From NCBI GenBank assembly GCA_903825285.1, contig CAIJZY010000029.1, forward strand, positions 1 to 56,883: a stretch of 56,883 bases of DNA. The letters are read 5' to 3'. The stretch comes from an uncultured Opitutia bacterium (GTDB lineage Bacteria > Verrucomicrobiota > Verrucomicrobiia > Opitutales > Opitutaceae). The notes under the pieces were generated by a model that was not told the origin of the DNA, did not search any database, and saw nothing but the letters and a program-made list of their open reading frames with translations. Positions 1-56,883 of the stretch are shown piece by piece; positions within the stretch are counted from its first letter, which is position 1, and the number at the start of each line of letters is the position of its first letter. Position numbers and translations under genes: made by a program.

Positions 1-366
1 ACGTTCAAGGAATCGCTGCCGCTCTACACTCTCGGGACCGACTTCAAGGTGGCGGGCTTCATCACCGTGCGCGCGGGCACCCCGACGTTCGACGTCTACA
101 ACATGGTCGTCCTCGGTTTCCAGAAACCCGTGGTCTCGCTGTTCTACATCATCGCGGTGGGGCTCCTGAGCCTGCACCTGCTGCACGGCGCCGACAGCAT
201 GTTCCAGACGATGGGCTGGCGCTCGGAAAAATGGGCGGGCGGGCTGCGCAAGATCGTGGTCCTGTTCTGCCTCGTGTATTTCGTGGGCAACCTCGCCATT
301 CCCGGCGCGGTCTTGCTCGGCAAACTCCAGCCGCATGAGCCCGCGCGCGCCGCGGCCACCCGCTGA
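1..366 (+). CDS. sdhC: Succinate dehydrogenase cytochrome b558 subunit (C-terminal part)
   Basis: The reading frame is open from base 1, so the gene begins upstream of the window; 121 codons are visible. The product is the membrane anchor of succinate dehydrogenase/fumarate reductase, which carries heme and passes electrons to or from quinone. Two hydrophobic helices are visible (around [19 protein letters not shown] and [17 protein letters not shown]). The LHLLHG histidines followed by a DSMFQTMGW motif are typical of type B single-polypeptide SdhC. It sits 11 bases before sdhA, and the C-A-B order matches non-classical SQRs of Bacteroidota, Verrucomicrobiota and others. Identification is firm; only the 5' end is missing. 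Confidence 0.93.
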
Positions 367-377
367 CCCCTTTCGCC

Positions 378-2300
<1,923 letters not shown>

Positions 2301-2740
2301 GCCGATTTACGATTTACGAGGTACGATTTACGATGTTGGCCGAGGCATGACAAAACAGGAGATGTTGCAACGCACTAAACAGTTCGCCCTGAGAGTGGTT
2401 CGAGCCGTGCAGGCTTTGCCGCGGGTGGATGAGGCGAAGATTTTGGGACGACAGCTGCTGTGGGCCGGAACTTCGGTCGGAGCCAACTGCCGCGCCGCTT
2501 GCCGGGCCAAGTCCTCCGCCGACTTCATTCACAAACTCAAGATCGTTGAGGAGGAGTGCGACGAATCGCTCTACTGGATGGAACTCTTGATCGAGGCCGG
2601 TTTTTTTCCGATCCGAAAACTGGACAACCTCATGCGCGAAGCCGACGAACGGCTTGCCATGATCGTTGCATCACTTCGCACCCTGCGCTCCCCGCGCCCG
2701 GCCACATCGTAAATCGTAAACCGTAAATCGTAAATTTCCC
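2301..2740 (+). mobile_element. IVS-like element with heptamer-repeat inverted arms
   Basis: This segment fills the whole gap between the sdhA stop and the sdhB start. The left arm (2304-2331) is four 7-bp units of consensus GATTTAC. The right arm (2709-2736) is four units of GTAAATC, the reverse complement. The two 31-base arms match at about 27 positions, and in both the third unit is the divergent one. Between them lies a 121-codon four-helix-bundle gene whose TAA stop is supplied by the first right-arm heptamer. Removing the arms and gene would leave sdhA and sdhB about 10 bases apart, so an insertion into an operon is the simplest reading. The arms would form a long hairpin in the transcript, as in 23S rRNA intervening sequences. 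Mobility is inferred. Confidence 0.72.
2347..2712 (+). CDS. Four-helix-bundle protein (23S rRNA IVS / S23 family)
   Basis: 121 aa, all-helical by composition. It carries the family signature LLWAGTSVGANCRAA followed by KSSADFIHKLKIVEEECDES and YWMELL, as in proteins encoded by intervening sequences of bacterial 23S rRNA and related to the Avd accessory protein of diversity-generating retroelements. Known relatives form small oligomeric bundles thought to bind nucleic acid; no enzymatic role is known. The ATG at 2347 follows a weak GAGG. It is unusual in sitting inside the sdh operon and between inverted heptamer arrays, with its stop codon in the right array. No reverse transcriptase or rRNA sequence is nearby. 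Family assignment is firm, function unknown. Confidence 0.88.
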   Translation: MTKQEMLQRTKQFALRVVRAVQALPRVDEAKILGRQLLWAGTSVGANCRAACRAKSSADFIHKLKIVEEECDESLYWMELLIEAGFFPIRKLDNLMREADERLAMIVASLRTLRSPRPATS

Positions 2741-2741
2741 C

Positions 2742-3554
2742 ATGGTCGCCGAAAACACCTCCAAGACCCTCAGCGTGACCCTCCGCGTCTGGCGCCAGGC
2801 CGGGCCCGACGCGCCCGGTCGCTTCGTCGATTACCCGGCGAAGAACCTGAACTCCAGCATGTCCTTCCTCGAGATGCTCGACGTCGTGAACGACGAGCTC
2901 ACGAAGCGGGGCGAGGAGCCGATCGCGTTCGCCCACGACTGCCGCGAGGGCATCTGCGGCACCTGCTCCTGCACGATCAACGGCAAGCCGCACGGGCCGG
3001 GCCACGGCATCGCGACGTGCCAGACGTACCTGCGCAGCTTCAAAGATGGCGACACCATCGTGGTCGAGCCCTTCCGCGCCCGCGCCTTCCCGCTGGTGAA
3101 GGACCTGGTGGTGGACCGCGCGGCCTTCGACCAGATCATCCAGGCCGGCGGCTTCATCAGCGTGCGCACCGGCGCCGCGCCGGACGCGAACTCGATCCCG
3201 GTGCCGAAGCCCGATGCCGACCTGGCGATGGACGCCGCGGCGTGCATCGGCTGCGGCGCCTGCGTCGCGGCCTGCAAGAACGCCTCCGCCATGCTCTTCG
3301 TCGCCGCCAAGGTCTCCCAGCTCGGCCTGCTCCCGCAGGGCCAGCCGGAGCGCGACCAGCGCGTGCTCGCGATGGTGGGCAAGATGGACGAGCTGGGCTT
3401 CGGCAACTGCACCAACCAGTACGAGTGCAGCGCCGCCTGCCCGAAGTCGATCAGCCACGATTTCATCGCCCGGATGAACCGCGACTACCTCACGGCCAGC
3501 ATCCGCGCCACGTTCAAGCCGGCCTCCGCCAGCGCCGGCGGCGGCGCGGGCTGA
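2742..3554 (+). CDS. sdhB: Succinate dehydrogenase iron-sulfur subunit
   Basis: 270 aa. It transfers electrons from the SdhA flavin to the membrane subunit through three clusters, and all three ligand sets are visible: [11 protein letters not shown] with a later IATC for [2Fe-2S], [14 protein letters not shown] for [4Fe-4S], and [13 protein letters not shown] for [3Fe-4S]. The ATG at 2742 comes directly after the right heptamer arm of the inserted element, so its ribosome-binding region is at least partly made of element sequence (GTAAATTTCCCC). This may change coupling to sdhA. A hairpin with a T-rich tail follows the gene. Confidence 0.96.
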
Positions 3555-3580
3555 GGCACTTCCGCAATTTCCCCTCGAAC

Positions 3581-3610
3581 GGCGCCGCCCGCATGGACGG
3601 CGCCTGTTTT
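3581..3610 (+). terminator. Probable Rho-independent terminator after sdhB
   Basis: A 7-bp GC stem (GGCGCCG pairing with CGGCGCC, 3581-3587 with 3598-3604) has a 10-base loop and is followed by TGTTTT. It lies 27 bases beyond the sdhB stop and would close the sdhCAB transcript. Confidence 0.7.
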
Positions 3611-3621
3611 GCGCCCGCGGT

Positions 3622-3651
3622 TTCCTGTAACTTTTCCCGGGTCGGGGTGTT
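3622..3651 (+). promoter_or_regulatory. Conserved upstream motif (copy 1), possible promoter or leader
   Basis: The 30 bases here, centred on AACTTTTCCCG and followed by TCGGGG, match 23 of 30 positions in the segment at 39521-39550. Both copies lie 26-36 bases ahead of an ATG for a small exported or pseudopilin protein. A shared promoter, operator or 5' leader is possible. I do not recognise a standard sigma-factor pattern, so this is only a candidate. Confidence 0.3.
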
Positions 3652-3677
3652 TTCAGGGCAACAACATCGTTGAACCC

Positions 3678-3896
3678 ATGAAGACCCTTCCCCTTGTCGC
3701 CTCCCTCGCCGCGTTCGTCGCGTTTGCCCTGATTCCCTCCCCGGCCGTGGCCGGTTCCCTCTGCTTCGCGTTCAGTCTCCTGACGATCTTCGCCGCGGAC
3801 TACTCCCGGGTGATCAAGCCCCTCGCGCCCAAGGCCGAGCTGGTGTCTTTCACCCGCACCGCGGTCCCGGCGCGCAATTGCGAGCTGGCGGCCTGA
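3678..3896 (+). CDS. Small exported or membrane protein, unknown function
   Basis: 72 aa starting at ATG 3678, MKTLPLVASLAAFVAFALIP. The first hydrophobic segment ending in PAVAG looks like a signal peptide or a first membrane helix; a second hydrophobic stretch (SLCFAFSLLTIFAAD) follows, then a basic and polar tail. I do not recognise the family. It is bounded upstream by the sdhB terminator and a conserved motif at 3622-3651, and downstream by a strong terminator, so it is probably monocistronic. Isolated small genes with their own promoter and terminator are often highly expressed, but nothing here proves that. Confidence 0.65.
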   Translation: MKTLPLVASLAAFVAFALIPSPAVAGSLCFAFSLLTIFAADYSRVIKPLAPKAELVSFTRTAVPARNCELAA

Positions 3897-3919
3897 TCCC
3901 CGCCGGTTCGTCGCTGGAG

Positions 3920-3956
3920 GACGGTCCCTGCCTTACGGCGGGGACCGTCTTTTTTG
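3920..3956. terminator. Strong Rho-independent terminator, possibly bidirectional
   Basis: GACGGTCCC pairs with GGGACCGTC around a short loop and is followed by a run of T residues (about 3950-3955). It lies 23 bases after the small plus-strand gene and just before the 3' end of the convergent lipoprotein gene. Confidence 0.85.
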
Positions 3957-3961
3957 CGCGC

Positions 3962-4417
3962 TCAGCGCAGCTTGCCCAGGTCCACCGTGCCGTCGGCCGA
4001 GGCCCGCAGGTGAAGCTCCGTGTCCTCCGTCGCCGAGTTCAGCACGGTTTCCAGCCGGTACCGCACGGTCGCTTCGCCGGGCTGGGACGACAACTGCCGC
4101 AGCAGGGCGGCGTTCTCCACCGTCAGCACGACGTCCTGCGTCGCGGTGCTGAGCGGGGGCAGTCCAACCGGGGTGCTGCAGGTGGCGCGGCCGACGTAGG
4201 TGCCGTTGAGGTAGAGCTTGTGGGTGGAGTTGGAAAAACCGAAGGCGTTGAGGCTCTCGCTGGTGAAGCGCAGGGTCAGCATGACCTGCCCCGCCGTGCC
4301 GGGCTTCAGCTCGGCCACGGTCGTCACAATGTTGTCAGGCCGCGTGGCTGAGCTGCAGCCGGTGAGAATGACGCTCAGGCCGAGCGTGGCGAAGGCGAGG
4401 GCAGAGAGGAGTTTCAT
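3962..4417 (-). CDS. LEA type 2 / WHy-domain lipoprotein
   Basis: 151 aa from the ATG at 4417. A longer frame opens upstream, but MKLLSALAFATLGLSVILTGC is a clean lipoprotein signal peptide with lipobox LTGC, so I place the start there. The mature part shows the WHy/LEA14-like pattern: VMLTLRFTSES, a KLYLNGTYVGRAT hairpin, then DVVLTVENAALLRQL and a terminal beta strand. Family members are membrane-anchored proteins of unclear role, often linked with stress tolerance. It converges with the small gene upstream across a strong terminator. Localisation is inferred from the lipobox. Confidence 0.75.
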   Translation of the reverse strand: MKLLSALAFATLGLSVILTGCSSATRPDNIVTTVAELKPGTAGQVMLTLRFTSESLNAFGFSNSTHKLYLNGTYVGRATCSTPVGLPPLSTATQDVVLTVENAALLRQLSSQPGEATVRYRLETVLNSATEDTELHLRASADGTVDLGKLR

Positions 4418-4539
4418 GGGGCTGTCGTGATGGAAGCCGCCCTGAAACAAACTGCAATCTTCCGCTGCATCTCAGGGATGCCCAGCGGTGTGCTCATCCG
4501 CGGAAAATCGGGGCTGCGCCCGAACCGGCGGCCTTCGGC

Positions 4540-4794
4540 TCAGAACACGGTCAGCGCCCGCGCGCTTTCCAGGGCGATCCAGGCGCCGCCCGCGATCAGC
4601 AAGGCATAAAGGGCCCGGCGCACCAGCCGGCGACCCCGCAGCACGGCGTCGTGGAAATCGGTGTCGAGCGCCTTGCGGTTGCTCTGCACCAGGAAGCTCA
4701 CAAACCGTGGGTTACGATACGGCCCGCGCGCATCCCTCGCCAGGCCCAGGCGCACGGCCGGCCGGTGGAAGAGATGGTGAAGCAGCGCGCGCAT
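4540..4794 (-). CDS. Small hypothetical membrane protein
   Basis: 84 aa, rich in arginine and leucine, with one likely C-terminal membrane helix (ALYALLIAGGAWIALES) preceded by basic residues, so the N-terminus is probably cytoplasmic. No family is recognised. It starts 86 bases from lysA and is transcribed divergently from it, so the two may share the intergenic region for promoters. No clear Shine-Dalgarno is seen ahead of the ATG at 4794. It could be a chance frame in GC-rich DNA, but the absence of any better frame here and the hydrophobic segment favour a real gene. Confidence 0.45.
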   Translation of the reverse strand: MRALLHHLFHRPAVRLGLARDARGPYRNPRFVSFLVQSNRKALDTDFHDAVLRGRRLVRRALYALLIAGGAWIALESARALTVF

Positions 4795-4880
4795 CAGGGC
4801 TCATATCGGAAATTTGGGGTGGTTTTTTCAAGGGGAAACTCTCTATGGTCCGCCTTTCATAATTTTTTTCACCCGCACCC

Positions 4881-6185
4881 ATGCATCATTTTCATTACAC
4901 CGGCCAGGACCTGCACTGTGAATCCGTCGATCTGGCCGCCGTCGCCCGCCTCTACGGCACCCCGACGTACGTCTACAGCGCGGCGACGATGACGGACCAT
5001 TTCCGCCGACTGCAGACGAGCCTGTCCGGGCTCGACCTGCAGATCTGCTATGCGATGAAGGCCTGCTCGAATCTCGCGGTGCTGCGGCACTTCTCGAACC
5101 TCGGCGCCGGCTTCGACCTCGTCAGTGGCGGCGAGCTCCGCCGGGTCATCGCCGCGGGGGCCAATGTGCGCACCAGCGTCTTCGCCGGCGTCGGCAAGAC
5201 CGAGGCCGAGATCAAGCTGGCCCTGGAGAACGGCATCTACGCCTTCCACGTCGAGAGCGAGCCGGAGCTCCAGCGCATCAACCATGTGGCCGGCCAGCTC
5301 GGGGTGAAGGCGCCCATCGCCATCCGCGTCAACCCCGACGTCGACGCCCACACCCACGCCAAGATCACCACCGGCAAGAGCGACAACAAGTTCGGCATCC
5401 CGCTCAAGCACGCCGCCGCCGCCTACGAGGCCGCCGCGAAGCTGAAGAACCTCCACATCCGTGGCGTGCAGATGCACATCGGCTCGCAGCTCACCGAGGT
5501 CGCGCCGTTCGTCGAGGCCGTGAGGAAGGTCGCGCCGTTTGTCGCCGAGCTGAAGGTGCACTACGGCATCGAGTACTTCTCCATCGGCGGCGGCATGGGC
5601 ATCGTCTACCGCGACGCGCTCGCCAGCGGCCAGGCGGCCTGGTGGGACGCCCAGCCGGCCGACCAGCGCCCGCTCACCCCGGAGGTCTATGGCGCGGCGC
5701 TCACGCCGCTGCTGGCCCCGCTCGGGCTCAAGATCCTCCTCGAGCACGGCCGCTACATGGTCGGCAACGCCGGCGTCCTCCTCACCCGCGTCGAGCACCT
5801 CAAGCGCGGCGCGGGGAAGAACTTCCTCATCGTCGACGCCGCGATGAACGACCTCGTCCGTCCCGCCATGTATGAATCCTACCACGAGATCGTGCCCGTG
5901 CACCGCGACAGCTCCCGGCGCGCGCTGGTGGCCGACATCGTCGGGCCGATCTGCGAGAGCGGCGACTGTTTCGCGAAGGACCGCCAGATCCAGGAGGTCG
6001 GCGAGGGCGAGCTGGTCGCGCTGATGAGCGCCGGGGCCTACGGCCACGTCATGGCCAGCCGCTACAACACCCGCGGCCTGCCCGCCGAGGTGCTCGTGAA
6101 CGGCAGCGCCTTCGAGCTCGTCAACGCCCGCGAGACCTTCGAGCAGATGATCGCCGGCGAGAAGGTGCCGGCGTTCCTGCGCTGA
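4881..6185 (+). CDS. lysA: Diaminopimelate decarboxylase
   Basis: 434 aa. A PLP enzyme of fold type III that decarboxylates meso-diaminopimelate to L-lysine, the last step of lysine synthesis. The PLP lysine is Lys60 in YAMKACSN; HIGSQL, the SIGGGMGI phosphate-binding loop, the GRYMVGNAG segment and the CESGD substrate motif are all present in the expected order. The ATG at 4881 is followed by a typical LysA N-terminus, and the length is normal. It is followed by gpsA, 45 bases away if GTG 6231 is the gpsA start, so the two may be cotranscribed although their pathways are unrelated. Confidence 0.96.
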   Translation: MHHFHYTGQDLHCESVDLAAVARLYGTPTYVYSAATMTDHFRRLQTSLSGLDLQICYAMKACSNLAVLRHFSNLGAGFDLVSGGELRRVIAAGANVRTSVFAGVGKTEAEIKLALENGIYAFHVESEPELQRINHVAGQLGVKAPIAIRVNPDVDAHTHAKITTGKSDNKFGIPLKHAAAAYEAAAKLKNLHIRGVQMHIGSQLTEVAPFVEAVRKVAPFVAELKVHYGIEYFSIGGGMGIVYRDALASGQAAWWDAQPADQRPLTPEVYGAALTPLLAPLGLKILLEHGRYMVGNAGVLLTRVEHLKRGAGKNFLIVDAAMNDLVRPAMYESYHEIVPVHRDSSRRALVADIVGPICESGDCFAKDRQIQEVGEGELVALMSAGAYGHVMASRYNTRGLPAEVLVNGSAFELVNARETFEQMIAGEKVPAFLR

Positions 6186-6230
6186 CGCGCAGCGTTGACC
6201 TCCCTCCCTCCGCCGGATCAGTTTGCCGCC

Positions 6231-7241
6231 GTGAAGTTCACTGTCATCGGCGCCGGCGCCTGGGGCACAGCCTTCGCGGTCCACCTGGCCCGGACCGGGC
6301 AGCCGGTCGCGCTGGTGCCGCGCCGCGCCGAGCAGGCGCGGGCCCTCGCCGCGGCGCGCGAGAACGCCGAGTACCTGCCCGGCGTCGCGCTGCCGCCCCC
6401 GCTCGAGGTGAACCATGACCTTGCCGCCGCCCTCGCCGGGAGCGAGCTGGTGCTGCTGGCCTGCCCGTCGCAGGCGCTGCGCGAGACCAGCGCGCGGCTG
6501 CGCGACCACCTCGGCGGCGGCCGGCCGCGGCTGGTGGTGAGCCTGGCGAAGGGGCTGGAGCTGGACACGCACCTGCGGCCGTCGCAGGTGATCGCGGAAC
6601 TGCTGCCGCATCTGCCCGCGGGCTCGCTGACCGGCCCGACCAACGCGGCCGAGGTCGCGCGCGGCCTGCCCGCCGCGATGGTGCTCGCGGCCCCGCCCGC
6701 GGCGCCCGCGGCCGACGTGTCGGCGGTCCAGGCCGCGCTCAGCGGCGCGACCCTGCGCGTCTACACCAGCGACGACCTGCCCGGCGTCGAGTACGGCGGC
6801 AGCCTGAAGAACATCTATGCGATCGCCGCCGGGTGCTGCGACGGCCTGCGGCTGGGCGACAACGCGCGGTCGGCGCTGCTCACGCGGGCGCTGGCGGAAA
6901 TGGTGCGCGTCGGCGCGGCGCTCGGGGCCCGCCCGGAGACCTTCTACGGCCTGAGCGGGTTCGGCGACCTCGTGGCGACCTGCCACGGCGCCTGGAGCCG
7001 CAACCGCGAGTTCGGCTTCGAGATCGGCTCCGGCAAGGAGGTCGCCACCCTGATGGCGCACCGCAAGACCGTGGTCGAGGGCTACAAGACCGCCCAGTCC
7101 TTCCACGGCCTGTGCGTCGAGCGGGGCATCGACGCCCCCATCCTGCGCGAGGTGCACGGCATCCTCCACGAGCACAAGGCCCCGGCCAACGCGATCAGCG
7201 CCCTCATGACCCGCTCGCTCAAGCGCGAGACGGGCCGGTAG
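6231..7241 (+). CDS. gpsA: Glycerol-3-phosphate dehydrogenase [NAD(P)+]
   Basis: 336 aa from GTG 6231. It reduces dihydroxyacetone phosphate to sn-glycerol-3-phosphate for phospholipid synthesis. The N-terminus KFTVIGAGAWGTAFAVHLA carries the NAD-binding GxGxxG; the catalytic lysine lies in EYGGSLKNIYAIAAG, and the C-terminal domain has LSGFGDLVATC and SRNREFG. A TTG at 6195 would add 12 residues (MTSLPPPDQFAA) unlike the family, so I prefer the GTG. The gene ends about 16 bases before a heptamer-repeat element. Confidence 0.95.
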   Translation: MKFTVIGAGAWGTAFAVHLARTGQPVALVPRRAEQARALAAARENAEYLPGVALPPPLEVNHDLAAALAGSELVLLACPSQALRETSARLRDHLGGGRPRLVVSLAKGLELDTHLRPSQVIAELLPHLPAGSLTGPTNAAEVARGLPAAMVLAAPPAAPAADVSAVQAALSGATLRVYTSDDLPGVEYGGSLKNIYAIAAGCCDGLRLGDNARSALLTRALAEMVRVGAALGARPETFYGLSGFGDLVATCHGAWSRNREFGFEIGSGKEVATLMAHRKTVVEGYKTAQSFHGLCVERGIDAPILREVHGILHEHKAPANAISALMTRSLKRETGR

Positions 7242-7256
7242 ACGGGCGGCGGGTGG

Positions 7257-7360
7257 CCGGACGAACGCCCTACGCCCAACGCCGAACATCGAACGTCCAA
7301 GGATCGTCCCGCGGCGTGGCCCCACACCGGGTCCGGCTTCGGCGTACGATGTTCGTCCGA
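7257..7360. repeat. Period-7 inverted-repeat element, CCGAACR family (site B)
   Basis: In the gpsA-to-MFS gap, six 7-bp units of the type CCGAACG/TCGAACG run from 7261 to 7302. An inverted partner of about three units lies near 7335-7359. The outer ends CGGACGAAC and GTTCGTCCG are exact reverse complements. It shares the 14-mer CCGAACATCGAACG with the array at 53564-53598 (as reverse complement). No gene lies inside. Confidence 0.65.
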
Positions 7361-7415
7361 TCTTTTCACGGCTGGCTTGCGCCGCGGGCGCGAATTCCTT
7401 CATTAGCCGCACCCC

Positions 7416-9053
7416 ATGAGCCCCAACGCAGCGGCCGCGGCCGCCCTTGACCGCAAGCACAAGCTGGTCGTCTTCGCCTCGTCCCTCGGCACCGTCTTCG
7501 AGTGGTACGATTTCTACATCTACGGCACGCTCGCCGCGTTCTTCGGCAAGCTGTTCTTCCCGCCGGGCAATGAGACCGCCGGCTTCCTCTCCAGCCTCGC
7601 GCTGTTCGGCGTCGGCTTCTCCGTGCGGCCGTTCGGCGCGCTGGTCTTCGGCCGCATCGGCGACCTGGTCGGGCGCAAGTACACCTTCCTCGTCACCATC
7701 GTGGTCATGGGCCTCGCCACCGCCCTCGTCGGCGTGCTGCCGACCTACGCCAGCATCGGCTTCTGGGCGCCCGCCCTCCTGGTCCTCCTGCGCCTCGCCC
7801 AGGGCCTCGCCCTCGGCGGCGAGTACGGCGGCGCCGCCACCTACGTGGCCGAGCACGCGCCGCCGGGCCGCCGGGGCTATTTCACCAGCTGGATCCAGCT
7901 CACGGCGACGCTCGGCTTCTTCCTCTCCCTCGCCGTCATCTACGTCACGCGGCACGTCCTGTCCGCCGCGAGCTTCAGCGCCTGGGGCTGGCGCGTCCCG
8001 TTCCTCGTCTCCGTGCTGCTGCTCGCCATCTCGATCTACATCCGGCTGAAGCTGGAGGAGTCGCCGGTGTTCGCCGAGATGAAGGCGCAGGGCCGGACCT
8101 CGAAGGCGCCCCTGACCGAGAGCTTCGCCCGCTGGGGCAACGCCTCGCTGGTGCTCAAGGCGCTGTTCGGCGCCACGGCGGGGCAGGGCGTCGTGTGGTA
8201 CGCCGGGCAGTTCTACGCGCTCTACTTCCTCAGCACCACGCTGAAGCTCGACTACGAGACGACCTACCTGCTGGTTGCGTCGGCCCTGCTGCTGGGCGCG
8301 CCGCTGCTCATCGTGTTCGGCTGGCTCTCCGACCGCTTCGGCCGCAAGCACATCATGCTGCTCGGCTGCCTGCTCGCCGTGCTGACCTACCGGCCGATCT
8401 TCCAGGGCCTCACCCGCGCGGCCAACCCCGCGCTCGCCACGGCCATGGCGCAGTCGCCGGTCGTGCTGCACACGGCGGAGTACCGCGGCGCCTGGGCCCT
8501 CACGCTCGAGGCGGTGCAGGACGCCGCCGGCAAGATCATCGGGCTGAAGCACGCCGCGACCACCACCGACCAGGCGCGGAACTACCTCAACAACCGCGGC
8601 ATTCCCTTCCACCTCGCCCCCGCCGAGCCGGGCACGCCGCTGCGGCTGAGCGTCGGCATCACGACGGTGACGGGCTTCGACGCCAAGGCCTACGAGGCGG
8701 CGCTCGCGCCCGTGGGCTACCCCGCGGCCGCCGACCCGGCCCGCATCGACCGCGTGCGCGTGGTCGCCCTGCTGCTGGCGCTCATGGTCTACGTCGCCAT
8801 GGTCTACGGGCCGATCGCGGCGTTCCTCGTCGAGCTGTTCCCGACCCACATCCGCTACACCTCGATGTCGCTGCCCTACCACATCGGCAACGGCTGGTTC
8901 GGCGGCTTCCTGCCGCTCATCGCGGCGAGCATCGTGGTCTACACCGGCGACATCTACGCGGGCCTGTGGTATCCGATCGGCATCGCGGCGATGTCCTTCA
9001 TCGTCGGATCAATCTTCATCCGGGAAACCAACGACAACGACATCAACGCCTGA
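7416..9053 (+). CDS. MFS transporter, metabolite:H+ symporter family (ProP/ShiA-like)
   Basis: 545 aa inner-membrane transporter. The N-terminal half has the MHS hallmarks: GTVFEWYDFYIYG in helix 1, GRIGDLVGRKYTF between helices 2 and 3, and RLAQGLALGGEYGGA. A second GWLSDRFGRKHIM signature follows in the C-terminal half. The family imports carboxylates, osmolytes or shikimate with protons; the substrate cannot be told here. An extra loop of about 110 residues (about 337-448) is inserted before YVAMVYGPIAAFLVELFPTH, which as I recall is also seen in a subgroup of related symporters. The ATG at 7416 lies 174 bases after gpsA, beyond a repeat element. Confidence 0.88.
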   Translation: MSPNAAAAAALDRKHKLVVFASSLGTVFEWYDFYIYGTLAAFFGKLFFPPGNETAGFLSSLALFGVGFSVRPFGALVFGRIGDLVGRKYTFLVTIVVMGLATALVGVLPTYASIGFWAPALLVLLRLAQGLALGGEYGGAATYVAEHAPPGRRGYFTSWIQLTATLGFFLSLAVIYVTRHVLSAASFSAWGWRVPFLVSVLLLAISIYIRLKLEESPVFAEMKAQGRTSKAPLTESFARWGNASLVLKALFGATAGQGVVWYAGQFYALYFLSTTLKLDYETTYLLVASALLLGAPLLIVFGWLSDRFGRKHIMLLGCLLAVLTYRPIFQGLTRAANPALATAMAQSPVVLHTAEYRGAWALTLEAVQDAAGKIIGLKHAATTTDQARNYLNNRGIPFHLAPAEPGTPLRLSVGITTVTGFDAKAYEAALAPVGYPAAADPARIDRVRVVALLLALMVYVAMVYGPIAAFLVELFPTHIRYTSMSLPYHIGNGWFGGFLPLIAASIVVYTGDIYAGLWYPIGIAAMSFIVGSIFIRETNDNDINA

Positions 9054-9063
9054 GCGCCCGCCC

Positions 9064-9993
9064 TTGTCCTCGACTCGCTCCCTCGCCCCCGCCGTGGCCC
9101 TGGCTCGCCTGGCCCTCGGTTGCGGCGCGGCGTTGGCCTCGGTGGGGGCGCCGGCCGCGGGGGCGGAGGATCCGGCGGGCTCGCCGGCGCTGATGGACTC
9201 CTCGCCGAAGGTCGTGCAGATGACGCCCTACCTGGTCCAGGTGTCGGTGCTCGGCTCGATCGGCGTCACCTTCACCCTGCAGGGTGATGACACGGAAGAC
9301 GTCATGGCGCCGATCTTCTGGGCGAGCATCACCGACGTGCCCCCGGGCGGCCCCGGGGACCGGGCGGGCCTCAAGGCCGGCGACGAGCTCATCCGGCTGA
9401 ACGGCCGGCTCATTCGCGGGCTCACCATCCGCGAGTTCAGCGTCCTCGTCCGCCAGGAGAGCCTGCGCGGCAACCTCATCTGGAGCGTCCGCCGCGGCAT
9501 CATGGGCGCCAGCTTCACCACGGTCTTCAACGGCAAGACGCGACCCGGCGACCGGCCCTTCACCCTGATCAGTCCGGGCCCGCGTCCCGCCTCCCGCCCC
9601 GATGTCCCGGACCGCCCGCCGATCCAGCTCGCCCCGGAGCGCATCGAGCAGATGGAGCCCTACACGGTGGAGGCCAGCCGGTCGGTCGCGATCGAGGTGC
9701 GCTTTATCCTCAGCGGCGAGCGCCTCGCCGCCAGCCTCGACGACCCGATCCGCGAGGCCAACATCGTGGACGCGCAGGGCGAAGGCGTGGGCCTCCGCGG
9801 CAATCCCCAGGTCGGCGACGCCCTTGTGGGATTGAACGGTGTTCCCCTCCGCGGCCTCACCCTCCGCCAGCTCGGCACGCTCGTCGCCACGGCGCGCAAG
9901 CAGGGCGACCTGGTCTGGGACGTCCGCCGCGGCCTCGCCACGTTCCCGCTCCGCTTCAACGGCCGGTGGATCAAGCCGCTGCCCACCCCATGA
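9064..9993 (+). CDS. Exported protein with two PDZ-like domains
   Basis: 309 aa from a TTG start. An N-terminal hydrophobic segment ending around AAGAEDP looks like a signal peptide. Two PDZ-like modules follow. The first contains DRAGLKAGDELIRLNGRLI; the second contains VGLRGNPQVGDALVGLNGV. Each is followed by LT(I/L)R and (L/V)WSVRRG or VWDVRRG. No protease domain is present, so this is probably a scaffold or adaptor in the periplasm. It starts 11 bases after the MFS gene and overlaps the following lipoprotein gene by ATGA, suggesting cotranscription. Confidence 0.65.
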   Translation: MSSTRSLAPAVALARLALGCGAALASVGAPAAGAEDPAGSPALMDSSPKVVQMTPYLVQVSVLGSIGVTFTLQGDDTEDVMAPIFWASITDVPPGGPGDRAGLKAGDELIRLNGRLIRGLTIREFSVLVRQESLRGNLIWSVRRGIMGASFTTVFNGKTRPGDRPFTLISPGPRPASRPDVPDRPPIQLAPERIEQMEPYTVEASRSVAIEVRFILSGERLAASLDDPIREANIVDAQGEGVGLRGNPQVGDALVGLNGVPLRGLTLRQLGTLVATARKQGDLVWDVRRGLATFPLRFNGRWIKPLPTP

Positions 9994-10631
9994 AAACCCT
10001 CCGCTGCCAACTCCCCGGCCGGCGCGTGCTCACCGCCGTGCTCGTCCTCGCCGCGGCCGGGTGCAGCTCGGCGGACCACCGCATCCAGGAGAAGGCCACG
10101 GTGTTCGCGGGTCTGGCGCCGGCCGTGCAGGCGGGCATCCGGCGCGGCGAGGTCGGGCGCGGGTTCACGCCGGACATGGCGTACATGGCGCTTGGCCAGC
10201 CCAACCTCGTCGAGGCCTCCGCCGACGGCCGCGAGGTCACCTGGACCTACCTGAACTACGACACGCCGGAGGAAACCGCCGCGCTGCAGGCGAAGCATGC
10301 CGTCTCCACCGACCTCACCGGCGCGAAGGGCCTGGTGCTCGGCATCATGCCCAACCGCACCGGTTACGGCGGCCAGGTGGCGGACACCAGCTCCGGCGCG
10401 TCGCGGCCGAGGACGCTGGCGGACAACGGGTCGCTCGGCGAGGGCGACGCCGGCACGAACTGGCAGACCGTCGGCGGCAAGGCCGACTTCGACCGCGGCG
10501 ACCTCCAGATTCCCGATGCCACCGTCCGCCCGAAGACCGCGATGGAGCGTGTGCAGAGCCTGGAGCGCCAGGATTTGAAGGTGCAGTTCCTCGACGGCCG
10601 CGTCGTCGGGCTGGAACTCGTCCGGATGTGA
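9990..10631 (+). CDS. BamE/SmpA-like lipoprotein (RIQEK family), longer paralogue
   Basis: 213 aa from ATG 9990, which overlaps the preceding stop (ATGA). A lipoprotein signal peptide ends in AAAGC. The first mature part, HRIQEKATVFAGLAPAVQAGIRRGEV then GFTPDMAYMALGQPN, aligns closely with the lipoprotein encoded at 13854-14306. The GFT..MVYMALG-P pattern resembles the SmpA/OmlA (BamE) fold. The middle (about 110-180) is low-complexity, glycine-, alanine- and aspartate-rich, and absent from the paralogue. The C-terminus returns to a beta strand (VQFLDGRVVGLEL). Likely in the outer membrane or periplasm; exact function unknown. Confidence 0.68.
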   Translation: MKTLRCQLPGRRVLTAVLVLAAAGCSSADHRIQEKATVFAGLAPAVQAGIRRGEVGRGFTPDMAYMALGQPNLVEASADGREVTWTYLNYDTPEETAALQAKHAVSTDLTGAKGLVLGIMPNRTGYGGQVADTSSGASRPRTLADNGSLGEGDAGTNWQTVGGKADFDRGDLQIPDATVRPKTAMERVQSLERQDLKVQFLDGRVVGLELVRM

Positions 10632-10741
10632 GGGCCGCCGCGCCCTGAAACACGGCGTTAATTTTCACGGCGGCGGGGCTTGCTTGCGACCCGGGGCCCG
10701 GGCGTAATGCGGGCTTTCCCGCCCCTCTGCCCCTGCTTTCC

Positions 10742-12856
10742 ATGACCCTGTTCGGCCTGCATTGGATCGATTCGCTCATCCTCATCTCCTACGTGATCGC
10801 CATCCTGTTCATCGGGAAGGCGCACTCGGGGAACATGAAGGGCGAAAATGACTTTTTCCTCGGCGGCCGCTCGCTCGGGAAGTGGTTCCAGTTCTTCCTC
10901 AACTTCGGCAACATGACCGACCCGAGCCAGGCCACCACCACGGCCAGCTCCGTCTACCGCCAGGGCGCCGGCGGCGCGTGGCTCGCGCTCATCACCCTCT
11001 TCCTCACGCCGTACTACTGGTTCACCAACGTCTGGTTCCGCCGCGTGCGGCTCACGACGATGGCCGACCTCTTTGAGGACCGCTTCGGCCGCCGCTTCCT
11101 CGCCACCCTCTACGCGATCACCACGATCCTCATGGCGATCATCAGCATCGCCAGCGGCAACGTCATCGCGCTGAAGACGCTCCAGCCGATGATGGTGAAG
11201 CCCGTGGCGGCCTACACCGTCGCCGACCAGGAAAAGGTGAACAACTACCAGGAGTTCGCCACCCTGCGGAAGGAGCGCCTCGCCGCCTCCCTGCCGGCCG
11301 AGAAGGCCGCGCGCTACGAGGTGCTCAAGGGCTTCTACGACCGGGGCGAGCTCCAGCCGTTCGTCTCCTACCTTTCGCCGGTGCCGTTCTACCTCGTGTC
11401 GTCCACGCTCGTGGCGATCTTCGTGATGCTCGGCGGCCTCAAGGCCTCGGCCGTCGTGGACGCGGTGCAGGCCGTGCTCGTGATCCTGATCTCGATCGTG
11501 CTGATCCCCTTCGGCCTCGCGCGCATCGGCGGGCTCTCGAGCCTGCACGCCAACGTGCCGGACGTGATGTTCAACGTCTTCGGCGGCGGCAACGCGAGCG
11601 AGTACACCTGGTACTCCATCGGCGCGCTGCTGCTCGTCCAATTGGTCGGCATCGTGGGCTCGCAGGCCAGCATGACGATCGCCGGCTCCGCCAAGAGCGA
11701 GTACGCCGCGCGCATCGGCGCCATCACCGGCGGCTTCAGCAAGCGCTTCGTCACCATCGCCTGGTGCTTCTGCGGCCTCATCGCCATCGCGCTGTTCGGG
11801 CCCAACCTCTCCGACCCGGACCAGACCTGGGGCCTGCTCACCCGCGCGCTGCTGCCGGTCGGCCTGATCGGCGTCATGATCATCGGCATCCTCGGCGGCA
11901 AGCTCGCCGTCCTTGGCGCCGGCTCGGTCGTGCTCTCGGGCCTGGTGGTGAAGAACCTCTACGAGCCGGTCTTCCCGGGCCGGACCGAGCGGCACTACAT
12001 GCTGGTCGCGCGCCTCACCGTGCCGATTGTCCTGCTCGCCGGCATCGCCATCGCGCTCTACCTGAACAGCGTCGTCGCCCTGCTGAAATTCGCGATCGTG
12101 CTGCTCGTGATCTGGGGCGTGCCGATCACCCTGATGTTCCTCTGGCGCCGCCTGACCGAGACCGCGGTCCGCGTGCAGGTCGTGGCCACCGTGATCTTCA
12201 TCGCCGTCATCCCGTGGACCGTGCCGAACATCCCGGCCCTGGCGCGCTCGGCCACGCTGACGACCATGACCCGCGAGCGGACGGTGACGCGCCTCGTCGC
12301 CGCGACCGCGGCGGATGTGGCCGCCGGCCGCGCCCATGCCGTGGGCGAGACCATCAGCCGGGTCCAGGTCGTCGAGCCCATTTCCGTGTTCTTCGAGGAG
12401 GGCGTCGTCCGCACCAACCTCCACGACCTCAGCTCGCCCAAGACGGGCGTCGGGCTGTTCCGCGTCGAGGTCTACGTGCTCTCGCTGCTCGGCGTGGATG
12501 TCACCCGCTTCAACGCGGCCGGCCTGATGACCACCCGCTACGTGGTCGACGCGGTGGTGCCGATCCTGATTTTGGTCGTGGTCAGCCTGCTCACGGCGCC
12601 GACGGACCCCGCGCGGGTGGCGCGGTTCTACGTGCGGCTGAAGACGCCGGTGGCGGCGACACTCGAGGAGGATGCGCGCGAGGTGGCCGCGAGCTACGCG
12701 AATCCGGCGCGGTTCGACGACCGCAAGCTCTTCCCGCGCTCGACCTGGGAACTCACCAAATGGGACCGGCAGGACGCGCTCGGCTTCCTGGGCTGCTGCG
12801 CGCTCGTGGGCTTCATCCTGATCTTCTTCAAGGCCGTTCTCGTGATCGGCAGTTGA
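10742..12856 (+). CDS. Sodium:solute symporter family (SSS) transporter
   Basis: 704 aa, longer than the 500-600 aa usual for SSS permeases. SSS features near the N-terminus are SYVIAILFIGK, ENDFFLGGRSLGKWFQFF and NMTDPSQATTTASSVY (helix 1-2 region). Many membrane helices follow. Extra length comes from a hydrophilic insert near residues 155-210 (ADQEKVNNYQEF and following, charged) and another near 510-600. Sodium-coupled uptake of sugars, organic acids or amino acids is typical, and the substrate is not predictable. The gene stands alone in a 110-base upstream gap that has no recognised regulatory site. Confidence 0.88.
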   Translation: MTLFGLHWIDSLILISYVIAILFIGKAHSGNMKGENDFFLGGRSLGKWFQFFLNFGNMTDPSQATTTASSVYRQGAGGAWLALITLFLTPYYWFTNVWFRRVRLTTMADLFEDRFGRRFLATLYAITTILMAIISIASGNVIALKTLQPMMVKPVAAYTVADQEKVNNYQEFATLRKERLAASLPAEKAARYEVLKGFYDRGELQPFVSYLSPVPFYLVSSTLVAIFVMLGGLKASAVVDAVQAVLVILISIVLIPFGLARIGGLSSLHANVPDVMFNVFGGGNASEYTWYSIGALLLVQLVGIVGSQASMTIAGSAKSEYAARIGAITGGFSKRFVTIAWCFCGLIAIALFGPNLSDPDQTWGLLTRALLPVGLIGVMIIGILGGKLAVLGAGSVVLSGLVVKNLYEPVFPGRTERHYMLVARLTVPIVLLAGIAIALYLNSVVALLKFAIVLLVIWGVPITLMFLWRRLTETAVRVQVVATVIFIAVIPWTVPNIPALARSATLTTMTRERTVTRLVAATAADVAAGRAHAVGETISRVQVVEPISVFFEEGVVRTNLHDLSSPKTGVGLFRVEVYVLSLLGVDVTRFNAAGLMTTRYVVDAVVPILILVVVSLLTAPTDPARVARFYVRLKTPVAATLEEDAREVAASYANPARFDDRKLFPRSTWELTKWDRQDALGFLGCCALVGFILIFFKAVLVIGS

Positions 12857-12935
12857 ATGAATATTACAGGCGGCGAGGCTGGATCCGCGGCCTGATGCTT
12901 GCGACCCGCGTCAATTGGCCGTTCACTTGGATACG

Positions 12936-13838
12936 ATGAATCCCCCTCGTGGCCTGGCCGCGTTGTCCTCCGTGCTCCTCGGCACGATGCTCGCCGTGAG
13001 CGGATGGGCCGCGGAGCCCGGCGACGCGCTGCAAGGCCTGCCGGCGACGGTGCGGGCCTGGCACGAGGGACCCGATGGCCGTGGCTTTCGCGAGACCCAG
13101 GCGGAGTTCCTGAGGTCGGTCCGCGCTGATTCGCATCTGGGCTTCAACCTCCAGTCCCTCAGCGCGCCGCTCGTGTTCGTGCCGCCGGGCCGGTTCACGA
13201 TGGGCGACGAGAACGGGGAGGACGATGAGCTGCCGCTGACGCATGTCGTCCTGACGCACGGCTTCTGGCTCGGCAAGTACGAGGTCACCCAGGACGAGTG
13301 GCGCGAGGTGATGCGGCTGAGCCCGAGCCACTACAAGGGCCCGCGGCGGCCCGTGGAGTTCATCACGTGGAAGGCCGCGGTGGAATTTTGCCAGCGGCTC
13401 ACGCAGCTGGAGCGCTCCGCCGGCCGGCTGCCGCGCGGCTATGTGTACCGGCTGCCGACCGAGGCGGAGTGGGAGTATGCGTGCCGGCTGGGCGTGGACC
13501 AGCGGGCGCCGTCCGTGCTGCCCGACACCGGCTGGTACGCGGAGAACGCCAAGCAGGCCACGCATCCGGTGGGCGAGAAGTCGCCCAACGCCCTGGGCAT
13601 GTACGACGTCTTTGGCAACGTGTCGGAGTGGTGCGGCGACTGGTACGGCAAGTACCCGGGTCGGACCGTCACCGACTACACCGGGCCGTCGGACGGCGAC
13701 TTTCGCGTCGCGCGCGGCGGCTGCTCCTTCGACATCACCTACGGCTGCCGGCCCGCGTACCGCACCGGCGCCGAGGTCATCGTGCGCAGCGCGGGCATCG
13801 GCATGCGCATCGCGCTCGCGTGGGACCTCGACCACTGA
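12936..13838 (+). CDS. Formylglycine-generating-enzyme-like (SUMF1) exported protein
   Basis: 300 aa from ATG 12936; a TTG 21 bases upstream would only add residues before the signal peptide. A signal peptide ends near SGWAAE. The FGE-sulfatase domain starts at FVPPGRFTMGDENGEDDELP and includes GFWLGKYEVTQDEW, RLPTEAEWEYACR, NALGMYDVFGNVSEWCGDWYG and RGGCSFD. The family includes enzymes that convert cysteine to formylglycine and others that are only structurally related. I see no sulfatase gene nearby, so the role is open. It converges with the lipoprotein gene on the other strand, with only 15 bases between the stops. Confidence 0.85.
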   Translation: MNPPRGLAALSSVLLGTMLAVSGWAAEPGDALQGLPATVRAWHEGPDGRGFRETQAEFLRSVRADSHLGFNLQSLSAPLVFVPPGRFTMGDENGEDDELPLTHVVLTHGFWLGKYEVTQDEWREVMRLSPSHYKGPRRPVEFITWKAAVEFCQRLTQLERSAGRLPRGYVYRLPTEAEWEYACRLGVDQRAPSVLPDTGWYAENAKQATHPVGEKSPNALGMYDVFGNVSEWCGDWYGKYPGRTVTDYTGPSDGDFRVARGGCSFDITYGCRPAYRTGAEVIVRSAGIGMRIALAWDLDH

Positions 13839-13857
13839 GGCCGGCGGCGCGCCTCAG
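13835..13857. terminator. Short hairpin between convergent genes
   Basis: CTGAGGC pairs with GCCTCAG around a 9-base loop, overlapping the stop codons of both convergent genes. No T run follows, so intrinsic termination is only a possibility. Confidence 0.3.
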
Positions 13858-14306
13858 GGCTTGGCCTGCTCGATGACGGCCACCCGGCCGTGCTCGAAGA
13901 CGATGCGGATGTCCTCCTGGACGCGCTCGCGGTAGACGTCGCCGTAGACGGGCTCCAGGTAGACATAGACGTTGCCCGTCCGCGGGTCGCGCATGAAGAC
14001 CCGCCGGTAGCCCATCTCGGTCGTGCCCGCGTACTCGTGATAGGTGCTGGTGTAGATCCAGATGGTCCGCGTCGCCTGGCTGGTGGTCTTGACCCGGGTC
14101 TCGTCCGGCTGGCCGAGGGCCATGTACACCATGTCCGGCGTGAACCCGAGCTCGACCCGGCCGTGCTGGATCTTCGCCTGCGTCGCGGCGTCGAGCGCGG
14201 CAAAGGTCGCGGACTTCTCCTGGATGCGGCTGGCGATGCTGCTGCAGCCGGCGCTCAGGCCGAGCAGCAGGACGAGGAGCAGGGCGGTGCTCAGCGGGCG
14301 TTTCAT
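13854..14306 (-). CDS. BamE/SmpA-like lipoprotein (RIQEK family), shorter paralogue
   Basis: 150 aa from ATG 14306 with lipoprotein signal MKRPLSTALLLVLLLGLSAGC. The mature N-terminus SRIQEKSATFAALDAATQAKIQHG and GFTPDMVYMALGQPDE match the lipoprotein at 9990-10631, so they are paralogues. Here the central region is a compact beta-rich segment (TIWIYTSTYHEYAGT, YRRVFMRDPRTGNVYVYLEP) without the low-complexity insert. BamE-like small lipoproteins often sit in the outer membrane; involvement in the BAM machine is not implied by this similarity alone. A longer frame continues upstream, but the signal peptide fixes the start. Confidence 0.7.
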   Translation of the reverse strand: MKRPLSTALLLVLLLGLSAGCSSIASRIQEKSATFAALDAATQAKIQHGRVELGFTPDMVYMALGQPDETRVKTTSQATRTIWIYTSTYHEYAGTTEMGYRRVFMRDPRTGNVYVYLEPVYGDVYRERVQEDIRIVFEHGRVAVIEQAKP

Positions 14307-14369
14307 GGCGCGAGCTTGCGCGGGTTTTCCGGTCTGGCAAGCGGTCCAGCGGAGGGTCAGGCTCGGGGC

Positions 14370-15140
14370 ATGATCCACCCGGGGCTTGTTTCCGTCACGT
14401 TCCGCGCGCTGTCGCCGGCGCAGGTGGTCGACCTCGTGCGCCAGGCCGGGCTGCGGGGCATCGAGTGGGGCGGCGACATCCATGCGCCACCCGGCAACGC
14501 CGCCCGCGCCCGCGAGGTGCGGCACCTCAGTCTCGAGGCCGGGCTCTCGGTGGCTGCCTACGGGAGCTATTACCGCGCGGCGCAGAGCGAGGCGGCGGGG
14601 ATGCCGTTCGCCCACGTGCTCGACACGGCTCTCGAGCTGGGCGCCCCGACCGTGCGCGTGTGGGCCGGCGTTGTCGGCTCCGCCGCCGCGGACGCCGCGC
14701 ACCGGGAGCGCGTCGCGGCCGACCTCCGGCGGATCGCGACGCTCGCCGCCGCGGCCCACGTGAGCGTGTCGCTCGAGTTCCACAACGGCACGCTGACCGA
14801 CACCGCGGAATCCGCCCGGAAGCTGCTCGAGGCCGTCAATCACCCGAACCTGTTCACCTACTGGCAGCCGCCGCTCGACCGTGACACGGCGGACTGCATG
14901 GCGGACCTGCGCAGCCTGTTGTCCCGGTTGTCGAACGTGCACGTCTACCACTGGCGGCCGGCGTCCACCGACCGGCTCCCGCTGGCCGATGCCGCGGCGC
15001 GCTGGCGCGACTTCCTCGCCGTTGCCGCCGAGGCGCCGGGCGACCGTTATGCGATGCTGGAGTTCGTGGAGCGCGACGCCCCCGAGTGCTTCCTGCGCGA
15101 CGCCGCGACGCTGAGAGCCCTGCTGGCGCAGGGCGGTTGA
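14370..15140 (+). CDS. Sugar phosphate isomerase/epimerase-like TIM-barrel protein
   Basis: 256 aa from ATG 14370, MIHPGLVSVTFRALSPAQVV. The pattern of an AP-endonuclease-2/xylose-isomerase-like barrel is present: GLRGIEWGGDIHAP on strand 2, ELGAPTVRVWAG, VSLEFHNGTLTDTAE, and late VHVYHW. Such proteins bind a divalent metal through Glu, Asp and His and isomerise or epimerise sugars or inositol derivatives; the substrate is unknown. The stop codon TGA at 15138 is part of the first GTTGAAA unit of a repeat element. A second family member lies at 22706-23446. Confidence 0.78.
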   Translation: MIHPGLVSVTFRALSPAQVVDLVRQAGLRGIEWGGDIHAPPGNAARAREVRHLSLEAGLSVAAYGSYYRAAQSEAAGMPFAHVLDTALELGAPTVRVWAGVVGSAAADAAHRERVAADLRRIATLAAAAHVSVSLEFHNGTLTDTAESARKLLEAVNHPNLFTYWQPPLDRDTADCMADLRSLLSRLSNVHVYHWRPASTDRLPLADAAARWRDFLAVAAEAPGDRYAMLEFVERDAPECFLRDAATLRALLAQGG

Positions 15141-15211
15141 AAGTTGAAAGCTGACGGTTGAAAGATCGGAGGCGGCTCCGCTGCTGTTTCTTTCAACCCT
15201 CAACTCTCAGC
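15136..15211. repeat. Period-7 inverted-repeat element, GTTGAAA family (site C)
   Basis: Left arm 15136-15163 has four units (GTTGAAA twice, a divergent GCTGACG, then GTTGAAA). Right arm 15191-15211 has three inverted units (TTTCAAC, CCTCAAC, TCTCAGC). It lies between convergent genes and supplies both stop codons: TGA of the plus gene at 15138 and TGA (as TCA) of the minus gene at 15200. Its compact form could act as a bidirectional hairpin. Confidence 0.75.
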
Positions 15212-15640
15212 ACGGAGCGCCCGGGAAAAATGGTAGGACGCGATCCGCATCCGCTCCCGGAAATAGAACCGGTGGGCGTCGAAGCGCTGCACGCCGGAAT
15301 CCAGCTCCAGCAGGTCGCAGTCGCGCGCCTTCGCCTGGTCCGCGAGCCACGCGAGCAGCCGCGCCCCGTGGCCGCGCGAGCGGTGCCCGGGATCGCTCAC
15401 GAGGTCGTCCACGTAGAGCGTGCGGCCGGAGAACAGTTTCTCGTGGTAGCGGTAGCCCGCGACGGCGCGCACCGCGCCCTCCGCGGTCAGCGCGGCGAGC
15501 AGGAAGCCCTCGCGCTGCATGCGGCGCACGCGGGGCCCGAACTCGGCCTCGACGAGGTGGGGGCGCAGCTGGGCCATCACGGGGAAGCAGCGGGCGATGT
15601 CGGCGTCGGACTCGGCGAGGGCGATGTGGATCGGGTTCAT
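15200..15640 (-). CDS. GNAT family N-acetyltransferase
   Basis: 146 aa. Motif A of the acetyl-CoA site is visible as LYVDDLVSDPGHRSRGHGARLLAWLADQA, preceded by AVAGYRYHEKL and followed by DLLELDSGVQRFDAHRFYF. It transfers acetyl from acetyl-CoA to an amine of unknown identity in the cytoplasm. Its start overlaps the stop of the upstream amidotransferase-like gene by four bases, so the two are translationally coupled. The last residues (ES) and the stop are encoded by the heptamer repeat element, which suggests the original C-terminus may have been slightly altered. Confidence 0.85.
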   Translation of the reverse strand: MNPIHIALAESDADIARCFPVMAQLRPHLVEAEFGPRVRRMQREGFLLAALTAEGAVRAVAGYRYHEKLFSGRTLYVDDLVSDPGHRSRGHGARLLAWLADQAKARDCDLLELDSGVQRFDAHRFYFRERMRIASYHFSRALRAES

Positions 15641-16344
15641 GGGGAATAGGCGGCCGCGGCGCGGACCAGGCCGCGCGCCAGAGGCGGGATCTCGCCGCGC
15701 AGGGCGGCGCGTTCGGACTGGAACAGCGTGCCGACGAAGAACGGGTGCGCGTCGGCCGGCAGCTCGAGCGCCCGCGCCTCGCCGGCCTCGTCAAAGGCGG
15801 TGAACCGCAGCCCGGCCGCCTCGATGCGCGCGCGGTAGGCCGGGTTCAGCCCGTAGCTGCAATGGTAGCCCTCGGTTGTCTCGTCGCAGCCGTAGAGGGC
15901 GCTGAGCCGGCTGCGCGGCGTGAAGCGGATCCGGCCGGTCTGCTCGACGAGCGGGCAGGCGAGCGGCGCGACGACCAGGTCGCCGCCGGTCGGATTTGTC
16001 TCGGCGTGGTCCGCCGCCGCCACGCCGGCGCACTGCCGGGCGAACTCCACCAGCATGTGCTGGAAGCCGCCACAGGACCCGAGGATCGGCCGGCGCGTCT
16101 CGCGGGCCCAGCGAATCGCCGCCAGCACGCCCTCCATGTGGGCATACGGGCTCGCCGGCACCACCCATACCGCGTCATACGCCGCCAAGTCCCGCTCCGC
16201 CTTCTGGATCGCCGTGCTGTGCACCCAGGTCCAGGCCAGCTGAACTGACTCCGCCGCGGCCGCCAGGGAAAGCGCCAGCGGGATCGCGCGGTGCGCAATC
16301 ACTTCCGGCGAGTAATCTCCAACGAGGGCAATCGAGGGGTTCAT
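15637..16344 (-). CDS. CTP-synthase C-terminal-related glutamine amidotransferase-like protein
   Basis: 235 aa. It resembles the class I amidotransferase domain of CTP synthase: IALVGDYSPEVIAHRAIPLAL at the N-terminus, VVPASPYAHMEGVLAAIRWARE, the nucleophile elbow GSCGGFQHMLVEFA, and a later EGYHCSYGLNPAY region where a catalytic His would lie. In the stand-alone family the role is unknown; some members are annotated as selenoproteins, but I see no in-frame TGA here. It is coupled to the GNAT gene (overlap at 15637-15640). Confidence 0.72.
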   Translation of the reverse strand: MNPSIALVGDYSPEVIAHRAIPLALSLAAAAESVQLAWTWVHSTAIQKAERDLAAYDAVWVVPASPYAHMEGVLAAIRWARETRRPILGSCGGFQHMLVEFARQCAGVAAADHAETNPTGGDLVVAPLACPLVEQTGRIRFTPRSRLSALYGCDETTEGYHCSYGLNPAYRARIEAAGLRFTAFDEAGEARALELPADAHPFFVGTLFQSERAALRGEIPPLARGLVRAAAAYSP

Positions 16345-16426
16345 GATCGTGAGGTCAGCCCGCAGAATTCATGTCGTGATCCGAATGCTTCTTGTCCTTC
16401 GTGGTGAACCCTCCGGCGAATGCCGC

Positions 16427-17359
16427 TCAACCCTCCGCCTTGGCCGGCTTCGGGGCCTGCTTGGCGCGCTGCGTGGTGATGATGGCCACCGCGATGACGA
16501 TGATGGCGGAGGCGGCGAAGGTGCGCGCGTTCACGGGCTCGCCGAGGATCAGCCAGCCGAGGAAGACGGCGACCACCGGGTTGACGTAGGCGTAGGTCGA
16601 GACCCGCGCGGGCGTGCTGTGCTTAAGCAGGTAGACGTAGGCGGGGAAGGCGATGAGCGAGCCTGCGCCCACGAGGTAGGTCCAGGCGATGACCGAGCGC
16701 GCCGTGAGCGCGCTGGCGTGGAAGCCGGTCAGCTCGCCGCGCGCGAGTCCGACCAGGAGCATCAGCGCGCCGCCGAGCAGCATCTGCAGCGTGGCGGCGG
16801 TCATCGGCTCGGCCGGCTGCCGCGTGTAGCGCGAATAGAGCGAGCCCGCCGACCACGAAAGGCAGGCCAGCATCAGCGCCGCGCAGCGGCCCAGGTCGAG
16901 CGGGATGCCGCCCGGGATCCCGCCGCCGATCAGCAGGACGAGCCCGCCGAAGCCGAGGAACAGGCCGGCCAGCGTGGGCCACGTCGGTCGCGCGCCCGAC
17001 GGCAGCATCCAGTCCAGCAGCACCATGAAGAGCGGGCTGATCGAGATGATGAGGGTGGTGATGCCCGAGGGGATTGCCTGCTCGGCGTAGACGACCATGC
17101 CGTTGCCGCCGAGGAGCAGGAGGGTGCCGACCACGGCGTTGTCCCACCACTGCCGCGGGGTGGCCCGCGCGCGGCCCCGGTACGCCAGCCACGCGTACGC
17201 CAGCGCGCCGGCCAGGATGAACCGCGCGCCCGCCATCGCGAACGGCGGGAGGGTCTCGACCGCCACGCGGATGGCGAGGTAGGTGCTGCCCCAGATCAGG
17301 TAGATCGCGGCGAAGGCGAGCAGCACGGCGGAGCGCGGGGCGGGAGTGGGTGCGGTCAT
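16427..17359 (-). CDS. EamA/DMT-superfamily permease
   Basis: 310 aa from ATG 17359, with ten hydrophobic segments forming two EamA repeats. IYLIWGSTYLAIRVAVETLPPF in helix 1, GLVLLIGG in the middle and TYAYVNPVVAVFLGWLILGEPV in the last part are typical of RhaT/YedA-like drug/metabolite exporters. Longer upstream extension frames are arginine-rich artefacts. It is probably an inner-membrane exporter of amino acids or metabolites; the substrate is unknown. It is divergent from the cysteine-rich protein gene, leaving 140 bases between starts. Confidence 0.88.
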   Translation of the reverse strand: MTAPTPAPRSAVLLAFAAIYLIWGSTYLAIRVAVETLPPFAMAGARFILAGALAYAWLAYRGRARATPRQWWDNAVVGTLLLLGGNGMVVYAEQAIPSGITTLIISISPLFMVLLDWMLPSGARPTWPTLAGLFLGFGGLVLLIGGGIPGGIPLDLGRCAALMLACLSWSAGSLYSRYTRQPAEPMTAATLQMLLGGALMLLVGLARGELTGFHASALTARSVIAWTYLVGAGSLIAFPAYVYLLKHSTPARVSTYAYVNPVVAVFLGWLILGEPVNARTFAASAIIVIAVAIITTQRAKQAPKPAKAEG

Positions 17360-17499
17360 GGCGGCGTAAGGTTGAAGCGGGCGGACCGGGCCGAATCCGC
17401 CGTCGCGCGAAGATGACGCGGTTCTTCCCCTGCGCAACTCCGGGAGAACGCGGGCTCGAAAAACCCCCGGATTCCGGCTGCACTGGCCCCATCCCCGCC

Positions 17500-18081
17500 A
17501 TGACCGACCCCGCCGCCACCTTCGCCTTGCTCGTGGGCGCGATCCTCGAGCGCACCTTCCGGCAGAACTCCCGGCCGTGGCCGCCCGACGGGCTGGTGGC
17601 GGGCGTGGCCGCGCGGCTCTGGGCGCTGGTCGCGGAGCGCGGGCTGCCGCGGCCGCTGGCGCCGGCGGAACGCGGGGCGCCGGGCGGGATGACGGAGGCC
17701 GAGCTCGCGCCGCTGGTCGAGCGCGTGCTCGCGGACACGCCCGGGGTCTGGCGGGACGAGTTCGTCGCACCGGTCGGGCAGCTCGTGAAAGCCTGCTTTT
17801 ATCCGGAATTCAAGACTTGCCGGGACTCATTCCGAGCTTGCGAGGCTGACGGCACCTGCCGGCGGCAGGAATTGGCCCGCGCGCGCGGCCGGATCAGCGG
17901 CGTGCACTGTGTGGACTGCCCGCACTGGGTGGCGCTGACGCCCGAGCCGCACGCCCGCTACCTGGCGAAGGAGTGGCGGTCCGCGGCGACGGAATTCGCG
18001 GCGAATCATGGGGTGTTTCTCCCAGAAGACTTCCGGGCATTCCGGATTTTTCTGCATCAGCTCGCGCGCAACCGCCAATAG
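17500..18081 (+). CDS. Cysteine-containing hypothetical protein
   Basis: 193 aa from ATG 17500. The N-terminal half is alpha-helical and alanine/arginine-rich. The second half carries clustered cysteines: KACFYPEFKTC, FRACEADGTCRR and SGVHCVDCPHW, which could form a metal or Fe-S site. No named family is recognised. It ends about 40 bases before a response-regulator gene and might be its cotranscribed partner. A longer frame beginning at 17350 overlaps the divergent promoter region, and its residues look non-natural, so I use the internal ATG. Confidence 0.6.
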   Translation: MTDPAATFALLVGAILERTFRQNSRPWPPDGLVAGVAARLWALVAERGLPRPLAPAERGAPGGMTEAELAPLVERVLADTPGVWRDEFVAPVGQLVKACFYPEFKTCRDSFRACEADGTCRRQELARARGRISGVHCVDCPHWVALTPEPHARYLAKEWRSAATEFAANHGVFLPEDFRAFRIFLHQLARNRQ

Positions 18082-18120
18082 ACTTGAAACCTCGGTCGGT
18101 GGTTGTTGAGTGATGGCCCC

Positions 18121-18810
18121 GTGGCCACCCGCGTTGTCATCATCGAAGATGATCCCATCTTCCGGCACATGCTCAGCATGGCCCTGAGCCGGATGCGCGG
18201 GCTGGTGGTGGCGGGGGAGTTCGCCGACGGCAAGGTCGGGCTCACCTACTGCCTCAAGGAAAAGCCGTCGCTGGCCGTGGTGGACCTGTTCCTGCCCGGC
18301 ATGCACGGGCTCGACGTTTGTCGCGAGCTGCGCCTGCACTCCCCCGCGACGCGCATCCTCGTGCTGACCGGCCACCCCGACAGCGACCTGCCCGCGCGCC
18401 TCGTGGCGATGGGCGTGAACGGGTTCGTGGACAAGAGCGAGCCGATCAACTACGTGATGCAGGCGATCGAGGCCGTGATGAGCGGCGGCATGTATTTCGC
18501 GACGAATGTCGCGCCAAAGTTCGTGCCGGCCGACGCGGCCGCCGCCGGCAGCCTCCCGCCGCCGCCGCCCAGCCCGACCGTCGCGGTCTCCATGCCCTCG
18601 GTCGAGGCCGTGCAGATCCTGTCGAGCCGCGAGATCGAGGTCGTGCAGCTCGTCGCCAGCGGCTTGTCCTCGAAGGAGATCGCCGCCCGGCTCGACCTGA
18701 GCGTGCGCACGGTCGAGAAGCACCGCGCCAACATCATGGAGAAGATCGGCGTGCGCGAGGTGGCCAGCCTGGTGCGCTGGTGCGTGCAGGCCGGGCTGGT
18801 GCGGAACTAG
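18121..18810 (+). CDS. LuxR-family (NarL/FixJ) response regulator
   Basis: 229 aa from GTG 18121; TTG codons at 18103 and 18106 are alternatives. Receiver domain at residues 1-125 has acidic IIEDDP, phospho-acceptor Asp55 in VVDLFLPGMHGLDV, and FVDKSEP with the conserved lysine. A proline/alanine linker follows, then a GerE-type helix-turn-helix (LSSREIEVVQLVASGLSSKE, VRTVEKHRANIMEKIGV). It is a DNA-binding transcription factor activated by phosphorylation. With the Hpt gene and the hybrid kinase just downstream it likely forms one phosphorelay. Confidence 0.92.
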   Translation: MATRVVIIEDDPIFRHMLSMALSRMRGLVVAGEFADGKVGLTYCLKEKPSLAVVDLFLPGMHGLDVCRELRLHSPATRILVLTGHPDSDLPARLVAMGVNGFVDKSEPINYVMQAIEAVMSGGMYFATNVAPKFVPADAAAAGSLPPPPPSPTVAVSMPSVEAVQILSSREIEVVQLVASGLSSKEIAARLDLSVRTVEKHRANIMEKIGVREVASLVRWCVQAGLVRN

Positions 18811-18823
18811 GCCGCGCGGCCCG

Positions 18824-19165
18824 TCAGGCGCCCTGCTTCACGTAGGCGCGCAGCCCCACGGCCACGCGCTCGAATTCCGCCACCGTCGCGGCGAGGTCGG
18901 CCGGCGTGACGTCCCCCGTGGGCTGCGTCAGCCGCGCCTCCAGCTCCGCCATCTGGCGCGACAGCGCGTCCGCGCCGACGATGTGGGCGCTGCTCTTCAG
19001 GCTGTGCGCGGCGCGGCGGCGGCGCTCGCGTTCGCCGGCCTGGAGCTCCTCCAGCGACGTCGGGAAGTTGGCCAGGAACATGTCCACCAGCTCGCGCGCC
19101 GAGTCCTCGCCCAGCGTGGAGCTGAGTTCGGCGATGGCGCTGTTGGGCGGGGGCACGCTGCTCAT
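18824..19165 (-). CDS. Hpt-domain phosphotransfer protein
   Basis: 113 aa from ATG 19165. It is a stand-alone histidine phosphotransfer domain: the phospho-accepting His54 lies in RRAAHSLKSSAHIVGA, within an all-helical protein. Such proteins shuttle phosphate from the receiver domain of a hybrid kinase to a separate response regulator. It converges with the LuxR-type regulator gene (14 bases between stops), and a hybrid kinase with a C-terminal receiver starts 650 bases further on, so all three parts of the relay are present together. Confidence 0.88.
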   Translation of the reverse strand: MSSVPPPNSAIAELSSTLGEDSARELVDMFLANFPTSLEELQAGERERRRRAAHSLKSSAHIVGADALSRQMAELEARLTQPTGDVTPADLAATVAEFERVAVGLRAYVKQGA

Positions 19166-19226
19166 GACGTCAGGATAGGTCGGCCGCCGGGCCGACTGCA
19201 ACCCGACAATCCGGCTCCGCCCGGGT

Positions 19227-19706
19227 TCAGCCCAGCCGGCGCAGCCGCTCGCCCGTCAGGCGGCAGATGGTCCAGTCGGATTTCCGCTCCGCCCCCAGCG
19301 ACTCGTAGAAGTCGATCGCGGGCTGGTTCCAGTCCAGCACCGCCCATTCCAGGCGGCCGCAGCCCCGCTGGTTGGCGAGGTGCGCGAGGTGCAGGAGCAG
19401 CGCGCGGCCGCAGCCCTGCCCGCGGTGGGCGGGCGACACGAACAGGTCCTCGAGGTACAGCCCCGGCTGGCCGAGGAACGTCGAGTAGTTCGTGAAGTAG
19501 ACCGCGAACCCGGCCGGCTCGCCGGCCGGGGTGAAGGCCAGCGCGCACTCGGCGGCGGGCCGCGGCCCGAACAGCGTGGCGTGCAGCCGCGCCTCCGTCG
19601 CCTCGACCTCGGGCAGCAGGTGCTCGTACTCGGCCAGGGCGCGGATGAAGGTCAGGATCAGCGGGACGTCGGCGGGCGTGGCGGGACGGATCACGGGGGT
19701 CATCAT
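19227..19706 (-). CDS. GNAT acetyltransferase, SSAT-like (polyamine/diamine type)
   Basis: 159 aa. The sequence FLGQPGLYLEDLFVSPAHRGQGCGRALL, then RGCGRLEWAVLDWNQPAIDFYESLGA, is the pattern of the spermidine/spermine N1-acetyltransferase-like branch of GNAT enzymes. It would transfer acetyl from acetyl-CoA to a polyamine, thialysine or other small amine; the true substrate is uncertain. Two methionines start the protein (19706 and 19703); the first is used. It lies between the Hpt gene and the divergent kinase gene and is probably not part of the signalling pathway. Confidence 0.87.
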   Translation of the reverse strand: MMTPVIRPATPADVPLILTFIRALAEYEHLLPEVEATEARLHATLFGPRPAAECALAFTPAGEPAGFAVYFTNYSTFLGQPGLYLEDLFVSPAHRGQGCGRALLLHLAHLANQRGCGRLEWAVLDWNQPAIDFYESLGAERKSDWTICRLTGERLRRLG

Positions 19707-19813
19707 GGCGTCCAGCGCGCCGGCCCGCCGCGCAAAGTCAAGCGGCTGGCGGCTTTGCCCCTCGACAAATCCGGGTGCGCCCGCTTCCTTGCGGCGGATT
19801 GGTTGTGCGTTTC

Positions 19814-22693
19814 ATGACTGTCCTCCCGCTCCTGACCAACCTTCCGCTGCCGATGCTAAGCCCCTGGTGGCTAGGAGGCCTCGGAATTGTGGCCGTCCTG
19901 CTCGGCTGGTGGTGGGGGGCGCGCCGCCGGCGCCGCGCGGACGTGGCGGGCCTGCACCGCTTCATGTTCGAGCGGGCGGTGGAGGGCATCTACGAGCATC
20001 CCCTCGGCGGCGGCTTCCGGATCGTGAATCCGGCGATGGCCCGGATCCTCGGTTACGCCGAACCGGCCGAGCTGCTGCGGCTCTCCCCGGACGAGCTCAC
20101 GCGCATCTACGTGCAGCCCGGACGCCGCGAGGAGTTTTTGGCGCTGGCGGCGCGGCAGGACACGCTCACGGACTTCGAGTCGGAGATCCGGCAGCCGGGC
20201 GGCGCGACGCGCTGGATTTCCGAGAATGTCCGCGTGGCGCGCGACGTGACGGGCCGGCTGGTGTCGGTCCAGGGGTTCGTCACCGACGTCACCGACCGGC
20301 GGCGGGCCGAGCGCGCCCTGCGCGAGAGCGAGGAGCGCTACCGCTGCCTCTTCCGGGCGAATCCCTACCCGATGTGGATCTACGACCGCGAGACCTTCCG
20401 CTTCCTCTCGGTCAACGACGCGGCCGTCGCGCTCTACGGCTACACCCGCGAGGAGTTCGAGCGCATGACGCTGGCCGACATCCGGCCGGAGACCGAGCGC
20501 GCCTCGCTCTCGCACGCCGTGCAGGCGATGCACCCCGGGCCGAACCACATGGGCGTGTTCACGCACCGGTGCAAGGACGGCCGGACCCTCCGCGTGGAGA
20601 TGACCACGCTGGTCTTCGACGCCCACGGCCGCGAGCAGGTGCTGGGGATCGCGCACGACCTGACCGCCCATGAGCGCGCGCAGGCCGCGCTGCTCGAGAG
20701 CGAGTCCCGCTACCGGCTGCTCTTTGAGAACTCGCCCCTCGGCATCGCGGAGTTCGACTACCGGTCCACGGTCGCGTGGATGGACGAGCTGCGCCGCGGC
20801 GGCGTCACGGACCTGGCCGCCTGGGCCGACGCGCACCCGGCCGAGTGGGCGGCGGCCCTGCGCCGGCTCCCGCTGATCGGGATCAACGGCACCGGGCTGC
20901 GGATGCTCCGGGCAAAATCCCTCGAGGAGGTGCAGGCCAGCGCCGAGCGCATCGTCTCGGCCGCGGGCTGGGGACTGCGGCGCCAGTCGTTCCTGGCGGC
21001 CTGGAGCGGCCGCAACGAGTCCGAGGGCGAGATCACCCTCCATGCGATGGACGGCACGCTGCTGCACGTGCACAGCCACTGGTGGGTCCCGACCCTCCAC
21101 GGCCACCCGCATTACGAGCGCACGCCGATCGTGCTGGTGGACCTGACCGACACCAAGGCGGTGGAGCTGGCCCTGGCCTCCGAGCGCGAGCGGCTCGCGG
21201 TGACCTTCCGGGCCATGGCCGAGGGCGTCGTCACCACCGACCGCGAGGGGCAGGTCCTCTTCATCAACCAGGCGGCGAGCAAGATCACCGGCTGGACGGC
21301 GGAGGCGGCCGCGGGCCGGCCGATCGCCGAGGTCTGCACGCTGCGCCACGCGCGCACGGGCGCGCCCGTGGCCCCGCCGGTCACCGCGGCGCTGGCCGCC
21401 GGCCGCGTGCTCGACCTGCCGCCGCAGACGATGCTGCTGCGGCGCATCGGCGGCCGCGGCATGGTGGAGGGCCGCTGCGCCCCGATGTACGACGCCGCGG
21501 GCCGGGGCATCGGCGCGGTGCTGGTGCTGCGCGACGTGACGGAGAGCTCGCGGCTGGAGGCCGAGCTGGAGCGGGCCTCGAAGCTCGAGTCGGTCGGCAT
21601 CCTCGCCGGCGGCATCGCCCACGATTTCAACAACATCCTGGCCGTGGTCATGGGCAACATCACGCTCGCCCAGCTCGACCCCGCCACGGAGGGCGCGTCC
21701 GTGGCCCGCTGGCTGGGCGAGGCGGAGCGGGCCGCGCTGCGGGCGCGGGAGCTCACGCAGCAGCTGCTCACCTTCGCCAAGGGCGGCGACCCGGTGCGCC
21801 AGGCGGTGCGGCTGCCCGAGATCGTGCGCGAGACCGCCGACTTCGCGCTGCACGGCTCGCCGGTGCGGGCGGAGCTCGAGATCGCGCCGGACCTCTGGGC
21901 GGCCGACGCGGACCGGAGCCAGATCGGCCAGGTCGTCCAGAACCTCGTCATCAACGCCATGCAGGCCATGCGCGACGGCGGCATCATCCGGGTCGCCCTG
22001 CGCAACGTCGAGCTGGCCGACAACCAGCAGCCGCCGCTGCCGGCGGGGCGGTACCTGGAGCTGTCCTTCGCCGACACCGGCGGGGGCATCTCGCCGGACC
22101 ACCTGGCGCGGATCTTCGAGCCGTACTTCACGACCAAGGAACACGGCAGCGGCCTCGGGCTTGCGACGGTTTACTCGATCATCCGCAAGCACCAGGGCCA
22201 CGTGCTGGTGGAGTCGGAGGTGGGGAAGGGCACGGTCTTCCGGCTGTGGCTGCCCGCGGCCCGGGCGGAGGCGCCCGCCCCGGCGGCGGGCCGGGCCGCC
22301 ACCGAGCCGATGACGGGCCGCATGCTGTTCATGGACGACGAGGAGCCGATCCGCCTGATGGTGCAGGACCTCCTCGGCCGGCTGGGGCTCACCGTCGTCA
22401 CGGTCCCCGACGGCGCGGCGCTGCTGCGCGAGTTTGTCGACGCCCGCGCCGCCGGCCGGCCGTACGACGCGGTGATGATGGACCTGACGGTGCCCGGCGC
22501 GATGGGCGGGCGCGAGGCGATGCAGGAACTGCTCAAGCTCGACCCGGCCGTGCGCGCCATCGTCTCGAGCGGCTACTCGGGCGACCCGGTCCTCGCCAAC
22601 TTCCGCGCCCACGGCTTCTGCGCGATCGTGCCGAAGCCGTACCGCCTCGCCGACCTGGCGGCCGCCGTCCGGAGCGCGCTGACGCGCGACTGA
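19814..22693 (+). CDS. Hybrid histidine kinase with multiple PAS domains and C-terminal receiver
   Basis: 959 aa from ATG 19814. One N-terminal membrane helix (WWLGGLGIVAVLLGWWWG) is followed by basic residues. About four PAS-type sensory modules follow (near 45-165, 170-295, 300-445, 450-575). The dimerisation domain has GGIAHDFNNILAV with phospho-His603. The ATPase domain shows QNLVINAMQAM, FADTGGGISP and SGLGLATVYSIIRKHQG. A receiver domain (about 835-955) has DDEEP and Asp890 in MMDLTVPGAMGG. It should pass phosphate from its receiver to the neighbouring Hpt protein and then to the LuxR-type regulator. Its signal is unknown. Confidence 0.93.
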   Translation: MTVLPLLTNLPLPMLSPWWLGGLGIVAVLLGWWWGARRRRRADVAGLHRFMFERAVEGIYEHPLGGGFRIVNPAMARILGYAEPAELLRLSPDELTRIYVQPGRREEFLALAARQDTLTDFESEIRQPGGATRWISENVRVARDVTGRLVSVQGFVTDVTDRRRAERALRESEERYRCLFRANPYPMWIYDRETFRFLSVNDAAVALYGYTREEFERMTLADIRPETERASLSHAVQAMHPGPNHMGVFTHRCKDGRTLRVEMTTLVFDAHGREQVLGIAHDLTAHERAQAALLESESRYRLLFENSPLGIAEFDYRSTVAWMDELRRGGVTDLAAWADAHPAEWAAALRRLPLIGINGTGLRMLRAKSLEEVQASAERIVSAAGWGLRRQSFLAAWSGRNESEGEITLHAMDGTLLHVHSHWWVPTLHGHPHYERTPIVLVDLTDTKAVELALASERERLAVTFRAMAEGVVTTDREGQVLFINQAASKITGWTAEAAAGRPIAEVCTLRHARTGAPVAPPVTAALAAGRVLDLPPQTMLLRRIGGRGMVEGRCAPMYDAAGRGIGAVLVLRDVTESSRLEAELERASKLESVGILAGGIAHDFNNILAVVMGNITLAQLDPATEGASVARWLGEAERAALRARELTQQLLTFAKGGDPVRQAVRLPEIVRETADFALHGSPVRAELEIAPDLWAADADRSQIGQVVQNLVINAMQAMRDGGIIRVALRNVELADNQQPPLPAGRYLELSFADTGGGISPDHLARIFEPYFTTKEHGSGLGLATVYSIIRKHQGHVLVESEVGKGTVFRLWLPAARAEAPAPAAGRAATEPMTGRMLFMDDEEPIRLMVQDLLGRLGLTVVTVPDGAALLREFVDARAAGRPYDAVMMDLTVPGAMGGREAMQELLKLDPAVRAIVSSGYSGDPVLANFRAHGFCAIVPKPYRLADLAAAVRSALTRD

Positions 22694-22705
22694 ACGCGGC
22701 GCGGC

Positions 22706-23446
22706 TCAGGCCTTGCCCCACTGCCGCAGCTGCGCGAGCGAGCGGCGGACGGACTCGAGCGGGGCGAAATTGTACTGCTCGACCTCGACGACGTACCACT
22801 CGACGGCGCCGATGGCCTCGAGGGCGGCGAACACCGCGGGGAAATCCACCGGCCCGGTGCCGATCTCCTTCTCGTCCTTCAGGTGGACGGTGCGGATGCG
22901 GCGGCCCTGCTCGCGGATGAACTCGGCGGGGTCCTTCCCGCCGACCTGCACCCAGTAGACGTCGGCCTGGCAGCCCAGGTCGCGCGGCGCGGCGGCGTCG
23001 AGGATCCAGTCGAACACCCGGCGGCCCTCCACCACGGCGAGCTCGTTGTTGTGGTTGTGAAAGGCGAAATTGAGGCCATGCGCGCGGAAGGTGGCACCGA
23101 CGGCGGCCAGCTCCTCGCCGATGCGGGTGCAGGCGGCGGCGGAGTGGTAGTGCTCGCGCGGCCACCACGGGCACATCACGTGGCGCGTGCCGAGCAGCAG
23201 GGCCGCGTCCACCCAGCGGTTGAGGTCGCTGCGCAGGTCTTGGATCGAGGCGTGCACGCCCGCCACCTTGAGGCCCGCGGCGGTGATGGCGGCGTGGGCG
23301 CCGCGCACATCCGTGTTGCCAAAGCCCGCGAGCTCGACGCCGGCGTAGCCCATGTCGGCCACGGCCTTCACGGTGCCCGCGAAGTCGCGGGCGGTGTCCT
23401 CGCGGACGGACCAGAGTTGCAGGGCGACCGGAATATTCTTGCTCAT
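22706..23446 (-). CDS. Sugar phosphate isomerase/epimerase (TIM barrel)
   Basis: 246 aa. The AP-endonuclease-2-like barrel is clear: ALQLWSVREDTARDFAGTVK at the start, GYAGVELAGFG, GLNFAFHNHNNEL, LGCQADVYWVQVGGKDP and IRTVHLKDE. The metal ligands are expected among the Glu, His and Asp of these motifs. It probably isomerises or epimerises a sugar or inositol derivative; the substrate is unknown. It converges with the hybrid kinase gene (12 bases between stops). A repeat element lies upstream of its start, between it and pilT. Confidence 0.87.
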   Translation of the reverse strand: MSKNIPVALQLWSVREDTARDFAGTVKAVADMGYAGVELAGFGNTDVRGAHAAITAAGLKVAGVHASIQDLRSDLNRWVDAALLLGTRHVMCPWWPREHYHSAAACTRIGEELAAVGATFRAHGLNFAFHNHNNELAVVEGRRVFDWILDAAAPRDLGCQADVYWVQVGGKDPAEFIREQGRRIRTVHLKDEKEIGTGPVDFPAVFAALEAIGAVEWYVVEVEQYNFAPLESVRRSLAQLRQWGKA

Positions 23447-23522
23447 CGGGCGGTGGTTCTACCGCCCCGCGCGCCGCGTCGCAAGCGCTGACGCTGCGGG
23501 CCCGGGCCGCTGGGCCCGGGCA

Positions 23523-23607
23523 GTTGAAAGTTGAAAGCCATGGAGCCCTTGGCAAGGGCCGGGGGCGTTCACCTCGGCCTTGCAACTTTCAACCTTCAAC
23601 TCTCAAC
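23523..23607. repeat. Period-7 inverted-repeat element, GTTGAAA family (site D)
   Basis: The left arm has two exact GTTGAAA units (23523-23536). The right arm has four inverted units (about 23580-23607: a divergent TTGCAAC, then TTTCAAC, CTTCAAC, TCTCAAC). It lies just downstream of the pilT stop and upstream of the isomerase start, both on the minus strand. A GGCGCC-TTC-GGCGCC hairpin (23608-23622) directly abuts the right arm and could be a pilT terminator. Confidence 0.72.
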
Positions 23608-23622
23608 GGCGCCTTCGGCGCC

Positions 23623-24699
23623 TCAGTGCGCGCCGTCGAGGTCGCCGGGCTTGAGCAGCGGCAGGAAGAGCGCCTTGTTCGCGGCCTTCATGTAGGCCTC
23701 CTTGGCCTCGATGGTGTTGTCCTTCACCCGCGCCATGAGGCTGTTGTCCATCGTGATCATGCCGTCGTTGCCGCCGCTTTCGATGATGGAGCGGATGTTG
23801 GCGATCTGGCCGCTGCGGATGGTGTTGGGCAGGGCCTCGTGGGCGAGGAGGATCTCGTGGACGGCGCAGCGGCCCTTCGGGATGCGCTTGCAGAGGAGCT
23901 GGGCGACGACGCCGGCGAGGCAGCTCGAGAGCATGACGCGCACCTGGTTCTGCTCCTCGGCGGGGAAGGTGTTGATGATGCGGTCCACGGTCTTGGGCGC
24001 GTTGTTGGTGTGCAGCGTGCCGAAGACCAGCATGCCCATCGAGGCGCAGCCGAGCGCGAGCTTGATCGTCTCCATCTCGCGCATCTCGCCGAGGAGCACG
24101 ATGTCGGGGTCGTGGCGCATGGCGCCCTTCAGCGCGGCGGCGAACGACTCGGTGTGCTCGCCGACCTCGCGGTGGACGATCGTGGACTTCTTCGCCCCGT
24201 GCACGAACTCGATCGGGTCCTCGATCGTGATGATGTGCTTGGCGAAGTTCGCGTTGATGTAGTCGATCATCGCCGCGAGGGTGGTGGACTTGCCGGAGCC
24301 GGTGGGGCCGGTGACGACGACGAGGCCCTCGTTGAGGTGGCAGAGCTTCTTCAGCGCCTCGGGCAGCTTGAGGTCGTCGAACGACAGGATCTTCGCGGGG
24401 ATCTGGCGGAAGACGGCGGCCTGGCCCCAGTGGTTGTAGAGGAAGTTGCCGCGGAAGCGGGCGACGCCCGGGATCTCGTGCGCGAGGTCGAGGTCCTTGC
24501 GCTCCAGGAACTCCGCCCAGCGGCGCGCGGGCACGACCTCCTTCAGCAGCGCCTCCAGCGCGGCGGCGTCGAGCGGGGCGTCGGCCAGGGCCTGGAGCGA
24601 GCCGGAGATGCGGGCCTTCGGCGGCAGCCCGACGGTGAGGTGCAGGTCGGACCCGCCCTTGTCGAGCATGGTGCGGAGCAGTTGGTCGATGGCGGCCAT
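23623..24699 (-). CDS. pilT: Type IV pilus twitching/retraction ATPase PilT
   Basis: 358 aa from ATG 24699. It is a hexameric ATPase that drives pilus retraction from the cytoplasmic face. N-terminal GGSDLHLTVGLPPKARI is the PilT signature, followed by Walker A GPTGSGKST near residue 130, the Asp box IITIEDPIEFVHG, Walker B DIVLLGEMREMETI and the His box TLHTNNAPKTVDRI. The conserved AIRNLIRE-type C-terminal motif is represented by NTIRSGQIANIRS. It starts two bases after the second PilT-like gene, so the pair forms an operon. No pilin gene is adjacent. Confidence 0.95.
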   Translation of the reverse strand: MAAIDQLLRTMLDKGGSDLHLTVGLPPKARISGSLQALADAPLDAAALEALLKEVVPARRWAEFLERKDLDLAHEIPGVARFRGNFLYNHWGQAAVFRQIPAKILSFDDLKLPEALKKLCHLNEGLVVVTGPTGSGKSTTLAAMIDYINANFAKHIITIEDPIEFVHGAKKSTIVHREVGEHTESFAAALKGAMRHDPDIVLLGEMREMETIKLALGCASMGMLVFGTLHTNNAPKTVDRIINTFPAEEQNQVRVMLSSCLAGVVAQLLCKRIPKGRCAVHEILLAHEALPNTIRSGQIANIRSIIESGGNDGMITMDNSLMARVKDNTIEAKEAYMKAANKALFLPLLKPGDLDGAH

Positions 24700-24701
24700 G
24701 G

Positions 24702-25781
24702 TCAGGTGATCTTCGCGCGCAGCACGCGGTTGGTGATGTTGGCGAGCGCGACCTCGGCGGTGAGCTTCCGCTCCTGCCAGAGGGCGAAGACGACATTGTC
24801 CATCAGGCACATGCCCTCGCGGACGCCGGTCTCCATGGTGTTGCGCAGGCCCTGGGACTTGCCCTCGCGGATGAGGTTCTGGATCGCGGTGTTGCTGATC
24901 AGGATCTCGCAGGCGAGGGTGAGGTTGCCGTTCGTCGCGGGCAGCAGGCGCTGGCAGACGATGCCGCGGAGGCTCTCCGCCACGCTGGCGCGGATCTGCG
25001 TCTGCTGCGACGGCGGGAACACGTCGAGCAGGCGGTTGAGCGTCGTGGCCGCGTCGCTCGTGTGCATGGTGCCGATGACGAGGTGGCCCGTCTCCGAGGC
25101 GGTGATGGCCATCTCGATCGTCTCGAGGTCGCGGAGCTCGCCGATGACGATCACGTCGGGGTCCTCGCGCAGCGCGCCCTTCAGCGCGGTGAAGAACGAC
25201 TTGGTGTGCGGGCCGACCTCGCGCTGGGTGACGTTGCAGCCCTTGGCGGGCTGGACGACCTCGATCGGGTCCTCGACGGTGATGATGTGGTCGGTGCGGG
25301 TCTCGTTGAGGTAGGCCACCATGGAGGCGAGGGTGGTGGTCTTGCCGGAGCCGACGGGGCCGGTGATGAGGATGAGGCCGTTGTGGTAGGAGAGAAGCCG
25401 CTTGAGCGTCTCGAGATGGGCGGTGTAGCCGAGCTCCTCCATCGTGCGGACCTTGTACGGCACCATCCGGTACGACCCGGCGGCGCCGTTCTTGTGGAAC
25501 ATGAGGTTGACGCGGTACCGGTCGCTGCCGCCGACCGCGAGGGCGTAGTCGTAGTCCCGGCGCTTGAGGAAGATGTCCTTCTGCCCCTCGGACAGGAGCA
25601 CGGTGTTGAGGCGGAGGGCGTCGTCGGCGGTGAGCTTGTAGTCGGAGATGAACGACAGCTGGCGGTTCTTGCGGATGAAGGGGCGGGCGCCGGTGGAGAG
25701 GTGGAGGTCGCTGGCGAGGTGGCGCGCGGTGGCGCGCAGCAGCCCGCGCAGCCCGGCCGCGAGCGCGGCGTCGTCGAGCAT
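24702..25781 (-). CDS. PilT/PilU-type ATPase with probable N-terminal frameshift
   Basis: 359 aa from ATG 25781. It is a paralogue of the adjacent PilT: ASDLHLSTGARPFIR, Walker A GPVGSGKTT near residue 139, IITVEDPIEVVQPA, Walker B DVIVIGELRDLETI and GTMHTSDAATTLNRLLD. A second such ATPase often acts as an accessory retraction motor (PilU-like). In the same frame upstream of 25781, about 40 residues of plausible linker (starting DPFDDSGSAAPFTAPPSS) have no start codon and abut the stop of the small upstream frame. The true protein may therefore be longer and continuous with it. Confidence 0.87.
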   Translation of the reverse strand: MLDDAALAAGLRGLLRATARHLASDLHLSTGARPFIRKNRQLSFISDYKLTADDALRLNTVLLSEGQKDIFLKRRDYDYALAVGGSDRYRVNLMFHKNGAAGSYRMVPYKVRTMEELGYTAHLETLKRLLSYHNGLILITGPVGSGKTTTLASMVAYLNETRTDHIITVEDPIEVVQPAKGCNVTQREVGPHTKSFFTALKGALREDPDVIVIGELRDLETIEMAITASETGHLVIGTMHTSDAATTLNRLLDVFPPSQQTQIRASVAESLRGIVCQRLLPATNGNLTLACEILISNTAIQNLIREGKSQGLRNTMETGVREGMCLMDNVVFALWQERKLTAEVALANITNRVLRAKIT

Positions 25782-25896
25782 GCCGATGGTGTCGAAGGCG
25801 AATTCCGGCGCCGGGCCGGCGGCCAGCGCCGCGGCCGCCTGCTTCTGCGCGGGGCTCGACGGCGGCGCCGTGAACGGGGCCGCCGACCCGGAGTCA

Positions 25897-26127
25897 TCAA
25901 AGGGGTCGGCCGCCCGGCGCGCCCTTCTGGCCCTTGGCCATGGCGAGGCCGGCGATCCGCTCGAGCGCGGCGACGTCGTCCACGTGGCCGTCGTCGATCA
26001 GCTGCTGCGCGAAGTCGCCGATCTCGGCCGCGTCGCCGACTTTGGCGCGCACGGCGAGGCACTGCTTGAGGTTGATCAGGCCGGTGTCGAGGCCGAGGCG
26101 GACAAGCCAGAGTACGTCGGGATTCAT
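25897..26127 (-). CDS. Small helical protein, probably the N-terminal part of the adjacent ATPase
   Basis: 76 aa, MNPDVLWLVRLGLDTGLINL then LIDDGHVDDVAALERIAGLAMAKG. It looks like a helical N-terminal regulatory domain and ends in a glycine/proline-rich tail. It stops at 25897 just where a different frame, continuous with the downstream PilT/PilU-type ATPase, becomes linker-like. A one-base shift within the run GGGCGGCC near 25905-25915 would join the two. It may be a real small gene, a sequencing error, or a frameshift mutation. Confidence 0.5.
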   Translation of the reverse strand: MNPDVLWLVRLGLDTGLINLKQCLAVRAKVGDAAEIGDFAQQLIDDGHVDDVAALERIAGLAMAKGQKGAPGGRPL

Positions 26128-26265
26128 GCGGGAGCGGCCGGGGTCCGGCGACGCGCGAACGATGGGCGGTGCCGCGGGACGGTGCAATTGAAGACTTTGC
26201 GTACGACGCCCGAATTTACCGCCTTTGGTCGGAAACCACCGGGCCCGGCCCGGGTCCATGGGCGC

Positions 26266-26679
26266 ATGCACTCAACCCAGAAACACCTGTCCCTGCCCCG
26301 GGTGGCGGCGCTGTCCGCCCTCCTCCTTGCCGGCTCCGCCCTCACCCTCACCTCGGGCTGCATCGTGGCGGCGGCCGGGGCGGGCGCCGGGGCGGTGGCC
26401 TACGTGCGCGGCGACCTCAACGCCACGCTCGACGCCAGCTTGGACCGCTGTGTCCACGCCGCCGATCGGGCGGTGGAGCAGCTGCAGTTTGCCAAGGTGA
26501 GCGAGTCCAAGGATGCGCTGCAGGGCGTCATCGTGGCGCGCAACGCCGCGGACAAGAAGATCAAGATCGAGTTCGAGCACGCCAGCGACACCCAGACCAA
26601 GATCAGCATCCGGGTCGGCGTCTTTGGCGACGAGACCATCTCGATGGCGATCCTGGACAAGATGAAGGCGGCCCTCTGA
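26266..26679 (+). CDS. DUF3568-like lipoprotein
   Basis: 137 aa from ATG 26266. A signal peptide ends in the lipobox LTSGC, followed by a glycine/alanine-rich spacer (AAAGAGAGAVAYVRGDL) and a small alpha/beta domain: ATLDASLDRCVHAADRAVEQLQF, KIKIEFEHASDTQTKISIRVGVFGDE, and a terminal helix. This layout matches DUF3568 lipoproteins known from verrucomicrobia and some proteobacteria; their function is unknown. Longer frames upstream are the complement of the minus-strand genes. It is followed by the helicase gene after 93 bases. Confidence 0.8.
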   Translation: MHSTQKHLSLPRVAALSALLLAGSALTLTSGCIVAAAGAGAGAVAYVRGDLNATLDASLDRCVHAADRAVEQLQFAKVSESKDALQGVIVARNAADKKIKIEFEHASDTQTKISIRVGVFGDETISMAILDKMKAAL

Positions 26680-26772
26680 GGCCGCGGGACGCAGGGCGGG
26701 GGACGGGCCAACGCCGGTTTCCGGGGTTGCTAAAAGGGGAGGTTTCCCCGATTTTGTCCGTTTTACCCGCCA

Positions 26773-28437
26773 ATGCTGAAGAAATTCCTGTCGAAGCTGC
26801 GCCAATCCATCGCGCCTTCGCGTCCCGCCCAGCCCGCGCCGTCCGCGGGCGCCAAGTCCCCTTCCCACGCCAAGCCGCACTCCACGCCGCGCCCATCCGA
26901 GCGCAGCGCGCAGCCGCGGTCCCACGGCGGTCATTCCAGCCACGCCGGATCCGGCGGCGGCCAGCACGGCTCGGCCGGCTCCCAGCCGCGCCGCGATGAC
27001 CGCGGCCCGCGCGCCGAGCGCGGACCCCGTTCCGACCATGGGGCTCGTTCCGACCATGGCCCGCGGTCCGACCACGGCCCGCGCGGCGGTGGCGGCGGAC
27101 TCCACTCCCGCTCCGGCCGCGGCGGCCCGCGCGGCGAGCGCGAGCGGCCGATGATCGACAAGACCTTCGACCACCCGCGCACGGCGGAGATCAAGCCGGC
27201 CACGCCGGTGGACATCCCGAAGATGGACACGGAGTTCACCAAGCTCGGCCTGTCCGACGCGCTGGCGTTTGCCGTGCAGGAGATGGGCTACGTGACGCCG
27301 ACGCCGATCCAGGCGCAGGCCATCCCGGTGGTGCTCAAGGGCGGCGACGTCATCGGCTCGGCGCAGACCGGGACGGGCAAGACCGCCGCGTTCGCCCTGC
27401 CGATCATCCAGCGCCTCGGCACGCACGGGAAGCTCCGCTGCCTGATCCTCGAGCCCACGCGCGAGCTCGCGCTGCAGGTCGAGGAGGCCTTCCAGAAATT
27501 CGCCAAGTTCACCGACCTCCGCGTCACGATCGTCTACGGCGGCGTGGGCTACGGCAAGCAGGTCGACGACCTTCGCCGCGGCATGGACATCCTCGCCGCG
27601 ACCCCGGGCCGGCTGCTCGACCACCTTGAGCAGGGCAACTGCTCGCTCAAGGACGTGGACATCCTCGTGCTCGACGAGGTGGACCGCATGCTCGACATGG
27701 GCTTCCTGCCCGACGTGAAGCGGATCGTGCAGAAGACGCCGGCCACGCGGCAGACCCTCTTCTTCACCGCCACGCTGCCCCCCGAGATCGCGTCGCTCGC
27801 CGCCTGGGCGCTGCGCGACCCGGTCAAGGTCGAGATCGGCCGCCAGCGCTCGCCGGCGGAGACCGTCTCCCACGCGTTCTACCCCGTGGTGGCCTCGCAG
27901 AAGTTCGACCTCCTGCAGCTCCTGCTGGAGCAGACCGACTTCAAGAGCGTGCTCATCTTCTCCCGCACCCGGATGGGCGCGGACCGCATCGCGCACCGCC
28001 TCCACGCCAAGGGCCACACCGTCGGCGTGATGCACTCCGACCGGAGCCAGCGCGAGCGCATCGAGGCGCTCGACGGCTTCAAGAGCGGCAAGTTCGAGGT
28101 GCTGGTCGCCACGGACATCGCCGCCCGCGGCCTCGACATCGCCGGCGTCTCCCACGTGGTGAACTACGACGTGCCGGAGAACCCCGAGGACTACGTCCAC
28201 CGCATCGGCCGCACCGGCCGCGCCCAGCACACGGGCGACGCCTTCACCCTCGTCACCGAGGACGACGTGCGCGACGCCCGCAGCATCGAGCGCTACATGG
28301 GCATCGGGGTCGAGCGGAAGAAGATCGAGGGCTTCCCCTACATCTACTCCGCGCTGTTTGACGAGAAGGCCCTGGCCGAGACGACGGCCGCGGCCGTCAA
28401 GCCCACGAGCCGGCTGCACCGCGGCATGCGGCGCTGA
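26773..28437 (+). CDS. DEAD-box RNA helicase (RhlE-like)
   Basis: 554 aa. The first 125 residues are disordered, Ser/Arg/Gly/His-rich, with repeats of a GPRSDH type, likely RNA-binding. The helicase core follows: Q motif TPIQAQAIP, motif I AQTGTGKT, PTRELALQ, TPGRLLDH, motif II as DEVD (near residue 299) in VLDEVDRMLDMGF, FTATLPP, LIFSRTRMGADRIA, TDIAARGLDIAG and HRIGRTGRA. The DEVD form replaces the usual DEAD. It probably remodels rRNA or mRNA structure. A gene of similar type is often cold-induced, but no regulatory signal is seen here. Confidence 0.94.
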   Translation: MLKKFLSKLRQSIAPSRPAQPAPSAGAKSPSHAKPHSTPRPSERSAQPRSHGGHSSHAGSGGGQHGSAGSQPRRDDRGPRAERGPRSDHGARSDHGPRSDHGPRGGGGGLHSRSGRGGPRGERERPMIDKTFDHPRTAEIKPATPVDIPKMDTEFTKLGLSDALAFAVQEMGYVTPTPIQAQAIPVVLKGGDVIGSAQTGTGKTAAFALPIIQRLGTHGKLRCLILEPTRELALQVEEAFQKFAKFTDLRVTIVYGGVGYGKQVDDLRRGMDILAATPGRLLDHLEQGNCSLKDVDILVLDEVDRMLDMGFLPDVKRIVQKTPATRQTLFFTATLPPEIASLAAWALRDPVKVEIGRQRSPAETVSHAFYPVVASQKFDLLQLLLEQTDFKSVLIFSRTRMGADRIAHRLHAKGHTVGVMHSDRSQRERIEALDGFKSGKFEVLVATDIAARGLDIAGVSHVVNYDVPENPEDYVHRIGRTGRAQHTGDAFTLVTEDDVRDARSIERYMGIGVERKKIEGFPYIYSALFDEKALAETTAAAVKPTSRLHRGMRR

Positions 28438-28503
28438 GGGCCGCGCGGGGGGGCGCCCCTTGACGCCCGGCGAGCGCCGGGCGTAGTGTCCGCGCCCTTC
28501 CCC

Positions 28504-29970
28504 ATGCCCTTCAAAATCACCTTCATCGGCGCCGGGTCCATCGGCTTCACGCGCCGCCTGCTGGCCGACCTCCTGGCCGTGCCGGAGTTCGCGGACGTCG
28601 AGTTCGCCTTCACCGACATCAACGCCCGGAACCTGGCGATGGTCACCGAGCTCTGCCGCCGCGACATCGCGGCCAACGGGCTCCGGACCCGCATCACGCC
28701 GACGACGAACCGCCGCGAGGCGCTGCGGGGGGCGAAGTACGTCTTCACCGTCGTGCGCATCGGCGGGCTGGAGGCGTTCGCGCACGACATCGAGATCCCG
28801 CTGAAGTACGGCGTGGACCAGTGCGTGGGCGACACGCTCTGCGCCGGCGGCATCATGTACGCGCAGCGCGGCATCGCGGCGCTGCTCGACTTCTGCCGCG
28901 ACATCCGCGAGGTCGCGGCGCCGGACTGCCTGCTGCTCAACTACGCGAACCCCATGGCCATGATGACCTGGGCCGTGAACCAGTACGGCGGCGTGCGCTG
29001 CGTGGGTCTCTGCCACGGCGTGCAGCACGGCCACTTCCAGATCGCGGAGACACTGGGGCTCAAGAAGTCGGAGGTCGACATCATCTGCGCCGGCATCAAC
29101 CACCAGACGTGGTACGTCTCCGTGAAGACCGGCGGCCGTGAGCGCACCCCGGAGCTGCTGGCGGCGTTCGAGCGCCACCCGGTCTACAAGCGCGAGGAGA
29201 AGGTGCGCATCGATATGCTGCGGCGCTTCGGCTACTACTCGACCGAGTCCAACGGCCACCTCAGCGAGTACGTGCCGTGGTACCGGAAGCGTCCCGACGA
29301 GATCAGGAAGTGGATCGACCTGAGCTCCTGGATCCTCGGCGAGACGGGCGGCTACCTGCGCGTCTGCACCGAGGGCCGGCACTGGTTCGAGGCCGAGTTC
29401 GGCCGGAAGAAGCGGCCCGAGACGCTGGAGTACACCCAGGCGAACCGCAGCGAGGAGCACGGCAGCCGCATCCTCGAGGCGATCGAGACCGGCCGCGTCT
29501 ACCGCGGTCACTTCAACCTCCCGAACCGCGGCACCATCACCAATCTCCCGTCCGACGCCATCATCGAGGCGCCCGGCTTCGTGGACCGGCACGGCATCAA
29601 CATGCCCCGGGTGGGCGACCTGCCCCTCGGCTGCGCGGCCGTGTGCAACGCCTCCATCAGCGTCCAGCGCCTCGGCGTCCAGGCCGCGGTCACCGGCGAC
29701 GACACTTTGCTGCGACAGGCCTTCCTCATGGACCCGCTGGTCGGCGCCGTCTGCAACCCGCCCGAGGTCTGGCAGATGGTGGACGAGATGCTGGTCGCGC
29801 AGGCCGAGTGGCTGCCGCAGTACCGGAAGGCCATCGCCGCCGCCAAGAAGCGTCTCGCCGCCGGCCCGCGCGTCCGCACCAAGGCCAACCGCGGCGCCGC
29901 CCGGGTCAAGACCCGCTCCCTCGCCGAGCTCAAGCGGCTGGAAAAGAAGAACCCGCGCGCCGGCCACTGA
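28504..29970 (+). CDS. Glycoside hydrolase family 4 (alpha-galactosidase/alpha-glucosidase type)
   Basis: 488 aa from ATG 28504. GH4 enzymes cleave glycosides by an NAD+- and Mn2+-dependent redox-elimination mechanism. N-terminal TFIGAGSIGFTRRLLADLL is the NAD-binding fold; GGLEAFAHDIEIPLKYG, VGDTLCAGGI, NYANPMAMMTWA and GLCHGVQHGHFQ follow, the Cys and His of the last being expected metal ligands, then AGINHQTW. The C-terminus has an odd basic, disordered extension (RTKANRGAARVKTRS then KKNPRAGH). It is probably a cytosolic disaccharide or glycoside hydrolase; the exact sugar is not predictable. Confidence 0.92.
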   Translation: MPFKITFIGAGSIGFTRRLLADLLAVPEFADVEFAFTDINARNLAMVTELCRRDIAANGLRTRITPTTNRREALRGAKYVFTVVRIGGLEAFAHDIEIPLKYGVDQCVGDTLCAGGIMYAQRGIAALLDFCRDIREVAAPDCLLLNYANPMAMMTWAVNQYGGVRCVGLCHGVQHGHFQIAETLGLKKSEVDIICAGINHQTWYVSVKTGGRERTPELLAAFERHPVYKREEKVRIDMLRRFGYYSTESNGHLSEYVPWYRKRPDEIRKWIDLSSWILGETGGYLRVCTEGRHWFEAEFGRKKRPETLEYTQANRSEEHGSRILEAIETGRVYRGHFNLPNRGTITNLPSDAIIEAPGFVDRHGINMPRVGDLPLGCAAVCNASISVQRLGVQAAVTGDDTLLRQAFLMDPLVGAVCNPPEVWQMVDEMLVAQAEWLPQYRKAIAAAKKRLAAGPRVRTKANRGAARVKTRSLAELKRLEKKNPRAGH

Positions 29971-30078
29971 GCCGCGTGCCGTTGCCTTCCGATGGCATCC
30001 GGAATGGCCGCCTGTTCTATATACCCAAAAGGCATTTAGGACCGGCGTGAAACGGGTCCAGATCTACGAGTGCCGGTG

Positions 30079-30255
30079 CGACGAAACGCGGCTGCGCGTG
30101 CGGCCGCCACGCTGGGCTTCACGGCCTCGGGCAACAATTTCGAGCGGGCGATCGCCGTGGCCGCCGGCGTGGGGCCGCTGGTCGAGGTGCCGGCGCTGAT
30201 CGCGCTGGTCAGCGTGGCCTTGGCTTGGAAACGGCGGCTCGCGGTGCCAGCGTGA
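30079..30255 (+). pseudogene. Remnant of ACR3-type arsenite permease (C-terminal fragment)
   Basis: The frame reads [19 protein letters not shown] followed by [25 protein letters not shown]. This is the end of ACR3 arsenite exporters (known pattern FTAAGNNFELAIAVA...GPLIEVPVLVGL), but about a dozen residues between the two halves are missing and nothing upstream resembles the rest. At 30047 an out-of-frame KRVQIY resembles the first residues of ArsD, which is too short to be firm. The fragment ends five bases before an ArsN-like acetyltransferase gene. I read it as the decayed remains of an ars operon. Confidence 0.7.
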
Positions 30256-30259
30256 GGGC

Positions 30260-30784
30260 ATGAGTGACGCCCCGGAACTGAGCCTAAGCGCCATGGCCGC
30301 CGCCGACTGGCCGGCGGTGGCGGCGATCTACCGCGAGGGCATCGCCACGGGCCACGCGACCTTCGCCGGTTCGCCGCCGGCGGACTACGCGGAATTTTCC
30401 GCGGGCAAGCGGATGGACTGCGCCGTCGTCGTCCGCGCGGACGGCACCGTGCTCGGCTGGGCCACGCTCTCCACGGTCTCCGACCGCTGCGTCTATGCCG
30501 GCGTGGCCGAGGTGAGCGTCTATGTGGCCGCGGCGGCGCGGGGCCGGCGCATGGGCGACCGCCTCCTCGGCGAACTGATCCGGCGTGCGGACGCGGCGGG
30601 GATCTGGACCCTGCAGGCGGGGATTTTTCCGGAGAACACCGCGAGCCTCGCGCTGCACGCCCGCCACGGCTTCCGCACTGTCGGCCGGCGCGAGCGCATC
30701 GGCCAGATGACCCACGGCCCCCAGGCCGGCGAGTGGCGCGACACGCTGCTGCTGGAGCGGCGCAGCCCGGTGGCCGGTCAGTAA
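30260..30784 (+). CDS. GNAT acetyltransferase, phosphinothricin/arsinothricin (PAT/ArsN) type
   Basis: 174 aa. SAMAAADWPAVAAIYREGIATGHATF at the N-terminus, VLGWATLSTVSDRCVYAGVAEVSVYV, the acetyl-CoA loop ARGRRMGDRLLGELIRRA, and IFPENTASLALHARHGFRTVGRRERI are the pattern of phosphinothricin N-acetyltransferases. Many such enzymes act on methionine sulfoximine or arsinothricin; ArsN1-type versions are common in ars operons. Here the preceding DNA is an ACR3 remnant, supporting an ArsN origin, though this gene itself is intact. Confidence 0.85.
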   Translation: MSDAPELSLSAMAAADWPAVAAIYREGIATGHATFAGSPPADYAEFSAGKRMDCAVVVRADGTVLGWATLSTVSDRCVYAGVAEVSVYVAAAARGRRMGDRLLGELIRRADAAGIWTLQAGIFPENTASLALHARHGFRTVGRRERIGQMTHGPQAGEWRDTLLLERRSPVAGQ

Positions 30785-30856
30785 CGCCATCCCGAGATCC
30801 AATTTACATTATCCGGCAGAGCATGGTTTCGCGCTTCCGCGATCGCTCCGGGCCTG

Positions 30857-31004
30857 TGATTCACCACGAAGGGCACGAAGCCCAAGCCCAGGTCTCCTTC
30901 GCGAACTTCGCGGTAATGTGGTTTGGATGAGATGGGTTCACCGCCATGGCAGCGATGCGCGCAGAGGCGGAGGCTTGGGCTTCGTGTGCTTCGTGGTAAT
31001 CATC
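30857..31004. repeat. Period-9 inverted-repeat element, CACGAAGGG type (site I)
   Basis: The 313-base gap 30785-31097 has no gene. Its main content is this element: a left arm (about 30857-30887) built on CACGAAGGG-like 9-bp units and running into CCCAAGCC, and a right arm (about 30972-31003) that is its near-perfect reverse complement over some 31 bases. Between them CTTCGCGAACTTCGCGGTAA is a further unit of the same flavour. It resembles the dispersed CACCACGAAGG repeats seen in many environmental bacterial genomes. Element boundaries are approximate. Confidence 0.7.
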
Positions 31005-31097
31005 AGATTGATCACACCGCCAAGCCTGCAAAGGGTGCATGGGAGCCGTAATTGAACGTTGCCTCGGGCGCGTTTTGCCCGTGGCGTGCGCGCTTCC

Positions 31098-31688
31098 ATG
31101 CAACTCGACATCCCGGCCGGGGACTTTGCCGGCTATATTTTCGACCTCGATGGCACGCTGATCAACACCATGCCCCTCCATTACCGGGCCTGGGACCTGG
31201 CCATGCGCGATGCCGGCCTGCCGCATGCGCTGGATGAGGACTATTTCTACAAGCTCGGGGGCATCCCCACGCGCCGCGTGGCGGAGATGTTCGGCGAGCA
31301 CTACGGGCTCAAGCTCGACCCGGACGCGGTGTTTCACACCAAGGAGGCCTATTTCTCGGCGATGCAGCAGGACGCGCGGCTGATCGAGCCGGTCGTCGCG
31401 ATCGCGCGGCAGAAGTTCGCGACCCACCCGCTGGCCATCGCGTCCGGCGGCCCGCGCAAGATCGTGCAGCGCTCGCTCGAGGTCACGGGCCTGGCGCCGC
31501 TGTTCCGCGTCGTGGTGACGGCGGACGACGTGACGCACGGCAAGCCGTCGCCGGACATGTTCCTGCTGGCGGCGCGGCTGATGGGCGTGGCGCCGGAGAC
31601 CTGCCTCGTGTTCGAGGACGCCGAGCCCGGCATCCAGGGCGCGCATGCCGCAGGCATGCAGGTCGTCCGCGTGCCGAGCCGGCTGTAG
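31098..31688 (+). CDS. HAD-family phosphatase/beta-phosphoglucomutase-like
   Basis: 196 aa from ATG 31098. HAD motif I is FDLDGTLINTMPLHYRAW, with a helical cap domain following; motif II lies in PLAIASGGPRKIV, motif III lysine in GKPSPDMFLLAA, and motif IV in CLVFEDAEPGIQGAHAAGM. The DxDGT motif and cap type place it with YqaB/beta-phosphoglucomutase-like enzymes acting on sugar phosphates in the cytoplasm. A second ATG at 31059 would add 13 residues that precede the usual N-terminus. It stands before hisC with 72 bases between. Confidence 0.88.
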   Translation: MQLDIPAGDFAGYIFDLDGTLINTMPLHYRAWDLAMRDAGLPHALDEDYFYKLGGIPTRRVAEMFGEHYGLKLDPDAVFHTKEAYFSAMQQDARLIEPVVAIARQKFATHPLAIASGGPRKIVQRSLEVTGLAPLFRVVVTADDVTHGKPSPDMFLLAARLMGVAPETCLVFEDAEPGIQGAHAAGMQVVRVPSRL

Positions 31689-31760
31689 CCGCCCGACACG
31701 CGACCGGGTGCGGCCAAATTCGGGTTTCTCCGCGGCGGGGAAATCTGCTTCCATGGTTGG

Positions 31761-32855
31761 ATGAAGTTCGAATCACTGGTCAATCCCGCGGTGCTCACGC
31801 AGCCGGTGTATGAGCCGGGCAAGCCGATCGAGGAGGTCGCGCGTGAGCTCGGACTCGACCCGGCGGGCATCATCAAGCTCGCCTCGAACGAGAATCCCTT
31901 CGGACCCTCGCCGCGCGCGCTGGCGGCGGCGCAGCAGGCCCTGGTGCACGGCGAGCTTTACCCCGACGGCGGCTGCTTCGCGCTGCGGCAGAAGCTGGCC
32001 GCGGCCCGCGGGCTCGGCGCCGACCAGTTCATCGTGGGCAACGGCTCCAACGAGATCATCGAGCTCCTCGGCCACGCGCTGCTCCGGCCGGGCGACGAGG
32101 TGGTGATGGGCGCGCCGGCGTTCGTGGTGTACAAGCTCGTGACGCTCGTCTTCGGCGCCAAGGCGGTCGAGGTGCCGCTGGTGAATCACCGGCACGACCT
32201 GGCGCGGCTGGCGGCGGCCATCACGCCGCGGACGCGGATGGTGTACGTCTGCTCCCCGAACAACCCGACGGGCACGGCCAACGCCGAGGCGGAGCTGCTG
32301 GCGTTCGCCCGCGCGCTGCCGGATCATGTCGTCGCCGTGTTCGACGAGGCCTATGCCGAGTACGTGGAGCCGGCGCCGGACCTGCGGCCGCTGATCCGCG
32401 AGGGGCGCAAGGTCGTGTGCCTGCGGACGTTTTCCAAGATCTACGGCCTCGCCTCGCTGCGCATCGGCTATGGCTACGCCGCGCCCGAGATCGTCGCGCT
32501 GCTCAACCGCGTCCGCCAGCCCTTCAACGTCAACGCCATCGCGCAGGCCGCGGCCATCGCGGCGCTCGACGACCGCGAGTTCGCCGCCAAGTGCGTCCAT
32601 GAGAACCGCGCGGGCCTCGGGCAGCTCGAGGCGGGTTTCAAGGCGCTGGGACGCGAGTATGTGCCCAGCGTGGCGAACTTCATCCTCGTCCACGTGGGGG
32701 ACGGGCTGCGGGTGTTCGAAGCCCTCCAGCGGCGCGGCGTGATCGTGCGGCCGGTGAAGTCGTACGGCATGCCCGAGTGGATTCGCGTCACCGTCGGCAC
32801 CCACGCCCAGAACGAGCGGCTCCTTGCCGAGCTGAAGACCGCGCTGGGGAAATGA
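31761..32855 (+). CDS. hisC: Histidinol-phosphate aminotransferase
   Basis: 364 aa, PLP-dependent fold type I enzyme that transaminates imidazole-acetol phosphate in histidine synthesis. It shows KLASNENPFGPSPRA at the N-terminus, VGNGSNEIIELL, YVCSPNNPTGTANA, FDEAYAEYV, and the Schiff-base Lys226 in TFSKIYGLASLRIGYGYA, followed by RPVKSYGMPEWIRVTVG at the C-terminus. Several bacteria use this enzyme also for aromatic amino acids. No other his genes are adjacent. It converges with the Sua5-type gene, with nine bases between the stops. Confidence 0.93.
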   Translation: MKFESLVNPAVLTQPVYEPGKPIEEVARELGLDPAGIIKLASNENPFGPSPRALAAAQQALVHGELYPDGGCFALRQKLAAARGLGADQFIVGNGSNEIIELLGHALLRPGDEVVMGAPAFVVYKLVTLVFGAKAVEVPLVNHRHDLARLAAAITPRTRMVYVCSPNNPTGTANAEAELLAFARALPDHVVAVFDEAYAEYVEPAPDLRPLIREGRKVVCLRTFSKIYGLASLRIGYGYAAPEIVALLNRVRQPFNVNAIAQAAAIAALDDREFAAKCVHENRAGLGQLEAGFKALGREYVPSVANFILVHVGDGLRVFEALQRRGVIVRPVKSYGMPEWIRVTVGTHAQNERLLAELKTALGK

Positions 32856-32864
32856 CGATCGCCC

Positions 32865-33848
32865 TCAGCGCGCCGCGGCGCGGCGCAGGCGGTCGTTGAT
32901 GGCGTCGGCCAGGCCGCCGCCGCGGGCCAGCTCGACATGGATGCGGCGGTAGCCGCGCGCGTCGAGCGTGCGCAGGACGTGGAACAGCCGCCGCGCCACG
33001 CCGTCGAGGCGGCCGCGGGCGTCGAGCCAGCAGATGTTTTTCCCGGCGACGCCAACGGGGCGGGCGAGGAAGACCCACGCCTCATCGGCCGGCCCGTGCG
33101 CGGCGGCCCGAGGTGCGAGCGACGTATGCAGGATGACCGGCGTCCGCGGGCTGTAGTGGCGCGCCAGCTGGCCGGGGGCGAGCTGCGCCCGCGGCGCGGC
33201 GCGGCGGCGGCCGGTGCGGACCTTGCAGCCGAGGGCGCGCTCCAGCTCGGCCCGCGTGATGGCGCCCGGGCGGAGCAGGCGCGGCGCGCGCGGGTTGCGG
33301 ACGTCCACGATCGTGGACTCCAGCCCGATGCGGCAGGGCCCGCCGTCGAGGATGTGGCGGATTTTCCGGCCGAGTCCCGCGTGGACGTGCTCGGCGGTGG
33401 TCGGGCTCACGTACCCGAAGGGATTGGCGCTCGGCGCCGCGAGGGGCACGCCCGCGAGCCGGAGCAGGCGGCGGAACAGCCGGTGGCTGGGCATGCGCAC
33501 CGCGACGCTGGGCAGCCCGGCCGACACCACCGCGGGCACCGCCGGCTGCTTCGGGAGGATGAGCGTCAGCGGTCCCGGCCAGAACTTCCGCGCGAGCCGC
33601 CGGGCCGCGTCGTTGGGCACGGCGACCTCCGCCAGCTGCGCGAGCGCATGGATGTGGACGATGAGCGGATCCCGGCTAGGGCGGCCCTTGGCGGCGTAGA
33701 TTTTCCGGCAGGCCGCGGCGTCGAGCGCGTTGGCGGCGAGGCCGTAGACCGTCTCCGTGGGCACCGCGACGAGTTCGCCCGCCCGCAGCCGCCGCGCGAG
33801 CAGCGCGAGGTTGCGCGGACTACCGCGAAGGATGCGGGCGGTGGGCAT
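32865..33848 (-). CDS. L-threonylcarbamoyladenylate synthase (Sua5/YrdC)
   Basis: 327 aa from ATG 33848. It makes threonylcarbamoyl-AMP for the t6A modification of ANN-decoding tRNAs. The YrdC domain (about residues 1-195) has AGELVAVPTETVYGLAANAL, KGRPSRDPLIVH, SVAVRMPSHRLFRRLL, PSANPFGYVSPTTAEHV and GLESTIVDV. A C-terminal Sua5 extension (about 215-327) makes it the long form. A longer frame continues upstream through a repeat element, but the first 46 residues there are repeat-encoded, so I start at MPTARILRG. Confidence 0.93.
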   Translation of the reverse strand: MPTARILRGSPRNLALLARRLRAGELVAVPTETVYGLAANALDAAACRKIYAAKGRPSRDPLIVHIHALAQLAEVAVPNDAARRLARKFWPGPLTLILPKQPAVPAVVSAGLPSVAVRMPSHRLFRRLLRLAGVPLAAPSANPFGYVSPTTAEHVHAGLGRKIRHILDGGPCRIGLESTIVDVRNPRAPRLLRPGAITRAELERALGCKVRTGRRRAAPRAQLAPGQLARHYSPRTPVILHTSLAPRAAAHGPADEAWVFLARPVGVAGKNICWLDARGRLDGVARRLFHVLRTLDARGYRRIHVELARGGGLADAINDRLRRAAAR

Positions 33849-33860
33849 GGGAGGACGAGA

Positions 33861-33956
33861 GTTGAAAGTTGAAGGTGGAAAGTTGAAAGCCCGGAAATTG
33901 ATGGGCCCACGGCACAGGTCTGACCACCCCTTCAACTTCAACCGATTACTTTCAAC
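33861..33956. repeat. Period-7 inverted-repeat element, GTTGAAA family (site E)
   Basis: Upstream of the Sua5-type gene, the left arm has four units (33861-33888: GTTGAAA, GTTGAAG, GTGGAAA, GTTGAAA). The right arm is degenerate (about 33930-33956: CTTCAAC, an overlapping TTCAAC, TTTCAAC). The span is about 96 bases. It lies where the Sua5 gene's promoter or 5' leader would be, between its start and the rpsR terminator. Confidence 0.68.
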
Positions 33957-33986
33957 TGCCCGGCCCGCGGCCGGGCATCCAGGCAC

Positions 33987-34016
33987 AAAAAAGGCCGGAG
34001 CGCAGGGCTCCGGCCG
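33987..34016 (-). terminator. Rho-independent terminator of rpsR
   Basis: Read on the minus strand, GGCCGGAG pairs perfectly with CTCCGGCC around a 7-base loop (stem 33993-34000 with 34008-34015) and is followed by six T residues (A run at 33987-33992). It lies 27 bases past the rpsR stop. Confidence 0.92.
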
Positions 34017-34042
34017 AAAGGGTGGGGAGAGGATTGCCGCCG

Positions 34043-34237
34043 TTATTGGGCGAGCAGCATGTTGCGCGAATGCTTGATCGTCTTCGTGATCGCGCGCTGG
34101 TGCTTGGCCGTCAGGTGCGTGTACTTGCGGGGCAGGATCTTGCCCGTGTCAGTGACGTAATTCTTCATGACCACGGGGGTCGTGAACGGGATTTCCGCGG
34201 GCGTAGGAGTCTGCTGCTTCTGTTCGGTGGTGCTCAT
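34043..34237 (-). CDS. rpsR: 30S ribosomal protein S18
   Basis: 64 aa. The conserved core YVTDTGKILPRKYTHLTAKHQRAITKTIKHSRNMLLA is the S18 signature, binding 16S rRNA in the small-subunit platform next to S6. The first 22 residues are a variable, polar, lineage-specific tail. The upstream sequence is pyrimidine-rich (CTCCCTTTC), with no obvious Shine-Dalgarno. No rpsF, ssb or rplI is adjacent, so the gene is isolated from its frequent operon partners and ends at its own strong terminator. Confidence 0.95.
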   Translation of the reverse strand: MSTTEQKQQTPTPAEIPFTTPVVMKNYVTDTGKILPRKYTHLTAKHQRAITKTIKHSRNMLLAQ

Positions 34238-34342
34238 GTCTGAAAGGGAGGGGTGACAGTGATTTCGCCCCCGGGCTTGTCAACCTGTGATTTTTGCGGC
34301 GGCCGGACACCCCATGGCCCGGACCGCGGCGAAATGCCCAAC

Positions 34343-36004
34343 TCATTCCGGCCGCGGCAGATGGTATTTATCCGCGAGGCGCTGTTGGTACGGCCGCGGC
34401 AGGAATTGGGTGATTGCGTGATAGAACCGGGGATTGGCCGCCCAGTCGTAGCCGTCGCGGTCCTCGCGGTAGTGCAGGTAGCCGAGAATCCGCCAATCCT
34501 GGCCGTCGGAGATATCCGCCAGATTCGACTCCGTGCAGGTGATGGTGGGCTGGTAGATGATGTCCCACAGCTCATGGGCCGACCGCACGGCGGGCATCGC
34601 GCAGATCACGGCCGCCACCAATCCCAGCCGGAGGGAGCGCAGCTCGCTCGAGGCCGCCGCCAGCACGACAAGGGTCGCAAAGCCGAAAACGATCAGGGCC
34701 TTCTGCATGATCATCTCGTCGCCGAACGTCCTGAGCAGCGGGGCCAGGCAGAGGCCGAGCACCAGGGGAATGAGGAGGTCATGCTCATCCCGCCAGCGGG
34801 TCCAGGTTGCCAGGACGAGCAGCATGGTCATCACGACCAGCGCCGCGAGGCCGACGGGGTTTTCCCACGGCACACGGTCGAATGTGCGGCCCGGGTCATA
34901 CCCCATCCAGACATAGGGACTGCTGCCGCCGAAGACGTTCAGCCCGTGGCCGGCCGCGGTCAGGGGCGCCTGCGACATGCCGGTGTTCACCTTCTGGTCC
35001 TCGCCCAGCGTGAGGGTCACCACCGCCATCGCCGCGACGGCGGCCAGGATCCCGAGCAGCCGTCGGTCCCGCCCCAGCCGCCGCCACGGGCCGAGGTCGC
35101 GCCGCCGCCGCAGGCGCAGGCCGCCCGCCAGCAGCGCGCCCCCGCCGAGCGCGAGGGCCAGGTAGAGGAACTTCAGGCTGTAGAGGCCGGCGCAGCACGC
35201 CAGCATCAGCATGGCGAGCGCGACGGCGTGGGCCCGCTCCGCCTCCGCGCGGGGCCGGACCACGGTCGCAAAGGCCAGGGCGGTGCAGAGGCCCGTCAGC
35301 GACGCGCCCAGGAAGCCCGCGATCCACGGCAGGATGATGATCGGGTGAAACGCGAGCGCGATGGCCGGGGGCGCGGCCAGCAGCCAGGATTTCACGCCGA
35401 AGGTCCGGGCCTCGCGGGCGAGCCCCGCGGCGAGGGTGGCGACCAGCGCGACCAGGTAGGCGAAGCAGGCCTTGGCGGGGGTCAGCCAGCCGGCGGCGGC
35501 GAGGTCGGCGAGCGACTGGTAGTTCAGCGGACGATCGCGGATCAGCAGCACGTGCCACGTCCAGTTGAACCGCATCGGCGAGACCCCGATCACCGGCAGC
35601 TGCCGGAGCGAGTGGTCCTGCAGCCACTCCGCGGTGATCAGGTAGCCCCATACGTCCGTGCCGTTGACGCCGTAGATCAGCAGGCCCGGGAAGCGGAAGA
35701 AGGGCGCGAGCAGCAGGCCGGTGACGACGACGGTGCAGGCGGCGGCGGCGGCATGGTCGGCCCACCGCCGCTGCCGGAAGGCAAGGTACAGCCCCGCGCC
35801 GAAGAACGCCCAGAGCAGCGGACGCGTGGCCAGCGCCGAGAGCCCGAGCACCCAGGACACGGTGCAGAGGCCCAGGAACACGCACCACCCGCACAGCAGC
35901 GCCACCAGCGGACTGGACGGCGCCAGCAGCGCGGAGCCGATGCTCCAGCAGCAGAGGACCAGCACCAGGGCCACGGCGAGGACCGGCAGCACGGTGGACA
36001 GCAT
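34343..36004 (-). CDS. Large polytopic membrane protein, unknown (glycosyltransferase-like topology)
   Basis: 553 aa with about ten or more membrane helices, starting LSTVLPVLAVALVLVLCCWS and including LVVMTMLLVLATW and GLVAAVICAMPAV near the end. A periplasmic loop GLLIYGVNGTDVWGYLITAEWLQDHSL carries acidic residues of the sort found in GT-C fold enzymes, but no certain family motif is present. The C-terminal 90 residues are soluble and aromatic-rich (GQDWRILGYLHYREDRDGYDW). I do not assign a reaction. It lies between rpsR and the DHA2 pump, all on the minus strand. Confidence 0.7.
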   Translation of the reverse strand: MLSTVLPVLAVALVLVLCCWSIGSALLAPSSPLVALLCGWCVFLGLCTVSWVLGLSALATRPLLWAFFGAGLYLAFRQRRWADHAAAAACTVVVTGLLLAPFFRFPGLLIYGVNGTDVWGYLITAEWLQDHSLRQLPVIGVSPMRFNWTWHVLLIRDRPLNYQSLADLAAAGWLTPAKACFAYLVALVATLAAGLAREARTFGVKSWLLAAPPAIALAFHPIIILPWIAGFLGASLTGLCTALAFATVVRPRAEAERAHAVALAMLMLACCAGLYSLKFLYLALALGGGALLAGGLRLRRRRDLGPWRRLGRDRRLLGILAAVAAMAVVTLTLGEDQKVNTGMSQAPLTAAGHGLNVFGGSSPYVWMGYDPGRTFDRVPWENPVGLAALVVMTMLLVLATWTRWRDEHDLLIPLVLGLCLAPLLRTFGDEMIMQKALIVFGFATLVVLAAASSELRSLRLGLVAAVICAMPAVRSAHELWDIIYQPTITCTESNLADISDGQDWRILGYLHYREDRDGYDWAANPRFYHAITQFLPRPYQQRLADKYHLPRPE

Positions 36005-36035
36005 GGCCGAACGCTCGCGACGAACCGGCCCGCGT

Positions 36036-37508
36036 TCAAGCCCTAGAAGCGGCCGGGGCCTCGCCCGGCTTGGCGCCGCGGGGCTGGTACTGGCTCACGT
36101 TGAGGCCGTCGTCGTGGCTCAGGCCCCAGAAGGTCAGGGAGGAGACGATCGTCACGCTGCCCAGCGCCAGGAAGGCCTTGTGCAGGGCCGGGATCGTGTT
36201 GAGCGGGTCGGTCTGGTCCACGTGCCCGAGGAACCACGCGGCCGTGAGCGAGCCCACCGCCACGCCAAAGCTCAGCGCGAGCTGCTGCGCCGTGCTGGCG
36301 ATGCTCGCGGCCTTGCTCGCGTCGCGGTCCGTCACGTCCGCGTACACCAGCGAGTTCATGCTCGTGAACTGCAGCGAGGCGAAGAAGCCCTGGGCGAAGC
36401 TCAGCGCGAGGATCATCGTGACGGGCGTGCCCGGGCCCACGCGCGAGAAGCCCATCATCGTCACGCCGAGCAGGAGGGTGTTGCCGAGCAGCACGGTGCG
36501 GTGCCCCAGCGCGCGCAGCAGCGGGCGGCTGATCAGCTTCATGCCCATCGCGGCCAGCGCCTGCGGCATCGTCAGGAGTCCCGCCTGCCACGCCGGGTAC
36601 CCGAGGCCGATCTGGTACAGCAGCGGCAGGAGGAACGGCATGCCGCCCACGCCGAGGCGCGTGACAAACCCGCCGACGACCGAGAGCCGGAAAGTCCGCA
36701 CTCCGAACAGGGTGAGGTCGAGCACCGGCGCCTCGGTGCGCTGCGCGTGCCAGCCGTAGGCGGCCATCAGGCCGAGCGCCACCACGAGCATGATCACGAT
36801 GTCCTGCACGGGGAGCGTGTGCTCGCCGAACACCTCCAGCACGTAGGAGATCAGCGCGATGCCCGAGCCGAACAGGACGAAGCCCGTGCGGTCGAGCGGC
36901 GCGACCTCGTCGTCGCGGAAGTCCGGCATGTAGCGCCGGATCATCCACAGGCCGACGAGCGCGAGGGGAATGTTGACGAAGAAGATCATCCGCCACGACA
37001 GCCAGTGCACGATCAGGCCGCCCGTGAACGGCCCGAGCAGCGGGCCCAGCAGCGCGGGGATCACGACGTAGTTCATGGTCCGCAGCATCTCCGACCGCGG
37101 GAACGCCCGCAGCAGCGCGAGCCGGCCCACCGGCGTCATCATCGCGCCGCCGATGCCCTGGAGGATGCGCGCGCCGACGAGCAGCGGGACGTTCGGCGCG
37201 AGCCCGCAGAACAGCGAGCCGGCCAGGAACAGCGTCACCGCCCACCGGAACACGCGCTTCGTCCCGAACCGGTCGGCGAACCAGCCGCTGATGGGGATGA
37301 ACACCGCGAGGCTGAGGGTGTAGCTCGTCAGCACCGCCTTCAGGCTCAGCGGCGCGACGCCGAGGCTCGCCGCCATGGTCGGCACGGCGGTGTTCACGAT
37401 CGTCGCGTCGAGATTCTCCATGAACAGCGCCACCGCGACGAGCCACGGCAGGTACCGCCGCGTCTCGGCGGAGACGGCGGGCGAGGGGAGCTCGGCGGCG
37501 GCGGACAT
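36036..37508 (-). CDS. DHA2-family MFS drug efflux transporter (EmrB/QacA-like)
   Basis: 490 aa with about 14 membrane helices. N-terminal ALFMENLDATIVNTAVPTMAASL is the DHA2 motif D1; SGWFADRFGTKRVF is motif A; GARILQGIGGAMMTPVGRLALLR is motif B; and PALLGPLLGPFTGGLIVHWLSWRMIFFVNIP is motif C, characteristic of proton-driven exporters. No membrane-fusion partner (EmrA-like) is adjacent, so it likely works alone in the inner membrane. The substrate is unknown. The start at 37508 leaves 128 bases to the tRNA-Arg gene on the other strand. Confidence 0.9.
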   Translation of the reverse strand: MSAAAELPSPAVSAETRRYLPWLVAVALFMENLDATIVNTAVPTMAASLGVAPLSLKAVLTSYTLSLAVFIPISGWFADRFGTKRVFRWAVTLFLAGSLFCGLAPNVPLLVGARILQGIGGAMMTPVGRLALLRAFPRSEMLRTMNYVVIPALLGPLLGPFTGGLIVHWLSWRMIFFVNIPLALVGLWMIRRYMPDFRDDEVAPLDRTGFVLFGSGIALISYVLEVFGEHTLPVQDIVIMLVVALGLMAAYGWHAQRTEAPVLDLTLFGVRTFRLSVVGGFVTRLGVGGMPFLLPLLYQIGLGYPAWQAGLLTMPQALAAMGMKLISRPLLRALGHRTVLLGNTLLLGVTMMGFSRVGPGTPVTMILALSFAQGFFASLQFTSMNSLVYADVTDRDASKAASIASTAQQLALSFGVAVGSLTAAWFLGHVDQTDPLNTIPALHKAFLALGSVTIVSSLTFWGLSHDDGLNVSQYQPRGAKPGEAPAASRA

Positions 37509-37636
37509 CCCTCCACCGCTAGGCGTCCCCGCCCGATTGGCAACCGCCGCGGCCAGAAGCCGGGCCGGCCCAGGGAGGTCGGTTTTTGGCGTGAAAAATC
37601 CGCGCGGGAGTGCGAGCTTCCCCCGGCAACCACCGG

Positions 37637-37708
37637 GTCCCCGTAGTTCAATGGATAGAACCGTCGTTTCCTAAACGACTAATCCCAGTTCAATTCTGGG
37701 CGGGGGCA
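37637..37708 (+). tRNA. tRNA-Arg (anticodon CCU)
   Basis: A full cloverleaf can be drawn. Acceptor stem GTCCCCG pairs with CGGGGGC. The D arm is GTTC/GAAC. Anticodon stem GTCGT/ACGAC holds the loop TTCCTAA with anticodon CCT at 37670-37672. The T arm CCCAG/CTGGG has loop TTCAATT. The discriminator base is A and the 3' CCA is not encoded. It reads AGG codons, rare in GC-rich genomes. A period-9 repeat element follows about 20 bases later. Confidence 0.93.
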
Positions 37709-37728
37709 ATCCGCCGGCGCTTTCGGAA

Positions 37729-37894
37729 TTTTCACCGCGAAGGCCGCGAAGAGCACGAAGGGCTGATCCGGTGCTTGGTTAACCCATCCCCGGCGCGGAT
37801 CGCACTGGACTAGCTAGCAACCGATCACCCTTCGTGAGCTTCGGGCCCTTCGTGGTAATCAAGCTCGCGCCTTCGCGGCCTTCGCGGTGAAAAC
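37729..37894. repeat. Period-9 inverted-repeat element next to tRNA-Arg (site J)
   Basis: The 353 bases from the tRNA to the next gene contain this element. The left arm (about 37729-37762) has units CGCGAAGGC, CGCGAAGAG and CACGAAGGG preceded by TTTTCAC. The right side (about 37825-37894) has the inverted units in two blocks and ends in GTGAAAA. The outermost 23 bases are exact reverse complements. It shares the CACGAAGGG unit with the element at 30857-31004. The rest of the gap (to 38061) holds the response-regulator leader. Confidence 0.68.
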
Positions 37895-38061
37895 CGGGCC
37901 CAAGCAGCGCGCAGCTGTGACCGAAATTCCCCGCGGCGGAAGCGGACGGGCATCAGCGGTTTGCGGGGGGAACCTAAGTTTAGGTGTCGCCGGGCGTTGC
38001 CGGGAAAATCCGGGAAAGTTCAACTTTTGTGGATGCCCACAGAATTTCACTCCCCGGCCCC

Positions 38062-38754
38062 ATGAGCGAAATTTCCCTGGCCACGCTGCGGATCGGCATC
38101 ATCGAGGACGAGGGCATCACCCGCGACCTGCTCGCCGCCATCTGCGAGCGCGAGTTCGCCGCCACCGTGGTCCTGCGCGCCGCCGCCGGCCGCGAGGGCC
38201 TGGCGGGCGTCCTCGCGCAGCGGCCGGAACTCCTGCTGCTCGACCTCTGCCTGCCCGACCTGGACGGGCTCACCGTCGCGGCCAGCGTCCGCCGCGACCT
38301 GCCGCACTGCCGCGTGATCGTCCTCTCGGCGCTGCGCGACCCCGTCACGCTGATGCGCATCCGCGAGCTGGGGCTGCACGGCTTCGTGGACAAGCGCGAG
38401 CAGTCGCTGGCCGTGCTCCGCCATGCGATCGGCTCGATCCTCGAGGGCCGCGGGTACTTCTCGCCGGTCATGGCGGCAGTGCTCGCCGACCTGCGCCGCG
38501 ACCCGTACGCCTTCCACCTCGTCCTCTCCCCGCACGAGCAGCGCATCCTCGTCCACATCGGCAATTCCCGCACCGACGACGAGATCGCGGCCGTCACCGG
38601 CCTGCGTCCGGCCACGGTGCAGTCGCGCCGCCGCGACATCATGCGCAAGCTCAACATCCACTCCACGCCCAAGCTCATCCACTACGCCAACGCGATGGGC
38701 TTTTCCCGGCTGGGAAAATATCTGCCGCCGGCGGGTGAAACGGCCGCGGGTTAG
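38062..38754 (+). CDS. LuxR-type response regulator
   Basis: 230 aa from ATG 38062. The receiver domain has IIEDEG, phospho-acceptor Asp61 in LLLLDLCLPDLDGL, and FVDKREQ with the conserved Lys. The C-terminal part (about 155-215) is a GerE-like helix-turn-helix (LSPHEQRILVHIGNSRTDDE, LRPATVQSRRRDIMRKLNIH), somewhat divergent from the one at 18121-18810. No histidine kinase is adjacent, so it is an orphan here. An AT-richer leader (GGGAAAATCCGGGAAAG) lies 35-70 bases upstream and may be a promoter or operator. Confidence 0.9.
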   Translation: MSEISLATLRIGIIEDEGITRDLLAAICEREFAATVVLRAAAGREGLAGVLAQRPELLLLDLCLPDLDGLTVAASVRRDLPHCRVIVLSALRDPVTLMRIRELGLHGFVDKREQSLAVLRHAIGSILEGRGYFSPVMAAVLADLRRDPYAFHLVLSPHEQRILVHIGNSRTDDEIAAVTGLRPATVQSRRRDIMRKLNIHSTPKLIHYANAMGFSRLGKYLPPAGETAAG

Positions 38755-38782
38755 GTGAGCGCCAGACCCTCGGTTCCCTCCC

Positions 38783-38936
38783 GTCATCCTGAGCGACTGC
38801 GAAGGATCGCTGTGCCCCTTGCCGTGGAGCCAACGATTCGTTCCGGACACTCGTGCGATGTCGCCAGAGTGTCGGGTGCGCAACTCAGACTGAATGGGAT
38901 TGATAACAGCGATCCTTCGCAGTCGCTCAGGATGAC
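38783..38936. repeat. 154-bp inverted-repeat element with 31-bp perfect arms (site K)
   Basis: The arms at 38783-38813 and 38906-38936 are exact reverse complements over 31 bases; the outer sequence is GTCATCCTGAGCGACTGCG. Inside, GACACTC pairs with GAGTGTC, giving a second short hairpin at the tip. The GTCATCCTGAGCG...GAAGGATC motif is one I know as dispersed in many unrelated bacterial genomes. The element occupies most of the 223-base gap after the response regulator and has no gene of its own. Confidence 0.82.
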
Positions 38937-38977
38937 GGCCGGCTACGATGAGGGGAGGGCACTTCCCGTCACCGCGA

Positions 38978-39466
38978 CTACCGGCCGAAGCGCTCCACCG
39001 GCGTCTGCAGGTCCACGCGGGGGCCGCGCCGCTCGGTGAGGGTGATGAGGCGCGAGACGGTCTCACCGGGGAACCAGATCTCGAGGGTGACCTTGTCGCC
39101 GTTGCGGCGGCCCACGAAAATCTGGTGCAGCTCGGACCCGGGACGGAACGTGGCCTCGAATTCCTCCACCGGCCGGCCGTCGATCCGCAGGACGCGCAGC
39201 AGCGGCGTCAGTCCCTCGCGCTCCGCGTCGGAATCCAGCTGGATGCGGCCGAGGACGATCGAGGTGATCGCGCCGGTGCGGTCGTCCTTCCAGACATCGA
39301 GGCTGAGGCCGAACGACAGCTTGGGCTCGTAGTTTTCCGTGACGCGCACGGGATCCAGCACGACCGGCGCTGTCGCCGGCTCGGCGGCCCGCGCCCCGGC
39401 GACGAGCGGGCCCAGGCCGCCGAGTCCGCCGAGGATGACCCGCGCGAGGAGCATGGGTTCAGCCAT
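38978..39466 (-). CDS. Exported PDZ-like protein
   Basis: 162 aa from ATG 39466. An N-terminal signal peptide (ILGGLGGLGPLVAGARAAE) precedes a small beta-rich domain resembling a PDZ fold: FGLSLDVWKDDRTGAITSIVLGRI, DSDAEREGLTPLLRVLRIDGRPVEEF and NGDKVTLEIWFPGE. PDZ-containing GspC-like proteins take part in type II secretion, and the gsp genes start just 119 bases away, but in the opposite direction. The link to secretion is therefore only suggestive. An upstream frame from 39529 overlaps the promoter region and is not used. Confidence 0.65.
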   Translation of the reverse strand: MAEPMLLARVILGGLGGLGPLVAGARAAEPATAPVVLDPVRVTENYEPKLSFGLSLDVWKDDRTGAITSIVLGRIQLDSDAEREGLTPLLRVLRIDGRPVEEFEATFRPGSELHQIFVGRRNGDKVTLEIWFPGETVSRLITLTERRGPRVDLQTPVERFGR

Positions 39467-39520
39467 GGCAACCGGGCCGGCGGGTTCAAGGCCAATGCCG
39501 CTCACGCGGCCGCGGGAAAT

Positions 39521-39550
39521 TTCACGCAACTTTTCCCGCCTCGGGGCGTC
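39521..39550 (+). promoter_or_regulatory. Conserved upstream motif (copy 2) before gspG
   Basis: This 30-base segment contains AACTTTTCCCG followed by TCGGGG and matches 23 of 30 positions of the segment at 3622-3651. It lies 36 bases upstream of the gspG ATG and is the best candidate for the gsp operon promoter or leader, but its nature is inferred only from the recurrence. Confidence 0.3.
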
Positions 39551-39585
39551 TCGACATCGGCGCCCGCCGCGCCATCCTTCCTTCC

Positions 39586-40035
39586 ATGCGCTTCCACCCC
39601 CGCACCCCGGCCGCCGCCGGCGAGGCCCGCCGCCGCGGCTTCACGCTGCTCGAGATCATGATCGCGCTCGCGATCCTCAGTCTCCTGATCGGCCTGGCGG
39701 TCTCGAACCTCGACAGCATCTTCGGCGACGCGCAGGTCTCGACCGCCAAGCTGTTCGTGCACGAGTCGATCAAGCTCCCGCTCACCAGCTACCGCCTCAA
39801 GATGGGCGACTATCCCTCGACCGCCGAGGGCCTGCCGGCCCTCATCGCGGCGCCCGCGGGCAAGGAGGCCCAGTGGTCCGGCCCGTATTTCGCGGATGCC
39901 AAGATCCCGCTGGACCCGTGGGGCGAGCCCTACGTTTACCGTTACCCCGGCGTGAAGAACAAGACGGGCTACGACATCTTCTCGAAGGGCCCGGACCACG
40001 TCGAGGGCACCGCGGACGACATCGGCAACTGGTGA
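39586..40035 (+). CDS. gspG: Type II secretion major pseudopilin GspG
   Basis: 149 aa. The prepilin peptidase site is RRRGFTLLEIMIALAILSLL, with cleavage after the Gly and Glu at +5 of the mature protein. The GspG-specific C-terminal region is clear: YPSTAEGLPALI, WSGPYFADAKIPLDPWGEPYVYRYPG and DIFSKGPDHVEGTADDIGNW, which includes the calcium-binding loop. It forms the shaft of the periplasmic pseudopilus that pushes folded substrates through the secretin. The N-terminal leader is longer than usual (18 residues). First gene of the plus-strand gsp operon. Confidence 0.96.
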   Translation: MRFHPRTPAAAGEARRRGFTLLEIMIALAILSLLIGLAVSNLDSIFGDAQVSTAKLFVHESIKLPLTSYRLKMGDYPSTAEGLPALIAAPAGKEAQWSGPYFADAKIPLDPWGEPYVYRYPGVKNKTGYDIFSKGPDHVEGTADDIGNW

Positions 40036-40045
40036 GGGCGGGCGG

Positions 40046-40594
40046 ATGCGGGGACAGGACCAGATCCGAGGCCTGAAGCTCGCCCATTCGCCCCGCCACC
40101 CGGTCGCGGGCTTCACCCTGCTGGAGATCCTGCTCGCGCTGGCGCTCCTCGCGCTGCTGTCCGGCGTGCTCATCTCGGGCTCCGCCCAGCTGATCGGCGA
40201 CAAGCCCGCGACGCCGGAGGACGTGTTCTGGCGGGCCGTGCAGCAGGCGCGGGCCGGCGCGCTGGCCGGCGAACACGACCTCCGCCTGAGCTACGACCCG
40301 AAGCAGAAGGCGTTCAGCCTTGACGACGGCGCCAAGCCGCAGGCTTTCGCCCTCCCGCCGGGCCGCGAGTTCACCGTCGACCTGCTGGCCCCCGCCGGCC
40401 CCGGCAGCAGCGTGGTGCTGATCGGCGGGCAGGTGGTGGACACCCAGACCGTCCCGTTCGTGACCTTCTACGCCGACGGCACCTGCTCGCCGTTCCGCGT
40501 GCAGTTCCGCGCCGCCGGCAGCGCGGCGCAGGTGGTGGCGATCGACCCGTGGACCTGCGCCCGCGAGCTGACGCCGCCGGAGGGGAGCCCCTGA
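40046..40594 (+). CDS. gspH: Type II secretion minor pseudopilin GspH
   Basis: 182 aa. A prepilin signature GFTLLEILLALALLALLSG begins at residue 22, after a 22-residue leader. The rest (FWRAVQQARAGALAGEHDLRLSYDP, FTVDLLAPAG, VPFVTFYADGTCSPFRVQF) matches GspH-like minor pseudopilins in layout, including the late glycine-rich beta strands. It starts 10 bases after gspG and is cotranscribed with it. The assignment relies on order and layout, since GspH is poorly conserved. Confidence 0.8.
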   Translation: MRGQDQIRGLKLAHSPRHPVAGFTLLEILLALALLALLSGVLISGSAQLIGDKPATPEDVFWRAVQQARAGALAGEHDLRLSYDPKQKAFSLDDGAKPQAFALPPGREFTVDLLAPAGPGSSVVLIGGQVVDTQTVPFVTFYADGTCSPFRVQFRAAGSAAQVVAIDPWTCARELTPPEGSP

Positions 40595-40595
40595 C

Positions 40596-41045
40596 ATGCG
40601 CCGCGCGTTCACCCTGCTGGAGGTGCTGGTGGCCCTCGCGATCTTCGCCCTCGGCGCGATCGTGCTCGGCGGCGCGTACCTGAACGTCCTCAACGCCTAC
40701 GATTCGGCCCAGCGCGGCAGCCAGAACGACCAGGACGTCCGCTTCGCCCGCGCGCAGCTGCTGGCGGAGCCGGACCACGACAAGGCGGAGCAGGGCGGGG
40801 ACTTCGAGTCCGCCGACGGCCGCCGCGTGCGGTGGCACGCCAAGATCGAGTCCACCGTCACGGCCGACCTCTTCCAGGTCACGTTCACCTGCGAGCTCGG
40901 TTCCACCAGCGGCGGCGCGCTGCCGACCGTGACCGAGACCTTCACCGTGCTCCGCCCGACCTGGGCCGACCCGGTCGAGGAGAGCAAGCTCCGCCAGGAG
41001 GCCGCCGACCGCATCGCCCAGCTGCAGGGGAGGAACAAGTCATGA
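40596..41045 (+). CDS. gspI: Type II secretion minor pseudopilin GspI
   Basis: 149 aa. A short leader is followed by the prepilin motif AFTLLEVLVALAIFALGA, the commonest GspI form. The globular part (VRWHAKIESTVTADLFQVTFTC) fits the small GspI domain, while the long charged tail (EESKLRQEAADRIAQLQGR) is unusual. It starts one base after gspH and overlaps gspJ by ATGA at 41042-41045. Minor pseudopilins I, J and K form the tip complex of the pseudopilus. Confidence 0.84.
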   Translation: MRRAFTLLEVLVALAIFALGAIVLGGAYLNVLNAYDSAQRGSQNDQDVRFARAQLLAEPDHDKAEQGGDFESADGRRVRWHAKIESTVTADLFQVTFTCELGSTSGGALPTVTETFTVLRPTWADPVEESKLRQEAADRIAQLQGRNKS

Positions 41046-41698
41046 GCGCCGCCCGCCGCCGCGCCGCCGGCTTCACCCTGCTGGAGATCCTGCTCGCGCT
41101 GGCGCTGACCTCGCTGGTGCTCGTGGCGCTCAACCTGTTCGTGTTCTCGATGGGCGAGCTGTGGGGGCGCAACACGGAAGTGCGACTGTTCGACCGGCAC
41201 GTGCGGGCGGTGACGCGCTTCTTGGCGGCGGAGTTGCGCGAGGCCTCGCTGCCGCCCTCGGCGGCGGCGGGCGCGACGCCCGTGGCGCCGCAGGAGATCC
41301 GGCCGCGCGACGGCGCGACGGACAACCTCCTGACCTTCGAGTTGCCCGCGGGCTGCCGGCTCCTGACCTGGCCCGACCGACCCCTCCCGGAGGTGGTCTG
41401 CTCGCTGCAGGTGCGCGACCGCACCGGCCTCGTGCTGCTCTGGCACTCGCGGCTGGAAACGCACTTTGCGGCGGACCCCCCGCGCGAAACCGTGGTCACA
41501 CCCCTGGTGACCGCGCTGACGTACGACTACTACGACTCCGACTTCCGCACCTGGAAGACGGAGACGGCGATCCGCAAGAACAACAACGGCCAGCTCCTGC
41601 CGCCGCAGCGGCTCCGCCTGAAGTTCACCTACGGCAAGCTCGTGCGCGAGACCGTCATCGCCCTCGCGCCCCCCACGGCCGGGCTGCCGAATTTCTGA
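41042..41698 (+). CDS. gspJ: Type II secretion minor pseudopilin GspJ
   Basis: 218 aa from ATG 41042, overlapping the gspI stop. The prepilin motif AGFTLLEILLALALTSLVLVA begins at residue 9. A longer soluble domain follows (RHVRAVTRFLAAELREASLPP, VVCSLQVRDRTGLVLLWHSRLE, ALTYDYYDSDFRTWKTE), the pattern of GspJ with its conserved TYDYYD-like late motif. The frame track extends upstream into gspI but the overlapping ATG with a prepilin leader is the natural start. Part of the tip complex with GspI and GspK. Confidence 0.86.
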   Translation: MSAARRRAAGFTLLEILLALALTSLVLVALNLFVFSMGELWGRNTEVRLFDRHVRAVTRFLAAELREASLPPSAAAGATPVAPQEIRPRDGATDNLLTFELPAGCRLLTWPDRPLPEVVCSLQVRDRTGLVLLWHSRLETHFAADPPRETVVTPLVTALTYDYYDSDFRTWKTETAIRKNNNGQLLPPQRLRLKFTYGKLVRETVIALAPPTAGLPNF

Positions 41699-41700
41699 CC

Positions 41701-42819
41701 ATGACGCGCTCCTCCCCCCGCCGCGGCTCGGTGCTCGTGATCGTGCTGGTCACGCTGCTCTTCACCTCGTTCGCGCTGGTCCTCTTCATCGAGCAGGCGA
41801 GCACGGACCTGCTGGTGGAATCGCGCGACGCCACGGCGGCGCGGCTGCGGCGCGACGCCTATTCGACGCTCGAGGCGACGCTGGCGACGCTGGAGGACTT
41901 CCGCCGCGCCGGCGGCGGGCTGCACAGCCCGGCGGAGGGGTGGGGCGACCCGCTCGGCTTCTCCGGCTGGCGCCCGCGCGAGGGCTGCACGGCGGAGGTC
42001 ACGCTCGAGGACGAGAGCGGCAAGCTCTCGCTGCCCCACGCGGACGCCGCGACGCTGGTCACGCTCTTCAAGGCCTGGGACCTCAAGCCGTCCGACGCGG
42101 ACCGCCTGGCGGACGCGCTGCTCGGCTGGATGCGGCGCGACTACGTGCCGACGACGGCGCTGGTGCCGGACTACGACGCCGGTGACGTGCCCTTCGCGGC
42201 GCCGGCGCGGCCGCTGCGCTCGTTCGGGGAGCTGGCGGCGGTCGACTACGCGCGCGACGTGTTCTACGACGAGCACGGCCGGCCCAACGACCTCTGGCGG
42301 CGCTTCACCGCGACGTTCTCGCTCTACGACTACGCGCAGCTGAACCTCAACGCCGCGCCGGGCGACGTGCTGACCGCGATCGGTTTCCCCGACGCCGCGC
42401 AGCAGCAGCGCCTGCACGACTACCTGGCCGGCACCGGCGGCTACACCAGCCAGGGCCCGTCCTGGCTGACCTCGGCCTCCCAGGCGGCCGCCCCCCTCGG
42501 CACCTCCGCGCTCCCCGCCGGCACGGGCGCGCTGGTGCGGGCGCTGCGCGTCAACGTGACCATCCACGAGGGCAGCACCGTGTTCCGGCTGTCCGCCGTC
42601 GTCGCCCCGGCCGGCGGCGCCACGATCGTGAAGGCGACTGCAACCTCGAGCCAGGTGGCCGCGTCTGACTCCGCGGCCACGGCCGCCCAGGCGGCCCAGG
42701 CCGCCGCCACCGCGGCGCCGGCCACGCCCGCCCCCCAGCTCAACTATCCGTTTACACTCTTGGAAATTCGGGAAAATGGTGAGATTCCAGCCGTTCCGCC
42801 CGCCGCCCCGTCCGCATGA
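41701..42819 (+). CDS. gspK: Type II secretion minor pseudopilin GspK
   Basis: 372 aa. The N-terminus RRGSVLVIVLVTLLFTSFALVLF is the GspK version of the pilin helix, in which the usual FTLLE is replaced. The large domain contains VTLEDESGKLSL, DADRLADALLGWM and YAQLNLNAAPGDVL, typical of GspK. It ends with a low-complexity Ala/Thr-rich linker and a final short segment. It overlaps the next gene by four bases (42816-42819). It would cap the pseudopilus tip. Confidence 0.86.
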   Translation: MTRSSPRRGSVLVIVLVTLLFTSFALVLFIEQASTDLLVESRDATAARLRRDAYSTLEATLATLEDFRRAGGGLHSPAEGWGDPLGFSGWRPREGCTAEVTLEDESGKLSLPHADAATLVTLFKAWDLKPSDADRLADALLGWMRRDYVPTTALVPDYDAGDVPFAAPARPLRSFGELAAVDYARDVFYDEHGRPNDLWRRFTATFSLYDYAQLNLNAAPGDVLTAIGFPDAAQQQRLHDYLAGTGGYTSQGPSWLTSASQAAAPLGTSALPAGTGALVRALRVNVTIHEGSTVFRLSAVVAPAGGATIVKATATSSQVAASDSAATAAQAAQAAATAAPATPAPQLNYPFTLLEIRENGEIPAVPPAAPSA

Positions 42820-43961
42820 CCAACCCCGCCCCCGCCTCCCCTCCGTCCCCCGCGCCGGCGCCGAAAGTGGTCGTGCTGCCCGACGCCGTGTTCTTCGCGC
42901 GGGCCGTGCCGGTGACCGCGGCGGCGACGCCCGCCGAGGCGGCCGCGCAGGCCGAGCTGGCGCTCGAGGCGGTCTCGCCGTTCCCCACCGCGCAGCTGTA
43001 CCACGGGTTCTGGTGGGTGCCCGGCGCCGCGAGCGCGCTGGTCTTTGCCGCCTACCGCCGGCGCATCCCGCGCGAGCAGGTGGAGGCGTGGGCGGACGCC
43101 GAGCTTGTGCTCCCGGCCTTTGCCACGCTGCTGGGCGGCCCGGTCGCGCCCGCGACGACGATCCTGCTCACCTCCCCCGAGGGTCTGACCGCGGTCCATT
43201 GGACGCAGGGTCCGGTCCCGGCCGCCGTGCAGTTCCAGCCGCTGGCGCCGGACGCGACCGAGGCGGAGCGCGCGGCCGCGCGCGACGCGCTGCTCCGCGC
43301 CGCGGCCGGCAGCCGCCAGGTGATCGAGCTCGACGCGCCGCCGGTGCCCGAGGCCGCGGCGGGCGGCGAGGATGAGTTTGTCTTCCGGTCCGGGACGCAC
43401 ACGGCGCGCCTCACGGCGCCGCAGGCGGCGAGCCTGGACGTGCGCGACAAGGCCGAGCTGGCGGCGCTGCGGCGCGCGCGGGCGCGCGACGTCCTGCTGT
43501 GGCGCGTCTGCCTCGGTGGCCTGGCGGCCACCGTGCTGGCCGGCGCGGTCTGGGCGGGGATCGCCGCGGGCGGCCTCTGGGAGCGCGCGCGGGAGCTGAA
43601 GGTCGCGGCGCAGCAGCCGGTCATCGACCGGATCATGACCGCGCAGAGCCTCGCCACGCGCATCAACGAGCTCTCGTCGAAGCGCCTGCTCCCGCTGGAG
43701 ATGATCTCGGTTGTCAGCGGCCCGCTCCGGCCCGCCGCCATCCAGTTCCTCCGCACCTCGACCGTCGGGCTCTACACCCTCGAGGTCCAGGCGCAGACCA
43801 CGGCCCCCGCCGAGGTGTCCACCTTCCGCTCGGCCCTCGCCGAGCAGCCCGCCTGCGAGAAGGTCGAGGTGCGCGACCAGCGCACCCGCGACAACCTCAT
43901 GTCCTTCACCCTCGTCGTCACCTTCCGCCCCGGCGCGCTCAAGCCCGCCGCCACGCCATGA
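42816..43961 (+). CDS. GspL/PilN-like type II secretion assembly protein
   Basis: 381 aa. After an Ala/Pro-rich start there is a cytoplasmic domain of an actin-like or reduced type (VVVLPDAVFFARAVPV, AQAELALEAVSPFPTAQLYHGFWW), one membrane helix (WRVCLGGLAATVLAGAVWAGIA), and a periplasmic ferredoxin-like domain (ISVVSGPLRPAAIQFLRTST, LVVTFRPGAL). This is the GspL/PilN layout, and the position after gspK fits. It probably links the GspE ATPase to the inner-membrane platform. Sequence identity to classical GspL is low, so the symbol is left empty. Confidence 0.7.
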   Translation: MTNPAPASPPSPAPAPKVVVLPDAVFFARAVPVTAAATPAEAAAQAELALEAVSPFPTAQLYHGFWWVPGAASALVFAAYRRRIPREQVEAWADAELVLPAFATLLGGPVAPATTILLTSPEGLTAVHWTQGPVPAAVQFQPLAPDATEAERAAARDALLRAAAGSRQVIELDAPPVPEAAAGGEDEFVFRSGTHTARLTAPQAASLDVRDKAELAALRRARARDVLLWRVCLGGLAATVLAGAVWAGIAAGGLWERARELKVAAQQPVIDRIMTAQSLATRINELSSKRLLPLEMISVVSGPLRPAAIQFLRTSTVGLYTLEVQAQTTAPAEVSTFRSALAEQPACEKVEVRDQRTRDNLMSFTLVVTFRPGALKPAATP

Positions 43962-44488
43962 AACGACTCAAGGCCTATTTCCTCCGCCGCCTGTTCCGCG
44001 AGAAGGTCCTGCTCGTGGCGATCGCCGTGCTGGTGGCCGGAACGGCGCTCTCGGCCGCCGGCCGCCGCGCCGCGGCCTTCTGGCGGACGCAGCGGGCGAC
44101 GGCCGCCGCGCTGGCCGAGCAGTCGATGTGGCTCGCGCAGCGCGCGACCATCGAGGCCGGCGCGCAGCAGGCGGTGAAGAACCTCGACCCGGCGCGGACG
44201 CTTGACGACACCCGCCTGGTCGGCGAGCTCAACGCCCTCGCGCGCAGCCACGGCCTGCGGTTCACCAACGACACGCCGCAGACGGTCAGCACCGGCCAGT
44301 TCGCGGTGCACACCGTGCAGTTCAACCTGCAGAAGGCGGACTGGGACGCGCTCAAGCGGTTCTACCTCGAGCTGGCCCAGCGCTCGCCGTACATCGGGAT
44401 CGAGCAGTTCAGCCTGCAGGCCGAGCGCGCGAGCCCGGCCCAGCTTAACGCCTCGCTGCGCGTCTCCTCCGTCGAGATCATCCGCTAG
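43958..44488 (+). CDS. GspM/PilO-like type II secretion assembly protein
   Basis: 176 aa, starting in the ATGA overlap with the GspL-like gene. A short cytoplasmic tail (RLKAYFLRRLFREK), one helix (VLLVAIAVLVAGTALSAAG), a coiled segment (AFWRTQRATAAALAEQSMWL) and a ferredoxin-like periplasmic domain ending SLRVSSVEIIR match the GspM/PilO design. GspM partners GspL in the inner-membrane platform. It closes the pseudopilin and platform run; 64 bases separate it from apbE. Confidence 0.7.
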   Translation: MKRLKAYFLRRLFREKVLLVAIAVLVAGTALSAAGRRAAAFWRTQRATAAALAEQSMWLAQRATIEAGAQQAVKNLDPARTLDDTRLVGELNALARSHGLRFTNDTPQTVSTGQFAVHTVQFNLQKADWDALKRFYLELAQRSPYIGIEQFSLQAERASPAQLNASLRVSSVEIIR

Positions 44489-44552
44489 CCCTGGCCGCTT
44501 CGCGGTCACCGCGCGCCACGATCCGCCTCCATCCGCCGTTCGTCTTTCTCCC

Positions 44553-45542
44553 ATGGCCCTGGTTTCCACGTCCCAACGACAGCCCCCCGCGGCCCCGGCC
44601 TCCGGCCTCCCGGCGGGGCCGCTGCGCCGCCTGACGTTTCCGGCGCTCGGCACCACCTGCGAGGTGCAGTACGCGACGCCCGACGCGGCGCGCGGCACGC
44701 AGTTTGAACAGGCGGCGGTGGCGTGGGTGCAGGCCTTCGAGGCGAAGTACTCGCGCTTCCGGCCCGACAGCCTGGTGAGCCGGATCAACGCCGCCGCGGG
44801 CGTGGACTGGGTGGACGTGGACCCGGAAATGGAGCAGATGCTCCAGCTCTGCGAGACGCTGCACTTCATGACGCAGGGCGTGCTCGACGCGACGGCGCTG
44901 CCGCTGCTGCGGATCTGGAACTACAAGGCGCCGCGCTCGACGGTCCCCACGCTGCAGGAGATCGCGGATGCCCGGCAGCTGGTCGGCTGGCCGAAGGTGA
45001 AGCGCGCGCCCGGCAAGGTGTTCCTGCCGCTCAAGGGCATGGCGCTGGATTTCGGCGGGTTCGGCAAGGAGTACGCCGTGGACATCGTCGCCCAGATCGC
45101 GGGCAACCACGGCATCACGTCCGCGCTGGTGGACTTCGGGCACGACCTCCGCGCGGTGGGCCTGCCGCCGGGCCGGCCGGCCTGGCACATCGGGCTGGAG
45201 GATCCCGCAAAGCCCGGCACCTCCTCGACCAGCGTCGCGCTGCCCGCGGGCAAGGGCGTCGCCTCGTCCGGCGACTATCTCCGCTGCTTCACCATCGATG
45301 GCCGGCGCTACGGCCACATCGTCGACCCGCGCACCGGCTGGCCCGTGACCAACGGCTGCCTGCAGGCGACGGTGATCGCCGGCACCTGCCTGCAGGCGGG
45401 CGTGCTCTCGACCACGTCATTCGTGCTGGGCGTGCCGAAGGGGATCGAGTTCATCCAGTCCTGTCCCGGCGCCGAGGGCCTGCTCCTCACCAGCCAGGCC
45501 CGCGCCCAGACCCGGGCCTTCTTCAATTATGTCGCTGCCTAA
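44553..45542 (+). CDS. apbE: FAD:protein FMN transferase (ApbE family)
   Basis: 329 aa from ATG 44553. ApbE attaches FMN covalently to threonine in target proteins (for example Rnf/Nqr subunits). Visible motifs are LTFPALGTTCEVQY, YSRFRPDSLVSRIN, GVLDATALPLLRIWNY, ALDFGGFGKEYAVDIVA with the Mg-binding and AMP sites, SGDYLRCFTIDGRRYGHIVDPRTGWPV, and the C-terminal ISTTSFVLG-like LSTTSFVLGVPKG. No signal peptide is evident, which is unusual for the family. It is placed directly after type II secretion genes and overlaps the TlpA-like gene by 14 bases. Confidence 0.9.
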   Translation: MALVSTSQRQPPAAPASGLPAGPLRRLTFPALGTTCEVQYATPDAARGTQFEQAAVAWVQAFEAKYSRFRPDSLVSRINAAAGVDWVDVDPEMEQMLQLCETLHFMTQGVLDATALPLLRIWNYKAPRSTVPTLQEIADARQLVGWPKVKRAPGKVFLPLKGMALDFGGFGKEYAVDIVAQIAGNHGITSALVDFGHDLRAVGLPPGRPAWHIGLEDPAKPGTSSTSVALPAGKGVASSGDYLRCFTIDGRRYGHIVDPRTGWPVTNGCLQATVIAGTCLQAGVLSTTSFVLGVPKGIEFIQSCPGAEGLLLTSQARAQTRAFFNYVAA

Positions 45543-46065
45543 GTCCTGCCTCCCCCCCGGCGCGCCCCGCCTCGCGTCGGCTGCCGCCCTCGTGCTCCTG
45601 GTCCTCCTGGCCGCCGCCCCCGCGCGGGCGGAGCTGAAGCCGGGCGACGCCTTTCCCCCGCTCGCGGGCGCGGAGCTGGGCGGCGGCCCGGTGCCGGTGA
45701 TCAGCGGGCACGTGACCGTAGTGGATTTCTGGGCCTCGTGGTGCGCGCCCTGCAAGGCGTCGTTCCCGGCCCTCTCGCGCCTGCAGGCCGACTACGCCGC
45801 CCGCGGCGTGGTGGTGCTGGCCGTGAGCGTGGACGAGCGCCCGGCGGACTATGAGTCATTCCTCCGCAAATGGCAGCCGGGGTTCGCCACCGTGCGCGAC
45901 GTCCGGCAGCAGCTAGTGCGCGCCGTGCGGGTCCCGACCATGCCGACCTCCTACGTGCTCGGCCGCGACGGCCGCGTGCGGTTCATCCACGTCGGCTTCC
46001 ACGGCGCGGAGACCGAAAGCGAGCTGCGGGCCCAGCTGGACTCGCTCCTGGCCCGCAACAAGTAG
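45529..46065 (+). CDS. TlpA-like thioredoxin-fold protein
   Basis: 178 aa. The signal peptide (LASAAALVLLVLLAAAPARAE) points to a periplasmic protein. The thioredoxin motif is WASWCAPCKASFPAL, Cys72 and Cys75, followed by VVVLAVSVDERPADYESFLRKW and the cis-Pro region VPTMPTSYVLGRDGRV. It would reduce or isomerise disulfides outside the cytoplasm. The start lies inside the end of apbE (14-base overlap), so translation is coupled. Together with apbE this may serve exported redox proteins moved by the type II system; that is inference. Confidence 0.87.
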   Translation: MSLPKSCLPPGAPRLASAAALVLLVLLAAAPARAELKPGDAFPPLAGAELGGGPVPVISGHVTVVDFWASWCAPCKASFPALSRLQADYAARGVVVLAVSVDERPADYESFLRKWQPGFATVRDVRQQLVRAVRVPTMPTSYVLGRDGRVRFIHVGFHGAETESELRAQLDSLLARNK

Positions 46066-46083
46066 TCCGGACCCCGGGCGCCG

Positions 46084-47313
46084 TCAGTGCATATGGAAGC
46101 TGGCGCTGGCCTGGAAGACGGCGCTGATGATGGCGAAGGCGATGAAGCCGACGAAGGCGAACACCGCGAGCAGGACGCCGGTGGCGGCGACCTGCACGAA
46201 CTGGTGCAGCTGGCGGGAGATGAGGCGCCGGTAATTGCGGGCGATCTCCTGCAGGCTGGGCACGAGGTTGCCGGTGTTCTCGCCCACCGTCAGGCGGTCG
46301 AGCACCAGGTCGGGGAAGCAGCCCGTGCGGGTCAGCGCGGCGGACAGCGCCTCGCCCTCGATCACGCGGTCGGTGGCCTCGCGGAACGCCCGGCGGTGGA
46401 CCCGGTTGGAGATCTGCCGCTCGGTCATGCGCAGGGCCTCGACGGCGGTGATGCCGTTGGCGAGGAGCACGCCGAGCGTCTGGCTGAAGGCGAGCACGGT
46501 CTGCGAGACGGCGAACGACCCGATGAGCGGGACCCGCAGCAGCCACGCGTCGCTGGCCGCGCGCCCGGCCTCGGTCTGCCGCCAGCGCCAGAGCGAGATG
46601 CCGCCCAGGACGGCGGCCGCGCCGACGATGAGGCCGTAGTGCAGGATGAAGTTGGCGCCGGCGACGAGGATGCGCGTGGAAAGCGGCAGCTCGCCGTGGA
46701 GGGAGATGAACAGCGCCTGGAGCCGCGGCAAAAGGAAGAACAGAAAGAACAGCACCAGGCCGCTCGCGACGAAGATGAGCAGGACCGGGTAGGCGAGCGC
46801 CGTGAGGAGCTGCGACCGCAGGTCGCGCTGCTCCTGGAGGTGCGCGATCAGGCGCTCCAGCGTGTCGGTGAGCGAGCCGGTCGCCTCGCCCGCCTGGACC
46901 AGGCTGACGGTGGAGGAATCAAAGACGTCGGGAAACTCCGCCATCGCGCGCGACAGCGGGGCGCCCTCGCTCAGCCGCTCCCACAGCCCGCCGCTGAGCG
47001 CGCGGAGTCCGGGCTCCTTGATGCGCACCGACAGCAGGCGCACACCCTCGCCGGCCGACATGCCGCTCGCGAGCAGGTCGCGCAGCGACTCGAGGAATGG
47101 CAGCCGGTGCTTGCGGTTGAGCGCGATGGGCCGCGTGCGTCCGGCGACGGCAACCGGCGCGGCCCGGCCGGCGGCGCCCGCCTCCTGGACCGCCATCACC
47201 TGGAGTCCCCGCGCGGACAGCAGCCGCAGTGCCTCCTTGCGCGACGGCGCCTCCAGGGCATCGGCAACCGACCGGCCGGACGGATCGCGGGCGCTGTAGG
47301 TGAAGCGGGGCAT
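46084..47313 (-). CDS. gspF: Type II secretion inner-membrane platform protein GspF
   Basis: 409 aa. Two GspF/PilC repeats are visible, each with helical cytoplasmic domains: FLESLRDLLASGMSAGEGVRLL (about residues 73-94) and FSQTLGVLLANGITAVEALRM (about 270-290), each followed by hydrophobic helices. The C-terminus ends in membrane segments (GVLLAVFAFVGFIAFAIISAVFQ). N-terminal FTYSARDPSGRSVADALEA is the usual T2SS/T4P start. It converges with the TlpA-like gene. Its upstream neighbour gspE is separated by a long heptamer-repeat element. Confidence 0.94.
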   Translation of the reverse strand: MPRFTYSARDPSGRSVADALEAPSRKEALRLLSARGLQVMAVQEAGAAGRAAPVAVAGRTRPIALNRKHRLPFLESLRDLLASGMSAGEGVRLLSVRIKEPGLRALSGGLWERLSEGAPLSRAMAEFPDVFDSSTVSLVQAGEATGSLTDTLERLIAHLQEQRDLRSQLLTALAYPVLLIFVASGLVLFFLFFLLPRLQALFISLHGELPLSTRILVAGANFILHYGLIVGAAAVLGGISLWRWRQTEAGRAASDAWLLRVPLIGSFAVSQTVLAFSQTLGVLLANGITAVEALRMTERQISNRVHRRAFREATDRVIEGEALSAALTRTGCFPDLVLDRLTVGENTGNLVPSLQEIARNYRRLISRQLHQFVQVAATGVLLAVFAFVGFIAFAIISAVFQASASFHMH

Positions 47314-47321
47314 TTTTAATC

Positions 47322-47473
47322 AGACTTCAGAGGTCAGAGATCAGAGGTCAGGGGTCAGGGGTCAGAGGTCAGACGTCAGAGATCAGTGTTTAAAGGGCGA
47401 TGGTCGCAGGGCAAAGATTAGTGGCCGTGTAAGTCTGGAATCTGACCTCTGACATCTGACCTCTAGCCTCTGG
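47322..47473. repeat. Period-7 inverted-repeat element, AGAGGTC family (site F)
   Basis: The longest array in the window: nine tandem 7-bp units of AGAGGTC type on the left (47322-47384), and five inverted units (ATCTGAC/CTCTGAC) on the right (47440-47473). The span is about 152 bases, inserted between gspE and gspF, which are on the same strand and normally adjacent. The right end abuts the gspE stop codon. No gene lies inside. The arms would pair into a long hairpin in the gspE-gspF transcript. Confidence 0.8.
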
Positions 47474-47474
47474 A

Positions 47475-49216
<1,742 letters not shown>

Positions 49217-49220
<4 letters not shown>

Positions 49221-51268
49221 TTGAGCTTCTCGCCCAGCTTCTCCGTCGCCTGCTTCCGCGGGTCGGTGAGGTACTGGAGCACCTGGTCGCGGTTGGAGAG
49301 GTCGTTGATCTTCTTCGTGGTGTCCGTGGTGGACTCCTCGGGACGGAGCACATGGGGCCGGATGAAGAGCAGCAGCTCGGTGCGGTCGACCTCGTGGGAG
49401 CGCCCGCCGAACAGCTGGCTGATGATCGGGATCTCGTAGAAGAAGCCGACCTTGGTGCGGTCGCGCGTCTGGGAGGAGCGCTGCAGGCCGCCGAGGACGA
49501 TCATCTGGCCGTCGTTGACGTTGACGTAGGAGTTGGCCTCGCGGTGGCCGATGATGGGCTGCTGGTTGCCGTCGACCGTGACGTTGCCGATGACGTCGTC
49601 CACGACCTGGTCGATCTTCAGCTCGATGGCGCCGTCGTCGCCGATCAGCGGGGTGACGCTGAGCGTGATGCCGATGTCCTTGTACGTGACCTGGGAGCTG
49701 GTGGAGAAACCGGTGCTGCTGGTCGACGAGGTGCCGACGGGCGTGGCGGTCGAGCCGGTGATGACCGGCTGCTGCTGGGTGACGGCGATCTTCGCCTCCT
49801 TGTTGTGGATGGTGGCGATGGTCTGGGCCTGGAGGACCTTGACGTTGTGGCGCTGGCCGTTGTTGCCGAGGGCGGCCTGGAAGGCGAGCGGGCTGACCAC
49901 GCCGCCGGTGATGTTCCAGCCGGCGATGCCGCCGCCGGCGGCCGCGTTGTCGGCGCTGAAGTTGGTGATCATGGTCCGGCCGTCGCGGCCGGGGCCCACG
50001 GTGAGGTTCAGCGCGTTGAGCCCGCTCTTGTCGCTGTCGGTGAGGGTGACCTCGGCGATGATCACCTCGATGCGGACCTGGGCGAGGACGATGTCGAGCT
50101 GGTCCACCAGGTGGTGGATCAGGCGCAGGTCGTCGACCGTGCCGGAGACGATGACGGCGTTGCTGCGGTCGTCGGGCAGCACGGTGATGAGCGAGCTGAA
50201 CTCGTCGCTGGGCATCGAGACGCCCGTGATATTGACCGTGGGCGCGGCGGCCGGGGCCGGCGTCGGCGCGGCGTTGGGCTGGCCGGGGCGGGCGGCGGGC
50301 GTGGTCGTGCCGGCGCGCTGGGCGATGGTGTTCTGGCCGGAGACGAGGCGCGTGAGCAGGTCGGCGACGTCCTTGGCGGCGGCGTGCTTCAGGTAGATGA
50401 CCTCGTTGCGGGTGTTGAGCTCGCCCTGCTTGTCGAGCTTGGCGATGAGCTCGTCAAAGAGCGGGTACTGGCGCGGGTCGCAGAGCAGGATGACCTGGTT
50501 GGTGCGGTCGTCGGCGTTGAAGGTCGTGGCGGACCCGAGCTGGCCCTGCAGGGGTCCCTGGAAGAGCGTCCGCAGCCGGTTCACGAGGTCGCTGGCCTTT
50601 GCGTAGGACAACGGGTAGAACTTGGGCGTGAGCCCGATGGAGTTGGGCCGGTCCAGCTGGCGGAGCAGGAGCTCGACGCGCTGGAGGTTGCTGATGCTGT
50701 CGGTGATGAGGGCGGCGTTGGCCTTGTCGAGGGAGACGATGCCGTTGGCGACGCCGGCGGACATCAGCGGGGAGATCTGCGGGACGAACTCATTGACGCG
50801 GAGGAACTCGAGCTGGAAGAGCTTGGTGGCGATGCGGCCACTGGGCGGGAGCGCGAGGGTGGAGCCGTCGATCATCTCCGGGGCCTCGGTCTTGACCGAG
50901 ACGAGGGCGACGACCTTGAGGAACTTGTCGCCGAGCGGGGAGACGCCGACGCCGTTGAGCGCGAGGAGCGTCTCGAGCGCGGTGACGGCCTCGGACTTCG
51001 GCACGGGCTTGTTGAGCTTCAGCGTGTAGGTCGCGGCGGGCAGGGCCTGCGGGCGCAGGACGGTGCGGCCGGTGTAGATCTCGAGCGCGCCGATCATGGT
51101 GTCGATGTCGGCGTCGGCCAGCTTGATCGGGCCGACGAGCTCCTCCGCCGCGGCCGGCGCCGGGGTGGGGGCGGGCGGGGTGGGGGCGGGCGGGTTCGCC
51201 CCGCGGGCAACGAAGGCGGTCAGGGCAAGGATGGCGGCGAGGCGCAGACGGAAGGGACGCAGGCTCAT
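49217..51268 (-). CDS. gspD: Type II secretion secretin GspD
   Basis: 683 aa outer-membrane secretin. The N-terminus has a signal peptide (FRLRLAAILALTAFVARGA) and a Pro/Ala-rich linker. The periplasmic N domains follow (IKLADADIDTMIGALEIYTG, FQLEFLRVNEFVPQISPLMSAG, FYPLSYAKASDLVNRL, VIYLKHAAAKDVADLLTRLV). The secretin domain has VRIEVIIAEVTLTDSDKSGL, VTQQQPVIT, DIGITLSVTPLIGDDGAIELKIDQVV and VPxx-type NSYVNVNDGQMIVLGGLQ. It forms the exit channel. First gene of gspDEF on the minus strand. Confidence 0.95.
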
Positions 51269-51381
51269 TGCGGAAAACGGTGTGGGTTGAGGGCCGCCGG
51301 GGAAGAGGAAATGTGACGGAAAAGGCCCGGGGTTGTAAACGGTGATGTGGTATGACGGCCCGGGGGGTGAAATGTTGCCGA

Positions 51382-51486
51382 GTTTTACGATTTACGAGGG
51401 ATGATTTGCGCCGTGGCGGGCCCCACTCCCTCGCGGATCCAGCGCCGGAATCAAAATCGCGCCGCTTCAATCGGAAATCGTAAATT
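51382..51486. repeat. Period-7 inverted-repeat element, GATTTAC family (site G)
   Basis: The 285-base gap between the divergent gspD and aroC starts contains this element. The left arm (51382-51409) is four units (GTTTTAC, GATTTAC, a divergent GAGGGAT, GATTTGC). The right arm (about 51466-51486) has three inverted units (TTCAATC, GGAAATC, GTAAATT). The heptamer and the GAGG-type third unit match the element between sdhA and sdhB, so it appears to be a short, gene-less, decayed member of that family. Confidence 0.68.
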
Positions 51487-51553
51487 CGCCCTGAATCCGG
51501 TCCGATTTGCCGCTTGCCGGTCTGGAACGGCCGGCCAACGCTGCGAACCCGCG

Positions 51554-52648
51554 ATGCCGAACAGCTTCGGAAAACTCTTCTCGATCACCACGTGGGGTGA
51601 AAGCCACGGACCGGCGGTGGGCGTCGTGATTGACGGCTGCCCGCCGGGCCTGCCGTTGACGCCCGAGGAGATCCAGAGCGAGCTCAACCGGCGCCGGCCG
51701 GGGCAGAGCGACATCGTGACCCCGCGCAAGGAGGAGGACCGCGTGGAGATCCTCTCCGGCGTGTTCGAGGGCCGGACGATGGGCACGCCGATTTCCCTGG
51801 TGGTGCGCAACACCGACCAGCGTCCCGGGGCGTACGAGGACATGAAGGAGAAGTACCGTCCGTCGCACGCCGACTACACCTACCAGGCCAAGTTCGGCGT
51901 GCGCGACCACCGCGGCGGCGGCCGCAGCTCCGCGCGCGAGACCATCGGCCGCGTGGCGGCCGGCGCGATCGCGCGGAAGATCCTGGCCCAGGCCGGGGTG
52001 GAGCTGCGGGCGTACGTGACGCAGGTCCACGACCTCACGGTGCCGGCGGCGGCGCTGGTGGAATTTCCCACGCTGGCCGAGATCGACGCCTCGCCCGTGC
52101 GCTGCCCGCACCCTGCGACCGCCGCAGCGATGGTGGAGCGCATCAAGGCTGTGCGCGCCGCGGGCGACTCCGTCGGCGGCGTCATCGAGTGCCGCGTGCG
52201 CGGCCTGCCCCCGGGGCTGGGCGAGCCGGTGTTCGACCGCCTCGAGGCCGACCTCGGCAAGGCGATGCTCTCGCTCCCGGCCACGAAGGGCTTCGAGATC
52301 GGCAGCGGTTTCGCCGGCACGCGCCTCAAGGGCTCCGAGCACAACGACGCCTTTGAAACCCGCGGCGGCCGCGTGCGCACCGTCACCAACCGCTCCGGCG
52401 GCGTGCAGGGCGGCATCAGCAACGGCGAGGAGCTCGTCTTCCGCGTCGCCTTCAAGCCCACCGCCACGATCCTCCAGTCGCAGCGCACCGTGGATGTCCG
52501 CGGCGCCGCGACCGAGCTCGCCGCCAAGGGCCGGCACGACCCCTGCGTCCTGCCCCGCGCCGTGCCGATCGTCGAGGCGATGTCCGCCCTCGTGCTGCTC
52601 GACCACTGGCTCCGCCAGAGCGCGCAGAACCGGACGTTCAAGTTCTAG
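51554..52648 (+). CDS. aroC: Chorismate synthase
   Basis: 364 aa from ATG 51554. It converts EPSP to chorismate with reduced FMN, the last step of the shikimate pathway. Signature motifs are present: [85 protein letters not shown] and [18 protein letters not shown] longer frame continues upstream through the repeat element at 51382-51486, but its first 51 residues are repeat-derived, and [19 protein letters not shown] is the usual start. Confidence 0.97.
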
Positions 52649-52687
52649 GCGCCCGCGGCCCCGCCGCGTCGGCGACCGCCCTCCCGC

Positions 52688-53359
52688 ATGTCTGCTCCCG
52701 CGAACCTGATCGAATGGCGCAAGGAGCAGCGGGCCTCCCTGCTCGCCCGCCGCGCGGCGTGTTCGCCGGGGGAGCGTGCCGCGTGGAACGACGCGATCAT
52801 GGGTTTCCTCGCGGCCGGGTTTCCCATTCTCCGGAAACTCGTGGTGGGCTTCTGCTGGCCCTACAAAGGCGAGGTGGACCCGCGACCGCTGATTCACCAG
52901 CTGCGCGAAGCCGGCGCGCGCGTCGCGCTGCCGGCCGTCGTGGCGAAGCGCCAGCCCCTCGAATTCCGCGAGTGGTGGCCCGGGGCCCCGATGCAGGCCG
53001 GGGCGCTGGGCATTCCCATGCCGGAGGGCACGCCCGTCCTCACGCCCGACGCCGTGCTCGTGCCGCCCGTGGGGTTCTCCGACCAGGGCTGGCGACTGGG
53101 TTATGGCGGCGGCTATTTCGACCGGACGCTGGCCGCCCTCTCGCCCCAGCCGCTCAAGATCTGCGTGGCCCACGAGGTGTCGCGGATCCCCACGATCCAC
53201 CCGCAGCCGCACGACGTGCCCATGGACTTCATCGTCACCGAGGCCGGCATTCACGCGGTGGACGATGGCCGCCTGCAGCTGATCTCCGGCGCCGCGGGCG
53301 CGCAGTTGTCCGCGGAAATCGCCGCGCGGCGCGGACTGCCCCGTCGCCAGGCGCATTGA
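52688..53359 (+). CDS. 5-formyltetrahydrofolate cyclo-ligase
   Basis: 223 aa. It converts 5-formyl-THF to 5,10-methenyl-THF using ATP. WRKEQRASLLARRAACSPGERA at the start is the usual basic N-terminal helix, then KLVVGFCWPYKGEVDPRPL, PEGTPVLTPDAVLVPPVGF, and the conserved GWRLGYGGGYFDRTLA motif near the C-terminus. Length is typical. It lies 39 bases after aroC and may share its transcript. The downstream 353 bases have a repeat array and then tRNA-Leu. Confidence 0.93.
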   Translation: MSAPANLIEWRKEQRASLLARRAACSPGERAAWNDAIMGFLAAGFPILRKLVVGFCWPYKGEVDPRPLIHQLREAGARVALPAVVAKRQPLEFREWWPGAPMQAGALGIPMPEGTPVLTPDAVLVPPVGFSDQGWRLGYGGGYFDRTLAALSPQPLKICVAHEVSRIPTIHPQPHDVPMDFIVTEAGIHAVDDGRLQLISGAAGAQLSAEIAARRGLPRRQAH

Positions 53360-53563
53360 GCGGCGGCCCGGGATCGCGGCGCCGTCTCCGCTTGCGGTGC
53401 GCCCCGGAGGGGAGCAGCCAACTGCCAGCGACGTCCCCCTCCTTCGCGGGAGGGCGTGCCATCCGAAGCACAACGAGCGAAAAAGAAGCACGGTGTGACA
53501 GGCACGAAATGTCCCGCATCAGAATGGAGCCGCGGCGCCCTCGCCGCGCCGGAATTGCTTCGG

Positions 53564-53638
53564 CGTTGGACGTTCGGCGTTCGATGTTCGGCGTTCGGCT
53601 CGTCCTCCTTCTCCCATCTCCTGTCTCCCAACTCCCAA
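53564..53638. repeat. Two adjacent period-7 arrays (site H), CCGAACR and CTCCCAA families
   Basis: The 353-base gap 53360-53712 has no gene. It holds five units of CGTTCGG type (53564-53598) and, 12 bases later, four units of CTCCCAA/CTCCCAT type (53611-53638). The first array, read on the other strand, shares the 14-mer CCGAACATCGAACG with the element at 7257-7360. I could not find inverted partner arms for either, so these look like half-elements. The rest of the gap shows nothing recognisable. Confidence 0.65.
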
Positions 53639-53712
53639 ATCGAGGACCGCGAGGAGCTCGATTTTCTCTTGCCCCGCAGGCGGCGGGCGTGTCTCTTGCC
53701 CGTCCCGCTCAT

Positions 53713-53797
53713 GCCCGGGTGGTGGAATTGGTAGACACGCAGGTCTCAGAAGCCTGTGCCTAACAGCGTGGGGGTTCGAGTCCCCCCTCGGGCACCA
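53713..53797 (+). tRNA. tRNA-Leu (anticodon CAG)
   Basis: Class II tRNA with a long variable arm. Acceptor stem GCCCGGG pairs with CTCGGGC (one G-T). The D region is GGTGGAATTGGTAGACACG. Anticodon stem CAGGT/GCCTG holds loop CTCAGAA with anticodon CAG. The T arm is GGGGG/CCCCC with loop TTCGAGT. The 3' CCA is encoded, unlike the tRNA-Arg in this window. The sequence turns AT-richer directly after the 3' end, which makes this a candidate integration site. Confidence 0.93.
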
Positions 53798-54082
53798 AAA
53801 TCTTAAGCGGATGGAGCGCAGGTGCTAGAGCGACCGAGAGGTCGTTCGCTGTCCCTTAGTCACACACCCAGTCACACAATGTGCAGGGTTGTTCACCGTG
53901 ATGTTGATACGTGCATGGTCAGAGGACACCCTCTTGACCATATTGCTTTTTGAGCACCGCACACCCGCCAGTCGACCAATCTCGTCATGGCGTCGGAGTT
54001 CGCTAGATTCAAAGTAAAGCCGCCAATCACCCTGACGTAGAATAGGTGTAACCTTTGATCTTAAAGGTCTCTCTTTCCGCAC
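53798..54082. other. AT-richer gap after tRNA-Leu, possible island junction
   Basis: These 285 bases are visibly lower in G+C than the genes before tRNA-Leu. The only long frame is an 85-codon one on the minus strand (53825-54082) that matches no family I know and lacks a ribosome-binding site. A small inverted repeat (ACCTTTGATCTTAAAGGT, about 54050-54067) lies just ahead of the next gene and could be a promoter-region operator. No integrase gene and no second copy of the tRNA 3' end are seen in the window. Confidence 0.4.
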
Positions 54083-55120
54083 GTGTCCAAGTCAAAATCC
54101 AAGAAAAGGAAACCATTGAGGCCACCGCCATCAAAGGTCGACTGCATCGCGTCATTCGTTGAGGCATGCGAGGAAATGATGGAGGAGCCATTCTTTGGAA
54201 AGGACGATCCGGTTCGCTTGCAGCGGATGGGGCCGACGGCCGTGACGTATTTCCTCGGCGACCGATTTCACTTCAGATCTGCCCTGATCTCGTTCCGGAG
54301 AATATGGATGTGTAGCGAAAGCTCCCATTGGAAAGATATTGTGGAATATCTCATGGAACCGCACTTGCCGTCCCAGGTGGCGAACACTGCGAGGCACTAT
54401 CAGGGTGCGATCACATCCGAGACTCAAAAAGATGGATTTCCGGCCAAGGTGAATGTCGTCCGCATAATCGATCTCTGGCTCAATACGGTATTCGCTCATG
54501 ATGGATTAGTCGGCCCCAACGAACGCGCGGAGTTCGAGCGACTCGCGACGCAGCATGGTTCTGCTGCATTCGAATACGCGTTTCGCACTGCTGTTAAAGC
54601 TTTCGGCTTTCACTTCATCAACTTGGCGAACCTTGCTGCGAAACCGGCGTTAGAATTCCTAAAAACTCGGAACGAGACACCGACATTTAAGCTGGTGGCG
54701 GCATTCGGTCGCAAGCGGCGCGAGCGACTCGCTAACGGCAACGTCATCATCCGCGAAGGTTCGTCGGAATTTGCCAGCGAGGAACTGCTCCAGCAGCGAT
54801 TTGGACGTCTGCTCCGCCGTCATGAGCACCGCGATCTGTTCACGGTATGTGAGCAATTGGACGTGTCGGAGAAGGAACTGCTCTATGCAACGCTGCGTGC
54901 AACGGATTTCATGGCGTTCATGGCCGACCTCGGCGGAGTCGTGAATGTCGGCATACCCTCGGAGGAACGGGCAACTCGTTTGGGGGCGAGGCTGTGGGCT
55001 CATGTTGTCAGCCACCGAGTAGCCGTCTATCCCGATAACGAGGTCGAAACAGACCTTCTTGGGGTTGAAATGCTTTCGAAGGTACTGACCAAAATGAGGA
55101 ATGAATTGCTGCGCGAATGA
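54083..55120 (+). CDS. Unknown protein, first of two tandem paralogues
   Basis: 345 aa from GTG 54083. It begins with a basic tail (SKSKSKKRKPLRPPP). The body is soluble and mostly helical, with FVEACEEMMEEPFF, GPTAVTYFLG, FHFRSALISFRRIWM, HWKDIVEYLMEPHLPSQ and RIIDLWLNTVF, each matched at the same place in the next gene. There is no signal peptide or membrane helix and no recognised catalytic motif. Its codon use and G+C are unlike the chromosome around it. The position beside tRNA-Leu suggests acquired DNA; function is unknown, and defence or regulatory roles are only guesses. Confidence 0.75.
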   Translation: MSKSKSKKRKPLRPPPSKVDCIASFVEACEEMMEEPFFGKDDPVRLQRMGPTAVTYFLGDRFHFRSALISFRRIWMCSESSHWKDIVEYLMEPHLPSQVANTARHYQGAITSETQKDGFPAKVNVVRIIDLWLNTVFAHDGLVGPNERAEFERLATQHGSAAFEYAFRTAVKAFGFHFINLANLAAKPALEFLKTRNETPTFKLVAAFGRKRRERLANGNVIIREGSSEFASEELLQQRFGRLLRRHEHRDLFTVCEQLDVSEKELLYATLRATDFMAFMADLGGVVNVGIPSEERATRLGARLWAHVVSHRVAVYPDNEVETDLLGVEMLSKVLTKMRNELLRE

Positions 55121-56151
55121 ACTCTCTCCGACTCAACCCAGCGCAACTTGACCGCCTCGCCCTCTTCGTTGAGGCCTGCGCCGAGATGGCGAGCCAACCT
55201 TTCTTCAATGTCAGACCTCAGCCGTCCGTTCTGATCGACCAGGGCCCCAAGCGCGTGACTTATACACTCGGCAGTGGCATTGAGTTTAGGGCGGCGTTCT
55301 ATCCTTTCCTGCGTGTGTGGATGAAGTCATCGCCAGCGCATTGGGAGGAGGTGGGAAAAATTCTGGTCGAGGCTGGCCTTCCGGGGCAGGAGCATTTTTC
55401 CGCTGTGGAGGAATTGACGGCGATTAGACGCGAGATCTCGCGGGGAGATGACCTGCGCAAGCTCGAACTGCCGGCCGGTCGGCTCATCGACCTATGGGTG
55501 GAGACAATGTTGGTGCCGACCGAGGGCGGCGCCCGCGAGTGGGCCGAATATCGTGAGGCTGTCGAGTCCCACGGACGCGCAACCATCGAATATCTCGTGC
55601 GCCATGGCGTGCGATGGATCGGTTATCATATGCAACGGCTGTCGTCTCGTTCGGCACGGCCGGCTCTCGAACTTGCGCGGAACCAATTGAACCTCGTGCC
55701 GACGTTTGCACTCGGAGCCCTCTTGCAGGTGCCCCGCCGACAGGCGCTCGCCAATGGGACCGTCATAGGATGCCGGGATACGGCCGACCAAGTGATCGAC
55801 GAGTCGATCGAGGAGCACTTCGAGCGACTCCTCGAGGACTTTGATTTCGATGTGTTGGAGCATCTCCTCCCGCGACTAGTAGCGACCCGCTCCGAATTGC
55901 TTCGCGCGGTGCTCGGGACCTCGGAGCTGGCGGCGTTGCTGGACCGGCTCGGTGGCCGACTGGAATTTTCCGAAGACCCGATAAAAGCGCCTGTCGCGGA
56001 TCGCCCCGAAGGACTTGCCTGTCGCAGCAGCACACCAGAGCTCTCGTTCACCCAACTTCAGGGCAATATCATAATCACGGACAGGCCCAGCGTCGAAAAC
56101 GTGAACCGCGCGTTGGACAAATTACGGCTACGCCTCCTTCACTACGCGTAA
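55117..56151 (+). CDS. Unknown protein, second of two tandem paralogues
   Basis: 344 aa; its ATG overlaps the stop of the preceding gene (ATGA), so translation is coupled. It aligns with that protein along its length: FVEACAEMASQPFF, GPKRVTYTLGS, EFRAAFYPFLRVWMKS, HWEEVGKILVEAGLPGQ, RLIDLWVETML, and RRQALANGTVIG against RRERLANGNVII. It lacks the basic N-terminal tail but has a C-terminal extension of about 70 residues after the shared LGG(R/V) region. Two diverged copies in one operon suggest a heteromeric complex. No known family is recognised. Confidence 0.75.
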   Translation: MNSLRLNPAQLDRLALFVEACAEMASQPFFNVRPQPSVLIDQGPKRVTYTLGSGIEFRAAFYPFLRVWMKSSPAHWEEVGKILVEAGLPGQEHFSAVEELTAIRREISRGDDLRKLELPAGRLIDLWVETMLVPTEGGAREWAEYREAVESHGRATIEYLVRHGVRWIGYHMQRLSSRSARPALELARNQLNLVPTFALGALLQVPRRQALANGTVIGCRDTADQVIDESIEEHFERLLEDFDFDVLEHLLPRLVATRSELLRAVLGTSELAALLDRLGGRLEFSEDPIKAPVADRPEGLACRSSTPELSFTQLQGNIIITDRPSVENVNRALDKLRLRLLHYA

Positions 56152-56291
56152 TGAAATAGATTTGGGACTCTACGAAAGGGAAACACCAGGCGGTGGAGGC
56201 AAAAGCATTTGCTGTCGCCCGGTTTTAGCGCCTTCGGCGAAAAAGCTGTCCGGATTCACGGATGTATCGCGGATGCACAGTTTGATTCTAA

Positions 56292-56564
56292 TCAGGGTCG
56301 CTCAGGCGGACCTTCCCATATGGTAGGCCGATCAGCGATTGAATTTCCCCAGTCGCAATCCCAGTCTGGCCACTCGTGCCACGCACTAATTCCAACCGCA
56401 TCGACTTCTCCCAACACCTCATCCACCTCACCAAACCCCGAGGTGCGTTGAATGCGCTCCGGCTGTCGATTCCGCCCATTCAGGCCGTCTGCGACGATCC
56501 GGCTTCGGATATGGTGTTGGTGGCTAGCTTTCTCGGGCGTCTCCATTTTCGGGAGGTGCTTCAT
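56292..56564 (-). CDS. Small hypothetical protein, downstream gene of a minus-strand pair
   Basis: 90 aa from ATG 56564. A strong Shine-Dalgarno (AGGAGGGG) lies about seven bases upstream, and the ATG overlaps the stop of the preceding gene, so translation initiation here is credible. The sequence (MKHLPKMETPEKASHQHHIR, later WHEWPDWDCDW) is polar and aromatic and matches no family I know. An overlapping frame ending at 56288 has a more ordinary-looking C-terminus (SLIGLPYGKVRLSD), so a frameshift in this gene is possible. The 140 bases between it and the paralogue pair show no gene. Confidence 0.4.
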   Translation of the reverse strand: MKHLPKMETPEKASHQHHIRSRIVADGLNGRNRQPERIQRTSGFGEVDEVLGEVDAVGISAWHEWPDWDCDWGNSIADRPTIWEGPPERP

Positions 56565-56839
56565 TTTGCCCCTCCTGGAGATTCTTCAGCGCCCGCCCAG
56601 GAAGTTTTGGCTGCAATTTCACGTAGGAGCGCATGGGCTTCCTCGCGGGTGAGGGAATTAGCCACTTCGAGGCGGCACTGGAAAACACACCACCGCCGAG
56701 TTTCGGTCGTACACTTCGGCATCGCATACGCGACGACTCGGCGAACGCCGCTTGAATCGTTCGCCATGCACCACAGCCCGAACTGCCGGGCATCTGATGC
56801 CAGCCGATGCTGCTCGATACGCCAGGAAGGTGCGCTCAT
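56561..56839 (-). CDS. Small hypothetical protein with strong ribosome-binding site
   Basis: 92 aa from ATG 56839, preceded by GGAGGG at a good distance, which is the clearest Shine-Dalgarno I saw in the window. The sequence has three central cysteines (WCMANDSSG, KCTTETRRWCVFQC) and a helical C-terminus (LTREEAHALLREIAAK). No family is recognised. It overlaps the next gene by four bases. Small, tightly packed genes with strong ribosome sites are common in mobile islands and phages, in line with its position beyond tRNA-Leu. Confidence 0.55.
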   Translation of the reverse strand: MSAPSWRIEQHRLASDARQFGLWCMANDSSGVRRVVAYAMPKCTTETRRWCVFQCRLEVANSLTREEAHALLREIAAKTSWAGAEESPGGAK

Positions 56840-56883
56840 TTTGCGCCCTCCTTTCCTTGGTCAGACGTGACCTGTGACGGACT

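Follow-up and report, generated by a model that had tools for sequence, protein, structure and literature searches.

A four-helix-bundle gene between inverted heptamer arrays in the sdhA-sdhB spacer of an uncultured Opitutia bacterium: a probable minimal mobile DNA element

Between two host genes of an uncultured Opitutia bacterium lies a unit of 433 bp that is probably a minimal mobile DNA element, with arms that would act as DNA recognition arrays, probably for the four-helix-bundle (4HB) protein that it encodes. It occupies positions 2303-2735 of the window, by which we mean the whole stretch of DNA analyzed here (56,883 nucleotides, contig CAIJZY010000029.1). The reading that fits the unit best is that of a mobile element of the S23/IVP family, a variant beside the intervening sequences (IVSs) of rRNA genes. 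Its interest is that armed 4HB genes and a clean insertion polymorphism bring an orphan gene family and a set of unexplained heptamer repeats together as one testable system: a candidate mobile element, some 430 bp long, which sits inside core operons, lacks a recognizable transposase, and looks to belong to a small, largely overlooked kind. The parts of the unit and its two neighbors are as follows.

378..2300, + strand: upstream host gene, sdhA in the naming of the sequence-only reading, stop codon at 2298-2300
2303..2336, unstranded: left arm, about 4.6 units of the 7-nt word CGATTTA, third unit divergent
2347..2712, + strand: 4HB gene, 121 aa, PF05635 / TIGR02436
2704..2735, unstranded: right arm, the same heptamer arrayed in inverted orientation (ATCGTAA)
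2742..3554, + strand: downstream host gene, sdhB in the naming of the sequence-only reading

Please note that the names sdhA and sdhB, like the operon names given below for other copies, come from reading the sequence and not from Pfam. The element fills the spacer between the two genes: the sdhA stop codon ends 2 nt before the left arm, and 6 nt separate the end of the right arm from the sdhB start codon. The right arm overlaps the end of the 4HB gene, whose stop codon TAA (2710-2712) is supplied by the first right-arm unit. Over 32 nt the arms (2305-2336 and 2704-2735, 367 nt apart) are 91% complementary, and TRF detects a period of 7 in each (2303-2334 and 2706-2735). Their arm score of 53 exceeds all 564 cross-locus pairings (maximum 51) and 88 distant same-locus controls (maximum 32). 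Together with the profile matches given below, these measures agree with what had been proposed from the letters alone, a 4HB gene between inverted heptamer arms in the sdhA-sdhB gap. In the window as a whole, imperfect runs number eight at period 7, two at period 6, and none at periods 5, 8, 9, 10, 11, and 13. The third unit is indeed divergent in both arms, as the sequence-only reading had it; its argument that the arms are kept as a pair does not follow, because the two units have changed differently (AGGTACG vs GTTTACG) and represent a mismatch.

The protein itself is readily placed. The open reading frame matches PF05635 (E 1.4e-17, 64.3 bits against a curated cut-off of 33.8) and TIGR02436, "four helix bundle protein" (E 9.7e-25, 86.9 bits against a cut-off of 24), and its AF2 monomer model has four helices at a mean pLDDT of 94.6. 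By query length, the closest folds are 2RLD (TM 0.82-0.85), which is also a sequence match (E 6.9e-17), and 2GSC (TM 0.76-0.81). Profile, sequence, and fold all bear out the proposed membership of the S23/IVP family. To our knowledge, the PF05635 family has no known catalytic site, and we know of no assigned role for its genes outside rRNA IVSs and the resemblance to Avd. Orthologs within the order show purifying selection on the 4HB protein, with dN/dS of 0.035-0.25 in nine pairs (dS exceeds 2 in three of these); of the remaining pairs, two deeper ones are saturated and two from plasmids have too few changes, one of the latter (L329/L336) giving 0.92. A Xanthomonas protein of the S23 family has been reported as a homopentamer (PMC4990558).

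Arms of this kind are found around most of the 4HB genes that we examined. Here, "armed" means matched inverted arms at a score of 28 or more. The bacterium's own genome holds five PF05635 genes, window copy included, at sdhA-sdhB, pheS-pheT, hom-like/thrC, trpB-like/yicC, and rfbD-rfbB, all oriented with their neighboring genes. Four of the five are armed and the fifth has a weak pair (score 20, within the control range), which agrees with the suggestion that other copies in the genome would prove to be armed. The words of the five differ: CGATTTA, GTAGCGA, AGAGGTC, AAGTGAC, and a TAAG type. PF05635 is present in 39 of the 57 related genomes searched (own included), with 191 matches summed; among the 95 loci examined, mostly the stronger ones, 63 are armed, against 18/564 cross-locus pairs and 1/88 distant same-locus controls. 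Similarly, a pan-phylum genome scan gave at least 587 4HB relatives, and 61 of the best 80 are armed, against 10/397 and 0/66 for the same two kinds of control; these best 80 include an armed locus from a Methanophagales archaeon (score 29). By this score measure, 32/95 loci of the relatives and 19/80 pan-phylum loci (the best 80 of at least 587) are without strong arms.

The 124 armed loci, 63 from the relatives and 61 from the best 80 of at least 587, share a repeat length rather than a word. Period 7 fits best at 93 of them and period 8 at 24; identity is 0.64 at lag 7 and 0.62 at lag 14, and the remaining lags between 2 and 13 give 0.24-0.36. G exceeds C in the 5' arm at 55/63 armed loci of the relatives and at 55/61 of those from the pan-phylum best 80. 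The median outer length of the elements is 477 bp. The word varies from locus to locus. A degenerate unit motif, [GC][AG]GN[AG][GT][TC], was obtained over 48 selected loci, with an information content of 2.65, compared with 2.16 for the highest of 20 nulls (the data were given 15 starts and each null 4). At orthologous junctions across genera, some elements retain a similar word even as both arms diverge and others have changed theirs; those of the first kind indicate that some copies are old residents.

Evidence for mobility consists of the presence or absence of units, not of observed transposition. The clearest case is a plasmid site at which Trichormus and Scytonema carry a 4HB unit and the approximately 97%-identical plasmids of Aulosira, Nostoc, and Tolypothrix have a spacer of 13 bp (the unfilled state was read directly in three plasmids and inferred from coverage in three more). 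The insert is 428 or 414 bp long, the difference being 14 bp, or two units, in the left arm; GTAA stands at both of its ends, and either the gene and both arms are all there or all three are missing. Two other plasmids have something else at this site: a truncated 4HB copy in Nostoc, and in Brasilonema a hairpin with the same word but no gene. So clean a presence or absence in plasmids this similar means that the unit is insertable as DNA, and the mobility suggested in the sequence-only reading is to that extent upheld for homologous units. Five further plasmid sites have filled and unfilled relatives at approximately 85-96% identity, with messier ends, and so does a reverse-oriented copy between nrdB and nrdA in Nostoc, at similar identity (approximately 85-96%). 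Target duplication is clean at the GTAA site only; it is ambiguous at two other sites (TTAG; CTAA/CTAG), and one more shows a replacement of approximately 9 bp. Over 118 elements, direct repeats in the flanks are not above the null.

Several smaller observations concern these plasmid and viral loci. Two 4HB genes, L340 and L346, are located within CRISPR-cas operons on plasmids of cyanobacteria (cas6-cas4 and cas10-cmr3), and the left array of L340 has grown to over 300 nt. The near-identical viral contigs of L326 and L328 differ in part of the left arm, which reads ACGTTGA on one contig and ACGTTCA on its counterpart. In one Nostoc strain, two plasmids (L354 and L341) have 4HB units of different words at junctions that neighbor each other in the same gene block.

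Empty sites also exist at the sdhA-sdhB junction, and within the same genus, as would be expected of an insert. We compared 30 junction loci, 29 of them with both genes. Among 12 same-genus genomes, one has the window element, seven have spacers of 4-68 bp, two have another 4HB lineage with GTCGAGG-type arms (scores 34 and 20), and the last two have remnants without a gene, 155 and 140 bp long. A tree of sdhA plus sdhB pairs a filled with an empty species as sisters (G009/G005, support 0.98) and gives the window's species G008, which has the other 4HB lineage, as its sister (0.91); the contrast between filled and empty is one between species only. In another genus, G012 has a related 4HB at sdhA-sdhB, 65% identical and with the same type of word, and in a third, G022 has a related 4HB with that type of word upstream of sdhB, at a contig start. 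Despite the similar arms at its sdhA-sdhB, G012 gave no CGATTTA match at the stringency of our search.

We propose that the element enters the gap between two co-transcribed genes as DNA, in many cases at the stop codon of the upstream gene and in the sense direction, a site at which it would cost the host little and be transcribed by the host operon. The arms would serve as arrayed recognition sites in DNA, to which the element-encoded oligomeric 4HB protein would most likely bind. Once bound, this protein may recruit a host or resident nuclease or recombinase, a step we propose because the family is without a known catalytic site. Gene-less hairpins would then be non-autonomous members of the same process, or its substrates. 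Four such features lie in the window.

15125..15221, unstranded: gene-less heptamer hairpin, GTTGAAA type
23520..23608, unstranded: gene-less heptamer hairpin, AGTTGAA type
33856..33957, unstranded: gene-less heptamer array, GTTGAAA type, whose inverted partner is weak
47319..47472, unstranded: gene-less heptamer hairpin, TCAGAGG type, the word type of a 4HB element (L003) elsewhere in the genome

The window also has adjacent arrays of different words at 53559-53641 (TTCGGCG; CTCCCAA) and a lone array at 7262-7297 (ACGCCCN), all without clear inverted partners.

These hairpins give substance to an alternative that we consider unlikely, namely that they are host repeats, made by slippage or functional at gene ends, and that 4HB genes landed inside them or are carried between them. 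The repeats are more numerous than the genes: 359 kb of the own genome contain 21 period-7 runs (counting the two arms of the window element and a few GC-rich runs), many of them hairpins with short loops, against five 4HB genes in the whole genome. In the same sample, periods 6, 9, 12, and 15 gave 13, 18, 13, and 11 runs, so that codon-multiple periods are common too, and periods 5, 8, 10, 11, and 13 gave none. Heptamer runs occur in G015 although PF05635 is absent there, and 100 kb of G024, with four PF05635 copies, gave none.

Word counts, which are pattern matches with several per long array, show the word of a resident 4HB unit dispersed through its genome, here and also in other phyla. 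CGATTTA has 26+26 = 52 matches in the own genome, five of them in the window element, 39 in the sister genome, and 0-7 in 11 others. CAGTTCT has 233, 88, and 56 matches in three genomes whose 4HB arms have this word, 22 in a fourth whose 4HB arms differ, and 0-1 in six others; GGGAATC has 18 in one genome and 0 in nine. For GTTGAAA the reversed control is uninformative, being a rotation of nearly the same word. Both arms are present at 11 of the 14 CGATTTA places fetched from the own genome, and the loops are mostly unrelated: among 18 loops of at least 25 nt, only two pairs from different loci share sequence, of 17 and 12 nt. At an apparently orthologous hairpin site in the sister genome (25 nt of flank on each side, judged by eye), the arms are kept and the loop is not. 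That arms are kept while loops are mostly unrelated is again what host repeats would show. It also led us to reject gene-less hairpins as plain internal-deletion copies, although the Brasilonema plasmid does have a hairpin of the same word where other plasmids have the gene. When the flanks of 16 own gene-less hairpins and arrays were compared with 95 4HB loci, only the one at window position 47316 matched, weakly (31-38% identity) and on both sides in order, a G022 junction that holds a 4HB gene with another word.

MITE- and REP-type non-autonomous elements are likewise short inverted-repeat units dispersed in spacers. The heptamer hairpins resemble them in this respect; they differ in having tandem arrays as arms and mostly unrelated loops, in that no transposase is tied to them here, and in that full copies encode a 4HB protein. 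The CGATTTA-family hairpins lack the shared internal sequence that marks a MITE family.

Earlier work, as far as the portions cited here go, treats heptamer repeats as simple sequence repeats (SSRs) and cites polymerase slippage (PMC4692102, PMC4679880). In Xanthomonas, two genomes have 186 and 183 heptamer repeats, with 70 and 75 convergent pairs, and the gene-less heptamers of Xanthomonas and Nostoc (GGGAATC and others) are intergenic and prefer four units (PMC4692102). They share the 7-nt array with our elements, and a Dyella 4HB element in our set has GGGAATC-type arms, but in that portion of the report they are SSR/G-quadruplex repeats generally unassociated with mobile elements, and no link to 4HB genes is made. 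The TAACTGA heptamers of Beggiatoaceae lie in many cases just upstream of start codons and are patchy across distant phyla (PMC4679880). They too are 7-nt arrays; they differ in being direct repeats (one indirect), for which a translational role was suggested, and the cited portion makes no 4HB link. In the literature that we searched, which did not extend to preprints, we found no paper linking 4HB genes to heptamer arms. Against the host-repeat account stand the arms that flank about two thirds or more of 4HB genes across many phyla, far above controls, and the T4SS plasmid case, in which gene and both arms would have entered a hairpin-free site together. In addition, matched inverted arms are not made by slippage alone.

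The sequence-only reading had favored an IVS-like element living in an mRNA and possibly excised or processed as RNA. In full, such an account would have the arms pair in the sdh transcript, RNase III cut the stem, the 4HB RNA be released, and the arms be kept for that excision stem. Much about the unit invites this comparison. It shares with the rRNA IVS of the Coxiella 23S rRNA, which has an S23p open reading frame, the protein family, complementary ends, sporadic distribution, and length, at 433 bp against 428 nt (PMC4990558). Its ends are able to form a stem, and in the predicted fold of the element RNA the arms pair throughout except at a small internal loop (z -4.5). Both neighbors point the same way in 45/67 pan-phylum loci with close neighbors (among the best 80 of at least 587; both opposite in 5) and in 40/89 loci of the order set (both opposite in 13/89), where GC-rich ORF calls are less reliable.

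Nevertheless, we regard this account as quite improbable, because the arms do not behave as a maintained stem. Arm mismatches over the 124 elements (61 of them from the best 80 of at least 587) comprise 93 of the G:U type, 123 of the A:C type, and 248 transversions, with no excess of G:U. Similarly, unit register is no better than in simulated independent arms given their best register (gain 0.045 vs 0.060 simulated, 57 loci); an early unit-by-unit signal at period 7 (p 0.0002 to 0.006) vanished against that simulation. On these two results we rejected RNA-stem maintenance as the reason for arm matching, and the claim that the arms are kept as a base-paired stem is not supported. The arms look instead like two arrays of one degenerate word, which suggests, from sequence patterns, that they may be recognition sites. 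Furthermore, a plain stem has no need of tandem heptamers, and some elements, such as that in nrdB-nrdA of Nostoc, are antisense to their host operon. The window element is flanked by two protein-coding ORFs and is not inside an rRNA gene, and 20 other 4HB loci tested gave no rRNA match. The element differs from rRNA IVSs in its place in a protein-coding operon spacer, in its tandem-heptamer arms with a copy-specific word, and in arm matching without a sign of upkeep for RNA pairing. The Coxiella IVS ORF has been reported in reductive evolution (PMC4990558), whereas the selection on the 4HB ORF here is purifying.

A part in an Avd-like retroelement, with the 4HB protein working beside a reverse transcriptase that copies the element, is highly improbable. 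The fold does match Avd (4DWL) and the complex of a diversity-generating retroelement (8UB7), more weakly than the folds named above (TM 0.73-0.78 by query length, E 0.14-0.47), and the resemblance of PF05635 to Avd has been noted in a review (PMC10053308). Identity to Avd in the fold alignment is, however, approximately 10%, and RVT_1 has 0 matches in the own genome, a 96% complete draft (a control search was positive in 3/14 genomes), so that the retroelement link raised from sequence is not borne out. Lastly, an ordinary, vertically inherited operon gene that regulates sdh is barely credible: related 4HB genes with the same type of word do lie upstream of sdhB in three genera and the protein is under purifying selection, but the same-genus genomes with empty sites, the other 4HB lineage, or remnants contradict it as the sole account, and the other copies lie in unrelated operons.

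Returning to the mobile DNA element that we prefer, it may have wider kin. We tentatively group the heptamer-armed 4HB units, the gene-less hairpins, and armed GxxExxY (PDDEXK_3) units as possible members of one widespread prokaryotic class, minimal mobile elements without a transposase of their own, in which a small oligomeric protein would read tandem words of approximately 7 nt that diversify from copy to copy. If true, this class would also explain the heptamer repeats of Xanthomonas, cyanobacteria, and Beggiatoaceae. Among 25 genes of PF13366 (PDDEXK_3; L184-L208), which by name we take to be of the GxxExxY type, 19 have matched inverted arms at a score of 28 or more, with a unit of approximately 8-10 nt around CACRGAG. 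ORF6N genes were considered as a third armed family and rejected, with 0/14 armed; at the sdhA-sdhB junction of G015 (L052), an ORF6N-domain gene (PF10543) is present without heptamer arms. In the GxxExxY arms, mismatches on the sense strand number 26 of the A:C type and 9 of the G:U type, that is, G:U on the antisense strand (19/25 loci, with six weak, identical, or gapped pairs left out by hand).
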